Positions 1 through 35,156 of a stretch of 35,156 nucleotides of DNA are shown piece by piece. Numbering within the stretch: position 1 is the first letter of the stretch; every line of letters starts with the position of its first letter. The notes beneath the pieces were generated by a model. It was not told the origin of the DNA and made no database searches. It saw only the letters and a list, made by a program, of their open reading frames with translations. The position numbers and the translations under genes are program-made. This DNA comes from Lentisphaerota bacterium (GTDB lineage: Bacteria; Verrucomicrobiota; Lentisphaeria; Oligosphaerales; PUNB01): NCBI GenBank assembly GCA_003552565.1, contig PUNB01000122.1, positions 1 to 35,156 of the forward strand. Direction: 5' to 3'.

Positions 1-107
1 CGGTTGACGATAACGGCGACGAGAACGGATCACGAGTCTCATAATCGTTCACCATTATCGTCGCCGATCTCGTTAACCGCTGTTTCTGCTCCGGGGTATC
101 CGGGAGC
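1..107. repeat. Palindromic intergenic repeat family A/E, copy 1 (possibly truncated by window edge)
   Basis: cggttgacgataacggcgacgagaacgg is an imperfect inverted repeat of ccattatcgtcgccgatctcgttaaccg; followed by GTTTCtgCTCcGGGGTATCCGG. The same layout recurs in inverse orientation at 6920-7059. Confidence 0.75.
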
Positions 108-196
108 AAAAGCGCCGACGGCAGAGTTATATGGCAATATACTCTGATTCATGACAATATGCAAGAAAAGTTGTGTCAATATCTATTGGCGAGATT

Positions 197-2635
197 TCAC
201 TTATCCTTTTGTGAGTTTGAATAAGGATTGAGCAGGTCTTTCGACTGTCCTTGTTCAAGCGTGTGAATTTGGCCTTCACAGCCGATTCTTATAGGAGGGC
301 AGGGGCCCGAGTCCAATGAGACGGTCAGTTTTTGATGATTGACTAGGATTGCCACCCAGTGACCGCGATAATGAATTTTCAACTTGATTTCCCTGACTTC
401 TTTCGGCAGCATCGGATTCAGCCACAGTATATTGTTTCGCAGCTCCAGGCCGCTGTAGCAGCGCAGCACCAGATCGACTGTGCCTGCCATGGCGCCCAGG
501 TGTATGCCTTCACTGGTGGTGCCCCCCTGCACATCGGCCAGGTCGCTTACCAAAACGTTGCCGAACAGATCCCAGGAACGTTCCCTGTCGGAGCGGGCCT
601 CGACCCAGGAGTGAACCAGATTGCTCAGAGTCGAGCCATGAGAGGTGCGCCGCTGGTAATATTCGATGTTACGGGGAATCATTTCCGGGGTGAATTCGTA
701 CCCCATAAAACTAAACAGTTTTTTTATCTGTTCAGAGGAAAAGAGATAGAAAAGCATTAGAACATCGGCTTGTTTGCTGGCTTTGTAGCGATTGATGTCA
801 TCGCCTTCTTTTTCCAGAATCCGGTCCAGGCGCTGAATGTCTCCGTGCTGCCGGCGCAGTTCTTCCCAGTTCAGTTCTTCCAGTTCTTCATAGCCTTCAA
901 ACTGGCTGATGATCCCCTGGTTATGGAAAGGTATGAACATTTTGCGGCTGATATCCTGCCAGCGGGTGATCTGCTCTTGATCGATTTTCAATTTTTGCAA
1001 GAGAGTTTCTTTACGGGTTGGGCAGAGCAGATTAAGAATGCCGCCGGCGAGCTGCAGACACCAGGCGGCCATGACATTGGTGTAGGCGTTGTTGTTGAGT
1101 CCAGGTTCGTCGTTGTCGGGGTAACCAGTGTGGAATTCGTCCGGGCCGGCCACTCCGCGTATTTCATAACGGCCTTTTTCGGGGTTGAATACGGCGGCAC
1201 TGGCCCAGAACTGGGCAATGCTGAGGACCATTTCAGCTCCTGCAACCGCCATGAATTCAGTATCGTTGGTGTTTTGGTAGTAACGCCAGATATTATGGAC
1301 GATAGCGGCGTTTATATGTCTTTGTTTATAGGTATGATCCGGTACCCAGCGGCCGGACTTGGGGTTTAAATGCACGGTTTGGCTTTCCTCCCGGCCGTCG
1401 CTGCCGCTCTGCCAGGGGTACATGGCACCTTCCAGCCCTTCTTGACGGGCCGCCCAACGCGCTTCGGGAAGGCGGCGGTAGCGATACATCAACAGGGAGC
1501 GGGTGAGGTTCGGCATATGCATGTTGATGACTGGGAAGATAAACAGTTCATCCCAGAAGATGTGGCCGCGATAGGCCTCTCCATGCAAGCCTCTGGCGGG
1601 CACCCCGGCATCCAGATCAATTGAATGCGTGGAAGTGGTTTGCAGTAAATGAAATATGTGGAGCCGCAGAATCATCTGCTCCTGGCTGGCTTCGCCTGTT
1701 TTCAACTGGATATCACAGGTTCGCCAGTAACGCTGCCAAGCCTGTTTATGAGTGTCGAGCAATTCTTCAAAATCGCCGGCGCGGAAAACTTTGCTGTTCG
1801 CCGCCAGCCCCGGCTCACTGATCGCCCGGTCGGAACCGCAATAGAGGGCGCTGATTTTTTCTATCTTCACAGAATGTCCTTCCTCAACTTCAAAATATAT
1901 ATCCTGACCGATATATCCATTCTCTTGCAGCAGCTGCCGCGATTCATCAACCTGTCGGCTGTTATGCATGATTCGGGTGCGAATTGTCTGTGCTAAATCC
2001 AGTCGGGATTGATTGGTGGTGCAGCGTAAAAGCAGGATATCAGGGGTGAGCTGACATGTCTCCAAAGGTTCCAGATGCTTTGTTTCCAGTTTACGGTAGC
2101 GAGTCACTCCAAGGTTTTCCACCTGTCCGTCGATGGCGGAACGTACGATTATCGGCTCAGACCAGTTAACCGGGAGCAGTTGCCATTCCATGGCGGCCAA
2201 ATATGCGTCCGCCATGTGGACTATGCGGCGAGTTGTCAGTTTTGTTTCCCGTTTTCCCTGGTCGCGGAAATGTAGATAATAAGAAAGTATGCCGTTTTGA
2301 ATGTCGAGGGTCTGACGAAAGTCCAGCCATTCAACCTGATTGAAGTCCAGCCATTCTCCATTCTCCGGTTTGAAGTTCAGACACAGCCAGTTAGGCAGAT
2401 TCACCAGGTCTTCGTTTTCTATCTGACGGCCGGCGACAGTGCTTGTCCGCCGGTTGTAGCCGCCGTGCAGGTAAGTGCCGGGATAATGGATGTCATCCGC
2501 TTTGGCGCCGGCGAATGCGCCGCGGGTGGCGAAACGGCCGTTCCCTAGGGTGCATAGAGCTTCCCGATGCTGTTGCTGCTTCGGCTCCCAGCCTTGATAT
2601 TCCAGGCACCAGGAGGACATTTCAGGCATATTCAT
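197..2635 (-). CDS. Glycoside hydrolase family 65 protein (trehalose/maltose/kojibiose phosphorylase type; substrate not assignable)
   Basis: 812-aa ORF with GH65-like core, including GVAGPDEFHTGYPDNDEPGLNNNAYTN (catalytic Glu region) and HGSTLSNLVHSWVEAR. Confidence 0.88.
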   Translation of the reverse strand: MNMPEMSSWCLEYQGWEPKQQQHREALCTLGNGRFATRGAFAGAKADDIHYPGTYLHGGYNRRTSTVAGRQIENEDLVNLPNWLCLNFKPENGEWLDFNQVEWLDFRQTLDIQNGILSYYLHFRDQGKRETKLTTRRIVHMADAYLAAMEWQLLPVNWSEPIIVRSAIDGQVENLGVTRYRKLETKHLEPLETCQLTPDILLLRCTTNQSRLDLAQTIRTRIMHNSRQVDESRQLLQENGYIGQDIYFEVEEGHSVKIEKISALYCGSDRAISEPGLAANSKVFRAGDFEELLDTHKQAWQRYWRTCDIQLKTGEASQEQMILRLHIFHLLQTTSTHSIDLDAGVPARGLHGEAYRGHIFWDELFIFPVINMHMPNLTRSLLMYRYRRLPEARWAARQEGLEGAMYPWQSGSDGREESQTVHLNPKSGRWVPDHTYKQRHINAAIVHNIWRYYQNTNDTEFMAVAGAEMVLSIAQFWASAAVFNPEKGRYEIRGVAGPDEFHTGYPDNDEPGLNNNAYTNVMAAWCLQLAGGILNLLCPTRKETLLQKLKIDQEQITRWQDISRKMFIPFHNQGIISQFEGYEELEELNWEELRRQHGDIQRLDRILEKEGDDINRYKASKQADVLMLFYLFSSEQIKKLFSFMGYEFTPEMIPRNIEYYQRRTSHGSTLSNLVHSWVEARSDRERSWDLFGNVLVSDLADVQGGTTSEGIHLGAMAGTVDLVLRCYSGLELRNNILWLNPMLPKEVREIKLKIHYRGHWVAILVNHQKLTVSLDSGPCPPIRIGCEGQIHTLEQGQSKDLLNPYSNSQKDK

Positions 2636-2675
2636 AATGCTTTCTCCTTGTTTTCGGTCAAGAAACGAAATCTAT

Positions 2676-2839
2676 TTGCCTCGTCAGCAGAATTTGTGGG
2701 TACATTGTGGTCGTCTTTCATACCCAATACCGACGAAGCAGGTGGTTTAAGCGTAACCAACTAAGGGTGGGCTCAAGTGTTCGATGAATTGCGGGATTAA
2801 GTGTCATGGTCTCCACGCCTCTCTTCTAAGCACTTCAGC
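2676..2839 (-). repeat. Intergenic repeat family D, copy 1
   Basis: Reverse complement aligns over most of its length with 26567-26731 (e.g. CTGCTTCGTCGGTATTGGG, GACACTTAATCCCGCA, TACCCACAAAT.C.GCTGACGAGGCAAA). Confidence 0.8.
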
Positions 2840-2854
2840 TCCCTCGCAAACATG

Positions 2855-3838
2855 CTAGACCACATCCAGTACTATGGACAGCCAAAAGGGGATCGTCAGC
2901 AGGCAGCAGATATGAGTAAGCATGACACTGGCGCTGGCGAACTCCACATCCGCCTTGAAAATTTCACTGACGGCCACCGTGTTGACCGCCGAGGGCATGA
3001 CCGCGACCAGAAACAGGATCATGGCGATGTTGCCCGGTATCGGCAGCCATACTATCCAGAAGAGCGCGATTGCCGGCACCAGCAGCAGTCGTACAAAGGC
3101 CACGCCCCATTGTCGCCAGTGAAACATCTGCGATGGTCGCAGATCGGCGATGCGGCTTCCGGCTATTATCATGGCCAAAGGGATGGTAGCGGCGCCGAAC
3201 ATGCTGAAGGCTTCCAGCAGCGCTTCCCATAAAGAGAGCAATAACTCTTGACCGCCGTCGATAAAGGAAATGCTGGAGGACAATGGCGGGATAATCGCGT
3301 CTCTTACTGTGACCGCCGCTAAAGCAACAACAATGGCGATAATCGGCGGCGAGTTCAACTGGCGCAGTGACCCCAGGGAGAGGCGGGTTTGGTTTAGAGA
3401 GAACACCCCTAAGGACCACATGGCGACCTCGCTGCCGAGAGTGGAAAGCACCACTTTCGCCAGGCCGATCTCTCCCCAGTAAAAATAGGCCAGAGGCATC
3501 ACCAGAAAAGAGTAGTTGTTGATTGTGGATTGAAAATGAAACGCTCGACCCTGAGGGGAAGAACGCCCGCCGTAAAGACTGATGCAGAGCCAGCCGATAA
3601 TGAAACCGGTGGCCATGATCATGAAGGCGCCGACTGGCAGAAGCCATTTCTCTCTTAAAGAAGACAGAGTGAAATTGGTGACAATGGTGCTGAAAATAAG
3701 AGCCGGATAGATGAAGTTAATCAACAAGCGCGCCATTTTGGCGGTCGCGGCACTGTCTATGACCAGTCTTTTGCGGGCGGTCCAGCCGAGGACGATCATG
3801 AGGAAAACCGCGCATAAACGGAGGAAAACAGCTGTCAA
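2855..3838 (-). CDS. AEC (auxin efflux carrier) family transporter
   Basis: 327-aa hydrophobic ORF with multiple TM segments and AEC-like N-terminus (FLMIVLGWTARKR...ARLLINFIYPALIFSTI). Confidence 0.8.
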   Translation of the reverse strand: MTAVFLRLCAVFLMIVLGWTARKRLVIDSAATAKMARLLINFIYPALIFSTIVTNFTLSSLREKWLLPVGAFMIMATGFIIGWLCISLYGGRSSPQGRAFHFQSTINNYSFLVMPLAYFYWGEIGLAKVVLSTLGSEVAMWSLGVFSLNQTRLSLGSLRQLNSPPIIAIVVALAAVTVRDAIIPPLSSSISFIDGGQELLLSLWEALLEAFSMFGAATIPLAMIIAGSRIADLRPSQMFHWRQWGVAFVRLLLVPAIALFWIVWLPIPGNIAMILFLVAVMPSAVNTVAVSEIFKADVEFASASVMLTHICCLLTIPFWLSIVLDVV

Positions 3839-3852
3839 TGTTGCGTCTCCGT

Positions 3853-4569
3853 TTATTCAGGCGTTTTGTTGTCAGCCGCCGGACGATTGCGGAAGTGCAG
3901 AAGCTTCCAGTAGCCGAAGGCATTTACACCTTTAACACTTACCAGCTCCATTTCGGCGTCGGTCAGGAATTGATTCATGTCAAAGTCCGAGTGGAATCCT
4001 ACCAGATTGGCCAGGGGGGAGATTATTTTTTCCACGCCGCGCATGATTCTGCCCCGGCTGGCGAAGTGGTTGAGAACATAAACATCGCCATCCGGGCGAC
4101 ATACCCGGCGGGCTTCCTGCATCATCTTTTTGGGATCGGGGACAACCGAGGCCACGTACATGATGGCGATCTTGTCAAAGCTGTCATCTTTAAATTCGAG
4201 GTTCTGAACGTCCATTTCCTGGATTTCAATATTTTCCAGGTTGTGTCTGGAAATGGTTTCCCGAGCCTGTCGGAGCATTTCCGGCGAAACATCAATACCG
4301 ATAATCTGCACGTCCCTGGGATAATAAGGCAGCGCCAGGCCGGTGCCGACTCCGGCTTCCAGTATGCGCTCTCCCGGCTGGCAGTTCATCAGCTTCAGCG
4401 CCTGTTTGCGTCCGGGCTCCATCACCGGCCCGAAGACCATGTTGTAAAGACGGCCGTAGCGCCGATAGGCTTTTACTACATCCTGGGAGTCGCGCAGCCC
4501 TTTTTTATTTTCCTGCTCACAAGCGGGTGAATTATCTTCGGAAGGTTGCGATTTGTCAATCTGATTCAT
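3853..4569 (-). CDS. Class I SAM-dependent methyltransferase (PmtA/UbiE-like)
   Basis: Motif I ILEAGVGTGLALPYYP, IGIDVSPEML, and FDKIAIMYVASVVPDP. Confidence 0.85.
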   Translation of the reverse strand: MNQIDKSQPSEDNSPACEQENKKGLRDSQDVVKAYRRYGRLYNMVFGPVMEPGRKQALKLMNCQPGERILEAGVGTGLALPYYPRDVQIIGIDVSPEMLRQARETISRHNLENIEIQEMDVQNLEFKDDSFDKIAIMYVASVVPDPKKMMQEARRVCRPDGDVYVLNHFASRGRIMRGVEKIISPLANLVGFHSDFDMNQFLTDAEMELVSVKGVNAFGYWKLLHFRNRPAADNKTPE

Positions 4570-4583
4570 ACATATTCCCTTAA

Positions 4584-5786
4584 TTAATGTTTTCTGTACA
4601 TTTCTTCGGCCCGCGGGTTTTTGGAGGAGATGTCGATGGCGTATAATTGACTGCCGATGTTGGAACTGAGATTCATATAATGTTTATGGATGAAATGGGC
4701 GATCCATTTTTCGATTTTCAATACCAGCATTTTTTTTCGCAGACGTCCTTGCATGTCGCGATTAAGAATGGTCGGCAGGGTGTTGGTGGTGATGATCTCG
4801 TCGATGGCCGGGGTGTTTAAATTCTCTTTGACCTCGTCGGATGAGTAAAAGTGAGTGACAATAAACGTTATTCTGCCGGCGCCTGCGGCTCTCAGGCGAT
4901 TGCAGCATTCCATGATTGTGTGGCCGGTTCTGACCATGTCATCGAAGACGACAATGTCGCATCCTTGGATTTTTTCCATTCCGAGGGGGGAATTCTGGGC
5001 CGGCTGCATTTTTACCCGTCTTTCGCCGTCGCGTTTTTTTTCCATGAAAAGATAATCGACGCTCGGCGGCAGCAGCATGTCTTGTGATATTCGCTTTACG
5101 CACTTCCCTACTTCCTGGACAAAGGGGACGGCTCCGGCGTCCGGAGCGCACAAAATCAGCTTCGGTTCGGAACTTTTGCTGTGGCTTTTGACTCCTCGTT
5201 TCATTAAATATCCGGCGAACAGCCGGCTTGGACATAGATTAAAAAATTCGTCAGTGAAAATGGACGAAAAGAAACGCTGCACCGAGGAGGAATGGTTGTG
5301 GACGGTTACAACACCGTCAACCCCGCTGTGACGCAGCAGTTCCCCGTATAATTTGGCGGAGAAAGGCTGTCCGTCGAATTTTTTATAGTCATGGATGTTT
5401 CGTTCGAACTCAGTTACTCCATGTTCCCGGCCCGGTCCGCGGTCCTGGGCGCTGTAGAATAAATCCGGCTGCACCAGAAAAACTTTTTCGGCGCCGTTGT
5501 CTTTGGCGGCGCGGGCCACTAAAAAGGTGCGCATGGCCAGGGAATTGCGGGTGTTCTGGCCGCAGCAAGTGGAAACAATTACGACAGTTTTGCCTTTCAG
5601 TGATTCACCGATATGTTCAAAATCATTTTCATCGCTGATGAACCGCGGGCAGAATTCGCTGTTGGCGAACTGTTTAAGGGATATTAAGTCAGATATTTCC
5701 GCGGCTTGACCCGAATAATGAGCTACGTCAATAGCGAACGGATCATCTGAAATCGTGGCCACAACAAGAACGGAATCTGGATTCAT
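4584..5786 (-). CDS. Ribose-phosphate pyrophosphokinase-like protein (divergent, long)
   Basis: PRPP-binding loop VVFDDMVRTGHT, SAQDRGPGREHG, HNHSSS. Start placed at internal Met (MNPDSVLVVAT) with upstream gggag; the ORF-track start at 5930 looks over-extended. Confidence 0.75.
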   Translation of the reverse strand: MNPDSVLVVATISDDPFAIDVAHYSGQAAEISDLISLKQFANSEFCPRFISDENDFEHIGESLKGKTVVIVSTCCGQNTRNSLAMRTFLVARAAKDNGAEKVFLVQPDLFYSAQDRGPGREHGVTEFERNIHDYKKFDGQPFSAKLYGELLRHSGVDGVVTVHNHSSSVQRFFSSIFTDEFFNLCPSRLFAGYLMKRGVKSHSKSSEPKLILCAPDAGAVPFVQEVGKCVKRISQDMLLPPSVDYLFMEKKRDGERRVKMQPAQNSPLGMEKIQGCDIVVFDDMVRTGHTIMECCNRLRAAGAGRITFIVTHFYSSDEVKENLNTPAIDEIITTNTLPTILNRDMQGRLRKKMLVLKIEKWIAHFIHKHYMNLSSNIGSQLYAIDISSKNPRAEEMYRKH

Positions 5787-6018
5787 TGTTCTTTTGCACT
5801 CCCGGAATAGAATGTAAAGAAATAAAAAGCTGCTGGTTTGTTCATTAATTAAAGATTGCGGAATTATGTCGTCATTCTGCAGTGGGTGTTTTCGGTATGC
5901 TTGATAAATGAAACAGGTTAAGTGAATCAAAATTTCAATTTATCATATTTAGACAAACTTTCCAGTCAGGCTGAATAATTCCAATGCAATTTTATAAACA
6001 TCGATTATGTTAGGATGA

Positions 6019-6176
6019 CTAGACCCCGTCCGAAAAGGGCTCCCGCTTTTTTCGGCGATCTTCCGGTTTTCCGAGGAAAACCGTTAGCTTACGGCTAGCG
6101 ATTTCCCTCGGAAAACCGAAATTTCATCCGAAACAAGCGGGAGCATGGGTGCGATACCTTTCCGGGGTCAGACTAA
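6019..6176 (+). mobile_element. MITE-like palindromic element, interior type i
   Basis: Ends GACTAGACCCCGTCCGAAAAGGG / CCTTTCCGGGGTCAGACTA; long hairpin ggctcccgcttttttcgg...ccgaaacaagcgggagc; interior shared (inverted) with 23105-23356. Confidence 0.8.
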
Positions 6177-6188
6177 GGAGTTAATATT

Positions 6189-6821
6189 ATGATTGCAGTA
6201 ATTGATTACCAGGCTGGTAACGGCACGAGTGTGTTAAGAGCACTGCGGAGTCTCGGCCATAAGGCGGAGATAACTTCCGATCCTGAGGAGGTCAAACAGG
6301 CGGAGCGGGTGATTTTTCCGGGAGTGGGAGCGGCCGGAGCCGCCATGGACAGCCTGCGTCAGCTTGAGCTGATAACTGTTTTACGCCAGGTGATTGAACG
6401 GCAGACCCCGTTTCTGGGGATATGTCTGGGATACCAGCTTCTGTTTGAACGAAGCTTGGAGGATAACACTGAGTGTTTGGGGGTGCTGCCCGGTGAAGTT
6501 GTCGGATTTCCTGCTGGCATGCGGGAGTCGGAAAGCGGCCAGGCTCTCAAAATCCCCCACATGGGATGGAATCGGGTAGACGGCACGGCGGCCCCCCGGT
6601 TATGGCAAGGGATCGAAGAAGATACAGAATTTTATTTTGTCCACTCTTATTATCCGGATATCCCCGAGCGGTCGCAAAGAGAATTAGCCTGTATGTATAC
6701 AGATTACGGGGTGGATTTTGTCTCCGGAGTGCATGACGGAAACCTTGTTGGGGTGCAGTTTCATCCCGAGAAAAGCGGTCGGCCGGGGCTCGCCCTGCTG
6801 GATAATTTCTGCCGAAGCTGA
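6189..6821 (+). CDS. hisH: Imidazole glycerol phosphate synthase glutamine amidotransferase subunit
   Basis: MIAVIDYQAGN, FLGICLGYQLLF (nucleophile Cys), HMGWNRV, HSYYP, VQFHPEKSG. Confidence 0.92.
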   Translation: MIAVIDYQAGNGTSVLRALRSLGHKAEITSDPEEVKQAERVIFPGVGAAGAAMDSLRQLELITVLRQVIERQTPFLGICLGYQLLFERSLEDNTECLGVLPGEVVGFPAGMRESESGQALKIPHMGWNRVDGTAAPRLWQGIEEDTEFYFVHSYYPDIPERSQRELACMYTDYGVDFVSGVHDGNLVGVQFHPEKSGRPGLALLDNFCRS

Positions 6822-6850
6822 AGCGCGAGCGGGTCGTCCGCGGAATAGTG

Positions 6851-6922
6851 AGACTTGTTGAATGGTTTCGGGGTCAGGTTTTCGGGTTTGAAGGCTGGAA
6901 CCTGAAACCACGAAGTCTCATA
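6851..6922. repeat. Repeat family C (CCTGAAACC(TGAAACC)ACGAAGTCTCA), copy 1
   Basis: TGAGACTT...AAGTCTCA inverted ends; GGAACCTGAAACCACGAAGTCTCAT matches 19210-19247. Confidence 0.65.
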
Positions 6923-7059
6923 CAAGCCCGGCCGCCGGCTCGATGCGCCGGATACCCTGAGGGTGAAACCTCGATTGACGATAGCGGGCGACGAGAGCGG
7001 ATTATGATTAAAGCGTGTCCTAATCGTCCACCGCTCTCGTCGCCGTTAACGTAACCGCT
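6920..7059 (-). repeat. Palindromic intergenic repeat family A/E, copy 2
   Basis: Reverse complement: AGCGGTTACGTTAACGGCGACGAGAGCGG...CCGCTCTCGTCGCCCGCTATCGTCAATCGAG then GTTTCACCCTCAGGGTATCCGGCGCATCGAGCCGGCGGCCGGGCTTGTATG; same order as copy 1. Confidence 0.78.
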
Positions 7060-7090
7060 TAGTAGGCCGGTGTTACATAAGCTGCTATAC

Positions 7091-7191
7091 CAAAGCGGTG
7101 AGAGCTCACCGCACTCCGAAAGAGCCTTCGGCTCGGTGTCCCGAACTGATGCGAAGCATCTTTGGAGTGCGGCGGCCTGACGCCGCTTTAA
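7091..7191. repeat. Multi-arm (cloverleaf-like) palindromic element
   Basis: Outer aaagcgg/ccgcttt; hairpin gcggtgag-ag-ctcaccgc; central ccgcactcc/ggagtgcgg enclosing gagcc-ttc-ggctc and gatgc-gaa-gcatc; hairpin gcggc-ctgac-gccgc. Confidence 0.75.
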
Positions 7192-7244
7192 GATAGCCGC
7201 GGTGTTTCACATAAGGTTTCAGCAGCACAAAAGCAGGTGCTAAC

Positions 7245-7265
7245 CCTTTCCGCACGGGGTTTAAT
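7245..7265. mobile_element. Solo end (remnant) of the MITE-like family
   Basis: aaccctttccgcacggggttta = reverse complement TAAACCCCGTGCGGAAAGGGTT, closely matching the element end CTAGACCCCATGCGGAAAGGGTT at 14319. Confidence 0.6.
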
Positions 7266-7926
7266 AACTGTCGTGCTGGACATATTCCGTGGCGTATTGC
7301 AGGAGTTCAATTGAATTTTTAAGTCCCAGTTTGCTTTTTATATTGGCCCGATGGGTCTCGACGGTTTTGACGCTGAGATTTAACTCAGCGGCGATATCGC
7401 TTGTCTTTACACCGCTGCCGATAAATTCCAGAATTTCGAATTCCCGATTGGTGAGGCCGTGAATCGGCGGCGCTTCAGCTCGAGAGCTTTTTCCTTTTCC
7501 GCCCACTACAGGGGCCAGAATACGGGTGTACATGGCTTCGCTTAAATAGGTGTTGCCGGCGGCGACCCGTTTAATGGCGCTGATCATTTCTCCAGCTCCT
7601 TTTTCTTTCATTATGTAGCCATTGGCTCCGGCCTTCAGCACTCTTTCGGCGTAAAGAGCTTCACCATGCATCGACAGAACCAGAATCGGCTGTCGCCAAC
7701 CCTGATCCCGCAGATCGCGAATCAGAGAAATGCCGTTGTGTTCTCCCAGAGAAATGTCAAGCACCAGTACGTCCGGGGCGGCGGAATTCAGAGCTTCGAG
7801 AGCTTCTCCGGGGGTGCCTGCTTCGGCGCAAACCTGCAGCCCCGGCTGCTGTTCGATCAGCTGCGCCAAGCCGCGACGAACCAATTGATGATCGTCAATC
7901 AGCAGAATTTTGATCGGTCCGGTCAT
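7261..7926 (-). CDS. NarL/FixJ-family DNA-binding response regulator
   Basis: REC domain (LLIDDHQLVRRGL, DVLVLDISL) plus LuxR HTH (LTNREFEILEFIGSGVKTSDIAAELNLSVKTVETHRANIKSKLG). Confidence 0.92.
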   Translation of the reverse strand: MTGPIKILLIDDHQLVRRGLAQLIEQQPGLQVCAEAGTPGEALEALNSAAPDVLVLDISLGEHNGISLIRDLRDQGWRQPILVLSMHGEALYAERVLKAGANGYIMKEKGAGEMISAIKRVAAGNTYLSEAMYTRILAPVVGGKGKSSRAEAPPIHGLTNREFEILEFIGSGVKTSDIAAELNLSVKTVETHRANIKSKLGLKNSIELLQYATEYVQHDSY

Positions 7927-8074
7927 TTCAGTTCAACTCCCTGCGGCAGAGAATATTTCATGAATTGTTCAGACTAGCGGACAGTGCCTGTACAGAAGAT
8001 ACTTTCTTTTCATTATTATGCAAGTTGATGAAGATAAATCGCAGCTCTTAATCTTCGCGGAAAATGCAGTCCAC

Positions 8075-8113
8075 AAAAAAAGGTGAACCTCAGGAAGAGG
8101 TTCACCTTTTTAT
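8075..8113 (-). terminator. Rho-independent terminator (probably bidirectional) after ahcY
   Basis: aaaaaaaggtgaacctc-aggaa-gaggttcacctttttatttt. Confidence 0.88.
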
Positions 8114-8138
8114 TTTCAGTTTCTACAACTAAACCGGC

Positions 8139-9554
8139 TTAGTACCGATAATGGTCGGACTTATAGGGTCCTTCCACCGGTACGCCGATGTAATCGGCCT
8201 GATATTGGGCCAGCTTTGTCAGGCGCGCGCCCAGCTTGTCAAGATGCAGCCGAGCCACCTCTTCGTCCAGATGCTTGGGCAGGCAGTAAACGCCGATTTC
8301 ATAATCTTTATTCCAAAGATCAATCTGAGCCAGGCTCTGGTTGGTGAACGAATTGCTCATGACAAAACTGGGATGGCCGGTGGCGCAGCCCAGATTAACC
8401 AGCCGGCCGTCGGCCAGCAGGATAACCGAGTGTCCGTCCGGGAAGACGTACTTGTCCACCTGCGGCTTGATCGGCACATGCTCGACACCATCCAGTTTCT
8501 TCAGCTTGGCGACTTCGATCTCGTTGTCGAAGTGACCGATATTACAGACTATCGCCTGATCGCGCATTTTGCTCATGTGTTCAGCCGTGATCACTTCCCG
8601 ATTACCGGTGGCGGTAACGAAGATTTCGACTTGATCAACCACGTCTTCAATACGCACAACTTCAAAACCTTCCATCGCCGCCTGCAAAGCGCAGATCGGG
8701 TCGATTTCGGTAACCGCCACACGGGCACCGAAGCCGCGCAGTGACTGGGCCGAACCCTTGCCGACATCACCATAACCGCAAACCAGGCAGTATTTACCGG
8801 CGACCATCACATCAGTCGCCCGCTTGATGCCGTCAGCCAGGGATTCCCGGCAGCCGTAGAGGTTGTCGAATTTTGACTTGGTCACCGAGTCATTGACGTT
8901 GATCGCCGGTGTCAGCAGGGTGCCTTTGTTGTGCATCTGGTACAGGCGGTTGACACCGGTGGTGGTCTCTTCAGAAACACCTTTCCATTCCTTGGCTACA
9001 CGATGCCAGAAATCGGAATCTTCCTTGAGCACTCTCTGCAAAACCTCGAAAAGACATTTCTCGTCTTCTGCTTCCACTTCCTGAGAAAGAACCTGCGGGT
9101 CATCCTCGGCCTGATAACCGAGATGGATCATCAGGGTGGCGTCGCCGCCGTCATCAACAATCAGGTGCGGCCCTTTGCCGCCGGGAAAAGTCAGCGCCTG
9201 CAAGGTGCACTCCCAGTATTCTTCCAGGGTCTCGCCTTTCCAGGCAAAAACCGGCACACCAGTGGCGGCGATGGCCGCTGCGGCATGATCCTGGGTTGAG
9301 AAGATATTACAGGATGCCCAGCGAACATCAGCTCCCAGAGCGGTCAGTGTTTCTATCAGCACAGCTGTCTGAATTGTCATGTGCAGACTGCCGCTTACAC
9401 GAGCCCCTTTGAGAGGCTGCTGCGCGCCGTAGGTCTCCCGCAGGGACACCAGTCCGGGCATTTCCTTCTCGGCGATTTCAATTTCTTTCCGGCCGAATTC
9501 AGCCAGACTAGGATCAGCAATCCAGTAATTATCAGTTTTTACAATATTCATCAA
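8139..9554 (-). CDS. ahcY: Adenosylhomocysteinase
   Basis: [51 protein letters not shown]-terminal SDHYRY. Confidence 0.97.
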
Positions 9555-9589
9555 TAATATTTCCTTGATTAGTTAGTTACACTTCATTC

Positions 9590-10579
9590 TTATTGCAGGT
9601 TGAAATCTTTTTTCACCTGATTGTATACTTCGTCGCTAAGTGCGGCGCCTGTGGTTTTCACCGCTTCGGCTCCCAGCCGGGCGCCGAGATCTCCGGCCCG
9701 GCGCGTCGACTCGCCTCGGAGAAGACCGTGGAGGAATCCAGCCGCCCATAAATCACCGGCGCCGGTGGTGTCCACCGCCTGCACCCGCAGGGCGGGAACT
9801 TCCACCGTCTCACCGCCGCGACGAATCAGGGAGCCCTCGGCTCCCAGCTTGACCGCGGCCACTTCGCACAGCTGCCCCATCTCTTCGAGAGCGGTGCGAA
9901 GATCATCCTTGCCGGATGCGCAAAAAGCGGCCGCTTCGTCCTCGTTGGCGAAGACCATATCAACTTTCTCCCGGAGCAGCTCCGGCAGTGTGTCGGCGGC
10001 CGCCTGCACTACTTCTGGAGCTCCTAAATCAAGACTGACCCTGCATCCCGCCTGCCGGGCGCAATCCAGAACGCGAGTCATTAAGTCCTGATTAAACAGC
10101 AGATATCCCTCCAGGTGAAGGTGGCCGCAGCCTTGAAAATCCTCCACCCTGATTTCTGTCGGCTCCAGAGTGGCGGAAGCGCCGAGGAATGTGCGCATGG
10201 TGCGCTGGCTGTCGGGAGTGATCAAGGACAGACATGTGCCTGTCGGGGTCGCCGAGTCGGTCTTGAAACGGCTGACATCCACTCCCGCTTCGGCGAACTG
10301 GCCGCGATAGAAAGTGCCGGCTTCATCTTCGCCGGTCTTCGCCAGCATGGCGCATTCGCTCCCCAGTCTGGCCGCTCCCATGACGGTGTTGGCGGCGGAA
10401 CCGCCAGGGGCCCGATAAGGCTTCTCCGGCAGACGCTGGACGATCTCCTGCAAGGCCGGAAAATCGACCAGCTCCATGCCACCCTTGCCACCGTCAATGG
10501 TCTGCAGGAAAGACTCCGGAACATAAGCCAGGCTGTCGACTAAGGCCGCTCCCACTCCGATCAGTTTACTCATGGTCAT
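9590..10579 (-). CDS. PfkB-family carbohydrate/adenosine kinase (probable adenosine kinase)
   Basis: GGSAANTVMGAARLG, VDTTGAGDLWAAGFLHGLL; located between metK and ahcY. Confidence 0.85.
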   Translation of the reverse strand: MTMSKLIGVGAALVDSLAYVPESFLQTIDGGKGGMELVDFPALQEIVQRLPEKPYRAPGGSAANTVMGAARLGSECAMLAKTGEDEAGTFYRGQFAEAGVDVSRFKTDSATPTGTCLSLITPDSQRTMRTFLGASATLEPTEIRVEDFQGCGHLHLEGYLLFNQDLMTRVLDCARQAGCRVSLDLGAPEVVQAAADTLPELLREKVDMVFANEDEAAAFCASGKDDLRTALEEMGQLCEVAAVKLGAEGSLIRRGGETVEVPALRVQAVDTTGAGDLWAAGFLHGLLRGESTRRAGDLGARLGAEAVKTTGAALSDEVYNQVKKDFNLQ

Positions 10580-11776
10580 TTATCCTTTTTGCGCGTATTG
10601 ACGAAGAATTTCGGCTTTGTCGGTCTTTTCCCACGGGAACTGTTCCCTTCCGAAATGGCCGTAAGCCGCACTTTCCAGGAAGCTCCAGCCGTTGGCGGCG
10701 GGTTCGGTGAGTGCGAGATTGCTGATGATCGCCGCCGGGCGGAAATCAAAGATACCGCTTTCTTCCAGCAGGTGCTGCAATCTGTCTTCGGAAATGGAGG
10801 CCGTGCCGTAAGTATCAATATTGATGCTCAGCGGATGCGCCACGCCGATAGCGTAGGAAACCTGAATTTCACATTTTTCCGCCAGTCCCGCGGCGACCAC
10901 GTTCTTGGCCACATAACGGGCTTTGTAAGCAGCCGAACGGTCAACTTTCGAGGGGTCTTTGCCGGAAAAAGCACCGCCGCCGTGACAGCCGACGCCGCCG
11001 TATGTGTCAACAATTATCTTGCGACCGGTCAGGCCGGTATCGCCGTAAGGACCACCGACGACAAAACGTCCGGTCGGATTGACATAGTAGTTGACATCAT
11101 CAGTGAGGAATTCACTTGGTATAACATCAGCCGTCACCTCCCGAACCAGAGCTTCGAGCTGCTCGTCTTTCATTTCCGGAGTATGCTGATGCGACACCAC
11201 TACGGTTTCCACCTGTACCGGCTTGCCGTCTTCATAAAGGAAGGAGACCTGACTCTTCGAGTCCGGGCGCAGAAAATCGTAGGTTTTCGGATCATTATGG
11301 CGCAGTTTGGCCATTTTTTCAACTATCCGATGAGCGTATAGAACCGGAGCCGGCATCAGCTCTTTTGTCTCATTGCTGGCGTAACCGAACATCATGCCCT
11401 GGTCGCCGGCACCCTGCTCAGCGAATTTGCCGTCATCTTCATTAACGCCCTGGGCGATATCCGGGGATTGCGGATGCAGAGCCAGGAGAACTTTGCAGTC
11501 GTCGGCCGAGAAACCAATGTCCCGGTCAGTGTAACCAATGCGGCGGATGGTGTCCCGCACCACTTCTTCCCAGTTGACCTTGGCTCGGGTGGTGATTTCG
11601 CCGGAGACCATTACAAAGTCTGTGGTTACCAGGGTTTCACAGGCCACACGACTATTCGGGTCCTGCTGTAAGCAGGCATCCAGAATCGCGTCGGAAATCT
11701 GATCCGACACTTTGTCCGGATGTCCTTCTGAAACTGATTCGGAAGTGTAAATGTGTTTTTGGGTGATTTTACTCAT
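10580..11776 (-). CDS. metK: S-adenosylmethionine synthetase
   Basis: [55 protein letters not shown]. Confidence 0.97.
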
Positions 11777-11815
11777 GTTTTTGATCCTTAATTAAGTTTC
11801 TGTTTCATTACTATT

Positions 11816-11852
11816 CCCGCGTTTTCCCCTGATTTCGGGGTGTTAGCGCGGC
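11816..11852 (-). promoter_or_regulatory. Candidate structured leader upstream of metK
   Basis: mRNA sense GCCGCGCUAACACCCCGAAAUCAGGGGAAAACGCGGG: CCGCG/CGCGG stem enclosing CCCC/GGGG, about 40 nt before the metK start. No match to a recalled SAM-riboswitch consensus. Confidence 0.3.
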
Positions 11853-12058
11853 TGTTTCATGCGAATATGCGTATAAACTAATAGATGATTCTGGTTTTGC
11901 AAACGCAATCAATGATTTTTTTTTAATTAGCGCCAATTCGCGTCCATTGGCGGTTCAAAAGTGTAAACAGTTTCCATCTTTCACTGACGCATTACTGAAA
12001 ATGTTCAACTATAGGGGAAGTTTTGGATCATTATGATATATTAATTTTGTCAATCTAC

Positions 12059-12251
12059 GAGCTAGACCCCGTCCGGAAAGGGGTAGTATGCCGAATTTGT
12101 GCTGAAAAAACCTTGTCTCGAACCTTGTCCCGAACCAAAATCCGATTGGTTTTAATGTTTTCATCCCAAATGGAATATGGTTCGGGACAAGGTTCGGGAC
12201 AAAGTTGAACTCAAAACACACAATACACCTTTCCGGATACCCTCGAGCTAG
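12059..12251 (+). mobile_element. MITE-like element, interior type iii
   Basis: GAGCTAGACCCCGTCCGGAAAGG ... CCTTTCCGGATACCCTCGAGCTAG; internal arms gaaccttgtcccgaacc / ggttcgggacaaggttc. Confidence 0.8.
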
Positions 12252-12438
12252 ACCCTCCGCGAAAAGGGTTCGGAAACGAGATTAAGGCGAAAGATTAGGT
12301 CAAAAGATTAAGGGGCGCACCCGTTTTTCCCTAATCTTTCGTCATAATCTTTCGCCTTAAGTCAATTGGCCGTGAAACGCACAGCCACTTTCGAGCATGT
12401 GAGCTCCACAAAACCCTTTTCGTTTAGCCTCGAGCTAG
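12245..12438 (+). mobile_element. MITE-like element, interior type ii (copy 1)
   Basis: GAGCTAGACCCTCCGCGAAAAGGG...CCCTTTTCGTTTAGCCTCGAGCTAG; perfect arms ttaaggcgaaagatta / taatctttcgccttaa. Confidence 0.85.
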
Positions 12439-12532
12439 AGGGTATGCGAAAAGGTATATTGTGTGTTTTCGAGACAAGGTTCTCGGCAGCACAATTTCCG
12501 CTCACAACCCTTTTCGCGGAGGGTCGAGCTAG
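12432..12532 (-). mobile_element. MITE-like element, shortened interior type iii in reverse orientation
   Basis: GAGCTAGAGGGTATGCGAAAAGG...CCCTTTTCGCGGAGGGTCGAGCTAG; reverse complement shares gaa(a/t)ttgtgctg...aaccttgtctcga and aaaacacacaataYacctttYcgS with 12059-12251. Confidence 0.75.
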
Positions 12533-12598
12533 CGCTTAGTTGCAGAAATCAAACGACGCATGGCATTATATTACAATTAAGCCCCAGGAGCAGGGATT

Positions 12599-13444
12599 TT
12601 GCACAATCAACAAGACAGTCAATTAACCACCAGATCTTTCAGAAACCGGCTATGGCAGGGCAGATTTCTTTCCCATTCATCAATTCTACAATGGCTGCTG
12701 GATGGAGGCGATCCGATGATTCTGGGCACCGGCAACGGGGCGGTGCTGAAAGTGGAGGGAGACGGCCTTTGCATGCGTCTGGACAGTGTTGGGGAAAGCC
12801 GAGTCGCTCTGTCCCGCCCCTTGTTTTTCAAACGGCATTGCCGAGCCGGCAGTATCGCCTGGTGCAAAAGAGCTGTGGGCTGGCACGGTGCGGTCTGGAT
12901 GTGGCAGGCGGCCTGGAAAATGCGGCGGCTGAATATACCCGCACCTGAACCGAATGGTTACTTGGATCCGACTTTTCAAAATCCTGGCGCCTGCAGTTTT
13001 TTCTGGAGCGAATGGGTCGAGCCGGCTTTGACTCTTCGGCAAATGGCCGAAGCTCCGAAGACTCGCGACCAAGTGATAAACAGCCAGAAACTGCCGATAC
13101 AAGCGGGGGATATTCTGGCCCGCCTGCATAATCATGGACTATACCACCGTGACACCAGCTGGAAAAACTTCCTGCTCAACCCGGAAACAGAACAACTGCT
13201 GCTGGTCGATATAGACGGAGTGAACAGAGGCGGCATCCGCCCCGAGACGGCGGCCGTCCGGGACATAGCCCGTTTTTTGACTGACGCGGTAATCAGCGAA
13301 GCCGATGCCTCCTGGATGCAACTGCTGCTGACGCATTACGCGACATGCCGGCAAATCCCCTTAAGTAAAATAAAATCCCCGCTTGAAGAAAAACTCAATC
13401 AATTCCTGGGACGTAAAGGCTGGTATAATGAACAGGAAAGATAA
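12599..13444 (+). CDS. Lipopolysaccharide (Kdo/WaaP) kinase-family protein
   Basis: Kinase-like ILARLHNHGLYHRDTSWKNFLLNP and LLLVDIDGV; TTG start with upstream ccaggag. Confidence 0.7.
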   Translation: MHNQQDSQLTTRSFRNRLWQGRFLSHSSILQWLLDGGDPMILGTGNGAVLKVEGDGLCMRLDSVGESRVALSRPLFFKRHCRAGSIAWCKRAVGWHGAVWMWQAAWKMRRLNIPAPEPNGYLDPTFQNPGACSFFWSEWVEPALTLRQMAEAPKTRDQVINSQKLPIQAGDILARLHNHGLYHRDTSWKNFLLNPETEQLLLVDIDGVNRGGIRPETAAVRDIARFLTDAVISEADASWMQLLLTHYATCRQIPLSKIKSPLEEKLNQFLGRKGWYNEQER

Positions 13445-13446
13445 AT

Positions 13447-14277
13447 ATGCCTGAATTGCCGGAAGTGGAAACGATTCGAACCGCTCTTGAGCTGCAGCTG
13501 CGAGGTCAGAAAATCACCGAAGTGACGGTGCAAAATCAAAATTTACGCCGGCCGGTGGATGAAAAAGCCCTGCGGGAGTGCTGTCGCGGAAAATCCCTGG
13601 AGCAAGTCAACCGCCGGGGCAAATACCTTATTTTCGGATTTACAGAAGATAATTATATAGTTGCCCATTTGGGCATGACCGGCGGCTTCCGAATCAGCTC
13701 CGCTGATATCCCCCTGGAAAAACACGAACATGTGGAATGGCTGCTGACTGACGGCCGCTCCCTTCGTTATCATGATCCCCGGCGCTTCGGATGTATTGTC
13801 TGCACCGAATCTTCACCCATCCCAGGCAGTTGGCCGCTGCCGAAACTGGGCCCCGAGCCGCTTTCCGATGCATTTACCGTCGAGTATTTGTACAAAACCT
13901 TTAAGAGACATAAAAAACCGGTCAAAAACCTGCTTATGGAACAACAGACGGCCGCCGGCATGGGCAATATTTACGCCAGTGAGGCGTTGTTTAGAGCCGG
14001 AATAGATCCCCGCAGAAGCGCCCATAGAATCAGCAAAAAGCGCTGTCAGCAACTGCAGGAAGCTATCCGCGCAGTTCTGACTGACGCCATCACCTGCGGC
14101 GGAACCACCATCAGCGACTACCGCTCCCTGGACGGAATGGAAGGGGATTTCGCCGTCTGCCTGGATGTTTACGGGAAGGAAAACCGCCCTTGCCCTCGCT
14201 GTGGAGCGGCTTATACAATTAAACGCGCGACACTCGGCGGCAGAAGCACCTTTTACTGTTCCGGGTGTCAGCACTAG
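13447..14277 (+). CDS. mutM: Formamidopyrimidine-DNA glycosylase
   Basis: N-terminal MPELPEVETIR, AAGMGNIYASEALFRAGIDP, C-terminal zinc finger CPRCG..IKRATLGGRSTFYCSGCQ. Confidence 0.97.
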   Translation: MPELPEVETIRTALELQLRGQKITEVTVQNQNLRRPVDEKALRECCRGKSLEQVNRRGKYLIFGFTEDNYIVAHLGMTGGFRISSADIPLEKHEHVEWLLTDGRSLRYHDPRRFGCIVCTESSPIPGSWPLPKLGPEPLSDAFTVEYLYKTFKRHKKPVKNLLMEQQTAAGMGNIYASEALFRAGIDPRRSAHRISKKRCQQLQEAIRAVLTDAITCGGTTISDYRSLDGMEGDFAVCLDVYGKENRPCPRCGAAYTIKRATLGGRSTFYCSGCQH

Positions 14278-14318
14278 CCTAATAATTCATGCGAATTCGG
14301 CCATGCGTCATTTCAGGG

Positions 14319-14505
14319 CTAGACCCCATGCGGAAAGGGTTCGGAAACGAGATTAAGACGAAAGGTTAGGGCAAAAGGTTAAGGGGCGCACCCGTTCTTC
14401 CCTAATCTTTCGTCATAATCTTTCGCCTTAATCCAATTGGGCGTGGAACGCACAGCCACTTTCGAGCTTGTGAACTCCAAAAAACCCTTTTCGCATAACC
14501 TCTAG
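14319..14505 (+). mobile_element. MITE-like element, interior type ii (copy 2)
   Basis: CTAGACCCCATGCGGAAAGGGTTCGGAAACGAGATTAAG...; nearly the same interior as 12245-12438; right end CCCTTTTCGCATAACCTCTAG. Confidence 0.85.
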
Positions 14506-14510
14506 TCTCT

Positions 14511-14527
14511 GACCCTCCGCGAAAAGG
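14511..14527 (+). mobile_element. Solo element end adjoining copy 2
   Basis: gaccctccgcgaaaagg, identical to the left end at 12252, with no partner end found nearby. Confidence 0.55.
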
Positions 14528-14683
14528 TGTTTGCGGTCTATGCACGCACAAGAAAGACGCAATTAAAACTTTGTTCGCATTTATTTTGTTTATGTTATAT
14601 ATTATTGCTTGTTACCTGAATGCGCTAAAAAATTGGCGAAACGAAAGTTTTTCAGGATATTTTGTTGAAAGGTTTCCGGCGCT

Positions 14684-15349
14684 ATGATAAACATCATAAT
14701 TGACGACCGCGAACATGGCTCGGGAGTGGCGGAACATTTGGAGAATTATTCATCCGAAGCGACAGTGGAATGCAGAAGGATGAAAACCGGCGATTATCTG
14801 ATACAGCCTGGCTCTGTTATGGTTGAGCGCAAAACTGTTGATGATTTATGTGTTTCCATCATTGACGGCCGCCTTTTTCGCCAGTGCCGCTTTCTCGTCG
14901 CTGCTTCGGATTGTCCATTGCTGTTGATCGAGGGTAATTTGCAAGAGCGAACCGTGGCCGTTGAAGATACTGCCCTGCGGGGAGCTCTGCTTTGTTTGGC
15001 GCAGATATTCCATCTTCCGGCGATTTACTCCCGTGGCCCACGGGATACCGCTGCCGCTTTGGTACAGCTTGGACGTCAGCGGATGAATCGGACAAATTAT
15101 CAGCATTGGCGCTCCGGGAGGTGTCCGAAAAACTTAATCCGGCAAAAGCTGCATGTACTGCAGGCGCTGCCGGGGGTTGGGCCGGGTCTGGCCCGAAAAA
15201 TGCTGGAATGTTTAGGTTCGGTCCGGTCGGTTTTCAGCGCCAGTCAGGAAGAACTGCAGTCAATCGAGGGAATCGGCTCCAGGCGCGCCGCTCGTATCTC
15301 GGAAGTCATAGGTGCGAGCGGGCCTCCGAATAGGGATCTGAATCCGTGA
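14684..15349 (+). CDS. XPF/ERCC4-type nuclease domain with C-terminal helix-hairpin-helix
   Basis: IIIDDRE, VMVERKTVDDLCVSIIDGRLFRQ (ERKxxxD), LPGVGPGLARKML and IEGIGSRRAARI HhH motifs. Confidence 0.88.
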   Translation: MINIIIDDREHGSGVAEHLENYSSEATVECRRMKTGDYLIQPGSVMVERKTVDDLCVSIIDGRLFRQCRFLVAASDCPLLLIEGNLQERTVAVEDTALRGALLCLAQIFHLPAIYSRGPRDTAAALVQLGRQRMNRTNYQHWRSGRCPKNLIRQKLHVLQALPGVGPGLARKMLECLGSVRSVFSASQEELQSIEGIGSRRAARISEVIGASGPPNRDLNP

Positions 15350-15413
15350 ATTTAATGAGATGTGATGAACTTCGCGCCAAGAGCGCCGAGCACAAGCCCT
15401 GCAAGTTACCGCG

Positions 15414-15436
15414 CGGACGGATTATTCCGTCCGTTA
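15414..15436 (+). terminator. Possible terminator after the ERCC4 nuclease gene
   Basis: cggacgga-ttat-tccgtccg then ttaatattaat; weak U-tract. Confidence 0.45.
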
Positions 15437-15626
15437 ATATTAATATAACTAAAACCGTAAGACCGTTGAATGAAAACCGCGTTTTGTATAAAAATTCAAT
15501 ATTTGATTTGCAATATTCCTATCTTAAAATATTTTATTAAAAATTCGTTATGATTGTCAGACAAGTCGGTAAGAATGGTTTTTACCGACATTATAAAGAA
15601 AAACAAAAAATAAGGAAGCAAGAAAA

Positions 15627-15803
15627 ATGAAAAAACAAAAATGGTGGCTGGTGATGTTCGCGATTCCGTTTCTGTTTGTCGGCATTTTGTTGACGACGGC
15701 GGGTTGTGGCGAAGCGGAAGATGAGCTGGAACTGCCGATCGAAGACACGGAAGACCTTCCGGATCCGGAAGAGGGTGAAGATTTGGACATAGACATTGAG
15801 TAA
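15627..15803 (+). CDS. Small acidic lipoprotein, 58 aa (not in supplied ORF track)
   Basis: MKKQKWWLVMFAIPFLFVGILLTTAGCGEAEDELELPIEDTEDLPDPEEGEDLDIDIE; aaggaag upstream; lipobox-like TTAGC; strong terminator downstream. Confidence 0.7.
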   Translation: MKKQKWWLVMFAIPFLFVGILLTTAGCGEAEDELELPIEDTEDLPDPEEGEDLDIDIE

Positions 15804-15820
15804 TCCAAAAACATCCTGCA

Positions 15821-15858
15821 GCGCCCGCTGTCGTACTACGACAGCGGGCGTTTGCTTT
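15821..15858 (+). terminator. Rho-independent terminator
   Basis: cgcccgctgtcgta-ctacgacagcgggcg followed by tttgcttt. Confidence 0.8.
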
Positions 15859-16000
15859 AGGATGCTCCCGCGCGGGAAGTAAATGTTTTATGTTGCTGTT
15901 ATTTCTGGATTTTCAGGAGTCAACAAGTGTTTTTTACCGGACAGCATTGTAAGAATGGGATCTTTCCTTGATCAAACCTTTCAAATAGGACAATGTTTAG

Positions 16001-16753
16001 TTGGAAATAATAATCAAAGTTAACGCTGAAGCAGCGGGCCTTCTGGCGGCCGGACTTATAGCGGAAAAGATAAGAACCAACCCCAAGACTGTTCTCGGAC
16101 TTGCCACCGGCGGCACTCCTCTGCCGGTTTACGAGGAATTGGTTCGGCTGTATCGCCAGGAAAACCTGGATTTCAGCAGTGTAACCACATTCAACTTGGA
16201 CGAATATGTCGGCTTGGGGGGTGAAGACGCTAATTCTTATTGCCGTTTCATGTGGGAAAATTTATTCAATCATATCAACATCGCACCGGAACGTGTGCAT
16301 ATTCCGAACGGCCTGGCGGAAGATATGGAGGCGCATTGTCTGGAATATGAAGATCGTATCCAGCAGGCGGGCGGCATTGATCTGCAGCTGCTGGGGATTG
16401 GCGCCAACGGCCATATAGGGTTCAATGAACCAAACTCTTCTTTTGCTTCTCGTACACGAGTAGTGAACCTTGCTCCCGAAACCGTCAAAGCCAACCGTCG
16501 ATTCTTCCCCGCAGAAGAGGATGTTCCTCGTCGCGCCGTCACCATGGGAATCGGCACCATCCTGGAAAGCCGCTCATGTCTTTTGCTGGCCGCGGGAGAG
16601 AACAAAGCCGAGGCGCTGGCTGCGGCACTGGAAGCGCCGGTATCCTCTTCGGTGCCCGCTTCAGCTCTGCAAAGCCATCCGCGGACAACCGTGATTTGCG
16701 ACCGGGCTGCGGCCGCCAAGCTGCGGAACAGACTCAAGAATGAATCAGCGTAG
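16001..16753 (+). CDS. nagB: Glucosamine-6-phosphate deaminase
   Basis: LGLATGGTPLPVYEEL, TTFNLDEYVGL, LLGIGANGHIGFNEP; TTG start. Confidence 0.93.
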   Translation: MEIIIKVNAEAAGLLAAGLIAEKIRTNPKTVLGLATGGTPLPVYEELVRLYRQENLDFSSVTTFNLDEYVGLGGEDANSYCRFMWENLFNHINIAPERVHIPNGLAEDMEAHCLEYEDRIQQAGGIDLQLLGIGANGHIGFNEPNSSFASRTRVVNLAPETVKANRRFFPAEEDVPRRAVTMGIGTILESRSCLLLAAGENKAEALAAALEAPVSSSVPASALQSHPRTTVICDRAAAAKLRNRLKNESA

Positions 16754-16775
16754 GATGGTCGGCTCTCATCCCTTT

Positions 16776-16828
16776 TTGAGCGAGAATACATCGCAAGTGC
16801 TGCGCTTCCTCCGCGATTTGTCGCTCAA
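16776..16828. repeat. Imperfect inverted repeat downstream of nagB
   Basis: ttgagcga...atcgc...gcgat...tcgctcaa. Confidence 0.6.
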
Positions 16829-17031
16829 CACTACATCCCTCAAAAGACACTCGTATTAGACTTTGTGGTTTTATAGTCACAAAAAACACAAAAAATACTT
16901 TCCGATGAAGCGTGGCGAATAAGTTTGTCGACTAAGGGTGCAAGTATCATTCAATTTGCGATACTTTTGGTAAAAAAGCGAGGCCTGGTCTCCTCGGTCT
17001 TCGGCCTGTTAAGAAAACGCAGAGCAGTTCG

Positions 17032-17076
17032 ACGAAGTGCAGGGGACGAAGTGTGGGGGACGAAGTGTGGGGGACG
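17032..17076. repeat. 14-bp tandem repeat (ACGAAGTGyrGGGG x3)
   Basis: acgaagtgcagggg acgaagtgtggggg acgaagtgtggggg acg, immediately 3' of ppk. Confidence 0.85.
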
Positions 17077-17078
17077 CA

Positions 17079-19184
17079 TCATTTTCCATAGGAACCTTTT
17101 GTTTCGCCAGCCAAACAGTCTTGGAAAAATTCGTAGGTTCGTCGCTGACTGCGGGTATGGCGCCAGCGGCTTGAACGGGAGGGAGGGGCAAATGTGCCGT
17201 CAGCACGCAGCCGGCGGCCTTTACAGCGGTCCTGCAGCTGCAGCTCGAACAAATGATCGATGATCCGGCATATACGTCGGTCGTAAACGGGGAATAGCGT
17301 TTCAATTCGCCGGTCGAGATTGCGCGGCATCCAGTCGGCACTGGCCATATAATACTCCAGCTTGCCGCCGTTGCCGAAACGAAACATGCGGGTATGCTCC
17401 AGGAAGCGGTCAACTATACTGACCACGCGGATATTGTCGATCAGCCCTCCCGGCCGCATACAGCAGGCGCCGCGAACCGCCATTTCTATTTTAACTCCGG
17501 CGCGCGCCGCTCGGAAAAGGGCGTTGATTATTTCCGGATCCACCAAGGTGTTGATTTTCACCCGAATCGAGCCGGGATTGCGAGCTGAGGATAAACGCGT
17601 CTCACGCTCGATCAGCTCCAGAAAGCGGGTGCGCAAGGTGTAAGGCGCCACCGCCAGCTGCTCCCAGGCGGGCGGATCGGAATAACCGGTCATCACATTG
17701 AATAAAGCCGCCGCGTCGGAACATAAAACCGAGTCATTTGTAAATATGGAGGCATCGGTATAAAGCCTGGCGGTACTGTCATTGTAATTGCCGGTGGAAA
17801 GATGCAGGTAACGGCGGATATGACTACCTTCTCGACGGACAATCATCAGCATTTTGCTATGTACCTTAAGTCCCGCCATGCCGTAGATGACATGCACACC
17901 GGCTTCTTCCAGATGGCGTGCCCAGCCGATATTGCGTTCTTCATCGAAACGAGCCTTCAGCTCCAGAATGACTGTTACCTGTTTTCCGGATTCGGCGGCT
18001 CGGCGCAAAGCCCGGACCACGGGTGAATCGCCGCTGACACGGTAAAGAGTCTGCTTGATCGCCAGCACGTGCTGATCGGCGGCTGCCTCTTCCAGCAATT
18101 GAATTACCGGATCGAATTGTTCATAAGGTGGAAACAAAGGCAGGTGGCGGTGCCTGCTGACGGCGGTGAAAATCGATTCGTTTTCTTTGATAAACGGGGA
18201 TTCCAGGGGCGGCCAGTCCGGCTCCCGCAGAGATGGGGAGAAATCATGCTCCAGCATTTGGAAAAAGTCATTCAGCGCCATCGGCCCTGGCAATCGATAC
18301 ACAAACAGTCTATCCGTCTGTAACTGCTTGATCAGCCAGTCACCAAGCCGTCGATCACTGCCGCGAGGCAGCTCCAGCCTGATCGGCTGCCGCAGACGCC
18401 GCCGGCGCAGTTCCTGGCGTACATGCTGCAGAAGATCCACCACTCCGTCAGTATCCGCGCTGAAATCCATGTCCCGAGTCAAGCGAAAAGGAAAAGCGGC
18501 TTCGATCGGACGATTAACGAATAATTGATCCAGGAATTCAATGATTGTGTCTTCGAGAGTCACGAATAACCGCGTTTCTCGATCCGTTTCGATTTCCACC
18601 GGCAGCCAGCGCGGCAGAGCGCCGGGGACTTCCACCAACCCGCGATGCCAGCCTTTGCCGTCCGGCTTCCGCAGTAAAACCGCGATTTCCAGCATACAAT
18701 TGGCGATTATCGGGAAAGGATGGCTGGGATCCACCGCCACTGGTGTCAGCATCGGCATTATCTCCCGCTGAAAATAATCTTTCAGCGCCGTGTATTCGGA
18801 ACGCCGCAACTGTGAAGGGGCAGTCAGTCGAAAAACTCCCTGCTTCTCCAGTGCAGGCAGAATTTCATTTTGCAGGCAGCGGTATTGGCGGCGAAGCATT
18901 GATTCCACCTTCTTGTTAATCGCCGTCAGCTGCTCCTCCACAGTCATCCCGGAAGGATCTGTGGAAGCGACTCCGGAAAGCAGCTGTTGACGCAGGCCTG
19001 CCACCCGGACCATGAAAAATTCGTCCAGATTGGAACTGGCAATGGCGACGAATTTCAGCCGCTCCAGCAAAGGCGTCTGACCGTCCAAAGCTTCTTCCAG
19101 CACCCGATTGTTGAAATCAAGCCAAGAAAGCTCCCGATTGATCAGGCCTTCATTTACTTCCGCGATTGAATTTTTACTATTCAA
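17079..19184 (-). CDS. ppk: Polyphosphate kinase 1
   Basis: NRELSWLDFNNRVLEEA, SSNLDEFFMVRVAGL, LHLSTGNYNDSTARLYTDASIFT. Confidence 0.96.
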   Translation of the reverse strand: MNSKNSIAEVNEGLINRELSWLDFNNRVLEEALDGQTPLLERLKFVAIASSNLDEFFMVRVAGLRQQLLSGVASTDPSGMTVEEQLTAINKKVESMLRRQYRCLQNEILPALEKQGVFRLTAPSQLRRSEYTALKDYFQREIMPMLTPVAVDPSHPFPIIANCMLEIAVLLRKPDGKGWHRGLVEVPGALPRWLPVEIETDRETRLFVTLEDTIIEFLDQLFVNRPIEAAFPFRLTRDMDFSADTDGVVDLLQHVRQELRRRRLRQPIRLELPRGSDRRLGDWLIKQLQTDRLFVYRLPGPMALNDFFQMLEHDFSPSLREPDWPPLESPFIKENESIFTAVSRHRHLPLFPPYEQFDPVIQLLEEAAADQHVLAIKQTLYRVSGDSPVVRALRRAAESGKQVTVILELKARFDEERNIGWARHLEEAGVHVIYGMAGLKVHSKMLMIVRREGSHIRRYLHLSTGNYNDSTARLYTDASIFTNDSVLCSDAAALFNVMTGYSDPPAWEQLAVAPYTLRTRFLELIERETRLSSARNPGSIRVKINTLVDPEIINALFRAARAGVKIEMAVRGACCMRPGGLIDNIRVVSIVDRFLEHTRMFRFGNGGKLEYYMASADWMPRNLDRRIETLFPVYDRRICRIIDHLFELQLQDRCKGRRLRADGTFAPPSRSSRWRHTRSQRRTYEFFQDCLAGETKGSYGK

Positions 19185-19209
19185 AACAAATTTCCTAACG
19201 CGTTCCTAT

Positions 19210-19247
19210 GTGAGACTTCGTGGTTTCAGGTTTCAGTGTTCAGGTCT
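19210..19247 (-). repeat. Repeat family C, copy 2
   Basis: gtgagacttcgtggtttcaggtttcagtgttcaggtct, directly after the ppx stop codon. Confidence 0.65.
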
Positions 19248-19249
19248 AA

Positions 19250-20818
19250 CTAAGCGCCGGTCACTCTGATCTCAATCGAGCGAGCAAAAACAATTTCGAA
19301 CATGTCGCCTTTATTGCGAACCCCGGCGACCGCCAGACTGAGATCATAATCACTGACAGCGGTCAAACACACTTTTTCATTATCGTAAGTCGCCCGAAGG
19401 TCTTTCACCTTGTTCTGATGCGCCCGGTCGAAAGCATCCGCCACCCTCAGGATTGCCGCCAGTTTGCTTACCAGCACCCGGTTCTCGGTCGACAAGGATA
19501 CATATTCTGAATGGGCGTTGCGCGGCAATGCCCGGCGATGATAGCGGGCAATCAGAGAAATCAGGTTGAGTTCATCCGAGGACAAACCCGGCAGCTCACT
19601 GTGGCGCAATAGATAATAGGAATGCTTGTGATGCTCTCTATTGCTTACAAACATGCCTATATCATGCAGCAGCCCCGCCACTTCCAGCAGTACCCGACAG
19701 CGCTCAGGTAAGCCGTGCAGAACGGACAGCTGATCGTACAGACGCAAAGCCAGGGAAGTAACTTTATGAGCATGTTGGGAATCGTAGTCATAGCGCGTTC
19801 CCAGATGCTCGGCGGAAGCGATAATCTGGCTGACGAAGCTGTCAGGCTCTCCGCCCAATTCACGGAACAGGTCTTTCGTCAAGGCGTCCCTGGTATCGAC
19901 CATGGGAATTATCATCCGCTCGGCCTCGCTGGCGTTGAACAATTGTTCCAGCATGTGACAGCATGGCAGGATGCCGGCGGCGTCCGTGTCGCTCAGCCCA
20001 TATTGTCGAATGAGTTCAAATTCATCCATTTGATTCAAGCGGATGAAGTGTTTGTCAAAAGTTTTTTTTGACATTGTCGCCACCTTCGCCGGGGTTTGAC
20101 TGCGAACGATAGCGACCAGCGCCCGTACCGGTGCACCGACAACAATCAGGTTTTCCGGATGCATTCTCCTGGACATTCTGTTTATTCCCATGAATGTTGC
20201 GGCCAGTAGAGGATCCACAGCTTCCCGCATACGCAGAGGAGTCAGCTGCTGCTCCATTTCTTCAGCCAGCCGCAGCGTTCCCACCCGGATCGTTTCCGCG
20301 TTGACCAGCCGGCCGTCTTCCACCAGAGAAACCTGGCAGGAACCGGTGCCGATGGTGTAGATAATCGAATCACCAGTATTAAAACCGAATTTTCCGGCCA
20401 TGATTTCCCGTACGGCCAGAAACAGCACCCTGGCTTCATTTGCTCCTTCCAGAATATCTAGACGGATGTCGCTGGCCTGCTTGATGCGATCAAGAAATAT
20501 ATCGCGATTGAAAGCCTCCCGCACCGCGCTGGTGGCTATCGCTTTATACCGCTTAATCCCGTATTCCCGCATCAGCCGGGCGAAATCGCGAAAAATCTCT
20601 TCACCCAGTACCATGTTTCGCGAGCCAATATAGCTGGAACGAAAAACATCGTGCCCCAGAGGAATATTCTGAGTCGCCTCCTCCAGTACTTCCATTTCAT
20701 CGTTGACCGAAGACTGCACGATCCTCAGCCTGGCTGAATGAGCTCCAAGGTCGATGACCGCCAGTGGACTCGTATCAGGAGCTTCAGCGGCGAATAATTT
20801 TGTTTTACGAGTCGGCAT
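19250..20818 (-). CDS. Ppx/GppA phosphatase family protein with C-terminal HD-like domain
   Basis: LAVIDLGAHSARLRIV, ATSAVREAFN, LEGANEARVLFLAVRE, LLHDIGMFVS; 3' of the ROK gene and 5' of ppk. Confidence 0.88.
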   Translation of the reverse strand: MPTRKTKLFAAEAPDTSPLAVIDLGAHSARLRIVQSSVNDEMEVLEEATQNIPLGHDVFRSSYIGSRNMVLGEEIFRDFARLMREYGIKRYKAIATSAVREAFNRDIFLDRIKQASDIRLDILEGANEARVLFLAVREIMAGKFGFNTGDSIIYTIGTGSCQVSLVEDGRLVNAETIRVGTLRLAEEMEQQLTPLRMREAVDPLLAATFMGINRMSRRMHPENLIVVGAPVRALVAIVRSQTPAKVATMSKKTFDKHFIRLNQMDEFELIRQYGLSDTDAAGILPCCHMLEQLFNASEAERMIIPMVDTRDALTKDLFRELGGEPDSFVSQIIASAEHLGTRYDYDSQHAHKVTSLALRLYDQLSVLHGLPERCRVLLEVAGLLHDIGMFVSNREHHKHSYYLLRHSELPGLSSDELNLISLIARYHRRALPRNAHSEYVSLSTENRVLVSKLAAILRVADAFDRAHQNKVKDLRATYDNEKVCLTAVSDYDLSLAVAGVRNKGDMFEIVFARSIEIRVTGA

Positions 20819-20827
20819 TTTAATACT

Positions 20828-21811
20828 CTACTGGTCGGAATAATCAGTATTCATCATCGCCAGGCGGGCAGCGCCCGCGGGGACCGCGTCATCTCCGAGC
20901 CGGGAAAGACGTAGATCCACATCTTTCGGGTTCAGCGCGAAAAGATTGTTTTCAAACCCCTGGCGAACCAACGGCAGCAACTGCTCGCCCAGAGCCTCCA
21001 TAACGCCGCCGCCGAAAATCAGGCAGTCAGGAGCCAGAACTGCGCTCATATTGGCAGCTCCGATTCCCAGTATTTCAGCACCTTTGTTGAGCACTTTGCA
21101 AACCACCTTATCCCCCGCCAAATAAGCCTTTTTCAGATGTTTACTGCGAAGACGGGAAAAATCCTTACCGGCGTATTCTGTCAGAACGCTGCTTTTCCCT
21201 TTTTGATTGATTTTTTTATCCAGCTTGCGGGCAAAGGCCGTTTTGCTGCAGTAAGCCTCCAGGCAGCCGCGCTTGCCGCAGCCGCAGCGACGGCCTTTGC
21301 GCCGGATGATGTGATGCCCCAGCTCACCGCCGAGACCGCGGTTGCCAACATGCAGCCGGCCGTTGATAATGATACCGCCGCCCAGGCCGGTGCCGAGAAA
21401 AAAGCCGACCACCGTGCGGGCATCTCCGGCAGTGCCAGCCCAATATTCCCCTAGTAATCCGCAATCTGCATCATTGCCCAGCACTGTTTCACGTTCAAAA
21501 ACTTCATTGAAAATTGCCTGCGCCGGTTCGTTTTTCCAGCCTAGGTTAGGGGCGTGCAGCAGTATGCCGGTTTGCGGATCGACGGCGCTGGGAACCGCCA
21601 CCCCGAGGCTTGCGATCCGCCGCCGGTATAAATCGCCTTTCTCAAGCGCCCGCTCCAGCACCGAACGCATGACCGCGGCCATTTCCCCCACCCCCAGGCC
21701 GACTTCGGTTTTCTCTTTCGCTCTGGCCACCGCCTTGCCGTCGCCGTTAATAATCAGGGCGGCAATATTGGTACCGCCGAGATCGATGCCCGCATGATAT
21801 GTTTCCGACAT
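20828..21811 (-). CDS. ROK-family sugar kinase (glucokinase-like)
   Basis: AGIDLGGTNIAALIING, GHHIIRRKGRRCGCGKRGCLEAYCS; start at MSETYHAGIDLGG. The ORF-track start at 21892 extends into a repeat element. Confidence 0.9.
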   Translation of the reverse strand: MSETYHAGIDLGGTNIAALIINGDGKAVARAKEKTEVGLGVGEMAAVMRSVLERALEKGDLYRRRIASLGVAVPSAVDPQTGILLHAPNLGWKNEPAQAIFNEVFERETVLGNDADCGLLGEYWAGTAGDARTVVGFFLGTGLGGGIIINGRLHVGNRGLGGELGHHIIRRKGRRCGCGKRGCLEAYCSKTAFARKLDKKINQKGKSSVLTEYAGKDFSRLRSKHLKKAYLAGDKVVCKVLNKGAEILGIGAANMSAVLAPDCLIFGGGVMEALGEQLLPLVRQGFENNLFALNPKDVDLRLSRLGDDAVPAGAARLAMMNTDYSDQ

Positions 21812-21854
21812 TATTGTTCTTTTTCCTTTCTTAAGAGTGTTGTTGAAGGTTTCG

Positions 21855-22029
21855 CTAGACCCTATGCGAAAAGGATCTTGTGGAGCTCTCAAGCTCGAAA
21901 GTGACTGCGCGTTCCACGGCCAATTGGATTAAGGCGAAAGATTGTGACGAAAGATTAGGGGGAGAACGGGTGCGCTCCTTAATCTTTCGCCTTAATCTCG
22001 TTTCCGACCCCTTTCCGGACGGAGTCTAG
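21855..22029 (-). mobile_element. MITE-like element, interior type ii (copy 3, reverse)
   Basis: CTAGACCCTATGCGAAAAGG...CCCCTTTCCGGACGGAGTCTAG; interior is the reverse complement of copies at 12245 and 14319. Confidence 0.85.
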
Positions 22030-22874
22030 GTAACCGTTTTCAGTCTTTCCCCGGCGGATTGTATAACTCTCTGCATGGAAGCGGGTGAGGTTATGAAAAG
22101 ATGCACCTTGTCGCCGGTGAACTCTTCGAGTGTTTGTTGAAAGCCGGTTTGCAAAGGGTTTAAAACGGCCACCTGCCACTGACTGCTCATTTGGGCAAAA
22201 GGGATTATCCCCAATCGCCGGGCATGTTCAAAAGGCACTAAAGCAAAAGCTTCCTCGGGTATTTCAAAACGCTCGAGTTCAACGAAAGGTGTGGCGGTAT
22301 GGGCGGACAAGAAGCCTATAATAGCGTTTATGTCCACTTTATCCATGCTTTCCAATTCATGCATCAGAGACAATGTTGATTCGGAAGCAGTGTTCATTCT
22401 GCTTTCGGTGATGCCGGAGATTGCGGCTTCATACTGCTCCGAGGAAATCATTTCGTTTTGCAGAAGCAACCAGGCAAAATCGATTTCAGCATTTAAATTG
22501 AATTCCAGCTGCGCCTCCGAAGGACTGGGCTCGACTTCCTCGTTTTCCGTCCCCAGCAAAGCGTCAGCGGGATTCTCGGATACTTCCAATAGTCGTTCGG
22601 CTTCTGGATCATCAGGATTCAGGGTCAGCAGATGCTGAGCCAGTGAGTAGAGCTGAGACCAATTCTGCTCTTCCTCGAAAACTTCAGCCAGCCGCATGTA
22701 TATTTCCCAAGCCTGAGAGGCGTTGCCGATTTTTTCATAAGAAGCCGCCAGCCCGGAAAGCGCGGAAGGATCATGCGGATGTTTTTCCAGGATGGACTCA
22801 CAGGCTCTTACTGCTTCCCAGGCGGCCGCGTCATCTCTTGCAAATTCTTCCATGTTTTGGGGGGTGGCAAACAT
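22026..22874 (-). CDS. TPR-containing protein with GspE/MshE N-terminal (GSPII_E_N-like) domain, no ATPase
   Basis: N-terminal TPR-like repeats (DPSALSGLAASYEKIGNASQAWEIYMRLAEV); C-terminal AWLLLQNEMISSEQYEAAI...FLSAHTATPFVELERFEIPEEAFALVPFEHARRLGIIPFA...QVAVLNPL; no Walker motifs. Confidence 0.72.
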   Translation of the reverse strand: MFATPQNMEEFARDDAAAWEAVRACESILEKHPHDPSALSGLAASYEKIGNASQAWEIYMRLAEVFEEEQNWSQLYSLAQHLLTLNPDDPEAERLLEVSENPADALLGTENEEVEPSPSEAQLEFNLNAEIDFAWLLLQNEMISSEQYEAAISGITESRMNTASESTLSLMHELESMDKVDINAIIGFLSAHTATPFVELERFEIPEEAFALVPFEHARRLGIIPFAQMSSQWQVAVLNPLQTGFQQTLEEFTGDKVHLFITSPASMQRVIQSAGERLKTVT

Positions 22875-23027
22875 ATTTTCATCCTTGATTATTTTTAGAA
22901 ACGAATTAAATTAAAATATACTGTTAAGATAATTTGATACAAACCATTTTGCGAATTTTGTTTATTTTCTCAAAAACGAGATGTCAGGATTGTTTTCTCC
23001 AAGTGGTAGGCGGCAAGGCAGCGGATA

Positions 23028-23043
23028 TGGCACGAAAATTGCT
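23028..23043 (+). promoter_or_regulatory. Sigma54 (-24/-12) promoter upstream of pilB
   Basis: TGGCACGAAAATTGCT matches TGGCACRNNNNTTGCW at every constrained position. Confidence 0.8.
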
Positions 23044-23104
23044 TGTTTGTTGGAAAGCAATCTGACTATCAAGCAATTTCCAGTCGGTGTTATTGAATAT
23101 TGCC

Positions 23105-23356
23105 GAGTTAGACCCTATGCGAAAAGGTATCGCACCCATGCTCCCGCTTGTTTCGGATGAGATTTCGGTTTTCCTCGGAAAACCGGAAGATCGCCGAAAC
23201 AAGCGGGAGCCTTATCGGGTAGGGGTGCGGCGGGGCGTCTCCGGTTTTTATGCCGCAAGTCATTAGCGCTGAGGCTGGTAACTGACGGAACAAAAACCGG
23301 ATCAGACCTGCCGGCGCTCCCAACAAGGGCGTGAGACCTTTTCGCATAAGCTCGAG
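23105..23356 (+). mobile_element. MITE-like element, interior type i (second copy, inverted interior plus extra palindromic segment)
   Basis: GAGTTAGACCCTATGCGAAAAGG...CCTTTTCGCATAAGCTCGAG; gctcccgcttgtttcgg / ccgaaacaagcgggagc arms; second IR tccggttttt / aaaaaccgga. Confidence 0.8.
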
Positions 23357-23378
23357 ACATCCCCATAGGTATAAGTAA

Positions 23379-25127
23379 ATGGAAATCAACAGCTCGAAGA
23401 ACAAAAAACATGGTGTTGGAGCCGGCATGTCATCAGGTCTTCTGGAAAGACTTGTCGCCAGCGGCGCTCTTGATGAGATACACCAAGAGGAAATAGAATC
23501 ATCCTTTGAGGGCGGTCAGTCCGAGCTGGAAAAGCTCCTCAAAGAAGATTACGCCGTTGATTCCGCCGAATTTTGTCTGGCGATCGCTTCCTATGCCAGA
23601 ACACCGGTCCTTTCCCTGGCGAATCACACGCCTGATTCTTCTCTTTGCGAAGAATTTCCAATTGAAATCCTGCAAAGAGAACGGATGCTTCCGGTGGGCC
23701 GCACGAGCCGCACCTTGACGCTGGCTCTGGCTGATCCCATGAACGTATTAGCCGTTGAGGAAATGGAGGACTTGACCGGCCTCAAGGTGTTGCCGGCGGC
23801 GGCTCTGGAGTCGGAAATCAATGAGGTGCTGAAGGCGTTAACCGAAAAAGGTAAAGGCGACCTTGACAACGCCTTCCAGGAAGCAGGCGGAGAAAAGGAT
23901 ATTCAGATTGCCTCGGGAGAAGAAGACGATTCGGATATCGACAGCATGCTGGAAAGCGCCTCTCACGCGCCGGTTATCCGGATCGTCAATATGATCCTTA
24001 TGGAGGCTTTGAGCAAAGATGCCAGCGACATTCACATTGAAGCATTTGAAAAACAGATGCGTCTGCGTTACCGCATCGACGGAGTTCTTTTTGAGGGGCC
24101 TGAGCCGCCGAAGCATTTGCAGTCCGCTATCATTTCCAGGCTTAAGGTTATGTCGGAACTGGACATAGCCGAACGCCGGATACCCCAGGACGGCCGCTTT
24201 AAAATCAAGGCTCAGGGAAAGGAAATTGACCTGCGAGTGTCGATACTGCCGACAGTGCATGGGGAGAAAACCTGTATGCGGCTGCTGGACAAAAGCAATC
24301 TGGCTGCCTCTCTGGATGTGCTCGGGCTGGATCCTGATTCACTGCAAAAACTGCGCGGCGCCATTCACCAGCCTTACGGATTAATTCTCGTCACCGGCCC
24401 GACGGGCAGCGGTAAAACCACCACTCTTTATTCCGCTCTTCAGGAGCTGAACAGTCCTGAAGTAAACATTACCACGGTGGAAAACCCGGTGGAGTATCAG
24501 CTCATGGGCATCAATCAGGTGGAAATCCGGGAAATAGTGGGAATGACCTTCGCCGCCGCATTGCGATCCATACTGCGGCAGGACCCGGATATTGTATTGG
24601 TCGGGGAGACTCGCGACAGTGAAACGGCCGACATCGCGGTCAAGGCGGCACTGACCGGCCATCTGGTTATGACCACCCTGCACACTAATGATGCCCCCGG
24701 AGCCGTGGCCAGGCTGGCTTACATGGGCATTGAGCCTTTTTTGATTGCATCCTCCCTGCTGCTTTCACAGGCTCAGAGGCTGGTGCGTAAAATTTGCACC
24801 AACTGTAAAGAGCCCTTTGAATTTTCACCGGAATACGCTGAAGCCAATCATATCCCCCCGGACCAGTTCGACAACGCTCAGGTTTACAAGGGGCGCGGCT
24901 GCAATCGTTGCAACCATACCGGTTACAAGGGCAGAGCCAGCATTATGGAGATTCTGCAAGTGACCCGGGAAATGCGCGAGTTGATTTTGCGCACAACCAA
25001 CGCCGACGACATCAGAAACATGGCCCTCCAGCAGGGATTTCGCAATCTGCGCCAAAACGGTTTTTACAGGGTGCGCGAGGGAATCACCACCATTGAAGAA
25101 GTACTGCGGGTGACCGCCACCGAATAG
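23379..25127 (+). CDS. pilB: Type IV pilus / type II secretion assembly ATPase (PilB/GspE)
   Basis: Walker A GPTGSGKTTTLY, RQDPDIVLVGETRDSETADIAVKAALTGHLVMTTLHTND, zinc motif CTNC...CNRCNHTGYKGR. Confidence 0.95.
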   Translation: MEINSSKNKKHGVGAGMSSGLLERLVASGALDEIHQEEIESSFEGGQSELEKLLKEDYAVDSAEFCLAIASYARTPVLSLANHTPDSSLCEEFPIEILQRERMLPVGRTSRTLTLALADPMNVLAVEEMEDLTGLKVLPAAALESEINEVLKALTEKGKGDLDNAFQEAGGEKDIQIASGEEDDSDIDSMLESASHAPVIRIVNMILMEALSKDASDIHIEAFEKQMRLRYRIDGVLFEGPEPPKHLQSAIISRLKVMSELDIAERRIPQDGRFKIKAQGKEIDLRVSILPTVHGEKTCMRLLDKSNLAASLDVLGLDPDSLQKLRGAIHQPYGLILVTGPTGSGKTTTLYSALQELNSPEVNITTVENPVEYQLMGINQVEIREIVGMTFAAALRSILRQDPDIVLVGETRDSETADIAVKAALTGHLVMTTLHTNDAPGAVARLAYMGIEPFLIASSLLLSQAQRLVRKICTNCKEPFEFSPEYAEANHIPPDQFDNAQVYKGRGCNRCNHTGYKGRASIMEILQVTREMRELILRTTNADDIRNMALQQGFRNLRQNGFYRVREGITTIEEVLRVTATE

Positions 25128-25137
25128 AGGAAAAATA

Positions 25138-26271
25138 ATGGCTTTCAGTAACAAACAGACATCAAACAGCTCCAGGGGAAATCGCAATGCCCCAGGGAAG
25201 GTGTCATCCGGAGGTGTCAAAGTGCGCGGTGCGAAAAAAATCCGCAAACGCGAACTTTGTCCTTTCACTCAGAAGTTGACCGCCATGCTCAGTGCCGGGC
25301 TGCCTCTGATCCAATGCCTTACGGCTCTTTCGGAGCAGGTTGAGGATCCCAACTTTCGTCCTGTTGTTGAGGACATAAAGTCGCGCGTGGAGGGAGGGGC
25401 TTCGTTTGCTGAAGCTCTGGAAGTTTACCAGAACCTCTTTGGGGATTTATACGTTAATATGATCAGAGCCGGAGAAATGAGCGGCAGCCTGGGGGAAGTC
25501 ACCGCCCGCTTGTCCTCTTACCTGGAAGCCAGCGCGGCAATGATCCGCAAAATTAAATCCGCACTCACTTATCCTGTGGTGGTGGTGGTGCTGGCAACCA
25601 TACTCGCTATCGGCATGCTGATTTTTATCGTGCCGGTTTTTGAAGGTATTTTCGCCGACTTTGGAGCGGATCTGCCGGCGCCGACTCAGATACTGGTGGA
25701 TGTCAGTGACACAGTTCGCAACCAAACGCCGTTGGTAGTGGCGATTATTATTGCTTTAACTCTGATACTGCGGCATGTTAAAAAGACCCCTCAGGGGGCG
25801 TTGGCCGTCGACCGCATGATATTACGAGCGCCGGTGGCCGGCAAGCTGGTTGAGAAAATTGCTCTGGCCCGCATGTCCAGGACTTTCGCTTCGCTGCTCA
25901 ACAGCGGGGTGCCGATTCTAAAAACCGTCCAGGTTGTCGCTCAAGCCACCGGCAACCGCGTTATCGGCCAGGCTTTGGCTTCATGCGGAGGAGCTATTGA
26001 AAACGGCGCCAATGTTGGTGAATCATTGAAAAAAACCGGCAGGTTTCCGCCGCTGGTCATACATATGGTGTCGGCGGGAGAAAAAACCGGCAATATCGAC
26101 GGCATGCTGGAAAAGGTCGCGGACTTTTACGAGGACGAGGTGAATAATACCATGGAATCTTTGTCCAGCATGATCGAACCTTTGCTGATGGCTTTTCTGG
26201 GGGTGGTTATTGGAGGTATCGTTATCTGCATGTTTCTGCCGATATTTCAGATGCACGAAGTTGTTTCGTGA
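25138..26271 (+). CDS. pilC: Type II secretion/T4P inner-membrane platform protein (PilC/GspF)
   Basis: FTQKLTAMLSAGLPLIQCL, MIRAGEMSGSLGEVTARL, SAGEKTGNIDGMLEKVADFYEDEV. Confidence 0.94.
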   Translation: MAFSNKQTSNSSRGNRNAPGKVSSGGVKVRGAKKIRKRELCPFTQKLTAMLSAGLPLIQCLTALSEQVEDPNFRPVVEDIKSRVEGGASFAEALEVYQNLFGDLYVNMIRAGEMSGSLGEVTARLSSYLEASAAMIRKIKSALTYPVVVVVLATILAIGMLIFIVPVFEGIFADFGADLPAPTQILVDVSDTVRNQTPLVVAIIIALTLILRHVKKTPQGALAVDRMILRAPVAGKLVEKIALARMSRTFASLLNSGVPILKTVQVVAQATGNRVIGQALASCGGAIENGANVGESLKKTGRFPPLVIHMVSAGEKTGNIDGMLEKVADFYEDEVNNTMESLSSMIEPLLMAFLGVVIGGIVICMFLPIFQMHEVVS

Positions 26272-26318
26272 AGAATCAGGTGGCTTCTCTGAAACCTGTC
26301 CCCAGAAATCATTGAGCG

Positions 26319-26368
26319 AGTCTCTCACTCGGGGTATACGGCGCATCGCGCCGGCGGTCGTGCTTATG
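26319..26368 (+). repeat. Repeat family E, copy 3
   Basis: gtctctcactcggggtatacggcgcatcgcgccggcggtcgtgcttatg matches the E part of 6920-6971 (reverse complement). Confidence 0.65.
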
Positions 26369-26513
26369 GGAAACATCGGGTTCTTCGTTTGTTGTTTTCG
26401 GCGGTTAACGAGAGGTTTTTCCAATATTTTTGCGCTGGAAATTTTGGTTTTATCGATACCCCCAGTTAAGAGTTTTGGTTGGTTTGTAAAAATGGCGACT
26501 TTGTCATTTTTGT

Positions 26514-26548
26514 TGCTTAAGCGGGTCAGTTAAGCGGGTCGCTTAAGT
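26514..26548. repeat. Short direct repeat
   Basis: gcttaagcgggtcagttaagcgggtcgcttaagtg: two copies of ttaagcgggtc and a third ttaag. Confidence 0.6.
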
Positions 26549-26566
26549 GTGTTTGAGCAAGGGTGG

Positions 26567-26731
26567 GGGGGTAAGAAAGCGATTAAGTGTTTAGAAGAGA
26601 AGCGTGGAGAACATGACACTTAATCCCGCACTTCATCGCACACGTAAGCCCACGCTTAAACTATCTGCTTCGTCGGTATTGGGCATGAAGAAGATCAACA
26701 ATATACCCACAAATACCGCTGACGAGGCAAA
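26567..26731 (+). repeat. Intergenic repeat family D, copy 2
   Basis: Same element as 2676-2839 in opposite orientation; internal IRs attaagtgt/acacttaat, aagcgtgg/cccacgctt and gcttcgtc(.)ggtatt/aatacc(.)gacgaggc. Confidence 0.8.
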
Positions 26732-26744
26732 AAAAAGAGTTTTG

Positions 26745-26790
26745 TGAAACCCTAGAAACCTGACACCTGAAACCTGAAACCAAGCTGCTA
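26745..26790 (+). repeat. Repeat family C, copy 3
   Basis: gaaaccctagaaacctgacacctgaaacctgaaacc. Confidence 0.55.
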
Positions 26791-26831
26791 CCCACCAAAT
26801 CTAAGAAAAAACTATTAGCAACCCACTCGTC

Positions 26832-28184
26832 TTGAGAAAGAGCCAAAAATCACGAGCGACTATTATGAATTCGGCCAAAAAATTGATAGATTGGATAAAA
26901 AAGGATCAAGTGGGGAGTCGCCACCCCCCACTCGCCTTGGTTATGCTGGCGCGACTGGCGCTTCTGGCGCTTCTGCTGGTGGTTTTGCTGGGGTTCTCTG
27001 ACTACACTCTTGATTTCCTGGAAATTTCACTTTTCATGGGGTTGACCTTTGCCATTTCTTTATTATACACTTTGTGGATGAGACAGGACGGGGATTATTC
27101 CCGTCAGGCCATGTGCCAATTCGCGGTTGACGCTTTTATTATCACCGGCCTGGTTCATTTTACCGGCGGCGCGGCCAGTGCCCTCTCTCTGCTCTACCCG
27201 CTGTTGATTCTTTCCGCCGGCATTATTGTCTCCGGCCGGGTGGCGGTGAAAACGGCGCTTCTTTCCTCCTTCCTATATATAATTCTGATTGCCCTCGAAT
27301 ATAATGACTTTCTGCCCTATCGCGGAGAGGAACCATCGCCTTACGAAAACCTGGCGAGTCTAAGTCAGATGACCATGCTGCAAGTGTTGCTTTTCGTGTT
27401 TTTCGCGGCGGTCAGCAGTTATGTCAGCGATCGCTATCTTTATCAGTCTCTGCAATTGAGACGACTGCGCGAGATGACCAAAAGCACTCTCGAGAGTGTT
27501 TCCGTGCCGCTGCTGGCGATAAAAAATCCCGAGGGCCTGATAAAATTAGCCAATCCGGCGGCCTGTCGATTGTTAAAGCGGAGCGAATCGGAACTTGCCG
27601 ACAGTCAGTTTTCCGCGTTGTTCGCGGAGCGGGCGCCGACACCGCGGGAAATAATTTCAGAGCAGGATTGCGTATGGTGTCTGAAGAAAGCGGACGGCAC
27701 CTCTTTTCCCGTGAGCCTGGAAATATCAAAGGACAGCCTTTCAGGAGCTGTGCTCAGCGCCATACATCAGGATTCCGAAGACGCGGAAGTCAACCTGGTG
27801 GCTTTTCAAGACATGAGTCGGCTTATGCAAGAAGAAGAGGGAATTAGAACCACCGAAAAGACCAAAACCGCGGTCGGCATGATTACTGAAATGGCGCACG
27901 TGGTGCGCAACCCCTTGACCGCTATTCGGGGAGCCGGCGAACTGATCAACGCGGCGGTAGAAGAAGCTCTTTCCCGGCAGCACCAGATTACGGAAGAGGA
28001 ATTTCATACCCTTAAATCCATGTGTGAAATCATCTTTGACCAGACGCGCGAACTGAACAGTAAAGTCGAAGATTTCATGTCTTACGCCGACGGTGATCAA
28101 GAAAAACTACTCGATTTGGTGGCTCAAGCCAATCTATGGGGCGAAAGAGTAACCAAAAAACGTCAGACCGCACCAAAAAAATAA
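26832..28184 (+). CDS. PilS-like membrane sensor with PAS and HisKA-like region, lacking an HATPase_c domain
   Basis: Multiple TM helices, PAS-like VPLLAIKNPEGLIKLANPAACRLLKRSE, H-box MAHVVRNPLTAIRGAGELI; ORF ends about 90 aa after the H-box with no N/G1/G2 boxes. Confidence 0.82.
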   Translation: MRKSQKSRATIMNSAKKLIDWIKKDQVGSRHPPLALVMLARLALLALLLVVLLGFSDYTLDFLEISLFMGLTFAISLLYTLWMRQDGDYSRQAMCQFAVDAFIITGLVHFTGGAASALSLLYPLLILSAGIIVSGRVAVKTALLSSFLYIILIALEYNDFLPYRGEEPSPYENLASLSQMTMLQVLLFVFFAAVSSYVSDRYLYQSLQLRRLREMTKSTLESVSVPLLAIKNPEGLIKLANPAACRLLKRSESELADSQFSALFAERAPTPREIISEQDCVWCLKKADGTSFPVSLEISKDSLSGAVLSAIHQDSEDAEVNLVAFQDMSRLMQEEEGIRTTEKTKTAVGMITEMAHVVRNPLTAIRGAGELINAAVEEALSRQHQITEEEFHTLKSMCEIIFDQTRELNSKVEDFMSYADGDQEKLLDLVAQANLWGERVTKKRQTAPKK

Positions 28185-28229
28185 ATTTAACTGAAATAAA
28201 GCTTCCAGAACCTTTTTCGGAAGCATGTT

Positions 28230-29660
28230 ATGAGAGTGAAATCAAGCTTGACAAATTCTCAGAAAATTCTTATTGTTGATGATGAACCCGGGATCGTGAA
28301 AGTCCTTCAGGCCGGCCTGAAGAGGGACGGCTATTATCCGCTGGCGGCATCTTCAGGAAAAGAAGCAGTCGAAACGCTTTCCACTACCGCTGTCGACTTA
28401 ATTCTCCTGGACTTGCGTTTGGGCAAGGGCATCAACGGTTTCCAGACCATGCAGAAAATTCGCGAAACGGGCAGCCGGACCCCGATAATCATGATGACCG
28501 CTTACGGCAATATTGAAACCGCGGTCAGAGCGCTTAAAGCCGGAGCCTGTGATTTTATCTGTAAACCCTTTTCCCTGGATGATTTGAGGCATTTGATAAG
28601 GGAGGCTTTGCAGAAACGCTCCCTTGACTCAGCCGCCTTCTCGGAACCGTCTGATGACAGCGAGGAGAGCACTGGCGTGCAGTGTCATTTTGGCTATTTG
28701 ATTGGTGAAAGCCCCGAGATGCGGCGAGTTTACCGGCTGATTGAGCGCAGTGCTCCCACTGATGCCACTGTGCTTATACAAGGCGAAAGCGGCACCGGCA
28801 AAGAGTTGGTGGCGCGGGCGTTACACAAGCACAGCCGGCGCGCCGACCGGCCCTGGGTGCCGCTGAACTGCGCGGCGGTGCCGGTAAGTCTGCTGGAATC
28901 GGAAATGTTCGGACACACCTCCGGCGCTTTCACCGGGGCGCGGTTCGAAAGACAGGGGCTTTTTATAAGCGCCTCCGGCGGAACTTTGTTTCTAGATGAA
29001 ATCGGGGTCATGAACCTGGGACTGCAAGGGAAACTGCTGCGGGCGCTGCAAGAAGGAAAAGTGCGCCGCATAGGCGAAAATCAGGATACTGATGTCGATG
29101 TCAGAGTGATCGCGGCCACCAACGAAAAACTGGAAGATAAAATCCAGGACGGCTCTTTCAGGACAGACTTGTACTATCGCGTCAATGTCATTCCGATAGA
29201 ACTGCCGCCACTGCGTGAAAGGGGTGGAGACATTGTCATCTTGGCGGAGGAGTTCAAAAATCAGCAAAGCAGGAAGTTGGGGAAAGAGTTTCGGCTTGCC
29301 CCCTGCGCAATAAATGCTATAATTAACTATTCTTGGCCGGGCAACGTTCGGGAATTACAGAACGCTGTGGCTTGTGCCGCCACATTATGTGACCAGTATA
29401 CGATTGAAGTGAGCGACCTGCCGCCACACATAGCTGAGTGCGGGGAAGAAAATCCCATGACCGTCCAGGAAACAATTTCCGCGGAGGATCGCGCTCAGGC
29501 GGATGGAGAGCACCAAGCTCCTTTGGATCAATATCTTAAGCAAAAAGAGCGGGAGTATATTCGAAAAATTCTCCAGAAAACCGGCGGCAACCGATTACAA
29601 GCGGCTGAAATCCTCGGCATCAGCCGCACAACATTATACCGGAAATACGAAAACTGCTGA
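28230..29660 (+). CDS. Sigma54-dependent NtrC/PilR-family response regulator
   Basis: REC domain ([20 protein letters not shown]), Walker [15 protein letters not shown] loop, C-terminal Fis-type HTH ([19 protein letters not shown]). Confidence 0.95.
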
Positions 29661-29672
29661 TAAGAAAAAAAA

Positions 29673-30770
29673 ATGTTTAAACAACTGATAAGAAACTTTA
29701 GATGGCATCGAGACGTGGACAAAATGGGCCCCCGCAGATTTCTGATTGCGGAGTTGGGACGGGATAACTGTAAAATCGTCCTTTTAGAGCGGTCAGGTAA
29801 AAAAATTTCTTGGAATATAGCTGAAAATTTAAAGCTGGAAGGAAAAAATGACATCACCGGCGGTGAGCGAATGAGCGAAGCGCTGCGGCAGCTGAAACAC
29901 GATGCTCAGTATATTTCAGTTGTTTTTGGAGGCGGCGGTTTTCTTGTGCGCCTGCTTAATCTGCCCGGCACTCCGCCTGCCGAGGAGCGGAAACTGATTT
30001 CTCAAGTCAGGCAGACATTGGGAATAGATGATTCATTTGCTTTGCAGACCCATATCCAAAGTTCAATGGCTGCCGCCCAGGAAAAAGACTTGAAAACAGC
30101 CAGCGCCAAGACTAATCAACAAGGGTATTCGGTGGTTGTTGCCGCCGGTAAAAATGAATTGATTGAAGATATACAGGGGGTGGTGCGAGAAGCGGGATTG
30201 GTCCCTGTTTCCATGCTGCCTTCAGGAATCGCCGGCGCCAATCTGGCCGCTGATGAAATGCGGGATGGTGCCGAAAATTCCGCCGCCGGCTTCTTCCTCA
30301 TCGAATCTCATTCCTCTATCCTCTTACTCTTTCATCATACTGAATTGGTTCTGACTCGTCAGTTCAAAACCGGCTACCGCGCATTTGTGGATGCAGTCAT
30401 GTCCAATTTGGGACTTGATGAAGAAACCGCCACTGATATTCTTAACAGCGGTTCTTTTGATCTCTCTGATAATATTGCCTCCGTCGCCAATAACTGGCTT
30501 CACCAGATAGGCATCAGTCTGGATTTTCTCGAACGCCGTTTCGGTTACCGCGTGGACTGCCTTTATTTTCTTAGCACGGAGGGAGGACAGAAGGCGATTG
30601 AAACAATGCTTTGCAAGACAATTAATGACACCGTGGCTCCGTGGAATCAATTCAAGGCGCTGAAGGCGCTGGACATGGAAGGAGAAAAACAGAATATTCT
30701 CTCAACTTATGCTTTGCCCCTCGGTGAAGGAATGAGAATATATAAAAACACAGGTAATCATGACGTATAA
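29673..30770 (+). CDS. pilM: PilM-like actin-fold protein
   Basis: Position between the regulator and pilN/O; RRFLIAELGRDNCKIVLLERSGK, LNLPGTPPAEERKLISQVRQ, VVREAGLVPVSMLPSGIAGANL. Confidence 0.72.
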   Translation: MFKQLIRNFRWHRDVDKMGPRRFLIAELGRDNCKIVLLERSGKKISWNIAENLKLEGKNDITGGERMSEALRQLKHDAQYISVVFGGGGFLVRLLNLPGTPPAEERKLISQVRQTLGIDDSFALQTHIQSSMAAAQEKDLKTASAKTNQQGYSVVVAAGKNELIEDIQGVVREAGLVPVSMLPSGIAGANLAADEMRDGAENSAAGFFLIESHSSILLLFHHTELVLTRQFKTGYRAFVDAVMSNLGLDEETATDILNSGSFDLSDNIASVANNWLHQIGISLDFLERRFGYRVDCLYFLSTEGGQKAIETMLCKTINDTVAPWNQFKALKALDMEGEKQNILSTYALPLGEGMRIYKNTGNHDV

Positions 30771-31434
30771 TATCAATTTCTGGAGCGTCCCTGACTGGAA
30801 CCGCGAGAGCAGCATCAACCCCAATTTTTTAATGGCGGTGATCGTTGCTTTGTTTATTCTGGTTTCGTTTTCCTGGTACACCGTGGTTGAAGGCAGAAAA
30901 AGGCATTTCGAAAGCGAAAAGCAAACCTTGACTCAGGAAGTCAGCGGCCTGGCGCCGCAAGCGGATAGATTGGCTGAACTTAAAGAGAAAACAGCCTTGT
31001 GGGAAGAGGCCTTATCCTTGCTTCGTCGAAAAGGGGAACAACGGATTTTCTGGAGCCGGCAGCTGGCCGGACTGCAGCAGCTTGTTCCTGATCATATTGT
31101 TCTGACCAGCCTGTCCATTCGTGATCAGACAAGACGGGTGGAAGTGCCCGCCGCCGAATCAATGACCAGAAGCCATACTGGCGAGACCCAGGAAATTGTT
31201 GAATTTCGCACTGTCTACACACTGCATCTGGAAGCCGTGGCGGAAGGTGAAAACGCGGAAAAAAAAATCACCGATTTCGCCCGAACAATTGGCAACAGCA
31301 GAATCATTGGAGAGCTGCTGACGTCCTATGACATCCAGAATATCAGTCAGTCCGAAGAAAGAGAGGAAGATGGGAAGACCATCACCCCCTTTTATCTGAC
31401 TTTTGAGTATCAGGAATTTCCGGAGTTTATGTAG
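30760..31434 (+). CDS. pilN: PilN-like protein
   Basis: Short cytoplasmic N-terminus, one TM, coiled-coil, LVPDHIVLTSLSIRD; start overlaps the pilM end. Confidence 0.7.
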   Translation: MTYNINFWSVPDWNRESSINPNFLMAVIVALFILVSFSWYTVVEGRKRHFESEKQTLTQEVSGLAPQADRLAELKEKTALWEEALSLLRRKGEQRIFWSRQLAGLQQLVPDHIVLTSLSIRDQTRRVEVPAAESMTRSHTGETQEIVEFRTVYTLHLEAVAEGENAEKKITDFARTIGNSRIIGELLTSYDIQNISQSEEREEDGKTITPFYLTFEYQEFPEFM

Positions 31435-31436
31435 TT

Positions 31437-32093
31437 ATGAAGGGAAAATTAGATAATTTCGACTTGCAGGCTATCATGGCCTCTGAACAGATTCGTAAAT
31501 GCGGCATGGGCCTGATTGCAGGTATCATGGTTTTGCTGGCAGTCTGGTTTCTGGCTGTCCGCCCTGCGCAAGTCAGTATACAAGAAATGCAGGATGAAAT
31601 TAAAGATCTGGAAAGACGCTCGAACAATAAGCAGACAGTTATTGACCAAGCCGACATAATTGAAAAAAAATATGAGCAAACGGGTGAAAAACTCAAAACG
31701 ATAATTGAGCAGGACATGGCTCCTGAAAGAGCCGCCTTGGGATGGGCCAGCAGGCGATTGCGAAGTGCGGCGGCCGCTACCGGATTGGAGGTGCGTGACT
31801 ATACCGGCAGCACTGTCTCGCCGCCCGGCAGAGGCGGAGATCAGATTCCGCCGCTGCTGGAAAACTTCTCCACCCGCTTTGAATTGCGCGGCGGTTATCA
31901 TCAGATCGGCCGTTTTTTTGCTGTTCTGGAGAAAGAACTGCCCTATGCTTTAATGAGGAATTTGAGTATCTCCCCGCAAAGAAGACGAGGACGGGATTCC
32001 CAGCTTCTGCAGGCTAATGTAACCTATAGATTTCCACGTTTTACTGAAGAGGGCTTTCCCCCGGAAAAAAGGCCATCTTCAGAAAATGAATAA
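31437..32093 (+). CDS. pilO: PilO-like protein
   Basis: One TM, coiled-coil, FELRGGYHQIGRFFAVLEKELPYALMRNLSISP. Confidence 0.7.
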   Translation: MKGKLDNFDLQAIMASEQIRKCGMGLIAGIMVLLAVWFLAVRPAQVSIQEMQDEIKDLERRSNNKQTVIDQADIIEKKYEQTGEKLKTIIEQDMAPERAALGWASRRLRSAAAATGLEVRDYTGSTVSPPGRGGDQIPPLLENFSTRFELRGGYHQIGRFFAVLEKELPYALMRNLSISPQRRRGRDSQLLQANVTYRFPRFTEEGFPPEKRPSSENE

Positions 32094-32160
32094 TTTGTGC
32101 TTTAATTTTATCCGTATACCTCAATGAGGGTAACCCGCTTTCACACTGGAGTTTTAAATC

Positions 32161-32625
32161 ATGCAGCCGTCAACCAGCTTGATGAAAACATTGCTAATCT
32201 CTTTCATTTTTGCAAATATTCTCATTTTTGCGATTTTTCCGGTGGTGCAGTTTTCAATGGCCGAGACGGATCACTCAATTCAGAACTTACGGCAGGGAGA
32301 TGAATTTCGCGGTCCGGGATATCATATTTCCGACCAGCAGAGAGACCCTTTTAGGTTAGCCACGGAAACCGAGGTTGAAGTGGATTCTGATGATTTTACG
32401 GAGGAAGACATTCGTAATATGCTTAATCTGACCATGGTTTTCAGTTCTGCCTCCGGAGGGCTGGCGAATGTCAATGGAAAACTTGTTCGTCCCGGTCAGG
32501 AAATAGAGGTAGAAACAAATGGCATGGAAATTGCTATACAGATTAAAGAAATCGATCCTGCTAATTCGGGAATCTTCGTAGTTTACGAGGAAATGGAAAT
32601 TTTTATTCGCGCCGATCGGCAATAA
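32161..32625 (+). CDS. Small PilP-like / T4P-associated periplasmic protein
   Basis: N-terminal hydrophobic segment, QQRDPFRLA, GKLVRPGQEIEVETNGMEIAIQIKEID; between pilO and the secretin. Confidence 0.5.
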   Translation: MQPSTSLMKTLLISFIFANILIFAIFPVVQFSMAETDHSIQNLRQGDEFRGPGYHISDQQRDPFRLATETEVEVDSDDFTEEDIRNMLNLTMVFSSASGGLANVNGKLVRPGQEIEVETNGMEIAIQIKEIDPANSGIFVVYEEMEIFIRADRQ

Positions 32626-32672
32626 ACAACCGTTGAAGAGACATTAAATAAAAGCAAAAAAAGGAAAGTATA

Positions 32673-35156
32673 ATGAAAATTGATGATCAGTATTGCTCTC
32701 TTGTCGCTCAAATCAAAAATTCACGTAAAACAGTTTATTTTCTCCAGGCGGTCGTTTGTGTGACATCACTTTTGTTGTTGCTGCATCTGGGTTTAAAGGG
32801 GCCCGTCGCGATCGGGGGTGAGCCCGGTCCGGAAGGCGATGATGAGCCGGCGACAGATGAACTTCTGGCGGAAGAGGGTTCCCCGGATGAAGAAGAGATG
32901 GAATTGCTGGCACCGGAAGAGCAGGCGCCTGAGGCTGAAGAAGGAATTGATATGGTGGAGGAAGAGGACGACCGTATCAGCGTCAGTGTCAGTGAAGGTC
33001 AGATACAGGAAGTCCTTCGGACCATGGCGGCATTGCGTCCGGGCACCACGATCATGATATCTCCCGAAGTTGAAGGTGAAGTCAGTTTTGAACTTCAGGA
33101 TGTGCCTTGGCGCACCGCTCTTGATCTGATCGCCGACAACCAGGGACTGGAAATAATTGAGCGCGCTGACAATGTCTACCTGGCGCAGCCGAAAACCGAA
33201 TATGAAGAGATTGAAAGAGTAACCGATCTGGAGCTGGAGCTGTACACGGCTGAAGACATCAAAGAAATGCCTGAGGATGAATTGCGGCGGCTGTACCAAT
33301 CCCTGCGTCCGATTCCGGAAACGCTGACCGTAGAGGAAATGCGCGAGGAACTGGCCCCCCAGGCGCACGAATTTGTTAAACACTTGCGAGTGGAGAACCG
33401 CCGGGCCATCGAAGTCATTAACCAGCTGGCCCGGCAAAGTGATGTGGATTTTATTTTCTCCACTCATTTCGATGATGACCCGGAAGCTGAAACTCCTGCC
33501 CCCTCCAAAGATGAAGGGCCGCCGATTTCTTTGAACCTCCGCAATCGTCATATTTCCAGTGTCATCAGGACAGTGGCCGAGCAGGGAGGACTGTCCACCA
33601 CCTATCAGGATGACACTTGGCTGGTGAAACCGATGCGTCCCGAACAGAGGGAACTGGAACCGCTGGTCAGCGAAACTTTTCAGGTTCAATATATAAATGT
33701 GGACGAAAAGCTGGTCGAAGACCTCGAAAAAATCAGTTCCGACCGAGGGCAGATTATCACCCGCGGCAAAGTTATCACCGTTTTCGACACCGCTGACCGC
33801 ATTGAGCAGATGGATCGGATAATCTCTGATCAGGATGTGGCCACCCCGCAAGTGCTGATTGAGGCTCGATTCTTTAATCTCACAGATACTACTTCCCATG
33901 AACTGGGTATTGACTGGCGTTCTTTGGGGGAAGGCATGAGCTTGCGAGTCGCTCCCGAAAGCCTTACTTATGACTACCGCCACGGCAGGTTGATCGGGCC
34001 AGTGGATGCTAATGATGGTTCTTTCGTTGATCCCCGATATCTGCGGGACGGCGAAAACAGACTCAGCCGGTTAATCCATCCAAATTATCTGCCCCAGTTG
34101 GGTGATCGCTCTCCTGATGACCTGCCGGGCGATTACACCGCCATAGACCCGCGCACCGCCACCTTGAATCTTCCCAGCCTGGAGGCGGTGCTGTACGCCT
34201 TGGATTCCATGGACAAAGCGGAGCAGCTCTCCAACCCGAAAATCCTCGTCAGCAGCGATGAGCAGGCGACGATCCATATCGGCCGCCAGGAACCCATCCT
34301 GCGCAGCACCGTCGCCACTGTCGACGGGGAAGTGATCAGAACCTTTGAACTCGATACTAACTTTGGTGGCGAAACAGTGCGGGTGGCCGATCTGCTTTCC
34401 GACCGCGTAGGCACCATCAGCCATGATGACGCCTATACCGGTTATACCGGTTATCTCGACTTGGGCACTAAGCTCACCGTGGCGCCCTCGGTCAAAACCG
34501 AGGACGAAGTTTACATCCGGGTAATTCCTGAACTGATCAACAAACCCGGTGAAATCACGGTTGGCGAAGACGCTTTCCGACAGTCATTCCCGGAGCTTTT
34601 CAGGGTGCGGGTGCAGACTCAGTTCAACCTGCGCAGCGGCCAGACAATCGCCATTGGCGGGCTGGTCAGTGAGGATATGACAACCGATCAGCGAAGAGTT
34701 CCCTTCCTGCATCGGCTGCCTCTGGCCGGCAGGCTGTTTCAATATGATTTTGATAGGGAAATCCGTACGGAAACGATTATCTTTTTGACCGTCCATATTA
34801 TTTCTCCCGATGAAATGGATACCACCGACGGCATGCCTGTTATGTCCCGGAGCATGCAGTCGCGGGTCAACCAGATCAGAGCCGCCGATGAGGCGGGCGG
34901 TTTATATGATGAAGAAGCGCGCCAGCGCGAACTGGAAGCCGCGGAGGAAGCGGAAAGAACTCGCCGCCACCCCTGGCCCTTCGGCAAAAGAGATAAAGGT
35001 GAACCGGAAGAAGAAGCCCCCGTTCCTTCACCGGAAGAAGAGCCTCAGCCGGAACCGGCGGATGAACCTGACGATGAACCGGCTGATGAACCAGAGCATG
35101 AAGAGGCGGTGAAACCTGACGACGAAGAACCGGAAGAGAAAGAAGCCGAATCCGAG
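32673..35156 (+). CDS. pilQ: PilQ/GspD-family secretin, partial (open at window end; absent from ORF track)
   Basis: Open frame from ATG 32673 through the last base (828 codons). STN-like ISVSVSEGQIQEVLRTMAAL...GLEIIERADNVYLAQ; secretin VLIEARFFNLTDTTSHELGIDWRSLGEG, LSNPKILVSSDEQATIHIGRQEPI, LGTKLTVAPSVKTEDEVYIRVIPEL, LRSGQTIAIGGLVSED...VPFLHRLPLAGRLF. Confidence 0.9.
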   Translation, partial: MKIDDQYCSLVAQIKNSRKTVYFLQAVVCVTSLLLLLHLGLKGPVAIGGEPGPEGDDEPATDELLAEEGSPDEEEMELLAPEEQAPEAEEGIDMVEEEDDRISVSVSEGQIQEVLRTMAALRPGTTIMISPEVEGEVSFELQDVPWRTALDLIADNQGLEIIERADNVYLAQPKTEYEEIERVTDLELELYTAEDIKEMPEDELRRLYQSLRPIPETLTVEEMREELAPQAHEFVKHLRVENRRAIEVINQLARQSDVDFIFSTHFDDDPEAETPAPSKDEGPPISLNLRNRHISSVIRTVAEQGGLSTTYQDDTWLVKPMRPEQRELEPLVSETFQVQYINVDEKLVEDLEKISSDRGQIITRGKVITVFDTADRIEQMDRIISDQDVATPQVLIEARFFNLTDTTSHELGIDWRSLGEGMSLRVAPESLTYDYRHGRLIGPVDANDGSFVDPRYLRDGENRLSRLIHPNYLPQLGDRSPDDLPGDYTAIDPRTATLNLPSLEAVLYALDSMDKAEQLSNPKILVSSDEQATIHIGRQEPILRSTVATVDGEVIRTFELDTNFGGETVRVADLLSDRVGTISHDDAYTGYTGYLDLGTKLTVAPSVKTEDEVYIRVIPELINKPGEITVGEDAFRQSFPELFRVRVQTQFNLRSGQTIAIGGLVSEDMTTDQRRVPFLHRLPLAGRLFQYDFDREIRTETIIFLTVHIISPDEMDTTDGMPVMSRSMQSRVNQIRAADEAGGLYDEEARQRELEAAEEAERTRRHPWPFGKRDKGEPEEEAPVPSPEEEPQPEPADEPDDEPADEPEHEEAVKPDDEEPEEKEAESE

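Follow-up and report, generated by a model that had tools for sequence, protein, structure and literature searches.

The 474-bp interval at positions 12059-12532 of a 35,156-nucleotide contig from a Lentisphaerota bacterium (the whole stretch that was analysed, here called the window) very probably consists of three MITEs that arrived by successive insertions at one genomic GAGCTA, each beside an existing end. Two divergent genes, metK (11776-10580, minus strand) and a Kdo/WaaP-like kinase gene (12599-13444, plus strand), enclose the interval, which has the layout GAGCTA[180]GAGCTA[181]GAGCTA[88, reversed]GAGCTA. Its four identical target-site duplications lie on the plus strand at 12059-12064, 12245-12250, 12432-12437 and 12526-12531, the last followed by flanking gcgctt. 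A sequence-only reading had placed GAGCTAG at 12059, 12245, 12432 and 12526 and had described three units joined end to end; these are indeed the only copies in the window, and the border-to-border distances of 186, 187 and 94 bp are accounted for by elements of 180, 181 and 88 bp, each with one 6-bp border added. The shared border, read at that stage as seven bases long, does recur at every junction, but the repeated part is six bases long, GAGCTA: in three copies the closing G already opens the element that follows, and in the fourth copy it belongs to flanking DNA.

The number of GAGCTAG copies is unremarkable by itself (2.1 were expected, and at least four occurred in 16 of 100 shuffles), and it is their placement that carries the argument. 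Each is the exact border of a repeat family with more than 100 end matches per strand genome-wide. When the 501-bp stretch 12040-12540 was compared with the window's genome, 117 matches were returned, the only full-length one being the window itself (the others covered one unit, part of one, or a two-unit junction).

The three units are MITEs with ends 5'-GACCCYRTSCGRAAAGG and 5'-GAGGSTATSCGRAAAGG. MITE 1 (12065-12244, plus strand, 180 bp; left end GACCCCGTCCGGAAAGG, right end as reverse complement GAGGGTATCCGGAAAGG) belongs to the TTCGGGACAAGG-interior subfamily (type iii) and contains a long internal palindrome, while MITE 2 (12251-12431, plus strand, 181 bp; left end GACCCTCCGCGAAAAGG, right end as reverse complement GAGGCTAAACGAAAAGG) is of the GATTAAGGCGAA-interior subfamily (type ii). 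MITE 3 (12438-12525, minus strand, 88 bp) is a shortened, reversed member of the MITE 1 subfamily. Subfamily membership thus agrees with the unit types and orientations assigned from the letters, and the third unit has, as then proposed, lost its central stem and about half its length; we add that both of its ends are intact. The TTCGGGACAAGG-interior subfamily has 36 copies (including units 1 and 3) and the GATTAAGGCGAA-interior subfamily 32 (including unit 2). The predicted hairpins of MITE 1 and MITE 2 are very stable (z = -9.3 and z = -6.6, respectively).

Related copies lie elsewhere in the window. A single GATTAAGGCGAA-type element of 181 bp (14322-14502, plus strand) is an 89% copy of MITE 2, with a further end from about 14511, and another of this type (21858-22026, minus strand, 169 bp) is flanked by TCGCTA and TAGGTA. 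A single related element of 152 bp (6022-6173, plus strand) has flanks TGACTA and AGACTA (a five-of-six match), and a related 243-bp element (23111-23353, plus strand) has a third kind of interior and flanks GAGTTA and GAGACA. The end near 14511 is adjoined by a gene for a small ERCC4 (XPF-type) nuclease with a helix-hairpin-helix domain (14684-15349). The window also contains a separate repeat of about 160 bp, inverted and 85-89% identical between 2675-2835 and 26585-26731, without MITE ends, as well as short repeats with the unit CCTGAAAC (6889-6920, 19211-19242 and 26758-26782).

The MITE interiors (12109-12206 and 12282-12360; also the G006 loci, L010) are long palindromes of units of about 12-13 nt (ACCTTGTCCCGA; AGATTAAGGCGAA), and the unit ACCTTGTCCCGA recurs many times in G006. 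A locus in a Kiritimatiellae MAG (L074) has a similar GATTAAGGCGAAAGATT interior behind the same ends as the window MITEs, and other relatives (L052, L086, L053, L058-L087) combine these ends with very different interiors, some of them simple tandem repeats (GGACAAGTC; GGGAATCGA). Palindromes of the AACCACGAA type are also among the relatives' interiors, and this variety looks as though a single set of ends had taken up many repeats. An element type of 240-285 bp with a GCTACCCTCAGCG-like interior (L224, L225, L215 and window positions 23111-23353) is present in two or more families of the order, and could be an older or structured-RNA-like member.

We determined the exact ends of the elements across the window's own genome assembly (2.09 Mb, 275 contigs, 86% complete), in which the end pattern has 115 plus-strand and 114 minus-strand matches, compared to 7 and 6 for a reversed-pattern control. 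DNA was taken around approximately 100 places matching the ends or the array, and opposite ends were paired into elements. This yielded 82 distinct elements, mostly 80-270 bp long, non-coding and bounded by paired inverted ends, the features that define MITEs. For 76 paired elements, left and right flanks matched at an alignment length of 8 only (z = 11.9), with all z values below 2 at lengths 2-7 and 9-12. Within these eight positions only the inner six covary; the core is preceded by G in 70 of 76 elements and followed by C in 73 of 76. Since the terminal bases are fixed whatever the site and the inner six covary, an element begins with G and ends with C, and the duplication measures 6 bp. 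An 8-bp duplication fits the same register, yet its outer positions, 1 and 8, show no covariation and correspond to the fixed terminal C and G; a 4-bp duplication of CTAG was likewise rejected, as no other flank register matches.

The flank consensus is palindromic, C-TAGCTA-G, giving TAGCTA as the duplication consensus (the left-flank consensus is biased, as the search pattern required YTAG, and the right flank also shows TAGCTA). Among single elements, perfect duplications were present in 14 of 68 and five-of-six matches in a further 15 (1.1 and 5.5, respectively, in shuffles), while about 25 of the 68 matched at three or fewer of six flank positions and had no clear duplication. By exact-pattern scanning the ends were also located in named Kiritimatiellae, Lentisphaerae and Verrucomicrobia MAGs, along with a few records labelled otherwise, and several of these genomes contain perfect 6-bp duplications at the same ends (TAATTA, TATCTA, TACCTA, TCGTTA and TGGTTA).

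Stacking of elements is a habit of the family. Neighbouring ends in the DNA taken were spaced exactly 6 bp apart in 34 pairs, compared to 9 pairs at all other spacings in the range -5 to 60. Among pattern-found ends only (loci fetched with a junction-spanning query were left out), 31 of 135 (23%) had another end exactly 6 bp outside, with 0-2 at the other tested offsets. The junction 6-mer varies by site (TAGTTA, TAGCTA, TAACTA, AACCTA and others), indicating that GAGCTA is the target of this site rather than a border motif of the family. This bears on whether GAGCTAG was a pre-existing target or duplicated sequence, a question raised with the original observation: it is the site's own target, duplicated, and other arrays also break at a 6-bp border with a different 6-mer per site. 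One of these, a second array at locus L008, carries TAGTTA three times. In several two-element arrays one of the three borders departs from the 6-mer that the other two have in common, a sign that decay or recombination also acts on the family.

Insertion next to an existing end, which the sequence-only reading had offered as one of two routes, is supported by the 6-bp duplication, by the matching 6-mers that flank single elements elsewhere and by the four borders, which are identical although units 1 and 2 differ in subfamily and unit 3 is reversed. We propose that an ISNCY/ISDol1-like DDE transposase, supplied in trans, would recognise the 17-bp ends GA-NNNN-RTSCGRAAAGG, make target cuts staggered by 6 bp at sites like the palindrome C-TAGCTA-G, and join the element, which after repair would have an identical 6-mer on either side. 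Every insertion would remake the target beside the element, whose terminal G or C would complete the outer base of the preferred 8-mer, so that the next element could land flush against the previous one. The order of the three insertions and this biochemistry are inferred. An empty site was not found in the DNA taken, where the only matches were within arrays or at same-type junctions, nor by orthology of the metK-WaaP region: the WaaP-like protein had no close homologue in the order (best match 1.6e-7, over part of the protein).

The frequency of stacking may also carry information on target choice. Under a position-independent border model, which is crude, about 3% of the intergenic target weight in the genome falls on existing borders, a value that including the flanking C/G would perhaps double. 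The observed 23% of ends with a 6-bp neighbour is several-fold above the prediction from target-sequence preference. We tentatively suggest, at somewhat under even odds, that ISNCY/ISDol1-like transposases actively choose the borders of their own elements, with MITEs and ISs building arrays at reusable landing pads. Such a choice might operate by recognition of an existing end or by preference for the 8-bp site that an element's terminal base completes.

An alternative route to the same layout is homologous or illegitimate recombination (deletion, inversion or unequal crossing-over) between the ends of elements inserted at different places. Near-identical ends could recombine, the two flanks disagree in about a third of single copies, and in several other arrays one outer border differs from the rest (TAGGAA/TAGGAA/TAGATA, AACCTA/AACCTA/ATGGAG and GCACTA/AAGCTA/AAGCTA). 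However, recombinants between sites would join different 6-mers, and here all four are GAGCTA, a 6-mer present at only 8 of 308 borders; nor would simple tandem duplication give units 1 and 2 of different subfamilies and a reversed unit 3. We therefore regard recombination as an unlikely origin of this array. Recombination between borders, the second route originally suggested, is not needed here, though it may act in arrays whose outer border differs.

Two further explanations have very little probability. The contiguity of the 474 bp and the same 6-mer at both bounds might suggest a single composite element moving as one unit, but the whole genome has no second full match (the others being single units, parts of them, or one-junction alignments), and the unit types of the array occur singly elsewhere, so the interval is not one invariant unit. 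Palindromic, intergenic, CTAG-flanked elements in a genome that encodes five Y1_Tnp proteins also recall REP-like or single-strand elements, which Y1 (RAYT or IS200-IS605) transposases move beside CTAG without target duplication. No such ends lie near any of the five Y1_Tnp loci, and the clear 6-bp duplication, together with the DDE transposase of complete ISs that carry the same ends, largely refutes this explanation, which we consider scarcely credible.

Sequential insertion is further informed by these complete ISs. They were reached through an unknown protein that starts 281 bp downstream of a MITE-type end. The complete copies, in relatives, are 1.9-2.0 kb long, encode a DDE transposase of 530-550 aa, and have the same ends as the MITEs and duplications of 6-7 bp. 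Two 1894-bp copies have TAGCTA (L251) and TAGAAA (L254) on both sides, and a 1938-bp copy (L242) has the 7-bp duplication TAAGTTA. A fourth, of 1986 bp (L244), lies between flanks TAAGTA and TATGTA and has ends GACCCCGTCC and GAGGGCGTCC (GACCCC / GAGGGC), with a CCC/GGG asymmetry as in the MITEs. L245 has the same ends, with flanks that do not match. L242, L244, L251 and L254 are, in relatives, the autonomous partners with the same ends and duplication that are expected of a MITE family.

The partner transposase matches DDE_Tnp_1 (PF01609; 1.1e-11), and its best NCBIfam model is ISNCY_1 (NF033593; 1.4e-63) at 215 bits, which is below the cut-off of 325 (ISRm17 itself scores 524). Candidate catalytic residues D191, D414 and E466 are invariant in the alignment with ISRm17-type relatives. 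The window genome's own assembly (86% complete, 275 contigs) contains no homologue of this transposase and no PF01609 (DDE_Tnp_1) or PF00665 (rve) protein. We therefore infer mobilisation in trans, with an ISNCY/ISDol1-like transposase as the probable mover of these MITE copies.

The MITE family of Kiritimatiellae, Lentisphaerae, Verrucomicrobia and some neighbours has apparently not been described so far. Viral contigs had no exact match to two end patterns, the window array had no match in plasmids and phages, no Rfam family reached its gathering score, and a literature search returned no paper naming the family (weak evidence of novelty). For this family a kind of transposase can now be named, and both the ends and the target duplication are defined exactly.

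Known systems share some of these traits. IS481 makes a 6-bp duplication at NCTAGN, a likeness to the six-base duplication at a palindromic, CTAG-containing site seen here. We rejected it as the source, since the own genome has no rve protein, the partner belongs to DDE_Tnp_1, and the core is TAGCTA. The IS1202 family, which was split from ISNCY after formerly sharing its category, also shows targeted insertion, but it has TGT...ACA ends, targets dif sites and makes duplications of 3-5, >15 or 0 bp (PMC10132070); the ends here begin with GA and the duplication is 6 bp, which excludes membership. BrickBuilt of Porphyromonas gingivalis, a MITE with a minisatellite, resembles the window MITEs in being short, non-coding and present in several copies per genome, and in its terminal inverted repeats and internal repeated units, but it has a 23-nt direct minisatellite and inconsistent duplications (PMC4596501), in contrast to palindromes of approximately 12-13-nt units and a regular 6-bp duplication here.

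The closest comparison is with ISRm17, placed in the ISDol1 group of ISNCY (PMC10194956). The nearest annotated plasmid relatives of the partner transposase are rhizobial ISNCY transposases including ISRm17 (25-28% identity). The ends of ISRm17 (GTGCCCGTCCATAAAC) resemble those of the partner IS (GACCCCGTCCAAAAAGG). ISRm17 of Sinorhizobium and Rhizobium plasmids is a complete 1.66-kb IS with a 444-aa transposase, a TAGNCTA target and a 7-bp duplication, whereas the window elements are MITEs with a partner transposase of 530-550 aa and mostly 6-bp duplications. Target duplications in the ISNCY/ISDol1 group are 6-7 bp, and both lengths were observed (6 bp in partners L251 and L254, 7 bp in partner L242 and in ISRm17 arrays).

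ISRm17-type elements also form tandem arrays that carry the same 7-mer at their borders, like the common 6-mer of the window array, though they consist of same-type copies in one orientation whereas the window array mixes subfamilies and orientation. Three tandem elements on S. meliloti pHRC017 have the borders TAGACTA, TAGTCTA, TAGACTA and TAGACTA, in tandem pairs on other plasmids all three borders read TAGTCTA (L281) or TAGACTA (L284), and an ISRm17-type junction query was at least 80% covered in 10 plasmid records. Some borders in arrays L279 and L283 are TAGACTA and others its reverse complement TAGTCTA, a mix that direct duplications alone would not yield. Because rhizobial arrays show a common duplication, stacking extends beyond this genome to the group related to the partner IS. 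Stacking in one target is therefore a habit common to a little-studied IS group, from MITEs of PVC bacteria to rhizobial ISRm17-type elements, and a transposase's preference for the border of its own element becomes a testable question in culturable Sinorhizobium.

Follow-up and report, generated by a model that had tools for sequence, protein, structure and literature searches.

The window analysed here, a stretch of 35,156 nucleotides of contig PUNB01000122.1 from a Lentisphaerota bacterium, encodes a PilS sensor that has no CA domain, the ATP-using part of a histidine kinase. That this CA-less PilS is conserved throughout its lineage is well supported and close to certain. Lacking its ATP-using part, the sensor is unable to work as an ordinary histidine kinase; by descent it is a PilS, but anatomically it is not a histidine kinase. 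Judged from sequence, there is a slightly better than even chance that it serves as a phosphatase-only, membrane-regulated brake on phosphorylated PilR (PilR~P).

The sensor gene occupies 26865–28184 and encodes 439 aa (all features lie on the plus strand unless stated otherwise). It begins with an ATG and its stop is at 28184; the listed start, a TTG at 26832, is an alternative, but the ATG at 26865 is likelier. A first-pass annotation had described a PilS-type layout of transmembrane helices, PAS domain and HisKA-like H-box, and this is borne out by Pfam and by an AlphaFold2 model (mean pLDDT 79, built on 26 family members). Six transmembrane helices (26925–27497), seen in the model, match 6TM_PilS (PF25323) with 42.1 bits, where the cut-off is 27. 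The last continues as a signalling helix, and TM1 has a conserved Arg30, present in all but one of the 35 rows with a residue at that position. The probable PAS domain (27510–27812) is sub-threshold in Pfam (PAS_9, 21.7 bits), and its predicted fold resembles PAS/LOV structures. The DHp/HisKA two-helix domain (residues 318–410, 27816–28094) scores 26.5 bits, marginally below the cut-off of 26.9, and is modelled as helices 318–370 and 377–410. Its H-box is EMAHVVRNPLTAIRG (A-H-V-V-R-N-P-L), with the core H-V-V-R-N at 27897–27911 and the codon of the phosphoacceptor His345 at 27897–27899. The acid at the following position (H+1) has been lost to Val346, a replacement that had been noticed in the first pass and is here judged significant, while Asn349 at H+4 is kept. 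Where the CA domain would be there is only a short helix in the model (residues 412–435, 28098–28169), and the alpha/beta CA domain is absent from it. The protein ends 94 residues past His345, close to the earlier estimate of about 90, and no HATPase_c domain (N, G1 and G2 boxes) is found in it by Pfam. Foldseek with the model returned fragments of PAS domains and kinase cores, which bear only on the fold as support, and a PDB sequence search gave weak HisKA matches only.

A profile search for HATPase_c in all six frames of the whole genome identified 18 places, of which none is on the sensor's contig. This agrees with the earlier statement that no downstream frame encodes the domain, and rules out a CA domain that was frameshifted or split off into a different frame. 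A CA domain from a small neighbouring gene is also ruled out, as the operon has none. The HATPase proteins of the genome comprise gyrB/topoisomerase, Hsp90-like and other ATPases and anti-sigma-like proteins, besides kinases that each carry a HisKA. L083 (248 aa), the shortest of these kinases, shows a weak HisKA match itself and adjoins a single receiver of its own. Among the 18 places there is no obvious CA partner for the sensor, in a genome that is 86% complete and is a fragmented MAG of 275 contigs, so that one may be absent from the assembly. For PilR, too, no partner kinase was identified in the genome, the only match other than the query being a GAF/PAS kinase (E 1e-3).

The truncation is common to the relatives of the sensor. 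The family comparison comprises 33 CA-less sequences including that of the window, and the CA domain is absent in all 32 whose 3' end can be seen (the remaining one, L064, is cut short by the edge of its contig); these come from Kiritimatiellota/Lentisphaerae-type genomes of several families. A search of 60 related genomes gave similarly short homologues, the nearest relative being 56% identical and others 36–37% over nearly the full length. A scan of GTDB representative genomes was keyed on transmembrane peptides, hence unselective for truncation, and returned 29 loci: the Lentisphaerae, Kiritimatiellota and related records with a visible 3' end all stop 80–106 residues past the histidine, while those from Methylomirabilota (L067) and Bdellovibrionota (L068 and L069) continue into a CA domain. 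When 388 genomes of the phylum were surveyed with a transmembrane profile, the 22 strong matches were all short frames, one of them in a one-contig genome, and the weak matches with ATPase motifs were other kinases. An assembly artefact, or a fresh or decaying pseudogene, might be suspected in a window that derives from so fragmented a genome, but this is refuted by the equally truncated relatives, and we regard it as extremely improbable. Independent assemblies, including the isolate-type record L060 and the one-contig genome L143, share the end point, and family members are 25–56% identical to the protein of the window with frames open throughout. A survey of orthologues had been proposed in the first-pass annotation, for which full-length orthologues in close relatives would have been a refutation; the close relatives proved to be truncated as well. 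Searches of the open-access literature for CA-less or HATPase-less sensors, and for PilS in Kiritimatiellota, turned up no account of this case.

The gene order pilB-pilC-sensor-PilR is kept in most family loci, and the full-length PilS of the outgroups (Methylomirabilota, Bdellovibrionota) is likewise found between pilC and pilR. As the truncation is lineage-wide and the locus order is common to the full-length outgroups, the simplest account of the sequences is that an orthologous PilS lost its CA domain once, in place, in the ancestor of the lineage, and that the short form was then kept. On the tree, one change separates the CA-less proteins from the three full-length ones, although two outgroup branches are long and the deep rooting can be trusted no further than this small outgroup. 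Several Kiritimatiellales have a sensor whose tail runs, in a different frame, into the beginning of pilR, and the truncated end is therefore built into the operon.

The sensor adjoins pilB, pilC and a sigma54-type PilR, as the PilS family does. Upstream are genes for a pilB-type assembly ATPase (MshEN + T2SSE, 23379–25127) and a pilC-type platform protein (T2SSF, 25138–26271), both identified by Pfam. Downstream are PilR, an NtrC-family response regulator with receiver, AAA+ domain with GAFTGA and Fis-type HTH (28230–29660), and then a pilM-like gene (29673–30770; weak Pfam score, conserved position) and pilN-like (30760–31434) and pilO-like (31437–32093) genes, recognised by Pfam search and position. 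The first reading of the regulator, as retaining its Asp, Walker A and GAFTGA, holds, and Thr and Lys can be added: the receiver residues Asp/Asp/Asp/Thr/Lys (acidic pocket and phosphorylated Asp), Walker A and GAFTGA are intact in the pilus-linked loci, with GTFTGA as a variant in the PilR of L063. With these elements intact, phosphorylation of PilR is therefore still under selection. A sigma54 -24/-12 promoter-like site of perfect consensus, TGGCACGAAAATTGCT, is present upstream of pilB (23028–23043; 0.02 expected by chance), and several relatives have similar sites 40–114 bases ahead of the pilB frame, not all of which beat chance when taken singly. Since RpoN (sigma54) is encoded in all ten genomes tested, these sites indicate that the operon is probably sigma54-driven, and PilR may itself be its activator. 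Between the promoter-like site and pilB there is a dispersed repeat (23105–23355) that is strongly structured, its fold z-score being -10.4. It has 32 matches across the genome assembly and looks like a MITE/REP-type insertion. A small TPR + MshEN protein adjoins the pil operon on the minus strand (22029–22874), MshEN being a domain known for c-di-GMP binding. Some 590 bases without an annotated gene (26272–26864) separate pilC from the sensor, while in relatives the two genes are adjacent.

An indication of function comes from the H-box residues that are kept and lost. During attack on ATP, the H+1 acid serves as general base. Glu or Asp at H+1 and Thr or Asn at H+4 are present in each of 30 HisKA kinases examined from eight genomes of the same order. 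The CA-less family differs at the first of these positions, with an acid at H+1 in only 18 of 33 sequences, whereas Asn or Thr at H+4 is found in 31 (Ser in L063 and L064). The phosphoacceptor His is also present in 31; the two exceptions, L063 and L141, have Gln and represent losses in two lineages. Arg at H+3 and Pro at H+5 (31/33 each) and Leu at H+6 (32/33) are also kept. As the sequences are related, such counts are not independent, and changes counted on the tree give a fairer measure: the acid at H+1 changed about five times, and the identity of the residue seven times, against one to four changes at the other positions from H-1 to H+7. Alanine scanning of CrdS, HK853 and other HisKA proteins has shown that the H+1 acid is required exclusively for kinase activity and the H+4 Asn/Thr exclusively for phosphatase activity, while the His is not required for the latter (PMC3510030). 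The same paper also states that an isolated DHp domain, from NtrB or EnvZ, is enough for phosphatase activity, though a weaker one. Drift at H+1, retention at H+4 and a His that was twice dispensable make up the pattern predicted by a phosphatase-only function.

Under this function, the sensor would still use its six helices and PAS domain to read a membrane signal, and the four-helix bundle of its DHp domain would still dock PilR. It would no longer make phosphohistidine from ATP, and would hydrolyse PilR~P through the H+4 Asn/Thr. PilR, driving sigma54 promoters and probably that of its own operon, would receive its phosphate either from acetyl phosphate (acetate kinase is encoded in all ten genomes tested) or from a different kinase, with the CA-less PilS as a regulated brake. 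The first-pass annotation had also suggested that PilR phosphate comes from elsewhere, and the need for such a source is supported. The phosphatase that would switch PilR off may be under the control of a pilin-type or another membrane signal. In Pseudomonas, PilS regulates pilA via its phosphatase activity in response to inner-membrane pilin, and its Arg24 is important for pilin contact (PMC6528607). The conserved TM1 Arg of the family may correspond to this residue. The window yielded no prepilin signature, and the proposed signal is therefore not tied to a local pilin. In evolutionary terms, it is about an even question whether the lineage turned a bifunctional PilS into a sensor-regulated phosphatase free of an ATP site, with another donor for PilR, and whether CA-less paralogues later left the pilus genes.

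Several points weigh against a brake. Retention of Asn/Thr at H+4 could serve packing or docking, the H+1 acid is still present in 18 of the 33 sequences, H+4 is Ser in L063 and L064, and L055 and L057 have no PilR directly downstream. In most kinases a nucleotide-bound CA domain strengthens phosphatase activity; by analogy, the ATP requirement of the DrBphP phosphatase and the loss of phosphatase activity in CA-truncated ChrS also argue against it. These, together with the help that truncated ChrS gave to a second kinase, make an allosteric helper or scaffold the main rival, in which the CA-less PilS would bind PilR and/or heterodimerise with a full-length kinase and non-catalytically promote or tune phosphotransfer from that kinase. 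CA-truncated ChrS boosts output by aiding HrrS phosphorylation of ChrA, its His being irrelevant and heterodimers having been demonstrated (PMC9491836), and the family has lost the His twice but conserves the docking residues of the DHp. We nevertheless consider a helper unlikely, as it alone leaves the retention of H+4 Asn/Thr amid H+1 drift unexplained, the operon has no partner kinase, and none is obvious among the HATPase proteins of the genome.

Precedents also exist for a split kinase or relay, CheA3 being phosphorylated by CheA4, and Spo0B and ChpT taking phosphate from a regulator. Here the DHp His would be phosphorylated in trans by another CA domain, or from a regulator, and pass the phosphate to PilR. 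The His is indeed present in 31 of 33 sequences, and split kinases exist, CheA3 having phosphatase activity as well (PMC3591291). This is less likely because the H+1 acid has been lost repeatedly, including in the sensor itself, and because the His is Gln in L063 and L141; there is also no adjacent CA-only gene, and L083 has a weak HisKA match and a receiver neighbour of its own. We regard it as doubtful. A passive decoy that sequesters PilR at the membrane without chemistry would account for a conserved docking face in the absence of a catalytic domain, but both the His and the H+4 Asn/Thr would be dispensable for it, yet they are among the most conserved residues, and it appears quite improbable. 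Among the roles suggested in the first pass, inhibition of the regulator thus fits best, while a phosphotransfer intermediate and a passive decoy fit the H-box pattern less well.

The proposed phosphatase-only brake can be compared with several known systems. PilS of the PilS-PilR pair (Pseudomonas aeruginosa and others) has the same 6TM domain, HisKA and place in the pil operon beside a sigma54 PilR, and the full-length PilS of other phyla is orthologous to the sensor by synteny; unlike these, the sensor has no CA domain and no H+1 acid, and is incapable of autokinase activity. DrBphP of Deinococcus radiodurans is another histidine-kinase homologue that lacks an acid at H+1, and it has light-driven phosphatase but no kinase activity (PMC8292422). 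It differs in retaining its CA domain, requiring ATP for phosphatase activity, and having Glu at H+4 and phytochrome input, and it is a single protein, whereas the sensor family is a lineage-wide truncation. The isolated DHp domains of NtrB and EnvZ are CA-free like the sensor and dephosphorylate their cognate regulators (PMC3510030), but they are laboratory constructs, weaker than the whole protein, while the sensor is a natural truncation that has kept its sensory part. ChrS of Corynebacterium glutamicum, a pseudokinase by frameshift, has no working CA domain and still affects its regulator; in contrast to the sensor it is laboratory-evolved and of HisKA_3 type, has lost phosphatase activity and acts via the kinase HrrS (PMC9491836). 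CheA3 of Rhodobacter sphaeroides is a phosphoacceptor without a kinase domain of its own and has phosphatase activity (PMC3591291), but CheA3/CheA4 are of CheA type with a known CA partner, and none was found for the sensor. In Spo0B and ChpT the DHp is followed by a degenerate ATPase-like domain and the His is invariant, whereas in the sensor the DHp is followed only by a 24-residue helix, and the family has Gln for His in L063 and L141.

As a rule a single histidine kinase carries both kinase and phosphatase activity, which oppose each other and are difficult to examine separately. In this family the kinase half seems to have been removed in evolution, while the sensor, docking surface and phosphatase residue were kept for so long that identity to the window's protein is down to 25–56%, and the kinase-only residue at H+1 drifted; if confirmed, this is a natural separation-of-function series. 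It would test the H+1/H+4 rule, whether a lone DHp domain can be a physiological phosphatase, and whether pilin sensing by PilS works mainly through switching PilR off. The CA-less PilS also poses the question of the phosphate donor of PilR in these bacteria.

A paralogous CA-less branch (L040, L044, L049, L050 and L065) is found outside the pilus operon, and all its members are without the H+1 acid; in L044, the regulator next to the copy lacks GAFTGA and its Walker A is degraded. In L055 and L057, argH-like genes directly follow the CA-less PilS, in the place of pilR. Elsewhere in the window, a polyphosphate kinase adjoins a Ppx/GppA phosphatase on the minus strand (17082–20818).
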